Shown: positions 1 to 64,000 of the stretch, piece by piece | How the letters are laid out: the number at the start of each line of letters is the position of its first letter | Numbering within the stretch: position 1 is the stretch's first letter | DNA from: Candidatus Falkowbacteria bacterium CG10_big_fil_rev_8_21_14_0_10_37_14 | Lineage (GTDB): Bacteria; Patescibacteriota; Patescibacteriia; Patescibacteriales; Patescibacteriaceae | DNA: 64,000 nt | Assembly (NCBI GenBank): GCA_002778705.1 | Contig: PFAM01000023.1 | Span: forward strand, 33,188 to 97,187 | Direction: 5' to 3' | Position numbers and translations under genes: made by a program | The notes under the pieces: generated by a model | Seen by the model: the letters and a program-made list of their open reading frames with translations, nothing else | The model's database searches: none | Told to the model about the DNA's origin: nothing

Positions 1-69
1 TCAATTAATCGACCTGTATTTAAAAAATATAATTTATCACTAACTAATTTCTTAAAAAACTATGAATAA
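1..69 (+). CDS. 3' end of an upstream CDS (partial), overlapping the next gene by 8 nt
   Basis: Open frame from base 1 reads SINRPVFKKYNLSLTNFLKNYE*; short overlap with the ATG at 62. Confidence 0.35.
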   Translation, partial: SINRPVFKKYNLSLTNFLKNYE

Positions 70-370
70 GCAAATTTCCTCGATTCAAGTTTTGGGCTCT
101 GGTTGCCCGACTTGTAAAAAATTATTTGAGTTAACGAAACAAGCGGTTACCGAGCTCGGTTTAAAAATAGAAGTAGAATATATCACCGATATTCAAAAAA
201 TTATTGAGCTTGGCGTAATGTCTTCTCCGGTTTTAACTATTAACGGCAAAGTGGCCTTAGTTGGTCAGTTGCCTTCAAGTGAAAAAATTAAAGAGCTATT
301 AATCACAAACAACGGAAAACCTGAAATTAAAGAAACAGGTAGTTGTTGTTCTTGTGGTGGTAAATGCTAA
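62..370 (+). CDS. small thioredoxin-like redox protein with Cys-rich tail
   Basis: GCPTCKK CxxC motif near the N-terminus, SSPVLTINGK (cis-Pro region), C-terminal CCSCGGKC. Confidence 0.85.
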   Translation: MNKQISSIQVLGSGCPTCKKLFELTKQAVTELGLKIEVEYITDIQKIIELGVMSSPVLTINGKVALVGQLPSSEKIKELLITNNGKPEIKETGSCCSCGGKC

Positions 371-373
371 AAT

Positions 374-1339
374 ATGTTTTATCCATTACAGGTATTAGCT
401 GACTGGTTAACATACGTTGTTTTTGGAATTGTTCCGGAAACACTTTTGGCTAGTGCTGTTAACTTCTTTATTTTTGATACTCTAAAAATCATTATTCTGT
501 TATTAGTGATTATTTTTGTGGTGTCATTTATTCGTACTTATTTACCTCCAGAAAAAGTTCGTCTTTTTTTGGCTAAAAAGAATAAATTAACTGGCCATGT
601 TTTAGCCTCATTGTTGGGCATTATTACACCTTTTTGCTCTTGCTCGGCCGTGCCTTTATTCTTGGGCTTTGTGGAAGTTGGCGTTCCATTAGGTGTCACA
701 TTTTCCTTTTTAGTTGCTTCACCGATGATTAATGAAGTTGCCTTGGTATTACTAATCGGTCTATTTGGCTGGAAAATCGCCTTAATTTATATCATTAGTG
801 GGCTCTTGATTGCCATCGTGTCAGGACTTATTATTGGCCGTTTGAAAGTTGAGTCTCTAGTCGCTGATTTCGTCTGGAAACATAACAAGGCTAATAATGC
901 AGCTGTGATTGTTGAGATGACTAATAAAGATCGACTGGTTTATTCGAAAAATTATGCTTTGGATATTGTAAAAAAAGTTTGGGTATATATTATTATCGGT
1001 GTTGGTATTGGGGCTTGGATTCACGGCTATGTACCAGCTGACTTTTTGGTCCAGTATGCAGGAGCTGACAAATGGTATGCTGTCCCACTAGCTACTCTAA
1101 TCGGTATTCCACTTTATTCTAACGCCGCGGGAGTTATTCCCTTAGTTAGCGCCTTAACCGAAAAAGGCGTAGCCATGGGCACTACCTTAGCTTTTATGAT
1201 GGCTGTCACAGCTTTGTCACTACCAGAATTTATGATTTTAAAGAAAGTTATGAGGACAAAGCTGATAGTTATTTTTGCCTCGGTTGTCGGCGTGGGCATT
1301 ATTTTAACTGGCTATTTATTTAATTTAATTTTGCAATAA
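374..1339 (+). CDS. ArsP/DUF318-type membrane permease
   Basis: Multi-TM; ITPFCSCSAVPLFLGFVEVGVPLGVTFSFLVASPMINEVA signature of the permease family. Confidence 0.85.
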   Translation: MFYPLQVLADWLTYVVFGIVPETLLASAVNFFIFDTLKIIILLLVIIFVVSFIRTYLPPEKVRLFLAKKNKLTGHVLASLLGIITPFCSCSAVPLFLGFVEVGVPLGVTFSFLVASPMINEVALVLLIGLFGWKIALIYIISGLLIAIVSGLIIGRLKVESLVADFVWKHNKANNAAVIVEMTNKDRLVYSKNYALDIVKKVWVYIIIGVGIGAWIHGYVPADFLVQYAGADKWYAVPLATLIGIPLYSNAAGVIPLVSALTEKGVAMGTTLAFMMAVTALSLPEFMILKKVMRTKLIVIFASVVGVGIILTGYLFNLILQ

Positions 1340-1343
1340 AACT

Positions 1344-1937
1344 ATGAACAAGAAAGTTATTATTGGCACTATAGTTGGCTTAATCGCTGTCATCGTCTTG
1401 ACTATTATGAATAATGATCAATCTCAAGTTGTTGCTAAAAGTGAAAATCAGCTGACAGGAACTCAATCACCTCAAGCTGTGTCAGAAGTTGAAACCGTAG
1501 CTGATCAAGAGCTAATTATCAATAAATCTGTGACTGAAGAGCCGGTTGCTCAAACCGCAACAGTCAATACAAAGGCTTCAGAGGTGGTGCCGGAAAAAAA
1601 ACCAACAACTAAAGTGCAAGTTTTTCTCTTTCATTCCACGCAGCGCTGTAGCACTTGTATTGCTATCGGTAGATTAGCGGGTGAGACAATCTACGAATAT
1701 TATCAGCCAGAATTACGTGATGGTAAGATTGAATTTAGAGAGGTCAATATTGACTTGCCAGAGAATAAAGCCTTAGCCCAAAAGTTTCAGGCCAGTGGCT
1801 CGGCCTTGTTTATTAACAAGATTATCAACGGACAAGATGATATCAACGAAGATACTACTGTGTGGCGCCTAACTTCTAACCCCGATCAATTTAAGAGTTA
1901 TCTAAAGAATAAGATTAACAATCTTATAGGTAAATAG
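1344..1937 (+). CDS. membrane-anchored thioredoxin-like protein, ArsF-like family
   Basis: N-terminal TM; VFLFHSTQRCSTCIAIGRLAGETI...EFREVNIDLPENKALAQKFQ. Confidence 0.65.
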   Translation: MNKKVIIGTIVGLIAVIVLTIMNNDQSQVVAKSENQLTGTQSPQAVSEVETVADQELIINKSVTEEPVAQTATVNTKASEVVPEKKPTTKVQVFLFHSTQRCSTCIAIGRLAGETIYEYYQPELRDGKIEFREVNIDLPENKALAQKFQASGSALFINKIINGQDDINEDTTVWRLTSNPDQFKSYLKNKINNLIGK

Positions 1938-1938
1938 T

Positions 1939-2652
1939 ATGGATTTCATTAACAGCTTAATTGATAATTATAATTTTCCGATATTAACGGCGTTTCTTTT
2001 GGGTATTTTAACTTCAATCAGCCCTTGCCCGCTAGCCACTAATATCACGGCCGTGGCCTTTATTTCTAAAGACATTAAAAATCCGAAATACACGATTTTT
2101 TCCGGTCTATTTTATACACTTGGTCGAGGTATCAGTTATACTTTATTAGCAATGCTAATTTACTTTGGTTTATCGTCTTTTAAAGTTTCTAGTCTTTTTC
2201 AAAGTTGGGGTGATAAAGTTCTAGGTCCTGTACTCATAATTATTGGTCTAATAATGTTTGATGTTATTAAGATTAATTTAAAGACGAGTGGTCAAGTAGA
2301 AAAAATAAAACTCTGGTTGTCTGATAAGGGTTATTTGGGTTCTTTGGCCTTAGGTATGTTATTTGCCTTTGCCTTTTGCCCTTATAGTGGGGTTTTATTT
2401 TTTGGTTTGCTTATTCCTTTGATTCTTAAATCAGCTAGTGGATTATTACTACCAGCTATATTTGCCTTGGGGTCAGGATTGCCAGTCATTATTTTTGCCT
2501 TTCTAATTGCCTATAGTATGAAGATGGTTAGCCGAGTTTTTCAGTCAATACAGAAAGTTGAAAAATGGTTAAGACATGGTGTGGCTACGGTATTTATTTT
2601 AACCGGTCTGTATTATACTCAATTTTTAGTAATTTTCCTAGTAAATTTATAA
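1939..2652 (+). CDS. CcdA/ArsG-like membrane transporter
   Basis: Multi-TM; SPCPLATNITAVAFISK and FAFCPYSGVLFFG halves typical of DsbD/CcdA-like ArsG permeases. Confidence 0.7.
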   Translation: MDFINSLIDNYNFPILTAFLLGILTSISPCPLATNITAVAFISKDIKNPKYTIFSGLFYTLGRGISYTLLAMLIYFGLSSFKVSSLFQSWGDKVLGPVLIIIGLIMFDVIKINLKTSGQVEKIKLWLSDKGYLGSLALGMLFAFAFCPYSGVLFFGLLIPLILKSASGLLLPAIFALGSGLPVIIFAFLIAYSMKMVSRVFQSIQKVEKWLRHGVATVFILTGLYYTQFLVIFLVNL

Positions 2653-2672
2653 AAAGATAACTTAAACAATGT

Positions 2673-3578
2673 ATGCCAGTACATAACCATGAACATAACG
2701 CCACTTCAAAAAATCTTGTTTGGTCAATTGGTATCAATACAATTATCGTTGTTTTTGAAATTATCTTTGGTCTTATTTCCAGAAGCTTTGCACTGATTAC
2801 CGATGCTTTACATAACATTACTGACATCGGTTCCATGATTTTGAGTCTGTGGGGTGAAAAGTTGGTTGATAAACCACAAACGGAAATGAAAACTTATGGC
2901 TATAAACGAGCTGAAGTCATTATCGCTTTTGTCAATGGTGGCGTACTGCTAGTTATTATTGGTTTTGTCTTGTTTGAGGCGATCATCCGTATCTTTAAAC
3001 CAGAACCAGTCTCAGGATTAACGATGATGATTGTTGCTGGCGTTGCTCTTTTAGGTAATGGTTTGGCGACCTACTTATTGCAGGAGGGGATTAATAAAAA
3101 TTTAAATTTAAAAAGTGCTTGGCTTCATTCCATGCAAGACGCCTTGTTTTCTTTAGGCGTCGTGGTTAGCGCCACCATAATTTATTTTACTGGCTGGAGT
3201 TGGCTTGATTCGATTGCTTCAATAATAATTTCCATTTTTTTGTTAAAAGAAATATTTAGTATTTTGTTTGAAGCTGTTGATATGATGCTGGACTCTGTCC
3301 CTAAAGATATCAATTTTAGTGATGTTAAAGCTAGTCTAGTGGCTATTCCCGGAGTAATAGAAATAGATGATTTACACATTTGGCAAACTGGTTCAGAGAA
3401 TCGTTTTTTAAGTGCTCACTTGATTATTGAGGAAAACTTTAAAGTTAGTCGGATTAATCTTTTAGTATTAGTCATAAAACTTGTTAGAGAAAAATATAAC
3501 ATTCATCATACTACGATTCAAATAGTTTCTGAGCAGGAAATTAAAGAGGTTGATTTAGAGTGCAAGCACTGCAATTAA
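2673..3578 (+). CDS. cation diffusion facilitator (CzcD-like) transporter
   Basis: HNHEHN N-terminus; ALITDALHNITDIGSMILSLW and HSMQDALFSLGVVVSA CDF motifs. Confidence 0.9.
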   Translation: MPVHNHEHNATSKNLVWSIGINTIIVVFEIIFGLISRSFALITDALHNITDIGSMILSLWGEKLVDKPQTEMKTYGYKRAEVIIAFVNGGVLLVIIGFVLFEAIIRIFKPEPVSGLTMMIVAGVALLGNGLATYLLQEGINKNLNLKSAWLHSMQDALFSLGVVVSATIIYFTGWSWLDSIASIIISIFLLKEIFSILFEAVDMMLDSVPKDINFSDVKASLVAIPGVIEIDDLHIWQTGSENRFLSAHLIIEENFKVSRINLLVLVIKLVREKYNIHHTTIQIVSEQEIKEVDLECKHCN

Positions 3579-3695
3579 AGATACGAAATAGATTTATAAA
3601 ATTAATTGCTTGTACAAAATAGCCTAATAAACTTCTTCAACGTTAGTATTTTTAAGTTCAATTTGTGAATTATAAATAACTTGTCCAAAAAAGAA

Positions 3696-3779
3696 GGGCA
3701 CCAAGTTTTGTAACTTGGTGTGAAGGAGATTAGTGTATATGCGGCTCCCTCTAAGTCCTTTGCCCCGCATTTGTATACC
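3696..3779 (+). ncRNA. candidate structured RNA / leader element
   Basis: Perfect 9-bp hairpin CACCAAGTT-TTGT-AACTTGGTG (3699-3720) followed by GTATATGCGG...CCGCATttgtATAC (3735-3778) that competes with an outer GGGCA/TGCCC pairing. Confidence 0.4.
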
Positions 3780-3911
3780 GCAAAATATCTTTATCCCTTC
3801 TATATAGTAATACGGACTAACTCAGCGTTAGTTACATTAACATACAGTAAAATAGAGCTTGTCTTGTTTTTTTCTGTTTTTATGTTATAATGAAAAGGTT
3901 AAATTAAAGCA

Positions 3912-5132
3912 ATGGTTACAAGTAAAGTTTTCAAATATTCATTTCTTATTATATTTGTTTTAGCCATTAGTGGCTTTTTCTTTTTTAAGTACAATTCTTT
4001 TGATGGCAACTTTGTAAGAGATACCGTTGCTAAAGAACAACAGCTAGTTGAACCACCAGAACTAGATCGTGTCGAATTAATCGAAATAGTTAATGGTTCT
4101 ACTTATGGCGAGTTAATGTCCGGCGTCGGCATCTCCGCTGATTTAGCCAATCAGATTTATAAAACCGCAACAGATAAATATGATTTAGTTAAAATTAAGG
4201 TTGGTCATAATCTTGAAATAACTTTTGATAAAAATACTGATCAATTTAAGCAACTAGTTTATAAAATAGATTCTGAAGATGAGTTGGCTGTTTATCAAAA
4301 CTCTGAATTAACAGCTGAGATTCGCCCCATTCCCTACGAAGTAAAAATTGTCACCAAAGGTGGGGTGGTAGAATCTTCTATGTATGAGGCAGCCTTAAAA
4401 AATAATATTGATGAGCGAGCTATTATTGCTTTGGCTGATGTTTTTCAATGGACGATTGATTTTGCTTTGGATCCGCGAGTTAATGACGGCTTCAAGTTTG
4501 TTTACGAAGAGCGCTATTTAAATGGCGAATATCAAATGCCTGGCAGAGTTTTAGCTGGGGAGTATGTTAATGCTGGACAAAAATATCAAGTTTATTATTT
4601 CGAAGAAGATAAAGATAATGTTGGTTACTTTGATGAAAATGGTAATTCTGTACAAAAAATGTTTTTAAAAGCTCCGGTGTCTTTTCGCTATATTTCTTCA
4701 GGCTTTACTACTGGCGCCAGATATATTGAAGCCTTTAATATATCCACCGGTCATCGAGCTGTAGATTATGCTGCTAAGTCCGGTACACCAATTCGTTCAG
4801 TGGGTGATGGTACGGTTATTATGGCTTCCAGAAATGGTTCTTATGGTAACATGGTTAAAGTTCGACATAACGGCACTTATCAAACAAATTATGGCCACAT
4901 GTCTAAGTTTGCCGTTAAGCAAGGAAACAAAGTCAAACAGGGAGATATTATCGGTTATGTTGGTTCCACCGGCCTGTCCACCGGCCCTCATCTACATTAT
5001 GAAATGGAAAAAAATGGTGTAAAAATAAATCCTCTTTTAGAGATTCAGCCACCGGGCCGAGCTATAAAAAAAGAAAACAAGCCAAGATTTTTAACAGAAA
5101 TGCAACAATGGCAAATTGCTTTAGGAAAATAA
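3912..5132 (+). CDS. M23 family metallopeptidase (cell wall endopeptidase)
   Basis: N-terminal TM; GHRAVDYAAKSGTPIRSVGDGTV...GPHLHYEM LytM motifs. Confidence 0.93.
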   Translation: MVTSKVFKYSFLIIFVLAISGFFFFKYNSFDGNFVRDTVAKEQQLVEPPELDRVELIEIVNGSTYGELMSGVGISADLANQIYKTATDKYDLVKIKVGHNLEITFDKNTDQFKQLVYKIDSEDELAVYQNSELTAEIRPIPYEVKIVTKGGVVESSMYEAALKNNIDERAIIALADVFQWTIDFALDPRVNDGFKFVYEERYLNGEYQMPGRVLAGEYVNAGQKYQVYYFEEDKDNVGYFDENGNSVQKMFLKAPVSFRYISSGFTTGARYIEAFNISTGHRAVDYAAKSGTPIRSVGDGTVIMASRNGSYGNMVKVRHNGTYQTNYGHMSKFAVKQGNKVKQGDIIGYVGSTGLSTGPHLHYEMEKNGVKINPLLEIQPPGRAIKKENKPRFLTEMQQWQIALGK

Positions 5133-5135
5133 ATA

Positions 5136-6365
5136 ATGAAAATACTAACCAATGATTATCAGTCCAATGTTTTAAATTTTAATCAACCGGCTAAAGGTGG
5201 GCCAGCTAACTTTGCTCGGATATTTTATAATTATTTAAAACAGTTTAAAGGCTCTTATCACTGGCAAGGTATTTTAGTGGAGTTTAGTGTTGATACGGAA
5301 GTCTGTTCACTTCAAAGACTTAAGGACTCTCGCCGAAAGAGAAGTTTGTATCAAATAAACATTCCGACCAAATTTTCCAAAGTCTTAACTAATGCTAATA
5401 CGACCAAAACTGATCCTCGATTAGTTTTAGCCGAGCCTATTAGCATTTTAGTTAAGCTTATTAAAAAGTTGGATCCAGACATAGTATTTTTAAATGGCTT
5501 TTCTTTAGGTAATTGGCTTTTATTAGAATCCGCTCATTTAGTTGGCAAACCTATTGTTATTCAACACGCTGGCATTTGGACTGTTGAATTAGATATTTGG
5601 AGTGATTTTTTTTCTGCTGAAGGTCTAAAAATCATGAAACAAATGGGAATGGATAGTGCTGTCTTTAGTTCTGCTGAAATTTTTTTAAACAATTTTAGTC
5701 GCAATATTTTTGATAAGTCTTTTTCTAAATTAGTTAGGCCCCGGGGGCATAAAACGGTAATCATTCCTTTGGCTGTTGATTTTTCCGCCTACCAATCAAA
5801 AATTAAAGCAAAAAAATCTTTTAATTTTAATAGTGAGTATTTTAATATAGGCGTGGTGGCTCGTTGGGATAGGATTAAAAATCATCAAGCTGTTGGTGAT
5901 TTAGCTAAGAAGATTAAAATCGATAAGCTAGCTTGGTCAATTAATTCCGTAACCAAGATTCCACCTACTAAAAAGTTTTTAGCTTTTAAAAAAAGTTACG
6001 CTCAAAACATTAATGTCATTGGTCATTTATCAAAAGAAAAAATTAGAGATTTTTGTTTAGAAAATGATTTAATTATTATTCCCTCCAAGTTTGATGTTTC
6101 TCCCACTATTTTATTAGAAGCCGTAGCTTGCGGAACGCCGGTAGCGATTTCGGCCACCGTTGGCTTTGTGGATGATTACTGTCGCTATGGTGCTGATGAT
6201 TGGGTTATCGATTTTAATAATACCAAGAAAGTCGTTAAGCAGCTAGCTAAAATTAAGGGCAGAGCATTACCTGCAAAATTAACCAAAGCTTTAATTAAAA
6301 AACATCAAACCGACAAAGTGTTTGGGCAATATTTCTCACTATTTAATAAATTAATTACTAAATGA
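5136..6365 (+). CDS. glycosyltransferase family 4/group 1
   Basis: VVARWDRIKNHQAV, PSKFDVSPTILLEAVACGTPVAIS. Confidence 0.85.
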   Translation: MKILTNDYQSNVLNFNQPAKGGPANFARIFYNYLKQFKGSYHWQGILVEFSVDTEVCSLQRLKDSRRKRSLYQINIPTKFSKVLTNANTTKTDPRLVLAEPISILVKLIKKLDPDIVFLNGFSLGNWLLLESAHLVGKPIVIQHAGIWTVELDIWSDFFSAEGLKIMKQMGMDSAVFSSAEIFLNNFSRNIFDKSFSKLVRPRGHKTVIIPLAVDFSAYQSKIKAKKSFNFNSEYFNIGVVARWDRIKNHQAVGDLAKKIKIDKLAWSINSVTKIPPTKKFLAFKKSYAQNINVIGHLSKEKIRDFCLENDLIIIPSKFDVSPTILLEAVACGTPVAISATVGFVDDYCRYGADDWVIDFNNTKKVVKQLAKIKGRALPAKLTKALIKKHQTDKVFGQYFSLFNKLITK

Positions 6366-6366
6366 T

Positions 6367-7419
6367 ATGAAAATAGCTCAATTAGTCTCTTGTTTAAATG
6401 CTGTTTCTCCAAAAGCCACTAATGCTATTTATAGCCATGTTAGTTCTTTGTGTGACGGCCTATTTGTTAGAGGCCATAGCGTCGATCTTTATGGTGCTGG
6501 CAATTCACAAACTAAAGCCAACTTATATTCTGTTTATCCTTTAGACTTAACAAGCTCACCAGAGGTATCGGACAGACAACGAGGTTTTTATTTAAAATTA
6601 TTAATTTCTAAGTGTTATCAAAATGCTAAGAAATATGACTTAATTCATTCCCACTTTAGTGTGCTTAGTTCTTTTTATCAGCCTCTAGTTAAAACGCCTA
6701 CTGTTATTTCGGTCCACAGCCCTATTAATAATGATATTAAGACGTTTATGTTGGAACATAAACACATTCCTTATATTTCTTTTTCTTTGGCCCAGAGAAA
6801 ACAACTGCCAGAGCTTAATTGGTATGCTAATATTTATCATGGTGTGGATGTAAAAAGGTTTGCTTTTAATCCTACGCCTAAAGATTATTTTTTATATCTA
6901 GGACGAGTTACTGAAGATAAAGGGGCTCATTTGGCTATTGAAGCTGCCAAGCAAGCTGGTGTCACATTGGTTATTGCTGGACGCACTTATCAAAATGAAG
7001 GTTATTGGCAAACTCATATTGAAAAACACATTAATGGTACAAGTGTTAGATATATTGGCGAACAGGGATCTGCAGAAAAAATTACTTGGCTACAAAACGC
7101 CAAGGCACTTTTATTTCCAACCCAGGTAGAGGAGGTTTTTGGCTATGCCATGATTGAGGCTATGTCTTGTGGTACACCGGTGATTGGCTGGGACAGCGGA
7201 GCTATCCCAGAGGTTATTCAAGAGTTTAAGAGTGGTTATGTAGTTAAGAGCGTGGCCGAAATGGTCGAAGCTATTAATAATATTGATAAAATTAGTCGAG
7301 AAGAAACCCGCAAACGGGTTGAAATGTATTTTAGTGTTAAAAAAATGGTTTCAGGTTACGAAAAAGTTTATCAAAGAATTATTGATGACAATAATTTTAA
7401 AAAAAATAAAAAAGTTTGA
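6367..7419 (+). CDS. glycosyltransferase family 4
   Basis: YLGRVTEDKGAHLAIEAAKQAG, PTQVEEVFGYAMIEAMSCGTPVIGWDSGAIPEV. Confidence 0.92.
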   Translation: MKIAQLVSCLNAVSPKATNAIYSHVSSLCDGLFVRGHSVDLYGAGNSQTKANLYSVYPLDLTSSPEVSDRQRGFYLKLLISKCYQNAKKYDLIHSHFSVLSSFYQPLVKTPTVISVHSPINNDIKTFMLEHKHIPYISFSLAQRKQLPELNWYANIYHGVDVKRFAFNPTPKDYFLYLGRVTEDKGAHLAIEAAKQAGVTLVIAGRTYQNEGYWQTHIEKHINGTSVRYIGEQGSAEKITWLQNAKALLFPTQVEEVFGYAMIEAMSCGTPVIGWDSGAIPEVIQEFKSGYVVKSVAEMVEAINNIDKISREETRKRVEMYFSVKKMVSGYEKVYQRIIDDNNFKKNKKV

Positions 7420-7444
7420 CGGCTTACTCAAGACAAGGTAAAAT
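7416..7444 (+). promoter_or_regulatory. sigma-70 type promoter for the DUF389 gene
   Basis: TTGACG-N17-TAAAAT. Confidence 0.5.
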
Positions 7445-7475
7445 ATAAAAAGCTAACTTATAATTATTTTGGTAT

Positions 7476-8192
7476 ATGAGTATTTTCTCTCAATTATTTA
7501 GCTCTAGTGCTTCTACTCAAAACTATTCCTTCTCGGTTACAGGTGAAGAAAAAAACGATCTCTGCACTTCAGTTGTTAATCATTCTTCCATACAACCAGG
7601 CTTTTATTTTTTATTAGCCGTAGCTACTTTTATTGTTTCTGTCGGTTTAATTAAGGACAGTTGGCCATTATTAATTGGGGGTATGTTGGTTGCTCCCTTA
7701 TTGTCACCAATTTTGTTTATTTCCCTATCACTTACCATTCTGAACAGCAAGGTTTTTTTAAGATCTATTTTAGTCTTTATTCTTTCTGCCATCGCTTCTT
7801 TTATCGTCTCAGCTTTAATTGGCGTGTTTACTAATGTTAATATAGAAAGTATTGATGTTATTAAAAGAATTAATACCTTTGATTTATCAACTTTTTTAGT
7901 GCCGGTGGTAGCTGGCGCGGCCGCTAGTTATGCTTTGGCTAAAAAAGGCTTAAGCGACGCTTTACCTGGCGTGGCTGTTACTGTCACACTTTTACCGCCA
8001 TTAGCTGCTATGGGACTAACTTTTGTAGCTGGTCAATATGAAATGTTTAGCAGATCTTTATTGGTGTATTTTTTAAATGTTTTTGGGATTATTCTTGGCA
8101 GCCTGATTATATTTTTGTTATTAGGTTTTCATAAATCAGAGAAAGCTGTCGTTAAACAAGTCGAAATATCTAAGCATCCAGTTAACAATTAA
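7476..8192 (+). CDS. DUF389 family membrane protein
   Basis: Multi-TM; LIKDSWPLLIGGMLVAPLLSPI...LVPVVAGAAASYALAKKGLSDALPGVAVTVTLLPPLAAMGL. Confidence 0.88.
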   Translation: MSIFSQLFSSSASTQNYSFSVTGEEKNDLCTSVVNHSSIQPGFYFLLAVATFIVSVGLIKDSWPLLIGGMLVAPLLSPILFISLSLTILNSKVFLRSILVFILSAIASFIVSALIGVFTNVNIESIDVIKRINTFDLSTFLVPVVAGAAASYALAKKGLSDALPGVAVTVTLLPPLAAMGLTFVAGQYEMFSRSLLVYFLNVFGIILGSLIIFLLLGFHKSEKAVVKQVEISKHPVNN

Positions 8193-8201
8193 CAACATTT
8201 T

Positions 8202-8660
8202 ATGAATCTAAAATTTTTGTTTTCCGTGCTTAATATTTTAATACTCTGTGTTATTATTGCTACGGTCAGTATTTTTGTTGTTAATAATACTTTTTGGATT
8301 GGCCCGGCTATGCTTATGTTGGCTATTCTTTGTGTTGTTTCTTTAGTACCGTTTAAAGTTAACATTAAAGAAATTTTACCCGATATTATTTTTGGTGTCA
8401 TTGACAATGGTATTTTAGCTATTTTTGCTATTTTTGGTGCTCACTTTGCCGGTGTGGCAGGGGCTATTATTGGTGGTGTTGTTGGCAATTCTGTTACTGA
8501 CGGTATTGCTGGTATTTTTGAGGGCCACACAGCAGAACGTCTCAGGTTAAGAGCTGTGCTAGAAGAAAGAACTATGTTAAAATCATCGGTTGGTAAAATG
8601 GCAGGGTGTCTTCTAGGGGCTGGTTTGATTTTAATAGCCAATAGTATAATTAAGTTTTAA
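8202..8660 (+). CDS. hypothetical multi-TM membrane protein
   Basis: Long ORF; hydrophobic segments; Gly-rich AGAIIGGVVGNSVTDGIAGIFEGHTAER. Confidence 0.7.
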   Translation: MNLKFLFSVLNILILCVIIATVSIFVVNNTFWIGPAMLMLAILCVVSLVPFKVNIKEILPDIIFGVIDNGILAIFAIFGAHFAGVAGAIIGGVVGNSVTDGIAGIFEGHTAERLRLRAVLEERTMLKSSVGKMAGCLLGAGLILIANSIIKF

Positions 8661-8686
8661 TTTCTTTACTTTAAATATTATAAATT

Positions 8687-9082
8687 ATGAATACTTACAA
8701 TTGGTATTCGCAGTTAATTAAACCATCGTGGGCACCACCAGCTTGGCTGTTTGGCCCGGCTTGGAGTTTCTTGTATCTTTTAATTATTATTTCTTTCAGC
8801 CAAGTCTTTGTTTTATTAGCACAAAAGCGTATTACCTGGATAGTTGCCTTGCCTTTTATATTCAACATTTTTTTTAATCTGGCCTTCACGCCTTTACAGT
8901 TTGGATTAAAAAATAATTTATTAGCTGCTATTGATATTTCTTTAATTTTAATAACGCTTATCTGGGCCATGATAGTTATCTGGCCTCACGTTCGCTGGAT
9001 TACTTATCTCCAAGTTCCTTATTTACTTTGGGTGTCATTTGCCACTGCTTTACAATTTACCGTTACCTTTCTTAATAAATAA
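8687..9082 (+). CDS. tspO: TspO/MBR family protein
   Basis: YNWYSQLIKPSWAPPAWLFGPAWSFLYLLI; 5-TM pattern. Confidence 0.9.
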   Translation: MNTYNWYSQLIKPSWAPPAWLFGPAWSFLYLLIIISFSQVFVLLAQKRITWIVALPFIFNIFFNLAFTPLQFGLKNNLLAAIDISLILITLIWAMIVIWPHVRWITYLQVPYLLWVSFATALQFTVTFLNK

Positions 9083-9238
9083 ACAACCATCTTTAATTAA
9101 AATTTATAAAGTACAAGTAATGTTTTAGGCTAATATTAAACATTTAATTAATAATATTTTAATACTTTAGTTTATGTGCTATAATAAACATATAATAATT
9201 AAGGAGACGACATTTTAATAAAAGTCTCCAAAACATTT

Positions 9239-10036
9239 ATGAAAAAAACGTTAATTGCTATTTTAATGGCCATGCTGGTTTTACCAGCCATTGCTCTAAC
9301 GGCTAGAGCTGAAGATGATAGTAACAATATGATGCCGACCCTTTACACTCAAGAAATAACTTCAGAATCAACGCTTATTTCTGAGCCAGAAGAAGAAAAA
9401 ATTCCTAATCCGGGAGAGATTAAAAATTTTACAAGAATTAAAAAAGTTGGCAACGCTCTTTACGGTATTCGTCGTGTTAATAGTATGATAAATAATAGTC
9501 GAGAACAAAGATTGGACAATAATTCTAGGCAAGGTTCTCTATTAACAGACAAGCAACGAGAAGTAAATCATGATAACCTGGTCAATAATGCCACTGAAGA
9601 AAAGATTTTAAGTTTAGAGGATGTTCGATATTTTACCAAGATTCGTAAAATCGGCACATCTCTTTATGGAATCAGAATGAATATCCAAGGTGCTACTGTT
9701 ATCTCAGCTGATGCTATTGCCTGCGTCAAAACAGCTATGATTAAAAAAGATAGAGCAGTGTTAGATGCTTTTGATGCTTATATCAGTACAACTCTAGATT
9801 CCATGGCCACCAGAAGTTCTGCCCAGTTAGACGCCTTAGATATCACGGTTAACGCTGACAGGGCAAAAGCTATGAATGCTGCTATTATTGCTAATAAGAA
9901 AGCCAAGGAAGAAGCTAGTCGTTTACGAAACCAAAGTGTTAAAACTGCTAACGATACTTACAAAACGGATTTGAAATCTTGTCGAGTTAATATCGGTGAT
10001 GATTTAGATACCTCTGTTGTCGATTCTAGTCTATAA
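9239..10036 (+). CDS. secreted hypothetical protein with an internal duplicated motif
   Basis: Signal peptide; FTRIKKVGNALYGIRRV repeated as FTKIRKIGTSLYGIRMN; SD AAGGAG with TATAAT upstream. Confidence 0.75.
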   Translation: MKKTLIAILMAMLVLPAIALTARAEDDSNNMMPTLYTQEITSESTLISEPEEEKIPNPGEIKNFTRIKKVGNALYGIRRVNSMINNSREQRLDNNSRQGSLLTDKQREVNHDNLVNNATEEKILSLEDVRYFTKIRKIGTSLYGIRMNIQGATVISADAIACVKTAMIKKDRAVLDAFDAYISTTLDSMATRSSAQLDALDITVNADRAKAMNAAIIANKKAKEEASRLRNQSVKTANDTYKTDLKSCRVNIGDDLDTSVVDSSL

Positions 10037-10059
10037 CAGCCAGTTATAAAACAAGGTTT

Positions 10060-10097
10060 AAAAACATCGTCCGTATGTAGTTTGGGCGATGTTTTTA
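10060..10097 (+). terminator. rho-independent terminator
   Basis: AAAAACATCGTCC...GGGCGATGTTTTT hairpin. Confidence 0.75.
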
Positions 10098-10238
10098 AGT
10101 TTAATTAATAGGGGTTTATGAAAATAGCTTGATAATATAGGAATATTACCCTATGCTTTAGATAGAGATATTAATAACTTGTTCTAAGTTCTTTAAAAAT
10201 GACTAGTTAAAATATTATAAACAAATTAGAGGTAGGTC

Positions 10239-11690
10239 ATGAAGCACCCAGGTTTTAGAATTAAAATAAAAGATCTTAAAGATCTTTACTATGATTTTTT
10301 ATCAGAAGGTGATACTGATGAATATGTCTTAGGATCTTTGCTACTAAAAAATCGTCCTTTTGATTGTATGGAAGTCTTAGGCAATAAAACAAAGAATTAT
10401 TTCTCTATAGCCTTTTCATTAGAAGCTACTAGAAAAGATTATAACTATTGGTTTTTTGAAGAATTGCAAATCCCTATAAAGTTTTTAGCAGCTTCTGGTG
10501 AATACAAGCTTCAGGCCGGTCAAACTAAAGATCTGATTATCGTTTTAGATGAAAATGATGCAGCTGAAATGTGTATAGAAAATTATTATGGTACTATTTT
10601 TATTAGCTTTGGTTTTGAAAAAACGCCAGCTAAAAAAATAATAAACATTAATAATTTTCAGAGCCAATTGTTAAAAATAAGTAATCTGGTCCAACAAGTG
10701 GTTGTTGGTATCTGCAGAGCACAAAACATTAGAGTGCCTAAAGAAACTTTAATGCTAGTTTCTCAATCAGAAGCTATTAGTGCTTATGATAAAAATTCTA
10801 CTGACCAGCAGCCTAGTAGTGCGACGCAAATTAAAAAAAAGACCAGCGTTATTTTGCCAATCGAGAAACCAAAACACGGTTTTGATTTTATCGGTGGCCA
10901 AGCTAAAGCCAAGAGTGAGCTTCAGGCCATCGCAGAGTCAATGAAACACCCAAGCGTTTATCAAGATTGGGGGACCAGACCAATAAAGGGTATTCTTTTA
11001 GAGGGGCCGAGTGGCACAGGTAAAACTATTTTAGCTGGCGCTTTAGCTAATGCTGTGGAGGCTAATTTTTACAACATTAAAACCAGTGAAATTTTTACCA
11101 TGTGGTACGGAGAGTCTGCTAATAATATTCAAAAAATCTTTGATGCCGCCAAAGAGGCTATAAAAAGCTCAGGTAAACCATCAATTTTATTTTTTGATGA
11201 AGTGGACGCTTTAACTGGTAGTCGTGACCATATGCACGAAGAAAGTCAGAGGGTAATTAATGTTATTTTAACCAATCTTGATGGCTTAGAACCTAGTGTT
11301 GGTTTAACAGTGGTAACAGCTACTAATAGACTTGACGCTATAGATTCAACGTTTTTACGCCCTGGACGTATTGACAGAATAGTTCAAGTTCCCTTGCCTG
11401 ATGCACAGGGGAGGCGAGATATTTTTTCTATACACATTAATGCTTGTGAAGCGACAGCTCAGCGCACCTTGTTTGATGTAGCTTCTTTTGACTGGCCGTT
11501 GATAAGTGAAAAAACCGAAGATATAAGTGGTGCTGAAATTGCTGAAATTGTTAGGCGAGTATTAGAAGCTAAAGCCAGAGAAGAGATTTATACAGGTTCT
11601 AGGCCGAAACTAGCAGACAATTGTGATTTACTTCAACAGATTAAATTTTATGAAAAACGATCCAATGGTAAAACTATTGGCTTTGTGTAA
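10239..11690 (+). CDS. Cdc48/FtsH-like AAA+ ATPase with a novel N-terminal region
   Basis: GPSGTGKT Walker A, ILFFDEVDAL Walker B, ATNRLDAIDSTFLRPGRIDR SRH, MWYGESANN pore region. Confidence 0.88.
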   Translation: MKHPGFRIKIKDLKDLYYDFLSEGDTDEYVLGSLLLKNRPFDCMEVLGNKTKNYFSIAFSLEATRKDYNYWFFEELQIPIKFLAASGEYKLQAGQTKDLIIVLDENDAAEMCIENYYGTIFISFGFEKTPAKKIININNFQSQLLKISNLVQQVVVGICRAQNIRVPKETLMLVSQSEAISAYDKNSTDQQPSSATQIKKKTSVILPIEKPKHGFDFIGGQAKAKSELQAIAESMKHPSVYQDWGTRPIKGILLEGPSGTGKTILAGALANAVEANFYNIKTSEIFTMWYGESANNIQKIFDAAKEAIKSSGKPSILFFDEVDALTGSRDHMHEESQRVINVILTNLDGLEPSVGLTVVTATNRLDAIDSTFLRPGRIDRIVQVPLPDAQGRRDIFSIHINACEATAQRTLFDVASFDWPLISEKTEDISGAEIAEIVRRVLEAKAREEIYTGSRPKLADNCDLLQQIKFYEKRSNGKTIGFV

Positions 11691-11707
11691 ATAACTAAGA
11701 TGTACAC

Positions 11708-11740
11708 AAAAAAAGACGGATAAAATATCCGTCTTTTTTA
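11708..11740. terminator. bidirectional terminator
   Basis: AAAAAAGACGGATA-AAA-TATCCGTCTTTTTT between convergent genes. Confidence 0.85.
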
Positions 11741-11750
11741 ATGAAAGAAT

Positions 11751-11948
11751 TTAGGCCTTCTGGACATTGACAGCGTTAGGACCTTTAGGGGACTGCTCGC
11801 TTTCAAAAGTCACATTGTCACCTTCTTGGATTTCGTCAAAAGTGACGCCAACCAAAGAGTTGCTGTGGAAGAATAAATCTTTGTCTTGACCTTCAGGGGT
11901 GATGAAACCAAAACCCTTGTCAGTCTTCTTTTTGATTACTCCGTTCAT
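11751..11948 (-). CDS. cold-shock protein (CspA family)
   Basis: [32 protein letters not shown]. Confidence 0.96.
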
Positions 11949-12034
11949 ACGAATAGAATGAGTTTGTAAAAGTGTAAGTTTAAAAAATTTTTGTGAAACT
12001 CGACGATTTTTCTAAAATAATTTACTACGATTCC

Positions 12035-12063
12035 AGTGTAGCATATAATTTGAGAATTGTCAA
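12035..12063 (-). promoter_or_regulatory. promoter of the csp gene, giving an about 80-nt 5' leader
   Basis: Minus strand TTGACA-N17-TACACT with TG extended -10. Confidence 0.6.
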
Positions 12064-12232
12064 TGTGGTTATATTTTACACAAAAATATGTTAAACCTGC
12101 TCTAAAAAATTATCTATTTTTTAAGGTTTATCTTTCATATCAAGATATTGTGTGTTTTTTTCTTTTATGTGCTATAATGAACTAATAAAAATTTTACAAA
12201 CTCCGATACGCATCGAGTGATAAATATTATTT

Positions 12233-13231
12233 ATGAAAATAGCAATTTTTGACACCAAGCCATGGGAAAAAAAGATGATGATTAAAGAACTTAAAAAACA
12301 TAGTCTTTCTTTTTTCGACACACCGTTGCATGAAACGCCTCTTAAAGACTTTGTCGATGCGGAAGTCATTTCCATGTTCGTTTCTTCTAAGGTTCCAAGC
12401 GAAATTATCAACAAGCTTCCCAAGTTAAAATTAATTGCTACTCGTTCCACTGGCTTTGATCACATCGACTTAAAAACCGCTACCAAGCGTAAGGTGGCGG
12501 TGGTTGCGGTTCCTTCTTATGGTGAAAACACTGTAGCTGAACACGCCTTTGCTCTTATCTTATCATTATCCCGTAATATTCATAAATCATATCTTAGAAC
12601 CATCCGTGAAGACTATACCATCGAGGGTCTAAAGGGCTTTGATTTACAAAATAAAACTTTGGGCGTTATTGGTGCTGGTAAAATTGGTATGCACGCTATT
12701 CGTATCGCGCGTGGTTTCGGAATGGATGTTTTAGCTTGTGATGCTTGTCACAATGATTTTCTAGCGGAAACTCTTAATTTTAATTATGTGGAGCTTGAAG
12801 AATTACTTAATAAATCCGATGTCATTACTATTCATGTTCCAGCCATACCAGAAACCTATCACCTCATTAACCGGAAAAACATTAAACAAATAAAAAAAGG
12901 CGCTATTTTAGTTAATACTGCTCGTGGTTCGATTATAGAAACTGAAGCTCTAATTGAGGCTTTAGATAAAAAAATCTTAGCTGGTGTTGGTTTAGATGTT
13001 TTAGAGGAGGAAGATTTGATTATGGAAGAGAAACATTTAATTTGGCGCAAAACTAATGATGAAAAAATGGCCTCGCTAATTAAAAACCACATTTTGTTAT
13101 CTAAAGACACTGTAGTTTTTACTCCTCATATTGGTTTTTACAGTCAAGAAGCTTGTGACCGTATCACTAAAACTACCATTGAAAATATTAATAATTTTAC
13201 TGTGGGTAATTTAAAAAACTTAGTAAAATAA
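12233..13231 (+). CDS. D-isomer specific 2-hydroxyacid dehydrogenase (D-lactate dehydrogenase-like)
   Basis: TLGVIGAGKIGMHAIRIARGFGM NAD motif; ILVNTARGSIIETEALIEAL; VFTPHIGFYSQEA. Confidence 0.93.
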   Translation: MKIAIFDTKPWEKKMMIKELKKHSLSFFDTPLHETPLKDFVDAEVISMFVSSKVPSEIINKLPKLKLIATRSTGFDHIDLKTATKRKVAVVAVPSYGENTVAEHAFALILSLSRNIHKSYLRTIREDYTIEGLKGFDLQNKTLGVIGAGKIGMHAIRIARGFGMDVLACDACHNDFLAETLNFNYVELEELLNKSDVITIHVPAIPETYHLINRKNIKQIKKGAILVNTARGSIIETEALIEALDKKILAGVGLDVLEEEDLIMEEKHLIWRKTNDEKMASLIKNHILLSKDTVVFTPHIGFYSQEACDRITKTTIENINNFTVGNLKNLVK

Positions 13232-13359
13232 ATCATTATTCAGCTAGCTGTACTTATAAAGGTGATAGTGCTTTTTGTTCATGGCTTAGTAAAAATTGCG
13301 GTTTAGTTGCGGCTAATGATATAAGTGCTAAGCGTCAAGGAGTCTGCCCTAAAGGTTAG
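13222..13359 (+). pseudogene. possible gene-end remnant
   Basis: Frame reads ...HYSASCTYKGDSAFCSWLSKNCGLVAANDISAKRQGVCPKG*, protein-like with 4 Cys but no start codon of its own. Confidence 0.35.
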
Positions 13360-13532
13360 TACATACCTAGGTATTCAGAATTCTTTGACTTATTATCAAT
13401 GGTCATTGGCATTACTTTGAAAGCAACTACTTTAGAAGATGATTTTGCTAGCACTTCTAGTTTCAAGTTTCTATTAGGCGGCTATGATGAATTAGTAAAG
13501 TAATAACACCCAACATTCTCAATCTATTAAAT

Positions 13533-13569
13533 AAGCCGTGATTATTGTAATCACGGCTTGGTTATTTTT
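13533..13569. terminator. terminator between convergent genes
   Basis: AAGCCGTGATTA-TTG-TAATCACGGCTT, 12-bp perfect stem. Confidence 0.8.
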
Positions 13570-13574
13570 AGGCT

Positions 13575-14504
13575 TTATTCAGGTTTATCTATAACAGTAT
13601 CACCAGATAAAATATAGCTAGCTATTTCAGACAGTTCTCGATAATTTAGATCTTTTATTTTAGATGTTTTTCTTAGAACTTTTTTAATAAGCGGATTATC
13701 TCTGCCTACCATAGATTTTATGGCTGCTAATTTGGTGTACCAACAGTCGTCTTTAGTAAGACTTATTAAAGCTTCGTCAATTTTTTCGCTGACACGACCT
13801 CTCATAGCTTTGGCTGCAGCCCAACGGATACTTTCTAAATACTCAGTATTATTGCTTAGGAAACTGGTATTATTATTACCGAATTCACCTTCATTTTTAG
13901 AGGCCGCAATCAGCACCTCATCTATCGTCTGGCCTGGTCTGGTGCCCAGAGCTTTAAAGGCTTCTTGATGACGATTCCAACGCTTATCCATAGCACACTT
14001 GATTAAAGTTTGATCAACCTCTGCTCCTGGACGCTTCGTTAGGGCCTCAATAGCTGGTGCTAAAATAAAAATTTGCTCACTCCAAACACTATCCATTAAG
14101 AATCCTGTAATCATTTGGCCCGGCCTTTCAGCCAAGGTTTTAAAAATAACTTTAAAAATTTCATAGTCTGGCAACGCTTGATTGTTAATAACGAATTCCA
14201 TTAAAAACAAATCTATTATTTTGCCTGGTCTAGAGCCGAGTTCTTTGATAATTGAGAGTTGGAGTGGTCCAGAGCTTTCTTTGGCCGCTGCTATTAAGGC
14301 TTGGTCAATTTCTGGACCAGTTCTTGTAAACAGCAATTCTATAGCAACTTCACGATTTGAAATAGCCTTTTTAGTTTTTGATATTATATTTATTAAAATA
14401 TCTGTTGGCAAGTTCTTGAGAAATGCTAATAATTTATCCTTTTTTAGAACATTAGTTTGGTATTTCTTAACCAAAGAGACAAAACTCTTGATATCTATAG
14501 ACAT
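13575..14504 (-). CDS. HEAT-like repeat protein
   Basis: Recurring (T/S)RPG-x2-ID-x2-LI / ALxxRPG units across the protein. Confidence 0.8.
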   Translation of the reverse strand: MSIDIKSFVSLVKKYQTNVLKKDKLLAFLKNLPTDILINIISKTKKAISNREVAIELLFTRTGPEIDQALIAAAKESSGPLQLSIIKELGSRPGKIIDLFLMEFVINNQALPDYEIFKVIFKTLAERPGQMITGFLMDSVWSEQIFILAPAIEALTKRPGAEVDQTLIKCAMDKRWNRHQEAFKALGTRPGQTIDEVLIAASKNEGEFGNNNTSFLSNNTEYLESIRWAAAKAMRGRVSEKIDEALISLTKDDCWYTKLAAIKSMVGRDNPLIKKVLRKTSKIKDLNYRELSEIASYILSGDTVIDKPE

Positions 14505-14668
14505 AATAAAGCTCCTGATAAATTGTCAAAATACTATTATAAAATTTATTTATTTGTTACCATATAATAATTAGATTGTCAAATTAGTTCGTTCACAAGC
14601 ATTTCATTTTTTTTACAGTTATGTTAAGGTTATTTGTAGTTAAGCTGAACTAGCTTTAATAAAATTTT

Positions 14669-15082
14669 ATGTTCAAAGAATTTAAAAAGTTTTTACTCCG
14701 TGGCAACGTTGTTGATCTGTCTGTTGGTGTTGTTGTTGGTGCTGCTTTCGGTTCGGTTGTTAGCGCTTTAGTTTCTGATTTGTTAACACCTTTTATTTCC
14801 GCTATCGCTAGAGTGCCAGATTTTAGTGCTTGGGCGTTTGCTATCAATGGTAGTAAATTTATGTACGGTCATTTTATTAATGCTATTGTTTCTTTTATTT
14901 TAATATCAGGAAGCATCTTTTTCTTTGTAGTGAAACCGATGAATATGCTCATCTCTCGTTCTCGTAAAGAAGCACCTTTAGATCCAACGACTAAAAAATG
15001 CCCAGAGTGTTTAGCTGAAGTCCCAATTGCCGCTAAACGTTGCCAACATTGTACCCAAGTGATTATTAAATCAGAAAAATAG
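14669..15082 (+). CDS. mscL: large-conductance mechanosensitive channel with C-terminal zinc ribbon
   Basis: FKEFKKFLLRGNVVDLSVGVVVGAAFGSVVSALVSDLLTPFI; CPECLAEVPIAAKRCQHC. Confidence 0.95.
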   Translation: MFKEFKKFLLRGNVVDLSVGVVVGAAFGSVVSALVSDLLTPFISAIARVPDFSAWAFAINGSKFMYGHFINAIVSFILISGSIFFFVVKPMNMLISRSRKEAPLDPTTKKCPECLAEVPIAAKRCQHCTQVIIKSEK

Positions 15083-15085
15083 CCT

Positions 15086-15859
15086 ATGTCTGAATACTAT
15101 AATGCCAAACGCACAAAAAATGTTTTTGACCCAGAATCCAAAGAAGCTTTCAAAATCAGCCGTTCCAAGATTGACCTTTTTTTAAATTGTCCTCGCTGTT
15201 TTTATATTGATCGTCGTTTAGGTGTCGGCTTGCCTCCGGGTTTTCCTTTTAACTTAAACTCCGCCGTAGACGCACTCTTAAAGAAAGAATTTGATATTCA
15301 CAGAGCTCAAAATACGGCCCATCCACTGATGCAGTCTTACGGCTTAGACTTAGTGCCATTTAAACATGAAATGATGGATGAGTGGCGTGAAAATTTTAAA
15401 GGCGTACAGTATCTTCATCAGCCAACTAATTTAATTATTACCGGGGCCGTTGACGATCTTTGGGTGGATCCTAATTCATTAGGTGAAGGGAAATCTCCAC
15501 TAATCTATGTTGTTGATTATAAAGCCACTAGCAAGTCTACAGAAGTTAATTTGGACGCCGATTGGCAGATTGGTTATAAACGCCAGATGGAGATTTACCA
15601 ATGGCTCTTGCGTCAGAACGGTTTTAATGTTTCTGATACTGGTTATTTTGTCTATTGTAATGGTCGCACAGATCTATCCGCCTTTGATGGCAAACTCGAA
15701 TTTGATATCAAAGTTATTCCTTACAAGGGCCATACTAGCTGGGTAGAATCAACCATTGTGTCAATTCACGATTGTTTAATGAATGATCAAATCCCGACCT
15801 CGGGGGCTAACTGTGATTATTGCCATTATGCGCAAGCCAGAGGGGTAGTTGAACAATAA
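15086..15859 (+). CDS. PD-(D/E)XK (RecB/Cas4-like) nuclease
   Basis: SRSKIDLFLNCPRCFYIDRRLGV; GAVDDLWVD...YVVDYKATS; C-terminal CDYCHYA. Confidence 0.85.
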   Translation: MSEYYNAKRTKNVFDPESKEAFKISRSKIDLFLNCPRCFYIDRRLGVGLPPGFPFNLNSAVDALLKKEFDIHRAQNTAHPLMQSYGLDLVPFKHEMMDEWRENFKGVQYLHQPTNLIITGAVDDLWVDPNSLGEGKSPLIYVVDYKATSKSTEVNLDADWQIGYKRQMEIYQWLLRQNGFNVSDTGYFVYCNGRTDLSAFDGKLEFDIKVIPYKGHTSWVESTIVSIHDCLMNDQIPTSGANCDYCHYAQARGVVEQ

Positions 15860-16007
15860 ATTACCAAAAGATTGTACTCTGCTATTAGATGACCTCCGAT
15901 CAACGGTGTGGGGCGAGCTTAAAACCGAAGCCATTAAGTTTAGTCAACCTTATTGTTTTGACTTTCGTATTTTGTTCTTGTATAATATTAACATTAATTT
16001 TAAATAA
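15849..16007 (+). CDS. possible small ORF (TTG start), 52 aa
   Basis: LNNKLPKDCTLLLDDLRSTVWGELKTEAIKFSQPYCFDF...; overlaps the preceding stop and contains a TATAAT. Confidence 0.2.
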   Translation: MNNKLPKDCTLLLDDLRSTVWGELKTEAIKFSQPYCFDFRILFLYNININFK

Positions 16008-16012
16008 ATAGC

Positions 16013-17722
16013 ATGACACAATATGAAGCTTTAAATATTATGAAAACCGGTGCCAATGTTTTTCTAACAGGAGAACCTGGCTCTGGTAAAACTCACATCG
16101 TTAATGAATATATAGCTTATTTGCGTTCCTGCGGTGTGGAGTGTGCTATTACAGCTTCCACTGGTATTGCCGCTACACATATTAGTGGTATGACTATTCA
16201 TTCTTGGAGTGGTATCGGTATTAAAACTTCTTTAACTAAACACGATTTAGACAACATCGCTAGCACTGACCGTTTAGCTAAACGTATTAAGTCAGCTAAG
16301 GTTTTAATCATTGATGAAATCTCTATGCTTCCACCGTACGCCTTAAATATGGTGGAGGCGGTTTGTCGCCGAGTAAAAAACAGCACCGATCCTTTTGGCG
16401 GTTTACAAATTATTATGGTTGGTGATTTTTTTCAATTACCCCCAATTATGGCTAATCAAGCTAATCAAAATTCTGGTGCTTTATTTAATGACAAACCTCA
16501 GCGTTTTTCTTATGAATCAATAGCTTGGAAATCAGCCAGCCCAATTATTTGTTATCTTCACGAACAATATCGTCAAGATGATCGCAACTATTTAAGTGTG
16601 CTAACAGCTATTCGTGCTAATCGTTTTAGCGAAGAACATTTAAATCATTTAAATCAACGTAAGGTAAATTATGCTGATGCTCCGAGTGATTTGCCAAAAT
16701 TATTTTCGCACAATGTTGATGTTGACCGCGTTAACGACGAAATGTTAGCTAAGTTATCAACCAAAGGCCGAGTTTTTCCGATGATGTCACAAGGCCCCAA
16801 GCATTTGGTAGCTACACTTAAGCGAGGTTGTTTGTCTCCAGAATCTTTAGCTTTAAAAATTGGTGCCTCAATTATGTTCACTAAAAATAGCCCCAAAGGA
16901 TCTTTTGCCAATGGCACCGTTGGAGTTGTTCAAGATTTTGATAAGTTTATGGGCTATCCAACTGTTTTAACTCGCGGCGGTTTAAAGCTTACTGTGGAGC
17001 CTATGGATTGGTTGCTAGAAGAAAATGGTGAGGTCTTGGCTAAAGTCACGCAATTACCTTTGCGTTTAGCTTGGGCCATCACAGTTCACAAGAGCCAGGG
17101 AATGAGTTTAGATGGAGCAGTAGTGGATTTAGCTTCGGTTTTTGAATATGGTCAAGGTTATGTGGCTTTGTCGCGCGTTCGTCGTTTATCTGGCTTGCAT
17201 CTTTTAGGTTGGAATAAGCGAGCTTTTGAAGTTCATCCTGATATTGTAGAACAGGATGTTTTTTTCAAAACTTCCTCAGCTGACGATTTATCAGCTTTTG
17301 TTAAAATGCCACGTGCCGATTTAGATAATTTACAAAGTCGTTTTTTACAAATGTGTGGGGGTCGCCCTGGGGCAGGGGCTTTAAAACAAAAATCTACCAG
17401 TTTGAAAAAACCGACCGGTGATACCTACCGTCAAACCTTAGCACTTTGGCGTGAAAGCAAAGATCTAAAAGCGATTGTTAAAGCACGTGGGTTATCAGAA
17501 AATACAATTATTACGCATTTGGAAAAACTAGGGCAAAAAGGCAAAATTAAACCAGGGGATATGTTGAAGCTGTGTTCCTCAGAGCTTCTGCGTGCTTTAC
17601 CAGAAATCCATCAGGCTTTCCGTGATTTACAAACCGATAAACTAGGGCCAGTTTGTGCTCATTTTAACGATCGCTATTCTTTTGATGATTTGCGTTTGGC
17701 CCGTATGGTTATGAATAAGTAA
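16013..17722 (+). CDS. Pif1/RecD2-like helicase with C-terminal HTH domain
   Basis: FLTGEPGSGKTHIVNEYI, VLIIDEISML, AWAITVHKSQGMSLDGAVVDL; C-terminal YRQTLALWRESKDLKAIVKARGLSENTIITHLEKL. Confidence 0.92.
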   Translation: MTQYEALNIMKTGANVFLTGEPGSGKTHIVNEYIAYLRSCGVECAITASTGIAATHISGMTIHSWSGIGIKTSLTKHDLDNIASTDRLAKRIKSAKVLIIDEISMLPPYALNMVEAVCRRVKNSTDPFGGLQIIMVGDFFQLPPIMANQANQNSGALFNDKPQRFSYESIAWKSASPIICYLHEQYRQDDRNYLSVLTAIRANRFSEEHLNHLNQRKVNYADAPSDLPKLFSHNVDVDRVNDEMLAKLSTKGRVFPMMSQGPKHLVATLKRGCLSPESLALKIGASIMFTKNSPKGSFANGTVGVVQDFDKFMGYPTVLTRGGLKLTVEPMDWLLEENGEVLAKVTQLPLRLAWAITVHKSQGMSLDGAVVDLASVFEYGQGYVALSRVRRLSGLHLLGWNKRAFEVHPDIVEQDVFFKTSSADDLSAFVKMPRADLDNLQSRFLQMCGGRPGAGALKQKSTSLKKPTGDTYRQTLALWRESKDLKAIVKARGLSENTIITHLEKLGQKGKIKPGDMLKLCSSELLRALPEIHQAFRDLQTDKLGPVCAHFNDRYSFDDLRLARMVMNK

Positions 17723-17811
17723 AAGCAGGTAAGCTTGACTTTTGCCTAAAAAATGTTAAAAAGAACCTAATGTTTATAAGCTCTTTTTAAAATAATTGAT
17801 CTGAGGTAATT

Positions 17812-18225
17812 ATGTTCGAGAATAGCTCTTTATTAACGCTTAGTTTGTCGTTATTTAGTAGTCTAACATTATTAATTGAATTTTTCATTGCTTTCAGGCA
17901 TTTTCTAGTGTCGCAACCTGTATTTGTTTTCAACCCCTTCTTTAATACTCGATTACCAGTCGCCTTAGCTATAACAACTATTGGCGGTATTGTAGCCGTT
18001 CTAAGTTTAATACCTGTCGGAATTTATGCATCTCAAGATATTAATAACGGTTTAATTTTTTTAGGTTTTTGTTTACTTCTAGAAGTTGTAATCATGAAGT
18101 GGTTAATTCATTGGTACAGAAAACTAATTCTTAAAGGTACCGAGGAAGATTGGAACAAACGAGTAGTTTTTATAGGTTGTTTGTTTTTTTTAAACTGTTT
18201 CTTGTTGTGGCTGCATTATGTATAG
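17812..18225 (+). CDS. hypothetical membrane protein
   Basis: 4 hydrophobic segments; followed by a terminator. Confidence 0.7.
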   Translation: MFENSSLLTLSLSLFSSLTLLIEFFIAFRHFLVSQPVFVFNPFFNTRLPVALAITTIGGIVAVLSLIPVGIYASQDINNGLIFLGFCLLLEVVIMKWLIHWYRKLILKGTEEDWNKRVVFIGCLFFLNCFLLWLHYV

Positions 18226-18234
18226 CTATTATTT

Positions 18235-18262
18235 AAGCGTTCTCCAGAACGCTTTTTTCTTT
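18235..18262 (+). terminator. rho-independent terminator
   Basis: AAGCGTTCT-CC-AGAACGCTTTTTT. Confidence 0.88.
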
Positions 18263-18299
18263 TTTTAAAGTATGTTATAATTAAGTCAAATAAAAAAAT

Positions 18300-19040
18300 A
18301 TGAACAAAACAAATTTTTCATTAGCCGTATTATTAATAATTGCGGTTAGCACTATCGTTGTTACTGCTTTATGGAAATCGGGACAAACTAATTCAGAAGA
18401 CCGTTTTTCGGTGGTCGGCTCCGGCACTGTTTATGCCAAAGCAGATATTGCTAACTTACAAGTTGGTTTCAAAACAGAAACTAAAAAAACTGCCGCTGAG
18501 GCTACTACAGACAGTAGTAAAAAAATGAACGGGATTACGGAAGTTTTAAAAAAGTTAGACATTAAAACTGAAGATATTAAGACCACCCAATACAACTTGA
18601 ATCCTGTATATAACTGGACTGACAGAGCTGGGCAAACTTTAATTGGTTATGAAGTTTTACAAAGTTTAACTTTAAAAATTCGTGATTTAGATAAGATTGG
18701 TGAAGTAATTGCCAGAACTACTGAGCAAGGAGCTAATCAGGTTGGTGGCATCAGCTTCACTATTGATGATGAGTTTGCTTTGCGTAATCAAGCTCGTGAA
18801 TTAGCCATTAAAAAAGCTAAAGAAAAAGCTGAATTAATTTCCAAGCAATCTGGTATGAAATTAGGGGCTATTAAAAGTGTCTCAGAAAACAACAATACTT
18901 ATCCTGCTATTATGGCTTACAGCAACGCTAAGGCAATGGACTCTGTTGGCAGCGGGGTTGAAAGCATCCCTGCCACTGAAATACAAAGTGGTCAAAATGA
19001 AATTAAAGTTGAAGTGACTTTAATTTACGAAGTTAAATAA
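18300..19040 (+). CDS. SIMPL (DUF541) domain protein
   Basis: VVGSGTVYAKADIANLQVGFKTE...YEVLQSLTLKIRDLDKIGEVI...ARELAIKKAKEKAELIS. Confidence 0.92.
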   Translation: MNKTNFSLAVLLIIAVSTIVVTALWKSGQTNSEDRFSVVGSGTVYAKADIANLQVGFKTETKKTAAEATTDSSKKMNGITEVLKKLDIKTEDIKTTQYNLNPVYNWTDRAGQTLIGYEVLQSLTLKIRDLDKIGEVIARTTEQGANQVGGISFTIDDEFALRNQARELAIKKAKEKAELISKQSGMKLGAIKSVSENNNTYPAIMAYSNAKAMDSVGSGVESIPATEIQSGQNEIKVEVTLIYEVK

Positions 19041-19051
19041 CTAATACATCT

Positions 19052-19810
19052 ATGATGATTTCTAAAACGAAGTCTTTGATAAGTTTTCAAGATTTGTTTG
19101 CCCAAGCTTGGAAATATTATTGGCAAAACTTTAATCGATTAATGCAATTAATGCTAATCGCTATCCCTGTGGGTATTTTAGGTATGATTGCTGTAGTTGG
19201 TTTTATTAGCTGGGATAGAGTTATCAGTTTAGTTTTAACTAATACCGTTTCCATTCCGATGATTGGGATTGCTGGTTCGCTTATAATGATTGTTAGTTTA
19301 ATGTTTTTGTCTAGTGCTATTATTTTAGGCTTAGTTATGAAGACGGCTATTTTTTCCATGGTCTTAAAAAAGGACTCTAAAAGTAGCTTTAAACAACTTT
19401 GGAAATTAGGGCGAGAAAAATATGAAGCTTATTTTAAAGCCGTTTTTATCGCAGATTTTTTTACTTTATTATGGTCTCTGTTATTAATTATTCCAGGCAT
19501 AATCAAGGGGTTACAATATTCTTTCGCTGGTCTAGTGGCTTTAGATAAGAAGACTCAAAGCCGAGACGCTTTTAAAGAAAGTCGTCGTTTGATTACTGGT
19601 CGTTGGTGGGGTGTTTTCTGGCGTCTTGTTTTGCCAACTATTTTGTTTTCTGTCGGTACCTCTGTTTTGGCTGTAATTATGGGGGCCCAACTAGGCAACA
19701 AAATGGATCCAACTTACGGTATTGTTAATAGCACTGCTATATTTTTCTTAACCCCGCTATTTATGGCTTATATAGTTGAATTATACTTAAGTTTAAAGAA
19801 GACTAGATAA
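19052..19810 (+). CDS. hypothetical multi-TM membrane protein
   Basis: Hydrophobic segments; ALDKKTQSRDAFKESRRLITGRWWGVFWRL. Confidence 0.75.
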   Translation: MMISKTKSLISFQDLFAQAWKYYWQNFNRLMQLMLIAIPVGILGMIAVVGFISWDRVISLVLTNTVSIPMIGIAGSLIMIVSLMFLSSAIILGLVMKTAIFSMVLKKDSKSSFKQLWKLGREKYEAYFKAVFIADFFTLLWSLLLIIPGIIKGLQYSFAGLVALDKKTQSRDAFKESRRLITGRWWGVFWRLVLPTILFSVGTSVLAVIMGAQLGNKMDPTYGIVNSTAIFFLTPLFMAYIVELYLSLKKTR

Positions 19811-20022
19811 AGTATTTTATCCCAGCGAAGTTTGGGGATTTCCTCAGCTTAATAGAACGACATTGTTAAAAATAAAAAAACAGAAGATAGAAACCATTTT
19901 ATCTCTTGTTTTTAGTATTTAGTTGTTCTATTATTTTTATATAAAAAGATTCCAGCTTTCGCTGAGTTAAATCCGAGAAATAAAACCTCGATTTACTGCG
20001 TATTATTAAGATAAGCATTATC

Positions 20023-20598
20023 ATGTTAACAGTTAAAAACTGCCCAGTTAAGGCTAGTGACGCTGAGTTAGTTGAATTAGTCTTAGATAATTCTGATTAT
20101 TTCATCTGCTTGATGGAACGCTATGAAGCTAAACTTAGACGCTATATTTTGCGTTTAGGACGTTTTAGTGCTGAAGATGGGGATGATTTACTCCAAGAAG
20201 TTTTTATCAAAGCTTACAAAAACTTGCGAGGCTTTAATATAGAGATGTCTTTTTCAGCTTGGATTTATCGCATTGCTCATAATCACGTCATTAGTCAATT
20301 TCGTCATAATTCAGCCCGGCCTTTAACTGTAGAACTAGATACTAATGATAACAGCCTTTTGGCTACAGGCTTACAACTAGATGGGCGTATAGATCAAGTT
20401 TTATTAGCTGAAAGTATTAAGCGAGCTTTAGAAAAACTTCGCCCAGCTTACCGTGAAATTTTAACACTCAAGTTTTTAGAGGACAGAAGCTATGATGAAT
20501 TGGCTGATATTTTACAAAAACCGCCGGGGACTATTGCTACTCTAATTCACAAAGCCAAAAAAGAATTTAAACAACATTGGACATATGAGCAATCTTAG
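20023..20598 (+). CDS. ECF-type RNA polymerase sigma factor
   Basis: DGDDLLQEVFIKAYKNLRGFN...FSAWIYRIAHNHVISQFR; region 4 RPAYREILTLKFLEDRSYDELADIL. Confidence 0.95.
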   Translation: MLTVKNCPVKASDAELVELVLDNSDYFICLMERYEAKLRRYILRLGRFSAEDGDDLLQEVFIKAYKNLRGFNIEMSFSAWIYRIAHNHVISQFRHNSARPLTVELDTNDNSLLATGLQLDGRIDQVLLAESIKRALEKLRPAYREILTLKFLEDRSYDELADILQKPPGTIATLIHKAKKEFKQHWTYEQS

Positions 20599-21373
20599 TC
20601 AAAGCGTCGCCGATAAAATTAACAAAGAGCAGATCAAACAAAAACCAGTCTGGATTTTTGTCATTCAAAAAATCTTTTGGACGATTCTCTTAGTCTTAAG
20701 TGTTGTCTTCGGTGGGGTATCTGTAGCTATCATCGGTTTCTTACTCGTTGAACAAGATTGGGTAGAATTACAGCCTGAGCTGGCTAATCGTATAACCCCT
20801 GTGCTGCTAGCCATTCCCTATTTATGGTTGATAATTTTTACCGGCTTAATTTTTCTTTCTTGGTATTATTTTAAACATTTAGGTCGCTGTTATCGGCAGC
20901 CGATGTTTAAAGTAGCCGCCTGGGTCTTAAGCTTAAGTCTTGTCATTGGTCTAGGTCTATTGACTTTAGGTTGGGGAGAACGGGTTAATAATTATTTAGC
21001 TTCAGCTGTTCCAATTTATAGTCGTAACTTTGACACTCGTCATCATGTTTGGCAACGACCTTTGGCTGGTTATATTTCTGGACAAATTATTCAACTTGGT
21101 AGTAATCAATTACGACTAGCCGCTTTAGATAATAAGATTTGGTTAGTTCGCTTAAATGGTGACACGAAGATTGATGCCTTAGCAATTTTAGATCTTGGCG
21201 GACAAGTTCGTGTGATTGGCTACCAATTAGCGCCCTTTGATTTTTTAGCCAAAGAAATTAAAGATTGGGATTGCGTTTGTGGTGGTTATTGTGAAAGATG
21301 TGGCGGTCATTGTGCTGGTTGTGAAATTAGTTGCCAGATAAAAGAGTCTGGTTGTGGACAACGCAAGAGATAA
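20585..21373 (+). CDS. membrane protein with Cys-rich C-terminal tail, candidate anti-sigma or sensor
   Basis: 14-nt overlap with the sigma gene; 2-3 TM segments; tail CVCGGYCERCGGHCAGCEISCQIKESGCG. Confidence 0.75.
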   Translation: MSNLSQSVADKINKEQIKQKPVWIFVIQKIFWTILLVLSVVFGGVSVAIIGFLLVEQDWVELQPELANRITPVLLAIPYLWLIIFTGLIFLSWYYFKHLGRCYRQPMFKVAAWVLSLSLVIGLGLLTLGWGERVNNYLASAVPIYSRNFDTRHHVWQRPLAGYISGQIIQLGSNQLRLAALDNKIWLVRLNGDTKIDALAILDLGGQVRVIGYQLAPFDFLAKEIKDWDCVCGGYCERCGGHCAGCEISCQIKESGCGQRKR

Positions 21374-21387
21374 TTTTTCCCAAATTA

Positions 21388-21428
21388 GAAAAAAACAAAC
21401 ATCAGTTTATCAAAATGTTTGTTTTTTT
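21388..21428 (+). terminator. rho-independent terminator
   Basis: AAAAACAAACAT...ATGTTTGTTTTTTTG. Confidence 0.75.
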
Positions 21429-21444
21429 GTTTTTGAAATTTAAG

Positions 21445-21552
21445 TTAGCCTTTAATTAGATATCTGATAATAATTACCACTATAATCATTAAGCCCACTA
21501 CAGTAAAAGCTGTACTTGTTCTAAGTTTGCAGTGCTCTAAGGAGTTGTTCAT
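21445..21552 (-). CDS. possible single-TM microprotein, 35 aa
   Basis: MNNSLEHCKLRTSTAFTVVGLMIIVVIIIRYLIKG*; not in the supplied ORF track. Confidence 0.35.
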   Translation of the reverse strand: MNNSLEHCKLRTSTAFTVVGLMIIVVIIIRYLIKG

Positions 21553-21629
21553 ATTTGATATTGGTGTCTTATTGTATCAGGTTTTTTTACCATTGTTAAA
21601 GTCTTTGTTTTTTTGCTATAATAACCAAC

Positions 21630-23222
21630 ATGAACAGATTACAAAAATTTAACAAAGCCTTCACACTGCTAGAGGTGGTAATCACCGTTTTTTTGTTATC
21701 TGTTTTGGTTGTGGGCGTTGTGGTTTTAATTAATCCGCCCAGGCAATTTGCTAAGTCGCGTAATTTTGTACGGCTAAGTGATATCACGGCCATTAACAAA
21801 GCTCTCAATCAATACGCTTTAGAACATAACGGTCAATATCCAACTGGGTTAACTTATCAATTAAAAGAAATTTGTAAGGAAGGTGTTTCAGCTACTCAAT
21901 GTGCTAGTAGCAACTTGGTAGATCTATCAGTTTTATCGGTTAATCAAAAATATCTACCTAGGCTGCCTTTCGATCCTTTAAGTATTAATCCCTATGGCAC
22001 TGGTTATTGGATAATAAAATTATCTGGTCGGCAAGTGGCTTTAGAAGCGCCTTTAAGTGAGTTAGGAGAGTTTATTTCCACTCAAGACATAGGAACTTGT
22101 CAGGCTGAGTGTGCTAACAAAGCCTGCGGAAGTAGCGATGGATGCGGTGGTGTTTGTGCAGACAACGCCTGTGTGGCCGACCTAGTTAATATAGCTATTA
22201 GCGGTTCACCTTCTAACTATAGTTTTGCCAGTTCTGTTTATGATTACCCTGGTTTATTAACTTCTTCTTCTATTTCTAGTGTTACTATAACACCAACAGG
22301 AACTGGTGTTATTACGGTAGACGGTCAATCAGTACTTTCTGATACAGCCTCTCCTCCAATTACTTTAGATTTTGGTTTAGAGCAGATTATTCAAGTTAAG
22401 GTTTCTGATGTCGGTCAAGCTAGTAAAACCTACACTATAAAAATAAAAAGAAGCAGTCTTGATTTTTATGGACTGGGCGGAATTATTAGTTACAGTGGAG
22501 ATTATACTATTCACACTTTTAAGTCTAGTGGAATTTTTTCAGCCATCGGTCAAGGTAGAATAGATTTTTTGATTGTTGCTGGTGGTGGTGCCGGAGGCTT
22601 TGGTAGTGGTGGCGGTGGTGGTGCTGGAGGCTTTATTCATGTCGTGAATAGTAGTATAACTAGTGGAGACAAAATCGTAACAGTTGGCATGGGTGGTACT
22701 GGCAATGTGTTTTATGGTGATGGACAAAACAGTAATTTTCTGAATTATACAGCCGTTGGTGGCGGCGGCGGTGGTCCAAATTATTTAGTTGGACGGTTTG
22801 GTGGCTCAGGTGGTGGTTCGGGGTATAGTAATTATGGGATGAGCTCTAGCGTTATTGGACAAGGTTCGGATGGCGGTATGGGGAACCCTCTTTATAACAG
22901 AGGAGGTGGAGGCGGTGGTGGCAAACAGCGTGGCGAATCATCAAGCAGTGGCGGTAGTGGCGGGAAAGGTATTGCCAGTTATATGACAGGTCAGTTAGTT
23001 TTGTATTGCGGTGGCGGCGGTGGCGGTAGTTTTAAAACTACAACTCCTGGCGTTGGCGGCGACGGTGGTGGTGGTAATGGTGGCAAAGGTACTAAAGGTT
23101 TTTCAGCCACACCTAATACAGGCGGTGGCGGCGGCGGTGGCGGAGTTGATGGTCGTACTTCGTTTGATGGTGGCGACGGTGGTTCGGGAATTGTTACTAT
23201 TAAGTACCTAACACCGAAATAG
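21630..23222 (+). CDS. type IV pilin-like protein with cadherin-like and glycine-rich C-terminal domains
   Basis: KAFTLLEVVITVFLLSVLVVGVVVLINPPRQ class III signal; Gly-rich AGGGAGGFGSGGGGGAGGF... ending GGSGIVTIKYLTPK. Confidence 0.85.
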   Translation: MNRLQKFNKAFTLLEVVITVFLLSVLVVGVVVLINPPRQFAKSRNFVRLSDITAINKALNQYALEHNGQYPTGLTYQLKEICKEGVSATQCASSNLVDLSVLSVNQKYLPRLPFDPLSINPYGTGYWIIKLSGRQVALEAPLSELGEFISTQDIGTCQAECANKACGSSDGCGGVCADNACVADLVNIAISGSPSNYSFASSVYDYPGLLTSSSISSVTITPTGTGVITVDGQSVLSDTASPPITLDFGLEQIIQVKVSDVGQASKTYTIKIKRSSLDFYGLGGIISYSGDYTIHTFKSSGIFSAIGQGRIDFLIVAGGGAGGFGSGGGGGAGGFIHVVNSSITSGDKIVTVGMGGTGNVFYGDGQNSNFLNYTAVGGGGGGPNYLVGRFGGSGGGSGYSNYGMSSSVIGQGSDGGMGNPLYNRGGGGGGGKQRGESSSSGGSGGKGIASYMTGQLVLYCGGGGGGSFKTTTPGVGGDGGGGNGGKGTKGFSATPNTGGGGGGGGVDGRTSFDGGDGGSGIVTIKYLTPK

Positions 23223-23304
23223 TATCAGCTAGGTTTTAGTGATGTTTTAAAACCATTGTAGTGATTTTTTATTTATGTTATAATAAAAATATATTATTAA
23301 TCTT

Positions 23305-23646
23305 ATGCTAACACAAGGAGGAAAAAAAAGCCTTACTAAATCTAAGACTAAAAAATCGTCAGTTGCTCCGGCAATAGTCAAGCGATCTGCCGTCTCAGTT
23401 AAAACGCCAAGTTACTTAAGCACGTCTGTTGCTAAAAATCCAACCAAGCCTGTGATTGGTCGGCAGCTTTCTAAACCGACCACTAGACTAGCAGCTTTAC
23501 ATCGGGATTTTATTTCTGATGAAAAAAATGATTTTCGTTATAGTTTAGGTCATGTGCTTGCTAGCTCATTTTCTGGTTTTGTTGGCGGCATTGTAGTTTC
23601 TTCATTGATTTGGGTCCTTATCGTCAATGTTTTATTTTTGGACTAA
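23305..23646 (+). CDS. hypothetical basic protein with C-terminal TM
   Basis: Lys/Ser-rich N-terminus, hydrophobic C-terminus; promoter TGTTATAATAA upstream. Confidence 0.65.
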   Translation: MLTQGGKKSLTKSKTKKSSVAPAIVKRSAVSVKTPSYLSTSVAKNPTKPVIGRQLSKPTTRLAALHRDFISDEKNDFRYSLGHVLASSFSGFVGGIVVSSLIWVLIVNVLFLD

Positions 23647-24004
23647 AGTTAAACGCCATATTAAAAGACAGCGACCAAAAGTTGTACCTGCTGATTTACA
23701 TCGGGTGCGGGTTTTGATTTTAAACAGAGTGGAATTTTTTAATAAGCAATTAAATTTTAAAATTGGAAGAATTAGTATTCGTAATCAAAGAACGCGTTGG
23801 GGTAGCTGTTCTAGTAAAGGCAATCTTAATTTTAATAGTCACTTAATTAATTTGCCTTTAGAATTATTAGATTATGTTGTCGTTCATGAGCTCTGTCATT
23901 TAAAACAACTCAACCATAGTCAAGATTTTTGGTTATTAGTTGAGCAAGTTTTACCAAATTTTAGGCAATTAAGAAAACAACTTAAAACCTATCATATTCA
24001 ATAG
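23627..24004 (+). CDS. YgjP/DUF45-like metal-dependent hydrolase
   Basis: QRTRWGSCSSKGNLNFN...LDYVVVHELCHLKQLNHSQDFW (HExxH-like HELCH). Confidence 0.92.
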   Translation: MFYFWTKVKRHIKRQRPKVVPADLHRVRVLILNRVEFFNKQLNFKIGRISIRNQRTRWGSCSSKGNLNFNSHLINLPLELLDYVVVHELCHLKQLNHSQDFWLLVEQVLPNFRQLRKQLKTYHIQ

Positions 24005-24017
24005 TTTTATTTTTAAA

Positions 24018-24045
24018 TAAATCTGCCAATAGGCAGTTTTTGTTT
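24018..24045 (+). terminator. rho-independent terminator
   Basis: CTGCC-AATA-GGCAG followed by TTTTTGTTT. Confidence 0.6.
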
Positions 24046-24123
24046 AAAATAAAGCAAAATTAAGTATTTTGCTGTCTGTATTTAGCCGATAGTCTGTTTT
24101 CTGGACCCTTTGGTATAGGATAA

Positions 24124-24152
24124 TTGACAAAAATGCTAATTTATGCTAGTAT
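24124..24152 (+). promoter_or_regulatory. promoter of the Wzz-like gene
   Basis: TTGACA-N17-TAGTAT. Confidence 0.5.
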
Positions 24153-24187
24153 GAAGAATACTAAAATTGTATTTTATTTTAAGCTAT

Positions 24188-24970
24188 ATGGATTTACAAA
24201 ACTTTTTAAATCTTTACCGTTCTCGTCAGCGGTTTATTTGGACCGTAGTGTTAACTGTCATGTTGATTACTACCGCTTTAAGTTTGGTGCAATCTCTAAA
24301 ATATCGTTCAACTTTGCGTTTGTTAGTTGTCCAAGATAGTTCTACTACTACCGATACTTATGCTGTAATGCGTTCTACTGAATATCTTAGTAAAATTTTA
24401 GCTAAAGTCAGTTACTCTACTAGTTTTGCTGACCGAGTTTTAACCGATAATCCTAATATTGATCGTGCTTATTTTGGTAACACAAGCCAGCAACTATCTA
24501 AGCGTTGGCAAAGCTCTTTGGTAGTCATGGCCATCAATGAAACCGGTATTATTGAAATTAATGGTTTTCATCCTAATCGCGATCAAGCTGAAAAAATTGC
24601 TCGTGGTGTTGGCGCTCGTTTAATTTCTGCTAACACTGATTACCATGGCTTAGGTACTGCGGTAAAAATTAAATTATTAGATGACCCTATTACCTCCAAT
24701 TATCCAGTCCGTCCTAATTTACTAGTTAATTTATTTTTAGCTCTAGTTGTTGGTTTAATCTCTTCTTTCGCTTGGATTTATTTGCGTCGAACAGCAGAGT
24801 TTGAACAAGAAACCTATGTTAACTATAACCATAATTCTGATTTATCTCAGCCGAATATGGAAGATAAGCCGTCTATAAGCGAATCTTTTCAGCCTGAAGC
24901 TGACGAATTATTGCCTTGGACTGAAAACTTTGAGCCTGAGGCAAGAATTCAAGATTTATTACGACAATAA
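24188..24970 (+). CDS. chain-length determinant (Wzz/CapA-like) membrane protein
   Basis: Two TM regions flanking an extracytoplasmic domain; MDLQNFLNLYRSRQRFIWTVVLTVML...NYPVRPNLLVNLFLALVVGL; ATG at 24188 preferred over 24167. Confidence 0.75.
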   Translation: MDLQNFLNLYRSRQRFIWTVVLTVMLITTALSLVQSLKYRSTLRLLVVQDSSTTTDTYAVMRSTEYLSKILAKVSYSTSFADRVLTDNPNIDRAYFGNTSQQLSKRWQSSLVVMAINETGIIEINGFHPNRDQAEKIARGVGARLISANTDYHGLGTAVKIKLLDDPITSNYPVRPNLLVNLFLALVVGLISSFAWIYLRRTAEFEQETYVNYNHNSDLSQPNMEDKPSISESFQPEADELLPWTENFEPEARIQDLLRQ

Positions 24971-24980
24971 GATAGTTTTG

Positions 24981-25024
24981 TCGTTCCCGTTTAGCTCGGT
25001 CTTGACTTAGTTAAACGGGGGCGA
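24981..25024 (+). other. 13-bp inverted repeat (two G-U) without T-tract
   Basis: TCGTTCCCGTTTA ... TAAACGGGGGCGA with 18-nt loop. Confidence 0.5.
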
Positions 25025-25088
25025 TAAGCTTACCAATTAAACAGACCTTTGAAAATTAAATAAATTATACACAATTTAGGAGGTTGTC

Positions 25089-26012
25089 GTGAAAACAATC
25101 TATGTGCTTTTAGTATTATTACTGCTGTGGTCGACAACCGGTTGGTCACAGATTAAACTCACCAGTGATCCTCAAGTTGAGGAGGATCTTATGATTATGC
25201 CAGAGTCTTGGTTCATTGAATTAAATTATCACAACGTGTTTGATGATAATTTTTCCAGTGATGCTATTACTGGCGATGCTGGTTGGTATATTATTACCAA
25301 TCAAGATGCGAGTTGGCCTGGGATTTGGGACGATGCTCTTTTGGACATTGGCCCAATTGTCGGGTTAAAGATGAACTCAGGAATTGAAAGTGACCAAAAG
25401 TATTCTGAAAATATTATACTTTGGACAATTGGAACTTCTCTGAGATTAAGGTATTCGTTAAGTCAGTTAACTTTGAATTTACAGGGCGGTCAGTTGATCG
25501 GCAAGTTTAATCATTTAACAGGTTTTGAACGAGTACGAAAAGACGCTGTATGGTCGGCTGAAATCATTTACGAATCAAATGCTGGTAGGTTACAAGGACA
25601 GTTTTGGTTGACTGCTTGGCAAATGCGTTTAATAGGTTCGACACCTTGGTCGCCGCAAGTTCCTTTGGACTGGGGTTTTAACGAATTAACTCACAATGTG
25701 GGTGAAGGTGCTACTAATACTTATTCAGTGCATGCTTCGGCTAGCTTAGACATTTTTGATATACCAATGTCTGATATTATATTATTGCCAATATCCATTA
25801 AGGGTAGTGGCGGAAAGTATAACGAAAATATCAAATATTTTGGCTTAGGTTTTGGCTTAGGAGTTTTAGTTAATAATCGTCCAGCTGTCGGGCTTTACTT
25901 AGAAAAGTTGTGGGGTTGGGATAACTCTAAGTTTGATAATTGGAATTTAAATTTTAAGTTTCATTTATCATTTTTCGAAACAATTTGGTGGAATACCACA
26001 GGAGGATACTAG
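25089..26012 (+). CDS. secreted hypothetical protein, beta-rich
   Basis: Signal peptide MKTIYVLLVLLLLWSTTGWSQ; strong SD TTAGGAGG. Confidence 0.75.
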   Translation: MKTIYVLLVLLLLWSTTGWSQIKLTSDPQVEEDLMIMPESWFIELNYHNVFDDNFSSDAITGDAGWYIITNQDASWPGIWDDALLDIGPIVGLKMNSGIESDQKYSENIILWTIGTSLRLRYSLSQLTLNLQGGQLIGKFNHLTGFERVRKDAVWSAEIIYESNAGRLQGQFWLTAWQMRLIGSTPWSPQVPLDWGFNELTHNVGEGATNTYSVHASASLDIFDIPMSDIILLPISIKGSGGKYNENIKYFGLGFGLGVLVNNRPAVGLYLEKLWGWDNSKFDNWNLNFKFHLSFFETIWWNTTGGY

Positions 26013-26013
26013 G

Positions 26014-27141
26014 ATGAAAAGAATTATAATTGTTTTACTTGGGGCTGGTTTATTAATCATAGCAGCCTCTTGCGGTTCCGCTAATAACGGAATTAGTGCC
26101 AGTAAAAAGAAAAACGGCACGACTGATGTTAACGGCTTAATAAAAAACATCGCCGGTTACAATCCAAACTTAAATGTGTTTGGAACAGAAAAGCTCTACA
26201 CAGGTGGTTTACCACCAAACGCTAAACTTGTTATTATTAAACCTGTTAGGGGTGTTTATAACATTAAAGACTCTGGAATCAGGTATGTCTTTCAGCTTAA
26301 GGATACACTTTTTAACAAAAAAAGTTATCTCTGGGTGCTCGAAGTAACTAATGACTCTCGAATCGGCACTCCAATTGTGATGGACGGTGACGCTCCAAAA
26401 AGTGCTTCAAGCACAAGTACTTTAGGTATGAAAACCTTTGATATCTATGGCTCTACCATTAAAGCTGTAAATATTGATGATGGTAAAACTGTTATGGTTA
26501 AACCACACAGGTTATCATTTATGCTTTCTGCTGATCAAGCAGAGAACTTAGTCTTGTATAGCTACAACGGCCAAGATATGCTAATCAGGCCTCTGACTCA
26601 AGAGTCTCAAGTTGGCAGCAATTTTAAAGTTAAGGCCGTTACCATTGATTTAAGCTTTGGTAATCGTTTTACCTTTATGACGGCCGATGGGAAATTTCCT
26701 AATGTCAGTCCTCAGTTAGTTAGTCAAGGTCATCCTAAGCTAGATGGCATAGTTTTAGTTAAAAATGATCTTGGTAATGAACCATTTTACTTGTTTGAAG
26801 TAATTAGTACTGAGTCAACAACCCTCCAAACTAAAGGTGGTAGTTGTCAAATAAATGGTGATTGTAGTGGTTACTATGGATTAGAATTACCTCCAGCTAG
26901 ACAAGCACTGGATGCTAATTATCCTGATGGATACATTAGATTAGATGTTTGTGATGTCTATAAATCAGACAAGAGTTTATTTTTAAGGCTTTTATCTAGT
27001 GGAGCCATTGGCTTTGATAGATCTAGCGGTGCCAACCAATCAACAGTTAGAATTAGATGGCAAGATTTAAAATTTCTTAGTCCAAGGCTTTGGTTTAAAT
27101 ATAAAAACAAGATTATTTATCCAAAAACAAAGATACAATAA
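26014..27141 (+). CDS. lipoprotein, hypothetical
   Basis: Lipobox LLIIAASC; SD GGAGG upstream; adjacent to the previous CDS. Confidence 0.78.
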   Translation: MKRIIIVLLGAGLLIIAASCGSANNGISASKKKNGTTDVNGLIKNIAGYNPNLNVFGTEKLYTGGLPPNAKLVIIKPVRGVYNIKDSGIRYVFQLKDTLFNKKSYLWVLEVTNDSRIGTPIVMDGDAPKSASSTSTLGMKTFDIYGSTIKAVNIDDGKTVMVKPHRLSFMLSADQAENLVLYSYNGQDMLIRPLTQESQVGSNFKVKAVTIDLSFGNRFTFMTADGKFPNVSPQLVSQGHPKLDGIVLVKNDLGNEPFYLFEVISTESTTLQTKGGSCQINGDCSGYYGLELPPARQALDANYPDGYIRLDVCDVYKSDKSLFLRLLSSGAIGFDRSSGANQSTVRIRWQDLKFLSPRLWFKYKNKIIYPKTKIQ

Positions 27142-27240
27142 GCGTCTAAATTAAGTCTTGATCAACTAAAAAATAAGTTATTTGTCAAAATATAATATTT
27201 TAGGCAAACACTAGAATAAGTAATTTATTACAAAAATATC

Positions 27241-27277
27241 AAACAGGTTATTGAAAAATAGCCTGTTTTTTCTTTTT
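27241..27277 (+). terminator. rho-independent terminator
   Basis: AAACAGGTTATT-gaaa-AATAGCCTGTTTTTT. Confidence 0.8.
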
Positions 27278-27388
27278 TACCTTAAGTGCTCCTGTAGTCC
27301 TTTAAGGCAATTAGTAACATTTATACAGTAATAATTTAATATAACATCTTGCTTTGCTAAAAATCATAGTTATTGTTATACTATAGCT

Positions 27389-28810
27389 ATGAAAAGTCAT
27401 TTAATTTGGTCTCCAAGAATTACAGCTCTAAGCTTGTTGTTTTTAGTTAACGGTGGTTTTTTATTGTCTGTAATTTTTTTTGGTTTTAATTTTGCGCTTT
27501 ATTTAATAACAGCTTTAATTAGCCTGTCTTTGGCTTTATGGCAACCAGGCGGTGCTCTTTTAGCTATTATTTCTTTAACAATTGTTTTTGCTAAAGTTTA
27601 TACTCTTCAGCCGGTAGTTTTAGGTCAAGCAGAATATAAGTTTTTTTTGCTGGATGTCTTAATGATTGGCACTTATTTAGGTGTGGTGTTCAGAAGATTT
27701 TTAGGTCAGTCAAAGTGGCGCTGGCGTTCTATGGATTGGCTATTAATTTCCTGGTTTGCTTTAACTGCTATTTATGGTTGGCTGAGTTGGACAATTTGGT
27801 ATGGTCAAGAAAATCTTATTATTAGTTCTCTTAAGAATTACGGGTTTTATCCTCTGTTATATTTTGCCACACTTTATTTAATAAACACCAAAACCAAACT
27901 AAAAGAATTAGCGGTCACAGCTGGTGCTTCAGTTGTCTTAACTATCGGTTTTTTAATCTACGGCCTTGCCGCTGGCCAAGGTTGGGGCACTGAAATAACA
28001 CCTTTAACCACTGAAGGTAGCCGTTTATTAGATTTTGATCACGCTTTTTATATGTCCTTAGCTGTTATCGGTGCTGTTGCGTATATTTTATACGGCCTTA
28101 AAAATAAATGGCGTAATTTCTGGATTTTGGTTATTCCGGTTCTAGCTTTTGGCATCACCGCTTCATTAATGCGTCATCTTTGGATTGCTGGTGGCTTCGC
28201 GACCCTATTTTTTATTTGGCTAGTTGTTAAAGATCGTAGTGCACAATTAAAACGCTTGCTTCTGGTTTATACGGTCAGCGGAGCTATTATGACGTTAGCT
28301 ATTTTTTTAGTAACAGGGGTTTTGCCTAATTCTGCCTTAAGCCAAAGATTTAGTGAAGCTAGAAACTCTTTATCTGCTCGTGCTTTCTCTTTGTCCAGCT
28401 CTGATACCAGTGTTTCTTGGCGTAGCTCTGTTTGGCAAAGCGTTTGGCGTGATTATCAAGAACAGCCAGTTTTAGGTTTAGGTTTTGGACAAAAGGTTTT
28501 TATAGATATGCCTGATTACTTAGACTATGTAGAGTTGCGTAATGTTCACAATTCTTTCTTAGCCGTCTTTATGCAGATGGGGATTTTGTCATTCTTAGTG
28601 TTAATGGCTTTTGGTTGGAAATTATGGTCAAGTTTAATTCGAGAAGCTAAAGGTGGGCTAAGGCCTTGGAATATTGCCATGGCTACTATGCTGTTATTTT
28701 GTGCCGTCGCTTTTTTGTTCCAGCCCTATCTTGAAGCTAATTTTTTTAATGTAATTTTTTGGGTCTTAACCGGCGTTAGCCGTCGTCTTTATGAAGGTTT
28801 TACTAGTTAA
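27389..28810 (+). CDS. O-antigen ligase/polymerase family protein
   Basis: Multi-TM; PVLGLGFGQKVFIDMPDYLDYVELRNVHNSFLAVFMQMGIL. Confidence 0.85.
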   Translation: MKSHLIWSPRITALSLLFLVNGGFLLSVIFFGFNFALYLITALISLSLALWQPGGALLAIISLTIVFAKVYTLQPVVLGQAEYKFFLLDVLMIGTYLGVVFRRFLGQSKWRWRSMDWLLISWFALTAIYGWLSWTIWYGQENLIISSLKNYGFYPLLYFATLYLINTKTKLKELAVTAGASVVLTIGFLIYGLAAGQGWGTEITPLTTEGSRLLDFDHAFYMSLAVIGAVAYILYGLKNKWRNFWILVIPVLAFGITASLMRHLWIAGGFATLFFIWLVVKDRSAQLKRLLLVYTVSGAIMTLAIFLVTGVLPNSALSQRFSEARNSLSARAFSLSSSDTSVSWRSSVWQSVWRDYQEQPVLGLGFGQKVFIDMPDYLDYVELRNVHNSFLAVFMQMGILSFLVLMAFGWKLWSSLIREAKGGLRPWNIAMATMLLFCAVAFLFQPYLEANFFNVIFWVLTGVSRRLYEGFTS

Positions 28811-30029
28811 TAAATTTAATTTTGTTAAGGGCGGAGCAGACAAATACTTTTTAGATTTGGCTGGCTGGTTAAGTGCCGAGCCAAACATAGAAGTAGCTAA
28901 GTTTTGTATGCGTCACCCAGACAATTTTCCTGATAAATACAGCAAATACTTTGTTAGTCAAGTAAATTATTCTAAAATAAGTTTTCATGAAAAACTGCGT
29001 TCGGCAATGCGTTTGCTTTGGAGCACAGAGGCTGCTCGCCAGTTTGAAAAATTACTAAAAGATTTTAAGCCAGATGTAATTCATATTCACAATATCTATC
29101 ACCAAATTTCGCCATCTATTCTGCCAATAGCTAAAGCTCATGGCATTCCGGTGGTGATGCATATTCATGATTACAAGCTAGTTTGTCCTAATTATAAAAT
29201 GTTTACAAATGGTCAAATAGACGAAAGTTGTAAATCAAAAAATTATTGGCGTTGTGTGGTCAATCGTTGTGTTAAAAATTCATTTCTTAAAAGTGCTCTA
29301 GTGGCTCTTGAAATGTCTTTGCACCACAGCTGGCTCAAAGTTTATGAAAAAAATATCGATTTATATTTATCGCCATCTAAGTTTGTTAAAGAAAAGTTAG
29401 GGGAGTGGGGCTGGCCCAAAGAGCAAATTAAAGTTGTTCCACACTGCATCGAAGCCTATAAATACAAACCATCATACACTTTGGGTGATTACTTTTTATT
29501 TTTTGGCCGACTTGATACTGAAAAAGGCGTCGATTTATTATTAAAAGCTTTCAAGCAAGCCAAACAACAAAAACTTAAACTTAAAATTGTTGGCTCTGGT
29601 CCAGAACGTAAAAATTTAACCAATCTAGTTAAGGAGTTGTCTTTGCAAAATCGGGTAGAGTTTATTGGCCCAAAGCACAGCGACGAATTAAATAAAATTA
29701 TTCGTGGCGCCTATACTGTGGTAGTTCCCTCACGTTGGTACGAGGTCTTTGGTTTAGTTAATTTAGAAGCCGCCGTTTTAGGTAAATTAGTAATCGCTGC
29801 GGATATCGGCGGTATTCCTGAAGTGATTAGCAATGGCCACTCTGGTTTGTTGTTTAAAGCTAATTCGGTTGACGATTTGGCGACTAAACTAGACTGGTGT
29901 GCACATAATCCGGGGCAGGTAGAAGATTTTGCTCGCGAGGCCAGGCGTTATGTGGAAACTAATTTTAGCCAATCCAAGCACATCGCTAAAATCCTGGCTA
30001 TTTATAAAGATTTGGTGGATAAAAAATAA
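28791..30029 (+). CDS. glycosyltransferase family 4
   Basis: NKFNFVKGGADKYFLDLAGWL; FFGRLDTEKGVDLLLKAF; PSRWYEVFGLVNLEAAVLGKLVIAADIGGIPEV. Confidence 0.92.
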   Translation: MKVLLVNKFNFVKGGADKYFLDLAGWLSAEPNIEVAKFCMRHPDNFPDKYSKYFVSQVNYSKISFHEKLRSAMRLLWSTEAARQFEKLLKDFKPDVIHIHNIYHQISPSILPIAKAHGIPVVMHIHDYKLVCPNYKMFTNGQIDESCKSKNYWRCVVNRCVKNSFLKSALVALEMSLHHSWLKVYEKNIDLYLSPSKFVKEKLGEWGWPKEQIKVVPHCIEAYKYKPSYTLGDYFLFFGRLDTEKGVDLLLKAFKQAKQQKLKLKIVGSGPERKNLTNLVKELSLQNRVEFIGPKHSDELNKIIRGAYTVVVPSRWYEVFGLVNLEAAVLGKLVIAADIGGIPEVISNGHSGLLFKANSVDDLATKLDWCAHNPGQVEDFAREARRYVETNFSQSKHIAKILAIYKDLVDKK

Positions 30030-30045
30030 AAAAAATGTTAAACTG

Positions 30046-31137
30046 ATGTATATACGCAAAGCCTTTACTTTAATAGAGTTATTAGTCGTCATCGTCATCA
30101 TCGGCGTCTTGGCTACTTTAGCGATAGTGGCTTTGTCTTCGGCTCGTGGTAAAGCACGTGATGTCAGACGGCTTTCTGATCTTAAACAAATTTCTACGGC
30201 CTTGGAATTATATATGGCTGATGAGAATGTATATCCCATGCTCATTACTCCGGGTCAGCCAATGGTCGGTTTAACTTCCGGTAAGACTTACATGAGCAAA
30301 GTACCGACCAACCCTGGTGGTTCTTCTAATGTGCAAGCTAATAATCCTTATAGTTATTTTAGTAATGGCTCCAAATATACCTTAAGAACTTATACTGAAA
30401 ATGGCGTTAATGATTTGCCGGCCGGTGGTAAAATTGTCGCCAGTAGTGTCGGAGTCAAAATGGCGGAAAATACTGACAGTATAATTTGGGACACTGATTT
30501 AACATTTGGTGGAACTTTAGTCGGTCATTACGCACTTGATGGCAATACAGGCACTAGAGATTTAGCAGGTAACAGTACTGTATCAGCTATCACGGCCAGC
30601 GGAGGTGTTTCTACTACAACTGGTAGATTTGGAGAAGCTGAAGGCGCTTACAGTTTTAATGGAACCACGGGTTATGTATATTCAGTAAATCCCAGTGAAA
30701 TTAATTTAACTAACATAACAGCCAGCGTTTGGTTTTATCCCTATACCATGCAAGAAGATTTTGCTGGTTTATTTTTTGCTTTAAGTGGTCATAGCTCAAG
30801 AAATAGAGTACTGCTTACAGGGAGTAAGCTTTACACGCAGTTTGTATATTCCAGTGCAGGACAATCAAATGTTTACACTACTAATTCAGTGAATTTTAAT
30901 CAGTGGAATTACATGGCCTATGTTTTTGACGGCACTACTGAAAAAATATATTTGAATGGTGTTATCACAACGACTACCAAGATAGACACCTTGGTAGGCG
31001 ACGGTACAGCTCTTACAATAGGCAGGGGCTCAAGCTCAATCTATTTTTTTAATGGTTTAATGTCTGATGCCCGTGTTTACAGGAAAGCTCTATCACCAGA
31101 TGAAATAACTCAACTTTATAACGCCACTAAGCCTTAA
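30046..31137 (+). CDS. type IV pilin-like protein with C-terminal LamG domain
   Basis: MYIRKAFTLIELLVVIVIIGVLATLAIVALSSARGKARDVRR; LamG end GLMSDARVYRKALSPDEITQLYNATKP; start moved to 30046. Confidence 0.9.
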   Translation: MYIRKAFTLIELLVVIVIIGVLATLAIVALSSARGKARDVRRLSDLKQISTALELYMADENVYPMLITPGQPMVGLTSGKTYMSKVPTNPGGSSNVQANNPYSYFSNGSKYTLRTYTENGVNDLPAGGKIVASSVGVKMAENTDSIIWDTDLTFGGTLVGHYALDGNTGTRDLAGNSTVSAITASGGVSTTTGRFGEAEGAYSFNGTTGYVYSVNPSEINLTNITASVWFYPYTMQEDFAGLFFALSGHSSRNRVLLTGSKLYTQFVYSSAGQSNVYTTNSVNFNQWNYMAYVFDGTTEKIYLNGVITTTTKIDTLVGDGTALTIGRGSSSIYFFNGLMSDARVYRKALSPDEITQLYNATKP

Positions 31138-31315
31138 AAGTTATTTTAAAATAACTTTACAACTTAATTAAAGTATAATAGAGTTTTGTTTGCATTTAGC
31201 TCCGTGAATATGGGAATCTTTTTAAGCAGTAATAAAATAATTCTACTGCAATAAAAATAATCAAAAATAATAATCTTTTAGCCAGCTTCTTTATGTTTAA
31301 TTAATTAGTCTTAGA

Positions 31316-32461
31316 ATGTTTAAACTAATAAAAAAATCCAATAAAAACGATGCCAGACTTGGAAAATTGACCACGGCACATGGCGTATTAGCCACGCCGT
31401 TCTTTATGCCAGTCGGAACTCGTGCTGCCGTTAAATATATTAGCAGTGAAGATATCCGTAAGCTTGGCTCCAAAATAGTTTTATCCAACACTTATCATTT
31501 AATGCTTAAGCCAGGCGAGCAGTTGATTAAAAAGCTGGGTGGCTTGCATAAGTTTATGGACTGGAACGGCTCTATTTTAACCGACTCCGGGGGCTTTCAA
31601 GTTTTTTCTTTGGCCGGAAAAAACGCCAAAGGTCAGAACTTAGTTAAGCTAACTGAAGAGGGTGTCCAGTTTAGTTCGCATATCGACGGCTCTAAGCATT
31701 TTTTAACACCAGAAAGTTGTTATGATATTCAGCGTGCTTTGGGTGTCGATATTGCCGTTTGTCTTGATGAATGCGTGGCTTTGCCGGCTAAGCGGGAATA
31801 TGTCGCCAAATCAGTAGAGTTAACCAGCAGCTGGGCAAAAAGAGCCAAAGATCATTACCAAAAAATCAAAGGTGCTAAGCCTTTATTGTTTGCCGTGGTG
31901 CAAGGTGGACTGGAAAAAGATTTGCGCTTAAAAAGCTTAAGTGATTTGTCGGCTCTAGATTTTGATGGCTATAATATCGGCGGTTTATCTGTCGGTGAAT
32001 CACCAATAGAGATGTATAAAGTTTTAGATTATCTAGTGCCCGAAATGCCAGCTGACAAGCCACGATATTTAATGGGTGTTGGTTATCCAGAAAATATTAT
32101 AGAAGCTGTAAAGCGGGGAGTGGATATGTTTGATTGTGTTATTCCTACTCGTGAAGGCCGCCACGGTCGTGTTTTTGCCTGGGCTAAAAATGGCGAAATC
32201 AAATTAGCCAAAACTTTATTTAGCTCCAAAATTAGTACTGGTGACTTCTATGAAATTTTAAATTATAAAAACGCCAAGTTTGCGACAGATAAATCACCAA
32301 TCAGTGCTCAGTCTAAGTTTGTTGAATTACGCAATTATTCCAAAGCTTATTTACATTATTTATTCAAAGTAGAAGAACCAATGTCTGCTCGTTTAGCTAG
32401 TTTACAGAATCTAGAATTTTATTTAGAATTAATGTCAGCCATTCGTCACTCTTTAAGGTAG
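31316..32461 (+). CDS. tgt: tRNA-guanine transglycosylase (zinc ligands apparently lost)
   Basis: LTDSGGFQVFSL, MFDCVIPTREGRHGRVF, RNYSKAYLHYLFKVEEPMSARLASLQNLEFYLELM. Confidence 0.93.
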   Translation: MFKLIKKSNKNDARLGKLTTAHGVLATPFFMPVGTRAAVKYISSEDIRKLGSKIVLSNTYHLMLKPGEQLIKKLGGLHKFMDWNGSILTDSGGFQVFSLAGKNAKGQNLVKLTEEGVQFSSHIDGSKHFLTPESCYDIQRALGVDIAVCLDECVALPAKREYVAKSVELTSSWAKRAKDHYQKIKGAKPLLFAVVQGGLEKDLRLKSLSDLSALDFDGYNIGGLSVGESPIEMYKVLDYLVPEMPADKPRYLMGVGYPENIIEAVKRGVDMFDCVIPTREGRHGRVFAWAKNGEIKLAKTLFSSKISTGDFYEILNYKNAKFATDKSPISAQSKFVELRNYSKAYLHYLFKVEEPMSARLASLQNLEFYLELMSAIRHSLR

Positions 32462-32533
32462 TTATGAAGCCCTTGTCAAATTAAGATTTTTTAAGTTATA
32501 TTAAAACTCAAACTAATTTCAAATTTTATCTGT

Positions 32534-34300
32534 ATGCTTACTTCTCAAGAACTTCGTGATAAATTTCTACAATTTTTTAAAGAACATAACCACGCTATTA
32601 TTCATAGCGCTAGTTTAATTCCAGAGAATGATCCAACCGTGCTGTTTACTACAGCCGGTATGCATCCTTTAGTCCCTTATTTACTGGGCCAAGTTCACCC
32701 AGCTGGCGTTCGTTTGGCCGATGCGCAAAAATGTATTCGTACTGGGGATATCGATGAAGTCGGAGATACCACTCATCTAACCTTTTTTGAAATGTTAGGC
32801 AATTGGTCTTTAGGTGACTATTTTAAAGCTGAGTCTATTGCTTGGAGTTGGGAGTTTTTAACTGATACTAAATGGCTTGGCTTAGATAAAAATCGTTTAG
32901 CGGTTACTGTCTTTGAAGGGGATGCTAATGCACCTTTTGACCAAGAATCTTATGATTTATGGCGTAATGTTGGCGTAGCTGAATCACGAATCGTGCGTTT
33001 AGGCAAAGACGACAACTGGTGGGGGCCAGCAGGTCTTACCGGACCATGCGGACCTGATACCGAGATTTTTTATTGGACAGGTACAACTCCGGTTCCTAAA
33101 CAGTATGATCCAACAGACAAGAACTGGGTAGAAATATGGAATAATGTCTTTATGGCCTATAATAAGACGACTAATGGAATTTTTGAACCCTTAGTTCAAA
33201 AAAATGTCGATACTGGCATGGGTCTAGAACGTATCTTGTGCGTTGTTAATGGTATTAGTGATATTTATCACACCGATTTATTCTCATTGGCTATTTTAAA
33301 GTTAGAAAAATTATCAGGACTTAAATACAATGATAATCCTACTGCTTTTCGAGTGGTAGCGGATCATTTACGCGCTGCTGTAATGATTATTGGTGACAGT
33401 AAAGGTGTCACGCCTTCTAATTCTGATCAAGGCTATGTTGTTCGCAAATTAATTCGTCGAGCTATTCGTTTTAGCCGAGTTTTAAACATTAATGGTGATT
33501 TTTGTGGTGAATTAGCTCAAATTTTTATTAATATTTTTGCCACCGCTTATCCAGAAATAGCAACTAACCAGGCTAAGATTTTAACCGAATTAGCTAAAGA
33601 AGAAAAACAATTTAGTTCAGCTTTAGCTAACGGTTTAAAACAGTTTAATAAATTTACTACCGATTTATCTGGGACAAAGGCTTTTGATTTGTACCAAACT
33701 TATGGCTTTCCTTTGGAAATGACTATTGAATTAGCTATGGAAAAAGGCTTTAAAGTTGATATAGCTGGCTTTGAAACTGAACTAGCTAAACATCAAGATT
33801 TGTCAAGAACAGCTACCGCAGGTCGTTTCAAGGGTGGTTTGGCTGACCACGGAGATACCACCACTCGTTTACATACAGCCACTCACTTATTACTAGCCGC
33901 CTTACGCCAAGTTTTAGGGGATCATGTTTATCAAAAAGGTAGTAATATCACAGCCGATCGTTTGCGCCTAGATTTCTCTCATCCTGACAAAATGACCGAA
34001 GAACAAAAACAACAGGTAGAAATCCTAGTTAATAGAGCTATTAGTCAGGCTCTGCCAATTAACTGCGAAGAAATGGCCTTAGATCAAGCTAAAAAAATTG
34101 GAGCTATGGGTGTTTTTGAATCTAAATATGATGACAAAGTTAAGGTTTACAGTATCGGTAAAGGCGAGACTTTATTTAGTAGAGAAATTTGTGGTGGTCC
34201 TCATGTAGCCAATACTAGCGAATTAAAGCATTTTGCTATCCAAAAAGAAGAGGCTAGTTCGGCTGGAGTTCGCCGCATCAAAGCAATTTTAGTAGAGTAA
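32534..34300 (+). CDS. alaS: alanyl-tRNA synthetase, shortened
   Basis: ELRDKFLQFFKEHNHAIIHSASLIPENDPTVLFTTAGMHPLVPYLLG; HTATH and CGGPHV editing motifs. Confidence 0.96.
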   Translation: MLTSQELRDKFLQFFKEHNHAIIHSASLIPENDPTVLFTTAGMHPLVPYLLGQVHPAGVRLADAQKCIRTGDIDEVGDTTHLTFFEMLGNWSLGDYFKAESIAWSWEFLTDTKWLGLDKNRLAVTVFEGDANAPFDQESYDLWRNVGVAESRIVRLGKDDNWWGPAGLTGPCGPDTEIFYWTGTTPVPKQYDPTDKNWVEIWNNVFMAYNKTTNGIFEPLVQKNVDTGMGLERILCVVNGISDIYHTDLFSLAILKLEKLSGLKYNDNPTAFRVVADHLRAAVMIIGDSKGVTPSNSDQGYVVRKLIRRAIRFSRVLNINGDFCGELAQIFINIFATAYPEIATNQAKILTELAKEEKQFSSALANGLKQFNKFTTDLSGTKAFDLYQTYGFPLEMTIELAMEKGFKVDIAGFETELAKHQDLSRTATAGRFKGGLADHGDTTTRLHTATHLLLAALRQVLGDHVYQKGSNITADRLRLDFSHPDKMTEEQKQQVEILVNRAISQALPINCEEMALDQAKKIGAMGVFESKYDDKVKVYSIGKGETLFSREICGGPHVANTSELKHFAIQKEEASSAGVRRIKAILVE

Positions 34301-34460
34301 TTTTTAAATTTAAAATCGATATTTTTCCCCAGTTTATTTAAAAATTACAAAAACACAAAACTAAAAACCCTTAGACTTTAGTATAAACAATGTATTAAAA
34401 TAACAATTATTGTTTAATATAAGCCATAAATAATTAATGAGCTTCCTTTTCTGTCGGGGC

Positions 34461-34489
34461 TTGACATATTCAGCTTTTAACCATATAAT
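34461..34489 (+). promoter_or_regulatory. consensus promoter of the ribosomal protein operon
   Basis: TTGACA-N17-TATAAT, both boxes matching consensus. Confidence 0.85.
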
Positions 34490-34578
34490 TAGCAAAGACA
34501 ATAAATTATTCATTAAGAATAGTTTCTTGCCTGGTTTTGGTAGCAATCTAAAGTTTACCAAGATTTTTTTGTTTCAAC

Positions 34579-34809
34579 ATGACAGATAACCAGGGAAATT
34601 CTAAAGATTTTATCGAAGTTGTCGGTGAAATTGTAGAAATGCTACCCGGAGCTTCTTTTCGGGTTAAACTTAATAATGATCATGAGCTTTTAGCCCATCT
34701 TTCGGGAAAAATGCGCATGAATAAGATTCGTCTTACCTACGGTGATAAAGTTAAGGTTCAGATGAGTCCTTACGACTTAACTAAAGGACGAATCATTTTC
34801 CGTTTATAA
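34579..34809 (+). CDS. infA: translation initiation factor IF-1
   Basis: [61 protein letters not shown]. Confidence 0.97.
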
Positions 34810-34819
34810 TTACAACAAT

Positions 34820-34933
34820 ATGAAAGTACGGGCCAGTGTTAAAAAAATCTGTAAAGATTGCAAGGTTATCCGCCGTAAAGGCAGAGTATGTGTTATTTGT
34901 GCCACTCCTAAGCACAAACAAAGACAAGGATAA
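34820..34933 (+). CDS. rpmJ: 50S ribosomal protein L36 (bL36)
   Basis: Translated by eye: [37 protein letters not shown]; missing from the supplied ORF track because short. Confidence 0.95.
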
Positions 34934-34938
34934 GTAAT

Positions 34939-35019
34939 AAGCTTATCAAGTTTGTAAAGTTTATCAAGTTTATAAAGTTCACCAAGTGTATAAGGTTTAT
35001 CAAGTTTATCAAGTAGTGG
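34939..35019 (+). repeat. tandem 9-nt repeat array (AAGTTTATC-like), 9 units
   Basis: AAGCTTATC AAGTTTGTA AAGTTTATC AAGTTTATA AAGTTCACC AAGTGTATA AGGTTTATC AAGTTTATC AAGTAGTGG. Confidence 0.85.
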
Positions 35020-35042
35020 ATATTTAAAAGAATAAAAATATC

Positions 35043-35079
35043 ACTTTATAAACTTTACAAACTTTATAACTTTCAACTT
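35043..35079 (-). repeat. inverted copy of the 9-nt repeat
   Basis: ACTTTATAAACTTTACAAACTTTATAACTTTCAACTT, complementary in sense to the 34939-35019 array. Confidence 0.75.
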
Positions 35080-35084
35080 ATTAT

Positions 35085-35477
35085 ATGGCAGTAAGAATCT
35101 CCGGTGTTGTTATTCCTAATGACAAAAGAGTGGAAATCGCTTTGACCTACCTTTATGGCATTGGTTTAACGCTTTCTCAGAAAATTTTAGAAATTAACAA
35201 GATTAGTCCAGACACTCGCGTGAAAGCGCTAAGTGACGAAGAAGCTAATCGTTTGCGTGCTTACATTGAAAAGACCTACAAGGTAGAAGGTGATTTACGC
35301 CGTGAAGTTTCTAACAATATCAAACGTTTGAAAGATATTGGCTCTTATCGTGGTAGCCGTCATGCTAAAAAGTTACCGGTGCGCGGTCAAAGAACTAAAA
35401 CAAATAGTCGTACCGTGCATGGCAATGTCCGTCGCACCACTGGTTCCGGACGCAAGCTGACCGGACAGAAAACCTAA
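35085..35477 (+). CDS. rpsM: 30S ribosomal protein S13
   Basis: [57 protein letters not shown]. Confidence 0.97.
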
Positions 35478-35489
35478 TTAAGATAGTAT

Positions 35490-36044
35490 ATGACTGATGA
35501 ACAATTGGCTCAAGGCCAGGAAGTAAAATTAATTAACATCGACAGCGATCTGCCGGAAGCGGCCGAAACAGCTCCAAGTAAGGATCTGATGGAAGATTTG
35601 CCAGAAGATGTTAAAAAGAAGCTCGAAAAAAACAAAGCCGCTCGCTTAGCTAAGATCAAAAAAGGTAAAGGCAAAAAAACCAAAAAGGTTGAACGCAAGC
35701 TATCTGTTGGTAAAGTTTTTATAAAATCTTCTTACAATAACACCATTGTTACTATCACCGATCTTGATGGTAATGTTGTTTCTTGGGCTAACGCCGGCTT
35801 AGCTGGTTTCAAAGGTCCTAAAAAATCAACCCCTTATGCAGCTCAAATCATTACCCGTATTGCTGTGGCACGTGCTAAGGAATTAGGTTTAAATGAAGTT
35901 AGTGTTTTTGTTAAAGGTGTTGGCACCGGTCGCGAATCGGCTGTCCGTGCATTAAACGCCAATGGTTTAAATGTTACTTATATTAAAGATATTACCCCCA
36001 TTCCTCATAACGGCTGTCGCGCTCGTAAGCCGAGACGGGTTTAA
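35490..36044 (+). CDS. rpsK: 30S ribosomal protein S11 with N-terminal extension
   Basis: [58 protein letters not shown] end. Confidence 0.96.
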
Positions 36045-36055
36045 TTCCTACATCT

Positions 36056-36679
36056 ATGGATTCTACATGTACAGCGTGCCGGTCTGCCGGTAAAAAATTA
36101 ATGCTTAAGGGTGAAAAGTGCAACTCTCCGAAATGTGCTTTGGTTCAACGTAATTACCCAGCCGGTTTTCATGGCAACAGCACCAAGCGTAAAAATAAAG
36201 TAAGTCAGTTTGGTCAACAGTTAGCTGAAAAACAACATGCCAAAAAGATTTATGGTATGCGTGAAAAACAATTTCGTTTATTTTTTGAACGCGGTAATAA
36301 AAAGGGTGGCGATGCCGGTGAAAACTTGTTGCGTCTTTTGGAAATGCGTTTAGACAATGTTATTTATCGTTTAGGTATTGCCAGTTCCAGACCACAAGCT
36401 AGACAAATGGTTAGCCATGCTCAATTTTTAGTTAATGATAAAAAAGTTAACATAGCTTCTTATATTGTTAAAGAAGGGGATATTATTAAGATTAAAAAAT
36501 CTAAACGTTCCAAAAAAACTTTTGTTGATGTTTTAACTAAAGTTAAAGCCGCCCACATTCCTGGTTGGTTAAATTTTGATGTATCTGAAGAATATGGTAA
36601 AGTTTTACATGCTCCAGGTGAAGCTGATTTTGACAAAACTATTAACCGTCAGGCTATCGTTGAGTTTTATTCCAAATAA
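36056..36679 (+). CDS. rpsD: 30S ribosomal protein S4 (zinc-finger type)
   Basis: N-terminal CTAC...CNSPKC; MRLDNVIYRLGIASSRPQARQMVSHAQFLVN S4 domain. Confidence 0.96.
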   Translation: MDSTCTACRSAGKKLMLKGEKCNSPKCALVQRNYPAGFHGNSTKRKNKVSQFGQQLAEKQHAKKIYGMREKQFRLFFERGNKKGGDAGENLLRLLEMRLDNVIYRLGIASSRPQARQMVSHAQFLVNDKKVNIASYIVKEGDIIKIKKSKRSKKTFVDVLTKVKAAHIPGWLNFDVSEEYGKVLHAPGEADFDKTINRQAIVEFYSK

Positions 36680-36683
36680 TAAT

Positions 36684-36728
36684 AAGTTAATAAAGTTCAT
36701 GAAGTTTATGAAGCTTATGAAGTTAGGA
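36684..36728 (+). repeat. tandem 9-nt repeat array, 5 units
   Basis: AAGTTAATA AAGTTCATG AAGTTTATG AAGCTTATG AAGTTAGGA. Confidence 0.75.
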
Positions 36729-36765
36729 AAATTAAGTGTGAATTTAAACCCGTGTATGCCTCATA

Positions 36766-36803
36766 CTAAACTTTACAAACTTTAAACTTTACAAACTTTT
36801 AAC
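36766..36803 (-). repeat. inverted copies of the 9-nt repeat
   Basis: TAAACTTTACAAACTTTAAACTTTACAAACTTTTAA. Confidence 0.7.
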
Positions 36804-36812
36804 TACTTTTAT

Positions 36813-37532
36813 ATGAACAACATCGCTTTGCCGAAAAAAATAGAGTTTCAGGCCGGTGACAAACCTTTTCAAAAGATTGTGACCATTGAGCCGATGTATC
36901 CGGGCTATGGTATTACTTTAGGTAATTCTTTGCGCCGTGTGTTATTGTCTTCTTTACCAGGGGCTGCCGTTATTGGTGTTAAAATCGCCGGTGCTGACCA
37001 TGAATTCATGGCTTTACCTAATGTCAAAGAAGATGTTTTGGAATTAATTTTAAACTTAAAACAGTTACATTTAAAAATACATAGTGACGAAACAGTTTGC
37101 TTACGCTTAGAAGCTAAGGGTGAAAAAACTGTTACCGCTGCTGATTTTGAGAAAAACAGTGATGTCGAAGTGATGAACCCTAAGTTAGTTTTAGGGCATA
37201 TCACTGATATGGCCGGTAATCTGTCTATGGAAGTCTATGCAACCAAAGGCTTAGGCTACGAAACTTTAGAAACCCGAGAAGACCGTAAAAAAGAGTTAGG
37301 GTATATGGAAATTGATTCCATTTTCTCTCCAGTTCGCTATGTTGGTATCAATGTAGAAAATACTCGCGTTGGTAAAATGACTAACTGGGATAAATTAACT
37401 TTGGATATTATTACCAATGGGACGATAGAGCCAGAAGAGGCTTTCCGTCAGGCGGTAGATATTTTAGTAAGCCAATTCAGAGCTCTGGCACCGAAAAGTG
37501 CTGACACTAGCCTGGAAGAGGATAAAGAATAA
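36813..37532 (+). CDS. rpoA: RNA polymerase alpha subunit lacking the C-terminal domain
   Basis: EPMYPGYGITLGNSLRRVLLSSLPGAAV; ends at 239 aa with SLEEDKE*, just before rplQ. Confidence 0.96.
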   Translation: MNNIALPKKIEFQAGDKPFQKIVTIEPMYPGYGITLGNSLRRVLLSSLPGAAVIGVKIAGADHEFMALPNVKEDVLELILNLKQLHLKIHSDETVCLRLEAKGEKTVTAADFEKNSDVEVMNPKLVLGHITDMAGNLSMEVYATKGLGYETLETREDRKKELGYMEIDSIFSPVRYVGINVENTRVGKMTNWDKLTLDIITNGTIEPEEAFRQAVDILVSQFRALAPKSADTSLEEDKE

Positions 37533-37537
37533 CCAAT

Positions 37538-37888
37538 ATGCGTCACAGAGTAAAAGGTAAAACCCTAGGCCGGACCAAAGCCCCACGTGAAGCCATGTTA
37601 AATAATTTGGCAGCCAGCATAGTGATTTACGAAAAAGTTAAAACTACTGAAGCCAAGGCTAAAACTGTTAAGTCAATGGTAGAAGTTATGATTACTAAGG
37701 CTAAAAAAGGTGATCTAGCAGCTCGTCGTCAATTGATTGCTACTTTACGTCAACCTTTAGCCGTCAAAAAATTGATGGAAGTTTTAGGTGATCGTTATAA
37801 AACCCGTCCAGGTGGTTACACTCGCATCGTCCGTTTGGGCGCTCGTATGGGTGATGGAGCCGAGATGGTGCAAATTGAATTAGTCTAA
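37538..37888 (+). CDS. rplQ: 50S ribosomal protein L17
   Basis: MRHRVKGKTLGRTKAPREAMLNNLAASIVIYEKVKTTEAKAK. Confidence 0.97.
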   Translation: MRHRVKGKTLGRTKAPREAMLNNLAASIVIYEKVKTTEAKAKTVKSMVEVMITKAKKGDLAARRQLIATLRQPLAVKKLMEVLGDRYKTRPGGYTRIVRLGARMGDGAEMVQIELV

Positions 37889-37892
37889 GCAT

Positions 37893-38252
37893 ATGAATAA
37901 ACCTTTTATCAGAAAATTAATAAAATTAGATGCGACAGATAAGCCCATGGGTCGTTTAGCTACTCACATCGCTTTATCTTTACGCGGTAAAAATGAACCA
38001 GAGTATGAACCACATTTGGATCATGGCGCTATTGTAGAAGTTTCTAATGTAGCTAAAATGTCTTTCTCTGGTCACAAATTAGACCAGAAGGTCTATCATC
38101 ATTTCTCTGGTTACCCAGGTGGTTTAAAAACCAGAAAGATGAGCGATATTATGGCTAAAAACCCAGCCGATGTCTTACGTCGTGCTGTTCGCGAGATGTT
38201 ACCAGATAACCGCTTGCGTCAACCGATGCTGAACAGATTAAACATCAAATAA
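37893..38252 (+). CDS. rplM: 50S ribosomal protein L13 (short)
   Basis: LDATDKPMGRLATHIALSLRGKNEPEYEPHLDHG; MLPDNRLRQPMLNRLNIK. Confidence 0.95.
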   Translation: MNKPFIRKLIKLDATDKPMGRLATHIALSLRGKNEPEYEPHLDHGAIVEVSNVAKMSFSGHKLDQKVYHHFSGYPGGLKTRKMSDIMAKNPADVLRRAVREMLPDNRLRQPMLNRLNIK

Positions 38253-38255
38253 TAT

Positions 38256-38723
38256 ATGACTAACGAGATAAAGCCTGTGGCGGCTAAGGCGGTCAAGTCC
38301 AAGGCAGCAAAGAAAGAAACAACTGAAATCAAAAAGTTCAGTGGCAAATATAAAAGTGTGATGGGTAAACGCAAAGCTGCTGCCGCTCAATTGCGTATTT
38401 TTGAAGCAGGTAGTGGTATTATTGTGGTTAATGGCAAAACAGCTGAAGATTATTTCAGCGCTGCCGAGTTAAACGCTTTAATGATGCCAATCAAACTAAC
38501 TGGTTTAAATCTAGATATTTCTGTTATCGTTAGTGGTGGTGGTAAAAAGGGTCAAGCTGAAGCTATTCGCCACGCCATTGCTAAAGCCATGATTGAAACT
38601 GACCCAGCCTTACGCCCAATTTTAAAGGCTCGTGGTTGGTTAACTCGTGATTCTCGTATTAAGGAACGCAAGAAACCTGGTTTGCGTCGTGCTCGCAGAG
38701 CCCCGCAATGGTCAAAACGTTAA
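38256..38723 (+). CDS. rpsI: 30S ribosomal protein S9
   Basis: GKRKAAAAQLRIFEAGSGIIVVNGK...LKARGWLTRDSRIKERKKPGLRRARRAPQWSKR. Confidence 0.97.
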   Translation: MTNEIKPVAAKAVKSKAAKKETTEIKKFSGKYKSVMGKRKAAAAQLRIFEAGSGIIVVNGKTAEDYFSAAELNALMMPIKLTGLNLDISVIVSGGGKKGQAEAIRHAIAKAMIETDPALRPILKARGWLTRDSRIKERKKPGLRRARRAPQWSKR

Positions 38724-38736
38724 AATATATTCACTC

Positions 38737-38773
38737 AAAAATCTCTTCAATTTTTATCGAAGAGATTTTTTTA
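38737..38773 (+). terminator. rho-independent terminator of the ribosomal protein operon
   Basis: AAAAATCTCTTC...GAAGAGATTTTTTT. Confidence 0.85.
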
Positions 38774-38865
38774 TAGCCTTGATTTGTCAAATTTTTAGTG
38801 TTAAACTACTAAAATAGTTATCGGTTTTAATTTTTAGTTCTTTTAATTATACAGGAGACGTTATA

Positions 38866-39042
38866 ATGAACGCCAAAGATAAGCCCGTCGATCAAGCAAT
38901 CGACAAAAAAATTTACTCTTCCTTAGATGATGGCCTGTATGCCAAAAATTTTGAAGCTTTTTTTGATTCCAAATGTATACCTAAAGATGAACAAGAGGTT
39001 GAAGAAATTATGGAGCTTCAAAAACGTTTTAGACTTTTTTAA
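38866..39042 (+). CDS. hypothetical small protein, 58 aa
   Basis: MNAKDKPVDQAIDKKIYSSLDDGLYAKNFEAFFDSKCIPKDEQEVEEIMELQKRFRLF*; SD CAGGAGA; terminator downstream. Confidence 0.65.
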   Translation: MNAKDKPVDQAIDKKIYSSLDDGLYAKNFEAFFDSKCIPKDEQEVEEIMELQKRFRLF

Positions 39043-39081
39043 GGTTTAATATGAAAATCTTTTTTCTGCTTACCCTTAATT

Positions 39082-39120
39082 AAAAATCCGCCTAAATAAT
39101 TTAGCGGATTTTTATTTTTT
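39082..39120 (+). terminator. rho-independent terminator
   Basis: AAAAATCCGCCTAAA...TTTAGCGGATTTTTATTTTTT. Confidence 0.85.
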
Positions 39121-39143
39121 TAAAAGAATGATATAATAAAAAC

Positions 39144-41552
39144 ATGACATTTAATGATGAACAGCTAGCTATAATCAACGAAAAAACAGGGGCCATTTTA
39201 GTTTCAGCACCGGTCGGCACTGGCAAAACCGCAGTCTTAGTCGAACGAGTAGCGAGAGCAATAGAAGAGGGGTTAGATCCATCCTCTGTTTTATGTTTAA
39301 CCTTTACTAATCGTGCTGCCGAAGAAATGAAGAGTCGCTTAAAGCCTAGATTAGACGATCCGGCAACTTATAACGATATAACCATTACTACTTTTCATGG
39401 TTTTTGTGCTATGTTTTTAAGACAAGAGGCTGCCCGCCTGGGGCTACCAACTGACTTTGCGATTGCCGATGAAGTAGAGCAACTAGAAACCTTAAGCCGT
39501 ATTTTAGCTCAGTTGCCTAATTGGCAGGACACTAATAATCGGGACAAGACTAGCATTATTGACCGTTTCTATCGTCAGCATTTAGATGAACTATTGGCTG
39601 AATTAGGTATGAAAGCTAAACCAAAAGCTTTGCCTGAACCTTGGAAAACCTTAAGCCAAGAATATTATCATGCATTATTAGAACATAACGCATTAGATTT
39701 TAATGAATTAGTTATTTGGACTTTGCGTGCTCTGTACAATGATCAGTTTTTAATTGACAAATGGTCAGCTCGTTTTGCTTTAGTACAACTCGATGAATTT
39801 CAAGACACCCACTTATCTGAATATTTAGTAGTGAAACAATTGGCTCGTAAATTTAAAAATCTTACTCTCGTAGGTGATTTAGCTCAAACTATTTATACTT
39901 GGCGAGGCTCCCAACCTACTTTTGTAACTAAATTATTTAAAACTCATTTTTCTCCAGTTGTTGAGTTATCACTATCAGCTAATTATCGATCAGCTCCAGA
40001 CTTATTAGCCGCAGCCCAAAGTATTTTAGCTCCTAACAGTATTAAACCAACAATTCCCACCGCTTTACACATTCAAGCCTGTGCCGATACTGACACCGAA
40101 GCCACTACCTTATTATCAACTATTAAAACTTTACGAGCAGAAGAACCAGAAGCTAGATTAGCAGTACTTCTTCGCAACAATGCTCCAATTACTAGGCTAG
40201 CTGAAAAATTTAGCACCGCTGGTGTAGCTAGTTTAACCGTTGATCAATACAATTTTTTTCGTCGCCAAGAAATTCGCGATGCTCTATCTTGGCTTAAATT
40301 ATTATTCAATCGTTATGATACTGACAGCTTGCGTCGTATTTCACTTCGGCCAGGCAAAAAATTGTCTCCTAACTTAATAGACACAGTCAGTCGAGCTGGG
40401 GGAGCTAGTGGACTGAAACCTGCAGACTTTTTAGACTTCTCTAGTTTTAAAAACGAAGAACCTTTTGCTGAACTTTTAACTGCTTGGGCACCTGGTGGTC
40501 GCTTAGTTGTTTTAGATACCGAGACTACTGGTACCAATACCGAACAAGATGACATCATTCAAGTTTTTGCTTTAGAAATTATCGCTGGTCAACCAGCTAA
40601 AGAATTACACTTATATTTAAAACCTACACGCAAAGTCGGCTTATCATATTATGTTCATCGTTTAACTGATGAGTTTTTAGCTGAAAATGGTCAGGATGCT
40701 AAAACAGGCCTACTAAGCTTAATAGATTTTGTTGGTGATGCTACAGTTATTGGACATAATATTAGTTTTGATTTAGGAATTTTAGTTAGTAATAGTAGTC
40801 GCCACAATTTGAAGTGGAGAGCTCATAAGCATTTTGATACTTTAGATATTGCCAGGCGTTTTGTAAAAGCTAACAATTATCGTTTATCAACTCTATCTAA
40901 ACAATTGGGATTAAGCACTGCTACTCATAGTGCTGATGATGATGTAGCGGCTACTGCTGATTTATTAGCCAAACTAATACCTAGATTATCCGAAGGGGCT
41001 AGTGCTAGACGAGATCTGTTTAAAATGTACAGCAAACAATTTATCTCTTTAGCTACTGATTTAGCTCGTTGGCGGTTAACAGCTAAATCACAGCGTCCAG
41101 CAGAAACTTTGCAACAAATTTTAAACGAATCAGGTTTGAGAGAATATTATCAAGCAGAAAATAACTCTGAAAAACGTTTAGCTTCTTTAGATACCTTGGT
41201 TAAATTATTTACTGATTGGGATAATCCAGCCGAAGAAGCTTGGGCTTCTTTAACTAGACTGATTAATGCCGGAGCTTTACTTAAAAATGTTGACTTTTTA
41301 GGGCTCGATAGTGGCAAAGTGCCGATTGTCACTATTCATCAAGTCAAAGGATTGGAATTTGATTATGTTTTAATGCCTCAGCTTAATGAAGGACAGTTAC
41401 CAGGTTGGCGTAATGCCGATGTTGAGGAAGAGCGTCGAGTCTTCTATGTGGCCTTAACTCGGGCTAAAAAAGGCATCTTTATATCTTATAGTCTTGTTGA
41501 TGCTTGGAATCGACCTCAAGCACCCAGTCGCTTCATTACCCCCTGGCTATAG
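39144..41552 (+). CDS. UvrD/PcrA-type helicase with internal DnaQ-like 3'-5' exonuclease domain
   Basis: SAPVGTGKTAVLVERV Walker A; FALVQLDEFQDTHLSEY; RLVVLDTETTGTNTEQDDIIQVFALEI...IGHNISFDLGIL...HSADDDVAATADLL; VTIHQVKGLEFDYVLMPQL; VFYVALTRAKKGIFISYS. Confidence 0.94.
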   Translation: MTFNDEQLAIINEKTGAILVSAPVGTGKTAVLVERVARAIEEGLDPSSVLCLTFTNRAAEEMKSRLKPRLDDPATYNDITITTFHGFCAMFLRQEAARLGLPTDFAIADEVEQLETLSRILAQLPNWQDTNNRDKTSIIDRFYRQHLDELLAELGMKAKPKALPEPWKTLSQEYYHALLEHNALDFNELVIWTLRALYNDQFLIDKWSARFALVQLDEFQDTHLSEYLVVKQLARKFKNLTLVGDLAQTIYTWRGSQPTFVTKLFKTHFSPVVELSLSANYRSAPDLLAAAQSILAPNSIKPTIPTALHIQACADTDTEATTLLSTIKTLRAEEPEARLAVLLRNNAPITRLAEKFSTAGVASLTVDQYNFFRRQEIRDALSWLKLLFNRYDTDSLRRISLRPGKKLSPNLIDTVSRAGGASGLKPADFLDFSSFKNEEPFAELLTAWAPGGRLVVLDTETTGTNTEQDDIIQVFALEIIAGQPAKELHLYLKPTRKVGLSYYVHRLTDEFLAENGQDAKTGLLSLIDFVGDATVIGHNISFDLGILVSNSSRHNLKWRAHKHFDTLDIARRFVKANNYRLSTLSKQLGLSTATHSADDDVAATADLLAKLIPRLSEGASARRDLFKMYSKQFISLATDLARWRLTAKSQRPAETLQQILNESGLREYYQAENNSEKRLASLDTLVKLFTDWDNPAEEAWASLTRLINAGALLKNVDFLGLDSGKVPIVTIHQVKGLEFDYVLMPQLNEGQLPGWRNADVEEERRVFYVALTRAKKGIFISYSLVDAWNRPQAPSRFITPWL

Positions 41553-41604
41553 TTGCCTTTTTTAGCCTTTTTTGCTAAGATAAAGTCAAAATATATTAAC
41601 TTTT

Positions 41605-43038
41605 ATGGCTAAAATCGCCAATATCGCCAAAAATACTTCTTATTTTACCTTAGCCTTAATCGGCCAAAAACTCATCTCTTTGGCCTATTTTACTATCTAC
41701 GCCCGAATACTTGGCCCAGAAGATTTAGGTAAGTATTATTTTGCCATCTCTTTTACTACAATCTTTTCTATAGTTTTAGATTTAGGTTTAACCAATCTTT
41801 TAACGAGAGAAACTGCTAAAAACCCTGAACAAGCTGGTAAGTTTTTAAGCTCCGCTTTGGGCGCCAAATTAATTTTAAGCGCTATCAATCTAGTATTGAT
41901 GACTATCATCATCGGTATCACTGGCTACAGCCCCTTAATTATTACCCTAATTGCCGTTTCGGTGCTGTCCATGATTTTTGACAGCTTCTCTAATCTATTC
42001 TTCGCCTTCAGTCGAGCTTTTCATAATTTGAAATATGAAAGTATTAGTGCCGTACTAGCACAAGCTGTCACCTTAATTATCAGTTTATTAGTCTTTAAGT
42101 TTAATGGGGGGTTAGTGGCTCTGATGTGGGCGCAAGTAGCTTCCAGTGCTTTCGCTTTGCTCTATTCAGCTATTGTTATCAAATCTGTTTGGTCATTATC
42201 ACTGAAACCAACTTGGGATTGGCCCTTCGCCAAAGGTTTGTTCTTAGCCGCTTTACCGTTTGGGCTTTATGCCATTGCCCAGCGTTTTTATAATTACATG
42301 GACAGCGTTTTGCTATTCCAATTGGCAGGAGATACCGCTGTCGGCGTTTATCAGATTCCTTTCCGTGCTGTTAATGCTTTACAATTTTTACCCATCGCTT
42401 TTATTGCCTCACTTTATCCAGCCCTTTCTAATTACTGGAAAAATAATCGCCAACAACTAGTTATTACTTTCCAACGAGCTATGAACTATTCATTAATTAT
42501 CGCTAGCCCCTTAGCTATCGGCTTAGCCGTTTTAGCACCAGCTGTAGTTAAAATTTTTGCTCACGGTTTTGAACCAGCAGTTTTGCCCTTACAAGTTAGT
42601 TGTCTGACTATTTTCTTTATGTTTATAAATTATCCAATTGGCTCACTACTTAATGCTTGCGATAAGCAAAAAGTTAATACTAGAAACATGATTATTACTG
42701 CCGTAGTTAGTGTGGTTCTAAATTTAATCTTAATTCCAATCTGGGGAGTGATGGGCGCCGTAACCACGGCTGTATTTAGCACTGCTTTGTTATTTATTTT
42801 AAATTGGCTGACCGCTTTAAATATTATTGCCATCATTCCGGTTAAGATCTATCACACTTTACTAAAAACTTTAGTTGCTAGTTTACTAATGGCTATGGTC
42901 ATCTATGCTTTAATCAACTATTTAAATGTTTTTGTAGTAGTTTTAATTGCCATGCTGGTTTACTTTGTAGCCCTGCTGGCTGTTGGCGGATTAAAACCAG
43001 CCGACCTTCAAAGTATTACAAAATCTTTTAAGAAATAA
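41605..43038 (+). CDS. polysaccharide flippase (MATE-like/Wzx)
   Basis: 12+ TM; ARILGPEDLGKYYFAISFTTIFSIVLDLGLTNLLTRETAK. Confidence 0.9.
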   Translation: MAKIANIAKNTSYFTLALIGQKLISLAYFTIYARILGPEDLGKYYFAISFTTIFSIVLDLGLTNLLTRETAKNPEQAGKFLSSALGAKLILSAINLVLMTIIIGITGYSPLIITLIAVSVLSMIFDSFSNLFFAFSRAFHNLKYESISAVLAQAVTLIISLLVFKFNGGLVALMWAQVASSAFALLYSAIVIKSVWSLSLKPTWDWPFAKGLFLAALPFGLYAIAQRFYNYMDSVLLFQLAGDTAVGVYQIPFRAVNALQFLPIAFIASLYPALSNYWKNNRQQLVITFQRAMNYSLIIASPLAIGLAVLAPAVVKIFAHGFEPAVLPLQVSCLTIFFMFINYPIGSLLNACDKQKVNTRNMIITAVVSVVLNLILIPIWGVMGAVTTAVFSTALLFILNWLTALNIIAIIPVKIYHTLLKTLVASLLMAMVIYALINYLNVFVVVLIAMLVYFVALLAVGGLKPADLQSITKSFKK

Positions 43039-44127
43039 ATGACAACTCTTTTAATTACCTTAGAATATCCGCCGTTCAATGGTGGCGTAGCTCATTACTA
43101 CGGCCATCTTGTTTCTCATAGCTCTGAAGCTATCAAGGTTATGACTAATGAGGATAATAAACTCCTTGATCCACGTTGGCCTGTCTGGCGGTGGTTGCCT
43201 AGTTTATATTGGATAGCCAGAGCAATTAAAGTTAAGCAAATTAGTTATATTTTGGTCGGTCATATTTTGCCAATCGGCACCGCCGTTTGGTTACTGTCAC
43301 TTTTCTTGCCAATTCGCTATACAGTTTTTTTACATGGCTTAGATTTTAAACAAGCCTTGACTACCAAAAGAAAAAAATTTTTGGCTCAACAAATTTTAAC
43401 TCATGCTCACCAAATTATCAGCGCTAATTCTCGTACTGCTGGCGAAGTTAAAGAATTATTAACTGCCAAAAATTGGGGCAAGGTGCACATTGTTAATCCT
43501 GGTATCAACATTAAGCAAATACCCTTGGACGAACCAGCTTTAGCTAATTTACGGCAACATCATCATCTTAATCACAAAACTATTTTACTGAGTATTGGTC
43601 GTTTAGTCCCTCGGAAAGGTTTTGATGCTGTCATTAAAGCTATGCCTCAGATTTTAGCTACAAACTCTCAAGTGGTTTATGTGATTATTGGAGCGGGTGA
43701 GCAAGAAACTGAGCTTAAGATTTTAATTAACGAACTACATTTAGAGGCTTCCGTTCTAATTTTTGATAATGTTGATGATAATGAAAAACATCTTTGGTTA
43801 CGCTTGTCTGATATTTTCATTATGGTTAGCCGTGATAACGGCGTAGATTATGAAGGTTTTGGCATAGTTTATCTAGAAGCCGGCCTTTATGGCAAGCCGG
43901 TTATTGCCAGTCAAAATAGGGGAGTTAGTGATGCTGTTTTGAACGATATCACGGGCCTGCTAGTTGAATCTGACAATTTAACAGAAATCACCGAGGCCGT
44001 AGTTAAGCTAGTTAAATATCCACATCTGCGGTTACGCCTTGGTGATGCTGGGCGTGAGCGTGCACTTAAGGATTTCAATTGGGACAAGCAAGCCAAAAAG
44101 ATAGAAAACATAATACATAAAAATTAG
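43039..44127 (+). CDS. glycosyltransferase family 4
   Basis: LLITLEYPPFNGGVAHYYGHL; LLSIGRLVPRKGFDAVIKAMPQI; EGFGIVYLEAGLYGKPVIASQNRGVSDAV. Confidence 0.92.
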   Translation: MTTLLITLEYPPFNGGVAHYYGHLVSHSSEAIKVMTNEDNKLLDPRWPVWRWLPSLYWIARAIKVKQISYILVGHILPIGTAVWLLSLFLPIRYTVFLHGLDFKQALTTKRKKFLAQQILTHAHQIISANSRTAGEVKELLTAKNWGKVHIVNPGINIKQIPLDEPALANLRQHHHLNHKTILLSIGRLVPRKGFDAVIKAMPQILATNSQVVYVIIGAGEQETELKILINELHLEASVLIFDNVDDNEKHLWLRLSDIFIMVSRDNGVDYEGFGIVYLEAGLYGKPVIASQNRGVSDAVLNDITGLLVESDNLTEITEAVVKLVKYPHLRLRLGDAGRERALKDFNWDKQAKKIENIIHKN

Positions 44128-44134
44128 AAATTGT

Positions 44135-44824
44135 ATGATTAGCGTGATCATTCCTGTTTATAATCAGGCGGACAAATTAAAACTCTGCTTAGAAAGTTTA
44201 GCCACACAAACTGAACGTGATTTTGAAATCATCGTAGTCAACGATGGCTCTACTGATAACCCGCACTCTGTTGTTGATCGTTTTATTATTAACAACAGAC
44301 GCAAAGTTGTTTATTTAGAACAAGAAAATCAAGGCGCTCCTAGTGCTCGTAATCACGGCCGACATGAAGCACGAGGTGAATATCTATTATTTTCAGATGC
44401 TGACATTATTTGGCAACCTGAAGGCTTAGCCACTTTACTTCAAACCTTGCTAGCTAATCCTAACAGTGCTTATGCTTATTCATCTTTCATGTGGGGGAGC
44501 AAATTATTCAAAGTTGGTAATTGTACTTTTAACAAATTACAACAAGGCCCTTGCATTCACACTGCGGCTTTAATGCGTGCTGAAGTTTTTCCAGGTTTTG
44601 ATGAAGACTTAAAAAAATTTCAAGATTGGGATTTGTGGTTAACTATCGGTGAAAAAAACGGACGGGGGATTTGGATTGATCAAGTTTTATTTCAAGTAGC
44701 CACAGGAGGTACTATGAGCAGCTGGTTACCTTCAATCGCTTACCGTTTATTACCAATGTGGCCAGCTGTTCGTCGTTATCAGCAAGCTCTAAAAATCATC
44801 AAACGAAAGCACAATTTATTATGA
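44135..44824 (+). CDS. glycosyltransferase family 2
   Basis: ISVIIPVYNQADKLKLCLESLATQTERDFEIIVVNDGSTDNP. Confidence 0.95.
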   Translation: MISVIIPVYNQADKLKLCLESLATQTERDFEIIVVNDGSTDNPHSVVDRFIINNRRKVVYLEQENQGAPSARNHGRHEARGEYLLFSDADIIWQPEGLATLLQTLLANPNSAYAYSSFMWGSKLFKVGNCTFNKLQQGPCIHTAALMRAEVFPGFDEDLKKFQDWDLWLTIGEKNGRGIWIDQVLFQVATGGTMSSWLPSIAYRLLPMWPAVRRYQQALKIIKRKHNLL

Positions 44825-45267
44825 AGTATCTTTGCCTAGTTTTATTTTGTTTGCTATTATTAGCTGGCTGTAGCCAAGTAGTTTCTCAACCCCAAGCAGC
44901 CACTATTATTATCGGCTCCACCATCATTCAAGTTGAGGTGGCTGATAACGACGCCACTCATTATCAAGGTTTAAGCGACCGCAGCAGTTTAGCCAACAAT
45001 CACGGTATGCTTTTTGTTTTTGATAGAGCAGATAATTATGGTTTTGTGATGCGTCGTATGAGCTTCTCGTTAGATATTATTTGGCTTAATAACAATAAAA
45101 TAGTTGACATTAAAAATAATTTGCCACCAGACAACGATGATTATCCTTTGGTTTATTACCCAATAGCTCCAGCTAATACTGTTTTAGAAGTTCCAGCTGG
45201 TACGGCTAAAAACAATAATTGGCAAATTGGTCAAGCAGTAATAATTAATTATGCACTTGCTAAATAA
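44821..45267 (+). CDS. DUF192 family lipoprotein
   Basis: Lipobox LLLLAGC; YQGLSDRSSLANNHGMLFVFDRADNYGFVMRRMSFSLDIIWLNNNKIVDI; ATGA overlap with the previous gene. Confidence 0.9.
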   Translation: MKYLCLVLFCLLLLAGCSQVVSQPQAATIIIGSTIIQVEVADNDATHYQGLSDRSSLANNHGMLFVFDRADNYGFVMRRMSFSLDIIWLNNNKIVDIKNNLPPDNDDYPLVYYPIAPANTVLEVPAGTAKNNNWQIGQAVIINYALAK

Positions 45268-46705
45268 TAAAACTTTTTGGCTTACAATCGCTGGCACCCA
45301 AAGTTTATATTGGTTGTCGCTTTTAGGTTATCTAAATCCTACCGTCAATCATATTTGGTTTATTATTTTGACTGGTTCTGTTTTAATGTTTTCTGTGGCC
45401 AATCTTCGTTGGGGCTTAAATATCTTACTTTTAGAAATGGTTATAAATTCTAAAGGCTATTTATTTTTTATCCCTATCGGTGATTTTAATTTATCTCTGC
45501 GCATTACTCTCTGGTCTGTTATAATACTAGTTTTTTTCTCTCAGTTTTTAAAATCGGGCTTACTTCAAAAAATTCAAGCACAATATAAAAAGCCTCTAAC
45601 CAAACCTTTGTTAGTTTTGGCAATAGCTATTATTTTTGGTCTATTAGCTGGAATCTTAAATCATAATAACTGGTCTAATATTTTCTTTGACGCTAACGGA
45701 TGGCTATACTGGTTACTAATTTTGCCATGGCTGTTTTTTTATTCAAAAGAAGATTTTAAAAAGCTCTGGCCAGCTCTAGCGGGTGCTTTAACCACTCTAG
45801 CTCTAGGTAGTTTAGCCACACTCTACACTTTTTCTCATAATTTTTTAGACTCTAATAGTATTTTTTATGGCTGGCTTAGAGATAATGGCTTAGGAGAAAT
45901 AACCATGATGTCTGGTAATTTTTATCGAGTATTTTTTCAAGCTCACATCTGGTTCCTACCGGCTATTTTCACTATCTGGTTATATTGGATGCTAAAAATT
46001 AAACAAAATAATTGGCACAATTGGCTCACCACCTCAGGCTTAGCGGCTTTATGGTTAGCTCCAATTTTAACAGGCTTATCTCGTAGTTACTGGGTCGGCT
46101 TATTTATCGGCTGGGTATTAATCGGCCTTCTAGCTATCTATAAAAAAATCCCTGGCAAGCGTTGGCTGATGGGGCAATTATGGTTAGTTAGTGTTGGTGC
46201 CTTAGCCTTCTTAATGATTCTAATTACTGTTAAATTTCCTTGGCCAACTTCTCAGGTAGGTTTTTCAACAGACATCTTAACTGATCGCACTGAAATAACT
46301 AGTGAGGCTGGAGCCGCTAGTCGTTGGGCACTTTGGCCTAAACTCTGGCAGTCTATTAGCACTAAACCTTTTGGTGCTGGTTTTGGTACCACTGTCACCT
46401 ATAAATCTTCTGATCCTAGAGTTCTAGACAAAGATCCTAGCGGTTCTTATACTACTTTCTCTTTTGAGTGGGGGTGGTTAGATATTTGGTTGAAAACTGG
46501 TCCCTTAGGTTTTATCGCTTATCTATGGTTACTTATTTTAACTACTTATTTGGCTTGGAATAAAAACGATTGGCTAACTTGGTCTTTAGTTATTGGCTTT
46601 TTGGTTATTGCTGCAGTTAATTTTTTCAGCCCTTACTTTAATCATCCTTTAGGTATCGCCTATTTTATTTTATTAATTACTTATCTTAATAATTCTAGCG
46701 AATAA
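45251..46705 (+). CDS. O-antigen ligase/polymerase family protein
   Basis: Multi-TM; KPFGAGFGTTVTYKSSDPRV...FSFEWGWLDIWLKTGPLGFIAYL. Confidence 0.82.
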   Translation: MHLLNNKTFWLTIAGTQSLYWLSLLGYLNPTVNHIWFIILTGSVLMFSVANLRWGLNILLLEMVINSKGYLFFIPIGDFNLSLRITLWSVIILVFFSQFLKSGLLQKIQAQYKKPLTKPLLVLAIAIIFGLLAGILNHNNWSNIFFDANGWLYWLLILPWLFFYSKEDFKKLWPALAGALTTLALGSLATLYTFSHNFLDSNSIFYGWLRDNGLGEITMMSGNFYRVFFQAHIWFLPAIFTIWLYWMLKIKQNNWHNWLTTSGLAALWLAPILTGLSRSYWVGLFIGWVLIGLLAIYKKIPGKRWLMGQLWLVSVGALAFLMILITVKFPWPTSQVGFSTDILTDRTEITSEAGAASRWALWPKLWQSISTKPFGAGFGTTVTYKSSDPRVLDKDPSGSYTTFSFEWGWLDIWLKTGPLGFIAYLWLLILTTYLAWNKNDWLTWSLVIGFLVIAAVNFFSPYFNHPLGIAYFILLITYLNNSSE

Positions 46706-46772
46706 AGTGTTTTATAAGATTTTGCTTTGTGGGGTTGCATAATCTTAAAAAATATATTATCATTGAATGAAA

Positions 46773-46827
46773 TGTGCCCAATAAATTACTGGGCTATCTA
46801 TTAAAAATTGACACTTTAGTCAATTTT
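46773..46827 (+). promoter_or_regulatory. greA 5' leader with two hairpins
   Basis: GCCCA-ATAAATTAC-TGGGC, and AAAATTGAC-ACTTTA-GTCAATTTT ending 10 nt before the ATG. Confidence 0.45.
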
Positions 46828-46837
46828 ATTAAGTATT

Positions 46838-47296
46838 ATGAATAGTCAAATTATCTCTCCAGAGGGTTATCAAAAGCTAAAAGACGAATTAGAACAATTA
46901 TCAACCGTTAAAAGACGGGAAATTGCCGTACGCATTGAGTCTGCCAAAGAGCTAGGCGATTTAAGCGAAAATGCTGAATATGCTGACGCTAAAGAAGCCC
47001 AAGCTTTTAATGACGGGCGCATCATGGAATTATCTAATCTTTTAAAAAATCTTACCGTAGTGGAGGGTGGTAATACCGGCGGTGTTATTGGTATGGGTTC
47101 CGAAGTAGTTGTTGAAACAGATGGTGTTAAAAAAAACATTACTATTGTCAGTTTTAATGAATCTGATCCTATGGCTGGTAAAATCTCTAATGAATCACCA
47201 CTAGGCATCGCTTTACAGAATCATATTGCCGGCGATCAAGTTGTCTTTGCAACACCTAAAGGTGAGGCAACTTATAAGATTATTTCTGTTTCTTAA
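46838..47296 (+). CDS. greA: transcription elongation factor GreA
   Basis: ISPEGYQKLKDELEQLSTVKRREIAVRIESAKELGDLSENAEYADAKEAQAFNDGRI. Confidence 0.97.
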   Translation: MNSQIISPEGYQKLKDELEQLSTVKRREIAVRIESAKELGDLSENAEYADAKEAQAFNDGRIMELSNLLKNLTVVEGGNTGGVIGMGSEVVVETDGVKKNITIVSFNESDPMAGKISNESPLGIALQNHIAGDQVVFATPKGEATYKIISVS

Positions 47297-47352
47297 TCGT
47301 TTTTACTTCTGACATTCTAGAGACTCTGGTAAGCGTTAAAAATAATCTAATA

Positions 47353-47394
47353 AACTAAAATAGACTCAAACTTTGAGTCTATTTTAGTTATTTT
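47353..47394. terminator. rho-independent terminator
   Basis: AACTAAAATAGACTCAAA-C-TTTGAGTCTATTTTAGTT, long perfect inverted repeat. Confidence 0.85.
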
Positions 47395-47433
47395 ATGCTG
47401 CTTAAATAAAATAATAGATAAACATACACACTT

Positions 47434-47462
47434 TTGACTTTTTCTTCGATTATTCATATAAT
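47434..47462 (+). promoter_or_regulatory. promoter of lysS
   Basis: TTGACT-N17-TATAAT, -10 ends 9 nt before the ATG. Confidence 0.75.
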
Positions 47463-47471
47463 AAACTTTAT

Positions 47472-49580
47472 ATGAATAAAGAAAATAAACCCTCTGAGCG
47501 TGAGGATAGAATCGCTAAAATAAAACAGTTACAGGCCTTAGGAATAAGTCCTTATCCAGCCAAAGCCAAGAGAAGCCATCAAATCGCAACAGCCTTGGCC
47601 GACTATGATACTTTAGCTACTTCGGTGCAGTCAATTACTGTCGTCGGCCGTTTGCGTCGGGTGCGTGATCATGGCAATATCGGTTTTGCTGATTTAGAAG
47701 ATACTTCTGGTCGGTTACAACTGGTTTTAAGCAAAGCTGATTTGGGCGATAAATATAAACAGTTTGTCAAGCTAATTGATAACTCTGATTTTTTGCAAGC
47801 TACTGGCACCTTATTCACAACCCAAGCCGGAGAGAAGAGCTTAAAAGTTTCCCAGTGGCGTTTACTAACAAAAGCCTTGCGCTCTGTACCTAGCGAATGG
47901 TTTGGTTTGTCTGATGAAGATGAACGGTTGCGCCATCGCTATTTAGATATTATTTTAAACCCTGAATTAAAAGAATTGATTATTAAAAAAGATAAATTTT
48001 GGAATGCAATTCGCCAATTTTTAAAACAACGAAATTTTATCGAAGTAGAAACACCAGTTTTAGAAACTATGACCGGCGGTGCTGATGCCAGGCCTTTTGT
48101 TACTCATCACAATGCTTTAGACTTAGATGTTTTTTTACGCATCTCTACTGGTGAGTTGTGGCAGAAAAAATTAATGGTCGCTGGCCTGGAAAAAACCTTT
48201 GAAATCGGTCGTCAATTTCGTAACGAAGGTATGGACGCCGAACATGCCCAAGATTATACTCAAATGGAATTCTATTGGTCTTATGCTGATTACGAACAGG
48301 GTATGGCTTTAGTAGAAGAAATGTATAAATATGTGGCCCAAGAAACCTTCGGTACATTGCAGTTTACTATCGGTAAATTTGAAGTAGATTTAAGTCAACC
48401 TTGGGAGCGCTATGATTATCGCGAAACCGTTTTAAAATATACTGGCGTCGACATTCTTAAAGCTGATTTAGCAGAAATGGAGAAAAAGTTAGCTGAACTA
48501 AAAATTGACTATGACCGCAAGGGTTTTAACATTACTCGTGCTATTGATAATCTTTGGAAATTTTGTCGCAAACAAATTAGCGGACCTGGTTTTTTAGTTG
48601 GCGTGCCAGTAGCTGTTTCACCTTTAGCTAAACGTGATGACACTTATCCAGAACTCACTCAACGCTTTCAACCAATTATTGCTGGTTCTGAACTTGGTAA
48701 CGGTTATAGCGAATTAAATGATCCTCTAGATCAATTAGAACGTTTTAATGAACAGGCTAAACTGCGTGAAGCAGGGGACGATGAAGCTCAAATGAAAGAC
48801 GAAGAGTTTGTAGAAGCTTTAGAATACGGTATGCCACCAACTTGCGGTTACGGCATGAGTGAAAGAGTTTTTTCTTTCTTAGCTAACAAAACTGTACGTG
48901 AATGTCAGATTTTTCCATTACTAAAACCAAAACATAATCCTTCGGCCATTAAGCTGATTAAACCACTTGAAACAAAGGTCGTTGAAACAAATTCAGAAGA
49001 CAGCAACACTGGACTAACTTACAAACAAGCCGAAGAACTCTTAGCCGAGCATATCACCGAACCTAACATTTTAAGTCATTCTTTAGCTACTTCTGCTATT
49101 ATGCGTGAATTAGCTAAAGAATTACAAGCCGATGAAGAAGCTTGGGCTATAGTCGGTCTATTACACGATTTAGATTGGCAAGAAACCAAAACTAATACCG
49201 AACAACATTCTGTAAAAACTGCCGCTATTTTACGCACGCATGGTGCTAGCCAATGGTTGATTAATACCATTATCTCTCATTGTTACGGTCAACCAGGTGC
49301 CTATCAGCAGTTAGAGCGTAAATCAGCCGTTGAGCATCTCTTAACATCAGCTGAAACTTTATCTGGTTTAATCGTAGCCGCTACTTTAATTCGCCCTGAC
49401 AAACTTTTATCTGGCCTGTCTTTAAGTAGTTTACTCAAGAAATATAAAAATAAAGCTTTTGCCGCTAATTGCAGTCGTAAGCGAATTGCCGAATGCACAC
49501 AAGCTGGCTTAAGTGAAGAACATCTCATGGAAATTGCCCTATCGGCCATGCAATCCATCGCCAATGACCTAGGTTTATAA
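47472..49580 (+). CDS. lysS: lysyl-tRNA synthetase (class II) fused to a C-terminal HD hydrolase domain
   Basis: TGGADARPFVTHHNALDLDVFLRIS, FEIGRQFRNEGMDAEHAQDYTQMEFYWSY; C-terminal HSLATSAIMRELAKEL...VGLLHDLDWQETKTNTEQHSVKTAAIL. Confidence 0.94.
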   Translation: MNKENKPSEREDRIAKIKQLQALGISPYPAKAKRSHQIATALADYDTLATSVQSITVVGRLRRVRDHGNIGFADLEDTSGRLQLVLSKADLGDKYKQFVKLIDNSDFLQATGTLFTTQAGEKSLKVSQWRLLTKALRSVPSEWFGLSDEDERLRHRYLDIILNPELKELIIKKDKFWNAIRQFLKQRNFIEVETPVLETMTGGADARPFVTHHNALDLDVFLRISTGELWQKKLMVAGLEKTFEIGRQFRNEGMDAEHAQDYTQMEFYWSYADYEQGMALVEEMYKYVAQETFGTLQFTIGKFEVDLSQPWERYDYRETVLKYTGVDILKADLAEMEKKLAELKIDYDRKGFNITRAIDNLWKFCRKQISGPGFLVGVPVAVSPLAKRDDTYPELTQRFQPIIAGSELGNGYSELNDPLDQLERFNEQAKLREAGDDEAQMKDEEFVEALEYGMPPTCGYGMSERVFSFLANKTVRECQIFPLLKPKHNPSAIKLIKPLETKVVETNSEDSNTGLTYKQAEELLAEHITEPNILSHSLATSAIMRELAKELQADEEAWAIVGLLHDLDWQETKTNTEQHSVKTAAILRTHGASQWLINTIISHCYGQPGAYQQLERKSAVEHLLTSAETLSGLIVAATLIRPDKLLSGLSLSSLLKKYKNKAFAANCSRKRIAECTQAGLSEEHLMEIALSAMQSIANDLGL

Positions 49581-49593
49581 ACTAAATATTCAT

Positions 49594-49989
49594 ATGAGAA
49601 AATTTGTCATTACACTTTTTTTACTGTTAATGATTATCGCTATTAGTCGTTTACTTTGGACAGTTAATCAAGAAAAAAACCTTGTCGCTGATATTTGTGG
49701 CTTAAGTTTACCAATTGACGCACAACTTGATAAAAATTACACAAAAACTGTCTTCACTTGCAAAATAGCTTACTTCTCCAAATTAGCTTTTTGGCAATTT
49801 AAGTGTTCTGACATCAAACTACCAATTTGTGCCGTTGACGAAAACTCCGCGTCTTTATGCCAAATACAAATTGACAAAGGTTTATACAAAGGTAACTCTG
49901 AAGAATGCGAACTGTCCTATGTGTGTCCAAACGATCTTAGTCTTTATCAAACATTGCAAGATAACTGTCTCAACAAGTTTAAGAAATAA
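49594..49989 (+). CDS. hypothetical protein with N-terminal TM, Cys-containing
   Basis: MRKFVITLFLLLMIIAISRLLW then a Cys-containing extracytoplasmic region. Confidence 0.65.
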   Translation: MRKFVITLFLLLMIIAISRLLWTVNQEKNLVADICGLSLPIDAQLDKNYTKTVFTCKIAYFSKLAFWQFKCSDIKLPICAVDENSASLCQIQIDKGLYKGNSEECELSYVCPNDLSLYQTLQDNCLNKFKK

Positions 49990-49997
49990 TTAAATCT

Positions 49998-51257
49998 ATG
50001 CTGGATATTAAATACTTACGCGAACATGTTAAAGAAATAAAAACTAACTGTGCTAACCGTTTAGCTAAAGTTGATATCGATTTGATTATAAAATTAGATA
50101 GCGACTATCGTGCTAGCTTAGCTACCACCCAAGCTCTACGAGAAGAACGCAATGCTCAGTCCAAAACCAAACCAACTCCAGAAATTATTGAACGAATGAA
50201 AACTATTGGTAACCAAATTCAAGCCCAAGAAAATGCCGCTACTGTCGTTCAAGAAAAATTATTTGAATTACTTTTAGCCGTTCCAAATTTAACTCATAAT
50301 GAAGTTAAAATTAGTACCAACGAAGACGACAATGTTATTCTAGAGCAAGTAGGGGAGCCAACAGCTTTTGATTTTACTCCGCTTGATCACTTGGCTTTAG
50401 CCGAAAAACATGATTGGCTAGAATTAGATCGCGCCACCAAAGTTACCGGCGCCAAGTTTTATTATTTAAAAGGGGATTTAGCTCGCTTAGAACTGGCGCT
50501 AATAAATTATACCATCGACATTATTACTAAACATGGTTATGAGTTTGTCACCACGCCAGATTTAGCCAAAACCGACCTAATCAACCGCTTAGGTTTTAGC
50601 CCACGCGGTGAATCCACCCAGGTTTATAATTTGGCTGACAGTGACTTATCTTTAATCGGCACAGCTGAAATTACTCTAGGTGGATTATATGCTGACGAAA
50701 CTTTAAAAGCCTCTGAACTACCAAAAAAATATGTTGGCCTTTCCCATTGTTATCGCACCGAAGCTGGCAGTTACTCCAAGTTTTCTAAAGGCTTATTCCG
50801 TGTCCACCAATTTAGCAAAGTGGAAATGTTTGTTTTTGCTGAACCTGAAGTAGCTGAAAGTATTCATCAAGAAATTTTAGACATTGAAAAAGAAATTTTT
50901 AACGGCTTAGAGATACCTTACAAGGTAATTGATCATTGCACAGCCGATCTAGGCAACCCAAGCTTTAGAACCTTTGATTTAGAGGCCTGGATGCCTGGTA
51001 AGCCAGCCAAAGATGAAACGAATGGAGATTGGGCCGAAGTCACTTCAACTTCCAACTGCACCGATTATCAAGCTCGTGGTTTAAACATCAAATACGACAA
51101 CGGCACTGAACGCAATTATCTGTATACCTTAAACGGCACCGGTATTGCCACCACTCGTGGTTTAATTGCCATCTTAGAAAATCACCAACAAGCTGATGGC
51201 AGTATTAAAGTGCCAAAAGCACTACAACCATATTTGGACAACAAACAAGTTTTGTAA
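49998..51257 (+). CDS. serS: seryl-tRNA synthetase
   Basis: MLDIKYLREHVKEIKTNCANR; LSHCYRTEAGSYSKFSKGLFRVHQFSKVEMF; TSTSNCTDYQARGLNIKY. Confidence 0.97.
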   Translation: MLDIKYLREHVKEIKTNCANRLAKVDIDLIIKLDSDYRASLATTQALREERNAQSKTKPTPEIIERMKTIGNQIQAQENAATVVQEKLFELLLAVPNLTHNEVKISTNEDDNVILEQVGEPTAFDFTPLDHLALAEKHDWLELDRATKVTGAKFYYLKGDLARLELALINYTIDIITKHGYEFVTTPDLAKTDLINRLGFSPRGESTQVYNLADSDLSLIGTAEITLGGLYADETLKASELPKKYVGLSHCYRTEAGSYSKFSKGLFRVHQFSKVEMFVFAEPEVAESIHQEILDIEKEIFNGLEIPYKVIDHCTADLGNPSFRTFDLEAWMPGKPAKDETNGDWAEVTSTSNCTDYQARGLNIKYDNGTERNYLYTLNGTGIATTRGLIAILENHQQADGSIKVPKALQPYLDNKQVL

Positions 51258-51274
51258 TTTTAATAATTAATATC

Positions 51275-52132
51275 ATGGCTGGAGGGCTTTTCAAATTTAA
51301 AAGACATAAAAGCAGAGGACTTTGGAAAGGACATCAGAGCCCCCCTGAAGTTAGGCGAACTAATCGAGTGGTTAGTAATGGCAAAGCAAAAGCTTCTGGC
51401 CGACAATTTCTTTGGTTAGTTATTTTTTTATTATTAGGCGGTGGAGTATTCTGGTTTTTATTTTTATCACCAGTTTTTCGCTTAACCACTGTGGACATCA
51501 CTGGCAATCGTCATTCGGCTTATTGTGATATACGTGCCTTAGCTGACAAACAGCTGTCTTCTAAATACCTATATTTACCTCAAGATAATTATTGGCTTTT
51601 TGATAAAAAATCTTTTAAACAAGCGCTTTATGATAATTTTCAATTAAATGACGCGCAAATTAAACTACGGCCAACCAAACTACTTATCAAATTATCAGAA
51701 AAGGATTATACTTATATTTGGCAGGAGGGTAACCTTTATTATTATATCAATACTGTTGGTGATATTATTTTAACCAAAGATAGCCCCGTACCAGACTTAC
51801 TACTAATCAACAATCCTGGACCAAGTTTAAAACAAGGTCGTCAAATTATGATAGATCCTGATTACCTAGATTTTGCCAATCAGCTTGATCAATCTTTAAA
51901 AAATAACAGCCGTGGCTTAAGTGCTAGACAAGTTGTCTTTGACACTACGGTTCGTTGCTTAAAAATTAAACTTACTGCTGGCCCTTTATTACTATTTAAT
52001 ACACTAGCTAGCCCCAGCGAACAATTAAACAAGCTAGAACACCTTAGAAAAAACGAACTGCGTGATGGCGTTATCTTTAATCAGCAACAATACATTGATC
52101 TACGTTATTCTGAACGCATTATTTATAAATAA
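51275..52132 (+). CDS. FtsQ/DivIB-like POTRA domain cell-division protein
   Basis: Single TM then FRLTTVDITGNRHSAYCDIRALADKQLSSKYLY; KLRPTKLLIKLSEKDY. Confidence 0.8.
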   Translation: MAGGLFKFKRHKSRGLWKGHQSPPEVRRTNRVVSNGKAKASGRQFLWLVIFLLLGGGVFWFLFLSPVFRLTTVDITGNRHSAYCDIRALADKQLSSKYLYLPQDNYWLFDKKSFKQALYDNFQLNDAQIKLRPTKLLIKLSEKDYTYIWQEGNLYYYINTVGDIILTKDSPVPDLLLINNPGPSLKQGRQIMIDPDYLDFANQLDQSLKNNSRGLSARQVVFDTTVRCLKIKLTAGPLLLFNTLASPSEQLNKLEHLRKNELRDGVIFNQQQYIDLRYSERIIYK

Positions 52133-52232
52133 GTACTATAATATTTTACGACACATCGAAATCTATCAAAGAAGCTGAATTACAATAGGGGTATTATTAT
52201 TTAATATTAGCCAAAAAATAATAAAAGTAACT

Positions 52233-52409
52233 ATGAATCAAGAAACAGTCTTTAAAATAATCTTTGCCGTGGCCGTGGTCATTTTCTGCCTAGTAATAGT
52301 TGGATTTTTTCTACTAGCGGTAAAAATCATTTTATTATTTAACCCAGCGATCCAAGTCTTTGGATTAGTGATTAAAAGTGCCGCTTTAACAGTCGGAAAC
52401 TTTCGTTAG
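52233..52409 (+). CDS. small membrane protein, 58 aa
   Basis: MNQETVFKIIFAVAVVIFCLVIVGFFLLAVKIILLFNPAIQVFGLVIKSAALTVGNFR*; not in the supplied track. Confidence 0.6.
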   Translation: MNQETVFKIIFAVAVVIFCLVIVGFFLLAVKIILLFNPAIQVFGLVIKSAALTVGNFR

Positions 52410-52420
52410 GGTTCTTATCT

Positions 52421-52456
52421 AACTTTAACAACTTTACAAAATTTATAAACTTTTAA
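52421..52456 (+). repeat. 9-nt repeat array, 4 units
   Basis: AACTTTAAC AACTTTACA AAATTTATA AACTTTTAA. Confidence 0.65.
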
Positions 52457-52630
52457 CTTAAAGTTGGCTAAGGTTAAATAGTTTTATAGTATTAGTGTCG
52501 CATAAGTTATATTGTGCGACACAACATTAAGTTATATTTACCCACACTATCCACAAATAATCATCCTGCCCCAGCTAAGGCAATTAAAATTAGTACTCCC
52601 TGCCTACTTGTCCCCGTTTTACATAAAATT

Positions 52631-52662
52631 AAAACCGCTCAATATTATATTGGCGGTTTTTA
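52631..52662. terminator. terminator
   Basis: AAAACCGCTCAATATTATATTGGCGGTTTTTATT between convergent genes. Confidence 0.75.
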
Positions 52663-52667
52663 TTGTT

Positions 52668-53087
52668 TTATATAGTTTGATCAAGTAATTGACCGGCACT
52701 ATGAATGTTTGCACAATAAACTCGTAAATGATTACACTCTTTTAACTGATTTTGTTTTTGGGTTACCAACCTAATCAACTCCCCTAGAATTCTGTAGTAT
52801 TGATTATTTTCTCCTAAAAACAATTTTAAGCTAACCATAAAAGCGTTAGTTGCGCTACAGACCTGAATACTTATCAACCTTTGTTTTTCTTTATCGCCAG
52901 CTGTTTTATTGAAAGCTGACTGCCAAGCTACCAAGGCTACTTTGTAATTATGCCAAAGATTATCAATTTTTTGACGCTCTGAGCCATAAAAACTTAATCT
53001 TATTTTGCTAGTAATGTCTTCTAACATTTGAAGTTTCATCTCAAATTCCCCTTTAATTTTAAATAAACTACTTAAAGTATAGCACAA
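52668..53087 (-). CDS. hypothetical protein
   Basis: 139 aa helical ORF; track start has an alternative downstream Met (MKLQMLEDITSK). Confidence 0.6.
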   Translation of the reverse strand: MCYTLSSLFKIKGEFEMKLQMLEDITSKIRLSFYGSERQKIDNLWHNYKVALVAWQSAFNKTAGDKEKQRLISIQVCSATNAFMVSLKLFLGENNQYYRILGELIRLVTQKQNQLKECNHLRVYCANIHSAGQLLDQTI

Positions 53088-53171
53088 ATTAACAAAAATG
53101 TCAATAGATGGTAAAAATACCTTAATACTAGAGCTTTAATCCCCTACCTATCTTATTTTGGTTTACTTTAG

Positions 53172-53600
53172 CTAATTATTAAACAATATTACCTTTTTGG
53201 CAATAAAGTTCCAAATAGACACCATTACAATAGATATTACTTTAGAAAGCCACAAATAAGAGCTAGGGGTTGCCCCTATTATTGCTTCGTTGATTAATAG
53301 CCCAAAGATACCTATCACGCCAAAACCGGCCAATCCCTGCCACCAAGGACGTTTTTTATACATCGGAAAAACCCACAAAATACTCCAAATCAGCGACCAG
53401 GTTAGACCGGCCGTAAAACCGATAGGCGCCGCTATCAAACGGCTCCAGTCAGTATAAGTCATTAAAAGATAAAGCACGCCACTATCTATTACAGTAGCGC
53501 CCAAACCAACGATAAGATATCGTCTAATTTCTAAATTGGCATTCTGTAGGAAATTAAACCTTCGCTTAATTATTCCCAGTAACCATAACCATACTTTCAA
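53172..53600 (-). CDS. GtrA-like membrane protein
   Basis: RRYLIVGLGATVIDSGVLYLLM...GFTAGLTWSLIWSILWVF...SIWNFIAKKVILF. Confidence 0.88.
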   Translation of the reverse strand: MKVWLWLLGIIKRRFNFLQNANLEIRRYLIVGLGATVIDSGVLYLLMTYTDWSRLIAAPIGFTAGLTWSLIWSILWVFPMYKKRPWWQGLAGFGVIGIFGLLINEAIIGATPSSYLWLSKVISIVMVSIWNFIAKKVILFNN

Positions 53601-53749
53601 AGTACTATTCCTTTTTTTGTTTAACTATGAGCATTGTAATCTTTGAAAGAGAATTGTCAAATATATTTATCTTGAGAGTTACCAGAATGCTATTCAAACG
53701 CATTCCACAATGCAGTCAAATTGGTAGATCTTTTTCTCATACTTCAAGC

Positions 53750-55015
53750 TTAGTTAAGATAATCCAAAGGGTTAACCGGAATGCCATTCAAACGCACTTC
53801 CAAATGTAAATGTGAACCCGTTGTCATTTTCCCAGCGCCAGCTGTTCCTGGCATTCCACCTGACAAACCAATAGTTTGCCCCTTGGTTACAAATTGCTCT
53901 TCTGATACAAAAATCTTAGAGACATGACCATAGACCGTTGACAATCCATTGGCGTGTACAATCATAATATATGCGTAACTTCCGTCATTTCCAGCCTTAG
54001 TACGAGCTACATAACCGTCAGCTGTAGCCACTACCGTTGTGCCCTGCTTGGCTCTAATATCAATTGCTGGGTGTTCCATCACACTACGATAGGGATACTC
54101 AGGATCATGAAAATAAGCTGTAATGGTATTTTTTGGTACCGGCCAAATCATGTCCGTCGAACCAGGTGTTGTAGAATCTTGTAATTTTTGACTCTCCGCT
54201 AATTTTAAACGAACTAGTCGTTCTAAATTAGCGATATCCCAAGCAGCATCTTGTTGTTCTTTTTTGGCTTGGGCCAGTAATCTTTGGTACTCATTTTCTG
54301 ATTGTTTGGTTTGGTCTAAAATAGCCACCTTAGAAGATTTTTCATTAGTTAAACTAGCCATAGAACTTTCCAACTTAACCTGTAGTTGTTCTAAGCTTAA
54401 TTTTTTGATATTAGTCTGCCTGCGATCAGCCTCTAATTGCTCCTTAGAAGACTTAAGTTTATTTAAATCATCAGCTAATCCCCTGTTAATATCCTTAATG
54501 TGTTTAATTTGATCAACATAATCAGAAAAATTATCATTAAGCAAAATTATTTCTAATTCACTCTTGTTACCTTCTTTATAAAGCAGACCTAAAGCAGCAG
54601 CAATTCTTTCTTTTTGTTTATTAATATCTTCTTCACGCAATTTAATCTGCAAATCCATTTTTCTAATTTCCAACTCGGTTGCTTCCATATTTAAACGCAC
54701 ATCTTCAATATTAAGTTCCATCGCAGATATACGATTATCAAAAATAGCCAGCTGGTTTTCTAAGGTTGCTTTCTCGGCTTGTTTTTCAGCTAAGGCTTGT
54801 TTATAAGCATCTTGTTTAGCTTTAATTTCATCGATAGAGTTTTTTTTCTGCAAGATATTTTGATTGAGGTCGCTAATTTCAGCATTACTTTCCATAATGG
54901 TTGGTAAATTTGGTGTATCAACCGCCTGACTAAAAGCGTTATACACTCTCAAACTAAAAAAGACGCCAGTCGATAAAACTACGAATGATACAATATATAA
55001 TAATCGTTTATTCAT
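53750..55015 (-). CDS. EnvC-like coiled-coil M23 peptidase
   Basis: Long coiled coil then HPAIDIRAKQGTTVVATADGYVA...GSHLHLEVRLNGIPVNPLDYL. Confidence 0.94.
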   Translation of the reverse strand: MNKRLLYIVSFVVLSTGVFFSLRVYNAFSQAVDTPNLPTIMESNAEISDLNQNILQKKNSIDEIKAKQDAYKQALAEKQAEKATLENQLAIFDNRISAMELNIEDVRLNMEATELEIRKMDLQIKLREEDINKQKERIAAALGLLYKEGNKSELEIILLNDNFSDYVDQIKHIKDINRGLADDLNKLKSSKEQLEADRRQTNIKKLSLEQLQVKLESSMASLTNEKSSKVAILDQTKQSENEYQRLLAQAKKEQQDAAWDIANLERLVRLKLAESQKLQDSTTPGSTDMIWPVPKNTITAYFHDPEYPYRSVMEHPAIDIRAKQGTTVVATADGYVARTKAGNDGSYAYIMIVHANGLSTVYGHVSKIFVSEEQFVTKGQTIGLSGGMPGTAGAGKMTTGSHLHLEVRLNGIPVNPLDYLN

Positions 55016-55075
55016 ATTCTTAGTATAGCATATCTAAAATTAAAAAAAAACATCCTAAGAATAACTTATAAACAA

Positions 55076-55122
55076 AATAGCTACTCACCCATACTAGTTT
55101 ACAGGAGTAGCCATTTTTTAAA
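55076..55122 (-). terminator. terminator downstream of gltX
   Basis: Minus strand AAAATGGCTACTC...GAGTAGCTATTTTGTTT. Confidence 0.65.
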
Positions 55123-55128
55123 ATTGTT

Positions 55129-56622
55129 TTAGAGATTTGATTTTAAAGTTTTGATTTTTAGAACCGCTTGGTTAAGACGTTTTAAAGTGAGCTCTCTGCC
55201 TAGCACTCCAGCCACTTCAAATGGTCCTGGGCTAGCCTTTAAACCTGTTAAAGCCACACGCAAAGGCCATAAATAATCACCAACTTTTTTTTCGCTGGTT
55301 TTTAACCACCCCACCATAGTTTTTTCTAAATACTCTTTATGCCAATCCTTTTCGCTAATTTTTTCTAGCTCTATTGAGATTTCTTCTAAATTATTTTTAG
55401 TCTGTTCAGCCGTCAAAGCTTTCCACAAAATTAATTCATTATCAAATTCAATCTTCTCACCAAAATAAAAACCAGTTAAACTATTAATATCGTTTAAAGT
55501 CTTTAATCTTTCTTTAATAGTCGGTATTATTTTTAGTAAATATTCATCATTTTGTTGTTCTGTTAATGATTTTTCCGCGCAAGTATTCCACAATGGTTTT
55601 AATAACGCTAACAATTCTTCGTCACTTTTAGCCCGAATATATACCCCATTGTAATAATCAAGTTTATCTATATCAAACACTGCCGAACTAACACCCATCC
55701 CGTCTAAAGCAAATTCTTGCTCCATTTCGGTTAAACTTAAAATCTCTTTATCGTGCTTAGGGTGCCAACCTAAGAGCACACAAAAATTAATCAAAGCCTC
55801 TGGTAAATAACCTTTATCTTTATATTGTTCCACAAACACATCACCTTGGCGTTTACTTAACTTACCGCCAGTTTTATTTAAAATAAGGGGCAGGTGAATA
55901 AACTTTGGCACTTCCCAACCAAAAGATTGATATAACAAAATATTTTTAGGAAAACTTGGTAGCCACTCATCACCACGAGTCACATGACTAATTTTCATTA
56001 AATGATCATCAACGATATTGGCAAAATGATATGTTGGTACGCCATCTGATTTAATTAAAACATGATCTTCTAAATCGGTTAATTTAAATTTAATATCTCC
56101 TCTAAGTTCATCATGGACTACAATTTCTCCATCTAATGGTAATTTTTGACGAATAACAAACGGTAAACCGTTAGCTTTTTTTTCTTCTACTTCTGCCTGA
56201 CTTAAATGACGACACTTTCGATTATAGCGTGGAGCCTCATGACGATCAGTTTGTTCTTTACGCATTTTTGTTAAATCATCAGCCGAGCAAAAACACGGAT
56301 AAGCTCCATCTTTATTTAATAGCTCATTAGTATATTTCTTATAAATATCCAAACGCTTAGATTGAATATAAGGACTATAACTTCCTCCGATATGTGGTCC
56401 TTCATCAAACTTGAGACCTATCCAATTCATAATCTCAATCAGACTGTCCACCGCCCCTACCACTTCTCTTTTCTGATCAGTATCTTCAATCCGTAAAATA
56501 AATTGACCTCTCATAGACTTAGCTAAAAGATAACCAAACAAAGCGGTACGCAAATTACCGATATGTAAGAATCCTGTGGGACTAGGTGCTAAACGCAATC
56601 TTACTTCTTTCATATTTTTCAT
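55129..56622 (-). CDS. gltX: glutamyl-tRNA synthetase
   Basis: RLAPSPTGFLHIGNLRTALFGYLLAKSMRGQFILRIEDTD; GGKLSKRQGDV. Confidence 0.97.
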   Translation of the reverse strand: MKNMKEVRLRLAPSPTGFLHIGNLRTALFGYLLAKSMRGQFILRIEDTDQKREVVGAVDSLIEIMNWIGLKFDEGPHIGGSYSPYIQSKRLDIYKKYTNELLNKDGAYPCFCSADDLTKMRKEQTDRHEAPRYNRKCRHLSQAEVEEKKANGLPFVIRQKLPLDGEIVVHDELRGDIKFKLTDLEDHVLIKSDGVPTYHFANIVDDHLMKISHVTRGDEWLPSFPKNILLYQSFGWEVPKFIHLPLILNKTGGKLSKRQGDVFVEQYKDKGYLPEALINFCVLLGWHPKHDKEILSLTEMEQEFALDGMGVSSAVFDIDKLDYYNGVYIRAKSDEELLALLKPLWNTCAEKSLTEQQNDEYLLKIIPTIKERLKTLNDINSLTGFYFGEKIEFDNELILWKALTAEQTKNNLEEISIELEKISEKDWHKEYLEKTMVGWLKTSEKKVGDYLWPLRVALTGLKASPGPFEVAGVLGRELTLKRLNQAVLKIKTLKSNL

Positions 56623-57782
56623 TTTAAAGTTTCCTGATATTTTTCTAAATACAATTCATACGCTTGATGTACCACTGAGTCTGTCGCCTTTAATAATTCA
56701 TTAATTGGCACCCATTTATAGGCCTTATTTTCTGCTGACAAATAAATATCCTGTCGCTTGCCGGTATATTCTAAAATAAACAAACTCTGTCTTTGACCTT
56801 TGTAGCCCTCTAATGAATAACCTTTCGGCCACAAGTATTTATAGATTTTAGGATACACTCTTATGATATTAAAATCAGTTGTACCTAATTCTTCTAGCAT
56901 TTCTCTCTTTAAAGCTTGCTCATCTGATTCTCCGTAATTTCTACCACCTTGTGGTAACTTCCAAAAATCACGCCCTGGCTCTTTATTGGAATTAACAATT
57001 AAAACTTCTCTGTGACTATTATAGATAAAGCCTACCACACTAGGACGATAAAAAAATCTATTTATAATATCATGACGAACAAAAATCAATGGAAATTTAA
57101 TCACTGCATTAAAAATTCTTTTACTTCTTACTGACGGATTAATTATTAATCGCCACAACCACTCCAAACCGATTGCTCGCATTAATTTTGGTGCTCGTCT
57201 TACTTGGCCAGTTAAAAAATCTAAAGAACCGCCAACACCTATCGCCAATTTTAAACCATTACCATTAGCTTTTAATTTAGCCGCTAAAATGTCTTGCCAA
57301 GGTGCACCTAAAGCAACTAAAACCACTTCAGCTTGCCAATCATAAAAACTAGATTTTAAGTCATCACCACGATCAATAGACCAAATTTTAAAATTTAATT
57401 TTGGATATTTTTTATTAAAAACTTTTGTAATAACTTTTTCATCAGACAGGCTATCACTCCAATTTATAATAGCCACTTTTAAATTATTTTTTTCCGAAGC
57501 TGTTAAAATTATCGGCACTAAGTCCGCTCCGCTTAATCTTTCTAACTTCTTCGCCTTGCAAGCAGCAGTAATTACTAAACCAAAACCGTCTGGCACCGCC
57601 AAATCAGCTTGATTCAACACTACAGCAAATTCTTCATCTCGCAAAGCTTCTAATAAAAATTCTGGGTTTGGCGTCACTATTTGTCTAGCTTCAGACCCCC
57701 TTAGGTATGCTAAAACATTATCAACTATTTGTTCTTTAGTTAAAATCGAGATTTTTGTACCCAATATTTTAATTGTATCCAT
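56619..57782 (-). CDS. WecG/TagA/CpsF glycosyltransferase fused to an RppH-like Nudix hydrolase
   Basis: VTPNPEFLLEALRDEEF..PDGFGLV..LVALGAPWQD..GVGGSLDFLTGQVRRAP; Nudix box GGRNYGESDEQALKREMLEELGT; start at MDTIKIL preferred over 57821. Confidence 0.92.
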   Translation of the reverse strand: MDTIKILGTKISILTKEQIVDNVLAYLRGSEARQIVTPNPEFLLEALRDEEFAVVLNQADLAVPDGFGLVITAACKAKKLERLSGADLVPIILTASEKNNLKVAIINWSDSLSDEKVITKVFNKKYPKLNFKIWSIDRGDDLKSSFYDWQAEVVLVALGAPWQDILAAKLKANGNGLKLAIGVGGSLDFLTGQVRRAPKLMRAIGLEWLWRLIINPSVRSKRIFNAVIKFPLIFVRHDIINRFFYRPSVVGFIYNSHREVLIVNSNKEPGRDFWKLPQGGRNYGESDEQALKREMLEELGTTDFNIIRVYPKIYKYLWPKGYSLEGYKGQRQSLFILEYTGKRQDIYLSAENKAYKWVPINELLKATDSVVHQAYELYLEKYQETLK

Positions 57783-57788
57783 AAAGCC

Positions 57789-57817
57789 ATTATAATTTAA
57801 GGTCCTAAAAAAAACAA
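57789..57817 (-). promoter_or_regulatory. promoter of the WecG-Nudix gene
   Basis: Minus strand TTGTTT-N17-TATAAT, -10 ends 6 nt before the ATG at 57782. Confidence 0.65.
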
Positions 57818-57818
57818 G

Positions 57819-57846
57819 CAAAAAAGGACTTGAAAAAACAAGTCCC
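57819..57846 (-). terminator. rho-independent terminator
   Basis: Minus strand GGACTTG-TTTTTT-CAAGTCC-TTTTTT. Confidence 0.85.
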
Positions 57847-57851
57847 TATAT

Positions 57852-58241
57852 TTAAAATCCGCCTGCTATATTTTGACTCCAAAGCAATTTGTCCTGAACT
57901 TCATTATGAGGTATTTTTTCTAACTGCCTCAATCTTTTCTCTGCTTGCTGTTTTATACGTTCAGTTTGCCACCAGACACTAGCATAAACCAGTAATTCAG
58001 ACCAATAATTCGCCGCTTTATCACGTTTTACAAAAATATAATCCGTACTTAATAACTCTCGTAATTCTCCATATTGCTCTATCATAATCGTTAGAGCATA
58101 ACCACCGATCATATCATTGTCAGTAACTCCAACTTTAGAGTACGGCGGCAAAGGGCCTGATATATCTATCCTAAAAGCACTAAGCGGCGTCTCAGCAATT
58201 ATTTTAGCTGTGTTTTTGCTTAACATTAGCCTACTCTCCAT
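57852..58241 (-). CDS. hypothetical protein
   Basis: 129 aa ORF followed by a terminator. Confidence 0.65.
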   Translation of the reverse strand: MESRLMLSKNTAKIIAETPLSAFRIDISGPLPPYSKVGVTDNDMIGGYALTIMIEQYGELRELLSTDYIFVKRDKAANYWSELLVYASVWWQTERIKQQAEKRLRQLEKIPHNEVQDKLLWSQNIAGGF

Positions 58242-58329
58242 TTATTAAGAACTATTATCAATCTATATTTATTATACATATTTGTCAACCTCTTAACTTG
58301 ACTTTATAACCTCAAATTATTATAATTAT

Positions 58330-58356
58330 TTAGCAGTCCTTGACTAAGACTGCTAA
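58330..58356 (+). promoter_or_regulatory. CIRCE-like operator
   Basis: TTAGCAGTC-N9-GACTGCTAA; same 9-9-9 layout as CIRCE TTAGCACTC-N9-GAGTGCTAA with one symmetric substitution. Confidence 0.8.
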
Positions 58357-58368
58357 CAGTTTTATACT
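58340..58368 (+). promoter_or_regulatory. clpB promoter
   Basis: TTGACT-N17-TATACT; -35 lies in the spacer of the CIRCE-like repeat. Confidence 0.75.
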
Positions 58369-58391
58369 GTTTACTTACAGTTATTGTTCCC

Positions 58392-58427
58392 AACTTTATA
58401 AACTTTAGGAACTTTATAAACTTATAC
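58392..58427 (+). repeat. 9-nt repeat array, 4 units
   Basis: AACTTTATA AACTTTAGG AACTTTATA AACTTATAC immediately before the clpB ATG. Confidence 0.75.
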
Positions 58428-58430
58428 TCT

Positions 58431-61085
58431 ATGTTTGATAAATTTACTAACAAAGCCCAGGAAGCTATCATTAATGCCCAAATTGTTGCTCAAGAATTTG
58501 GTCAACAACATATTGGATCCCTTCACATGCTCATTTCTTTAATCGAGCAATCTGACAGTTTAGTTCGATCTGTTTTAGAAAAATTCAAAGTCAGCCCAGA
58601 AGCTGTCTTAGAAAGAGCTGAAATTGAAATTGAAAAAATGCCTAAAATGCAGGTAGAGTCCAGTGTGGGAATGGTTCAAGGCACCGCCGAAATGGCCGCC
58701 GTTTTAGACGGAGCCAGTGCTCATGCTGAAAAAATGGGCGACGATTTTATTTCTACCGAGCACATCTTACTTGGCATCTTAACTGCTAAAAACAAAGGTA
58801 AGCAAATTCTAACAAATTTTGGTTTAGATTTTGAAAAAACTTTGGTCGTTTTAAAAGATTTACGGGGTAATTTAAAAGTAGATTCTCATAACCCAGAAAA
58901 TAAATATCGTGTTTTAGAAAAATACACCGTGAACTTAACTGACATGGCCGCCGCCGGTAAACTAGATCCCGTTATTGGTCGTGATGAAGAAATTCGTCGC
59001 ATTATGCAGGTTTTATCTCGTCGTATTAAAAACAATCCAGTTTTAATTGGCGAAGCTGGCACTGGTAAAACTGCTATTGTCGAAGGTCTAGCTCAACGCA
59101 TTATCGCTGGAGACATACCAGAAACTTTAAAAAACAAAGTTTTAATTGCTTTAGACTTGGGAGCTTTGATTGCTGGTACCAAATTTCGCGGAGAATTTGA
59201 AGAACGCTTAAAAGCTGTCTTGAAAGAAATTAAAGCTGCTGATGGTAAGTTTATTCTGTTCATTGATGAATTACACACCATTGTTGGTGCTGGTGCCTCC
59301 GAAGGTTCTATGGATGCCTCCAACATGCTTAAACCTGCTTTAGCCCGTGGTGATATTATCACTATTGGAGCTACTACTACTAAAGAATACCAAAAATACA
59401 TTGAAAAAGACTCTGCGTTAGAACGTCGTTTTCAGCCGGTTGTCGTTAACGAACCTTCACTAGAAGACGCTATTGATATTTTGCGTGGCATCAAAGAAAA
59501 ATATGAAGTTCACCATGGCGTAAAAATTACCGACTCCGCTGTTATTGCTGCCGTCAACTTATCTAGTCGTTATATTACTGAACGCTTTTTGCCAGACAAA
59601 GCTGTTGACTTAATGGACGAAGCTTGTTCTGCTTTGCGTATGGAAATTGATTCCTGCCCAGAAGAACTAGACCAGCTTAAGCGTGAAACTAAAAGATTAG
59701 AGATTAGTAAAGCTGGCACTGAACAGGAAATCAAAACAGCCGAAAGTAAAGAAAAAAAGAAATTGCAATCTAAACTTCGCCTTATTAGCACTAAGCTAGC
59801 AAAATTACAAGAACAAACCCACCAGTTAGACTTACATTGGCAAAATGAAAAAACTATTATTTCTAAAATTCGTTTAGCTAAACAGGAAATTGATAAACAA
59901 AAAGCTCAGGCTGATATTTATCAAAGAAGCGGTGAAGACTTAGCTAAGGTAGCTGAAATTCGCTATGGTCGTATTCCAGACTTAGAAAAACAAATTAAAC
60001 AAGCCGAAACCGAATTAGTTCAAATCCAATCTGCTGGTCAAAAGATTTTAACCGAAGAGATTGACGCCGAAGGTATTGCAAAAGTGGTCGCCAAATGGAC
60101 TGGCGTACCAGTTTCTAAAATGCTAGAGTCTGAAATTAAAAAACTAGCTCGCTTAGAAGATGAACTGGCTAAAAATGTTGTCGATCAAGACAGTGCTATT
60201 AAAGCCGTATCTAATGCTATTCGTCGCAGTCGTGCTGGGATTAACGAAGAAAAGCGCCCGATTGGTTCTTTCTTATTTGTCGGCCCCACCGGTGTCGGTA
60301 AAACCGAATTAGCTAAAGTGTTAGCTCATTTCTTATTTAATGATCCATCAGCCATGATTCGTTTTGATATGAGTGAGTTTATGGAAAAACACAGCGTTGC
60401 TAAATTAATAGGCTCGCCACCTGGTTATGTCGGACATGACGAAGGTGGACAACTAACCGACAAAATTCGTCGCAAACCATACAGCGTTATCTTATTTGAT
60501 GAAATTGAAAAAGCTCACCCCGAAGTCTTTAATATATTATTGCAAATTTTAGACGACGGTCAGTTAACTGATTCTAACGGTCGTTTAGCTAATTTCAAAA
60601 ACAGTATTATTATTATGACTTCCAATCTTGGCAATGAAGTAATTTCTGAATTCTCTATCGGCTTTTCAGACGCCACAAATAAGCAAGAGGCTGACACCCA
60701 ACGCCGTGGCGAAATGAAAGAAAGAATTGATAAAGTTTTACGTGGTCATTTCAAATTAGAATTCTTAAATCGTATTGATGAAATTGTCATCTTCCGTCAT
60801 TTATCCAAAGAAGGCTTAGCTAAAATAGTTGACTTAGAATTAGCTAAAGTAGAACATCGTTTAGGTCGCAAAGATATAACTTTGCGCATCAACAAAAAAG
60901 TTAAAACCATGTTAGCTGATAAAGGCTTTGATCAAACCTTTGGGGCTAGACCTTTAAAACGTAAAATTCAAGAGTTAATCTTAGATGAGTTAGCCATGGA
61001 GATTATTGAAGGCAAAATTAAAGCCGGCGACAATGTTGCTATTACCATCGGCTTTAAAAACAAAGTAGAGTTTGCTGTGCGTTAA
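58431..61085 (+). CDS. clpB: ClpB-type AAA+ disaggregase
   Basis: Clp N repeats, [18 protein letters not shown], long coiled-coil M region, [56 protein letters not shown]. Confidence 0.95.
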
Positions 61086-61146
61086 AGAATATTGACATCC
61101 GGCATCCACCGAAGTCTATCCAAACAGCGAAAAGTATTCTATTAAA

Positions 61147-61184
61147 GAAAGACAGCTTTAAAATTTTAAGTCTGTCTTTCACTT
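61147..61184 (+). terminator. rho-independent terminator
   Basis: AAAGACAGCTTTAAAATTTTAAGTCTGTCTTT. Confidence 0.7.
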
Positions 61185-61193
61185 TTTCTCTGA

Positions 61194-61211
61194 AACTTTA
61201 TAAACTTATAA
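61194..61211 (+). repeat. 9-nt repeat, 2 units
   Basis: AACTTTATA AACTTATAA. Confidence 0.5.
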
Positions 61212-61260
61212 TTAGACATTCTTTAAAAAATGACCTATACTGAAACAATAACTTGAAACT

Positions 61261-62649
61261 ATGAAAATAAGCTACTATTTCTGGTTGTTGCTTTTCTTTT
61301 GCCTACCTCTTTCAGTAGTTGCACAAAGCCTACCAGACCCTAATTTTAACCCTAATTACATCATTTCCGATTATGATATCTTAAGTTACGGGACAATGAC
61401 AGCCGAACAAATTCAATCATTCTTGGTTAGTAAAAATTCTTACTTAAGTAATTACATCGTTACCGATCCAAATAATCGACAACTAATGGCTTCTCAGGCA
61501 ATTTATGAGATTTCTCAAACTAATCGAGTTAATGCCAGATTTATTTTAGTATTACTTCAAAAAGAACAAGGCTTGATAGAAGCTATTTCGGCTAAACAAA
61601 GCCAATTAGATTGGGCTACTGGTTATGGTTGTCCTGATGGTGGAAGCTGTAACGATCGCTGGCGTGGATTATGGAAACAAATCAACTCAGCTTCTCTACA
61701 ATTTCGTGATTATTTAGAAAACCCAAATCTTTATACTTATAAAAAGGGTCAAACTTACGATTTTAGCAATCCTTATTCTACCACCATTAAAGGCACTGTT
61801 CAGGTAACCCCCACTAATGACGGAACCGCCGCTTTATATAACTACACTCCTCATGTTTATAACGGCAACTATAATTTTTGGAAATTATGGCATCGTTATT
61901 TTTTTTCTGTAGCCTATCCTAACGGTACCCTGCTCCAAACTGTAGATGAACCTGGCGTCTGGTTAATTCAAAACGGCCAACGTCGTGCCTTTTTAGCTAA
62001 AGGTGCTTTAGTTTCTCGTTTTGATATCAGTAAGGTTATCACTGTCGCTAAAGGCGAAATTAATCATTATCCAATTGGTGCACCAATTCGCTTTCCGCAA
62101 TATTCAATAGTTCGTTCCCCAGCTGACCAACTCTATCTTTTAGTAGACGACACCAAACGACCTTTTGCCGATAAAACTGTTTTCAAAAAACTTGGCTACA
62201 ATCCAGAAGAAGTGTTATTGGCTACCGACAACGATTTACTTTCTTATAGCTATGGCGAACCGATTACTGCAGAAGACGCTTATCCAACCGGAGCTCTCTT
62301 ACAAAACAACAAAACCGGCGGCGTTTATTTTGTACAAGCTGGAACCAAGGCCCCACTTCCTGACGCCGTTTTCTTAAAAACCCGTTTTAAGAACAAAAAA
62401 ATAATTTCCACCACACCAGCCAAATTAGAAAAATATCAAACAGTTCAACCCGTTAAATTTGTTGATGGCGATTTAGTTAAGATAGAAAACGGTTTTACTA
62501 TTTATGTAGCTGAAAACGGCTTACTTCGCCCTATCATTTCTCAAACAGCTTTTGAAAAATTAGGTTACAAAATTAACAATGTCATTATTATCAGTCCTAG
62601 ATTATTTATGACCTATCAAATAGGCAACAGCTTAGGCGGATCTCAATAA
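61261..62649 (+). CDS. secreted protein with lysozyme/glucosaminidase-like N-terminal domain and C-terminal repeats
   Basis: Signal peptide; ARFILVLLQKEQGLIEAI...DWATGYGCPDGGSCNDRWRGLWKQI; repeats of (Y/F)xxGxLxxxxxxxxxYxxxxGxxxP. Confidence 0.8.
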   Translation: MKISYYFWLLLFFCLPLSVVAQSLPDPNFNPNYIISDYDILSYGTMTAEQIQSFLVSKNSYLSNYIVTDPNNRQLMASQAIYEISQTNRVNARFILVLLQKEQGLIEAISAKQSQLDWATGYGCPDGGSCNDRWRGLWKQINSASLQFRDYLENPNLYTYKKGQTYDFSNPYSTTIKGTVQVTPTNDGTAALYNYTPHVYNGNYNFWKLWHRYFFSVAYPNGTLLQTVDEPGVWLIQNGQRRAFLAKGALVSRFDISKVITVAKGEINHYPIGAPIRFPQYSIVRSPADQLYLLVDDTKRPFADKTVFKKLGYNPEEVLLATDNDLLSYSYGEPITAEDAYPTGALLQNNKTGGVYFVQAGTKAPLPDAVFLKTRFKNKKIISTTPAKLEKYQTVQPVKFVDGDLVKIENGFTIYVAENGLLRPIISQTAFEKLGYKINNVIIISPRLFMTYQIGNSLGGSQ

Positions 62650-62650
62650 T

Positions 62651-63433
62651 ATGGCTTTAGTTTTTGCCGGCATTACCGGTCACTCATCAGCACTTTTACC
62701 TGGGCTAGCCACTAGTCATCTACCTATTTTACAACCAGCCCTTAATTATAAGACTCACATTCTTAAGGAATTAAATAATAGCCACCCGGAATCTGTTATT
62801 ATACTTTCTCCGCACGGACCACTTAGTTCTTTGGGGCCCACTTTAAATATTCAAAAAGAGTTTAAGGTGGATTTTAGCAATTTTGGAGATTTAGCCACCA
62901 AGTTTGAAGTTAAAGGCGACAGTCTTTTGGCTGACGACTTACTTAAAGCTTCTTTTCCTGAATTTAAACTTCAGGCTTGCAGTCAGACTTTGGATTACGC
63001 TTCTGCTATACCGCTAGTTACTTTAATTGGTCAGCTTAACTTTTCAGTTTTGCCAACCTATCCTTGTCTTACTGATAATTTAACTGAACATTATAATTTT
63101 GGATGTTGGCTTGGAAATTATATCCGCCAAAGTCACCAAGCTATTGCCGTTATTTCTTCTGTTGCCTTGTCACATCGTTTAACGCGTGGTTCACCAGGTG
63201 GCTTTAGTCACAGTGGTAAATGGTTTGACAAGCAAGTTATAAACGCTTTAAAGCAGAATGACTGGGAAATCTTAAACGCTATTAATCCAGAAGTAGTTGC
63301 TGATGTTCAAGAATGTGGTTTATATAACATCGTCATCATGATGGGCATAATGTCTAATTTTGAAGATAAGTTTAAATTACTGGGCTACGAACAACCGGTC
63401 GGCGTCGGTTGGCTCTACGGGATCTATCAATAA
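62651..63433 (+). CDS. class III extradiol dioxygenase/MEMO-like (LigB superfamily) protein
   Basis: ITGHSSALLPGL...PESVIILSPHGP...TLDYASAIPLVTL...AVISSVALSHRLT. Confidence 0.75.
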   Translation: MALVFAGITGHSSALLPGLATSHLPILQPALNYKTHILKELNNSHPESVIILSPHGPLSSLGPTLNIQKEFKVDFSNFGDLATKFEVKGDSLLADDLLKASFPEFKLQACSQTLDYASAIPLVTLIGQLNFSVLPTYPCLTDNLTEHYNFGCWLGNYIRQSHQAIAVISSVALSHRLTRGSPGGFSHSGKWFDKQVINALKQNDWEILNAINPEVVADVQECGLYNIVIMMGIMSNFEDKFKLLGYEQPVGVGWLYGIYQ

Positions 63434-63464
63434 AAAACAACTTTGATTAATCAAAGTTGTTTTT
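63433..63464. terminator. bidirectional terminator (32-nt perfect palindrome)
   Basis: AAAAACAACTTTGATTAATCAAAGTTGTTTTT; contains the stop codon of the minus-strand gene. Confidence 0.85.
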
Positions 63465-63800
63465 AGTTTTTGTTTTCTTTGGCCACGAATTTGGCGGATA
63501 TACTTTCGGTGCCGGAGCCGGCTTACCTAGATTAGTTAAAATTTTAAAAAAATATTTCCAAGCCTCTCCATCTTTACACAACTCTTTAGTATCCGTCACC
63601 GCCCTTTCAATCACCGCCTTAGAATGTTTTTTACAAGCCTGAAAGACACTAGCACGCTTAAAATTAGGGATATTTAGATCCCTAATGACGACTAAAGCAA
63701 AATCCTGCCATTCATGAGCCGGCGGTTTAACCTTAGGTTTAACTAGTTGTTTGGAAAACAACGACCCCATGGATTCCAATTCTGATTGACGTTTAATCAT
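63447..63800 (-). CDS. hypothetical protein
   Basis: 117 aa ORF, basic, helical; ends inside the shared terminator. Confidence 0.75.
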   Translation of the reverse strand: MIKRQSELESMGSLFSKQLVKPKVKPPAHEWQDFALVVIRDLNIPNFKRASVFQACKKHSKAVIERAVTDTKELCKDGEAWKYFFKILTNLGKPAPAPKVYPPNSWPKKTKTKNNFD

Positions 63801-63832
63801 AGAACCTTATTGTAGCAGTCAAGCGTCAACCG

Positions 63833-64000
63833 TCAAGGTTTTGTGGCATTATAAAGTAGTTTAACCTCTTCATCTGATAATTCTTTATTATAAACACGCA
63901 CATCAGCTATATAACCATCTATAAAAGCATAAGATTTTAATTTTTTAAACAAAACAACAGAGTGCAAAAATGCTTCTGTTTGGGAAATTAGATTTTTAGA
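63833..64000 (-). CDS. C-terminus of a LamG-domain protein (partial, continues beyond the window)
   Basis: Minus strand reads ...FIDGYIADVRVYNKELSDEEVKLLYNATKP*, matching the end of the LamG protein at 31137 (YNATKP*). Confidence 0.85.
   Translation of the reverse strand, partial: SKNLISQTEAFLHSVVLFKKLKSYAFIDGYIADVRVYNKELSDEEVKLLYNATKP

Follow-up and report, generated by a model that had tools for sequence, protein, structure and literature searches.

Upstream of clpB, in a genome assigned to Candidatus Falkowbacteria, lies an inverted repeat that resembles CIRCE, the operator of the heat-shock repressor HrcA, with one base exchanged in each arm. The locus raises the question of whether this repeat is a genuine HrcA operator, and whether the exchanged bases reflect a repressor of altered specificity. 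An earlier note on the same 64,000-nucleotide stretch of DNA (hereafter the window) had proposed both, and had placed the −35 box of the clpB promoter in the spacer of the element.

The clpB operator and its counterparts in the genome

The features considered are the following, with positions in the window unless otherwise indicated:

58298-58326, plus strand: conserved clpB promoter, TTGACT (58298-58303), N17, TATAAT (58321-58326), an 11/12 match to the consensus
58330-58356, no strand assigned: CIRCE operator TTAGCAGTC-CTTGACTAA-GACTGCTAA, recognized by its inverted repeat and its conservation
58330-58338: left arm of the operator, TTAGCAGTC
58339-58347: spacer of the operator, CTTGACTAA
58348-58356: right arm of the operator, GACTGCTAA
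58340-58368, plus strand: second promoter-like match, TTGACT (58340-58345, in the spacer), N17, TATACT (58363-58368), a 10/12 match
58431-61085, plus strand: clpB, encoding an 884-aa disaggregase (Pfam Clp_N, AAA, AAA_lid_9, AAA_2 and ClpB_D2-small)
L005:2107-2802 (G000:C24, outside the window): hrcA, 231 aa

The two arms of the operator, 9 bp each, form a perfect inverted repeat around a 9-bp spacer (9-9-9), and 74 bp separate the element from the clpB ATG (58431). It agrees with the CIRCE consensus TTAGCACTC-N9-GAGTGCTAA at 16 of the 18 arm positions and carries one C/G swap per arm, as the earlier note had described, which places it within the two-mismatch limit used for CIRCE elsewhere (PMC4245973, PMC5138195). 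Its location is also that of a chaperone promoter element, with clpB downstream and a sigma-70 match at 58298-58326. A search for exact copies of TTAGCASTC-N9-GASTGCTAA returned one match in the 64-kb window and none in 100 dinucleotide shuffles, indicating that the element is not a chance occurrence. The identity of the downstream gene is clear: residues 5-873 of the protein match TIGR03346 ClpB (1171 bits), and its nearest named relatives belong to Candidatus Falkowbacteria and other Parcubacteria-type Patescibacteria. A divergent gene (57852-58241, 129 aa) without a Pfam or NCBIfam family adjoins clpB, and a minus-strand promoter-like match (58288-58260) is separate from the CIRCE element.

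In the 910-kb genome the same pattern was found at three places only, always without a mismatch, against none for the reversed pattern used as a control. When any base was allowed at arm position 7, with up to three mismatches, eight extra places were recovered, all with exactly three mismatches and near the background level (control = 4). The three elements precede hrcA-grpE-hsp20-dnaK, groES-groEL and clpB, thus including the heat-shock operons at which the earlier note had suggested looking. Both arms are canonical at the hrcA operon (C/C), which lies 40 kb from the clpB operator on the same contig; at groES-groEL the left arm is canonical and the right arm swapped (C/G), and at clpB both are swapped (G/G). 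Between grpE and dnaK, the hrcA operon contains hsp20 (L005:1166-1597) and a gene for a 90-aa protein without a Pfam family (L005:885-1157).

A single hrcA, with a Pfam HrcA match, is present in the genome. The helix-turn-helix (HTH) region of the protein aligns with the Thermotoga maritima HrcA structure 1STZ (E = 5e-15; profile E = 2e-23) and contains the signature SATxRNxM...PHTSAGRxPT. The protein is about 100 residues shorter than that of T. maritima (231 against 338 aa), a short form found throughout the order, mostly with 220-237 aa, and its effector half may differ. It passes the cut-off of Pfam PF01628 (215 positions), of which model positions 84-212 are matched, and scores 131 bits with NCBIfam hrcA TIGR00331 (338 positions), below the cut-off of 197; given this score and its length, automatic annotation may miss it. 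One other genome (G021) has two HrcA copies (G021:C45, L220; G021:C38, L236), with degenerate CIRCE elements upstream (three and two mismatches).

Conservation and promoter geometry in the order

The DNA upstream of hrcA, groEL and clpB was read in 61 genomes of the order. At hrcA, 60 CIRCE sites were found in 59 genomes; at clpB the element was present in 58 of the 59 readable genomes, and at groESL in 45 of the 49 examined, the misses being G044 and G056 (both of which hit a contig end), G017 and G027. Many clpB loci from a separate collection of other Patescibacteria also had a CIRCE element. G027 (93% complete) was the only one of the 61 genomes in which hrcA was not found by protein or profile search; its operator was found neither at clpB (L266) nor at groESL (L274), nor elsewhere with up to two mismatches, while its clpB promoter was retained (TTGACA-N17-TATAGT). 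The absence of the clpB and groESL operators is direct sequence evidence, and the apparent joint loss of gene and operator is suggestive of the link between them, coming as it does from one draft genome in which a gap at hrcA is possible.

These data indicate that the clpB element is very probably a genuine CIRCE operator and clpB a member of the HrcA regulon (probability of about 0.93), with binding, repression and heat induction expected from the known HrcA/CIRCE system. The prediction of HrcA-type repression of clpB is strongly supported by the presence of hrcA, the CIRCE elements at three operons and the conservation across the order. The earlier note would have abandoned that prediction had there been neither an HrcA homologue nor similar elements upstream of other heat-shock genes or orthologous clpB genes; all of these were found.

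Sigma-70 matches were scored around each operator, and the best promoter was taken per site. The −35 box fell inside the spacer in 57 of the 60 hrcA sites and in none of the 58 clpB sites of the order. At the clpB orthologues the −10 box was upstream of the operator in 57/58 cases, beginning 7-22 nt before it, with −10 as the most frequent start position (38 of 58), and at groESL it was further upstream in all cases (45/45), mostly at −13 to −17. The promoter-operator geometry thus differs by operon and is fixed per gene. The arrangement proposed in the earlier note for clpB, an operator embracing the promoter with the −35 box in the spacer, was not borne out: TTGACT and, 17 nt downstream, TATACT are present as letters, but the conserved promoter sits just upstream and is the better match. 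An intact TTGAC in the spacer occurs in this copy alone among the clpB orthologues of the order, and the match that it forms may be a second promoter or a coincidence. Since the clpB promoter lies upstream of the operator, it is the start site that the operator covers, with transcription predicted to begin at about 58333, within the left arm.

Base choice at arm position 7 and competing readings

Among 326 half-sites of the order, position 7 was C in 257, G in 54, A in 15 and T in none; positions 4 and 5 were invariant in all 326, and position 8 in 325. If the alternatives were equally likely, the probability of finding no T in 69 changes would be 7e-13, a figure that overstates the independence of related sites. 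Class-wide, in 383 genomes, C/C sites were found in 248, G/G in 26 and T/T in none, with controls at 0; T was accordingly rejected as an equal option. Position 7 admits three of the four bases but never T, indicating that it is relaxed but still read. The relaxation is greatest in the family of the source genome (C = 33, G = 31, A = 8), and in many other families the position is nearly always C. In that family the sites with none, one or two arms changed numbered 5/23/8, against 7.6/17.9/10.6 expected, with no excess of symmetric changes. As the arms vary independently, the symmetric swap at clpB is as expected by chance, and its symmetry was discarded as a sign of selection. Doubly changed sites are not specific to clpB either, since they occur there in G000, G008 and G010 and at groESL in G001, G003, G008, G009, G010 and G019. 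These patterns point to a tolerated base choice at position 7 (any base except T) that has relaxed at the level of clades, with no new specificity.

A different reading of the swap, advanced in the earlier note, is that HrcA and its operator have co-evolved a specificity distinct from that of classical CIRCE, with the repressor sitting over a promoter whose −35 box lies in the spacer. The change at position 7 is indeed structured by clade (phylogenetic signal lambda = 0.9), a promoter-like match does exist in the spacer, and HrcA residue 25 (PV[G/S/A]S, just before HTH helix 2) was the most associated column when the tree was left uncorrected, the mean changed fraction rising from 0.09 with G to 0.30 with S and 0.48 with A. 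This association lost its standing in a regression corrected with a ClpB+GroEL tree, in which residue 25 gave t = 1.95, a value reached by 31/565 control columns from ClpB (those of GroEL, with too few genomes, were left out). Moreover, one HrcA serves C/C, C/G and G/G sites in a single genome, the arms are uncoupled in the family, the −35 box in the spacer is not conserved at clpB, and the recognition helix, whose inspection the earlier note had called for, is the common SSATVRNEM, unchanged with respect to families with canonical sites. Co-evolved specificity is therefore very unlikely. A related possibility, to which we give somewhat less than even odds, is that the compact HrcA of this family reads position 7 in a truly relaxed manner, which would amount to an altered code for one of the best conserved operators of bacteria and could be linked to small changes before HTH helix 2. 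The G/G site could also bind HrcA more weakly, and selection for a weaker operator, leaving clpB less tightly repressed than hrcA, would be a refinement compatible with the HrcA/CIRCE explanation. Consistent with such grading, position 7 is changed in 35/116 clpB, 19/90 groESL and 15/120 hrcA half-sites, and the left arm at hrcA is almost always canonical; a gene-specific rank is contradicted by G001, G003 and G009, which have a doubly changed site at groESL and a canonical arm at clpB, and we consider selected grading rather unlikely.

Still less probable is a reading in which the inverted repeat works chiefly at the RNA level, as a hairpin in the 5' end of the clpB mRNA. A start near 58333 would allow a stem of 6 bp closed by a 9-nt loop, but independent changes in the arms break the pairing, the element at hrcA lies upstream of the start and is hence untranscribed from the hrcA promoter, and the element is lost together with hrcA; a secondary effect in the RNA is possible. 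Finally, several Firmicutes and Actinobacteria have clpB under CtsR or HspR, and either regulator could in principle replace HrcA here. The genome is without CtsR by a search that detected the control genome, Lactococcus, and neither the CtsR box GGTCAAANNNGGTCAAA nor the HAIR box CTTGAGT-N7-ACTCAAG was found within three mismatches in the 7 kb around clpB, leaving this option with a negligible probability.

A symmetric change of another kind was observed outside the order: the clpB sites of L062, L068 and L071 (Magasanikbacteria and Doudnabacteria) have the arms TTATCACTC or TTATCACTT and GAGTGATAA, altered at half-site position 4, a base that never varies in the order of the source genome. 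A shift in HrcA specificity is more plausible for these sites than for the G/G site at clpB.

Predicted regulation and known systems

In the favored reading, that of a CIRCE operator, an HrcA dimer produced from the hrcA-grpE-hsp20-dnaK operon would sit on the clpB operator and block RNA polymerase at TTGACT-N17-TATAAT; HrcA would repress its own operon too. Protein unfolding would loosen the hold of HrcA on its operators, and all three transcription units (clpB, groESL and the hrcA operon) would be switched on together. The HrcA of Campylobacter lies over the start site, probably obstructing RNA polymerase (PMC7464140), and repression of the three operons with release by heat is proposed here by likeness to that case. 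Comparison of sequences, for its part, shows the element itself, a conserved regulon of three sites, the loss shared with hrcA, the promoter geometry and the base preferences.

The system resembles the class I HrcA/CIRCE system of the Bacillus subtilis type in its 9-9-9 repeat, its hrcA-grpE-dnaK and groESL targets, its probable autoregulation and the HTH of HrcA. It differs in having clpB as a constant third target and hsp20 within the hrcA operon, in accepting G and A at position 7, and in an HrcA shorter than the T. maritima protein. Control of clpB by HrcA and CIRCE has been published for Mollicutes, in Mycoplasma gallisepticum and Spiroplasma melliferum (PMC4245973, PMC5138195), which likewise have reduced genomes with CIRCE before clpB, and in which sites with up to two mismatches were treated as functional; the targets there are clpB, dnaK, lon and dnaJ, as opposed to the hrcA-dnaK operon, groESL and clpB. 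In delta-proteobacteria (PMC545781) CIRCE precedes groESL and hrcA-grpE-dnaK (followed there by dnaJ), as it does here, whereas no clpB site is listed, and in the printed sites departures from the consensus are confined to arm positions 1 and 3, with C at position 7 throughout. A literature search, from which subscription journals were largely absent, yielded no pertinent description of a patescibacterial HrcA.

The system is thus ordinary in kind, and its modest new points are the base relaxed at the level of clades and the gene-specific geometry. A streamlined, mostly uncultivated lineage appears to keep HrcA control over three heat-shock operons, to which clpB firmly belongs, and to allow C, G or A, though never T, at one base of an operator known for its rigidity; this provides a testable prediction for the little-studied Patescibacteria.
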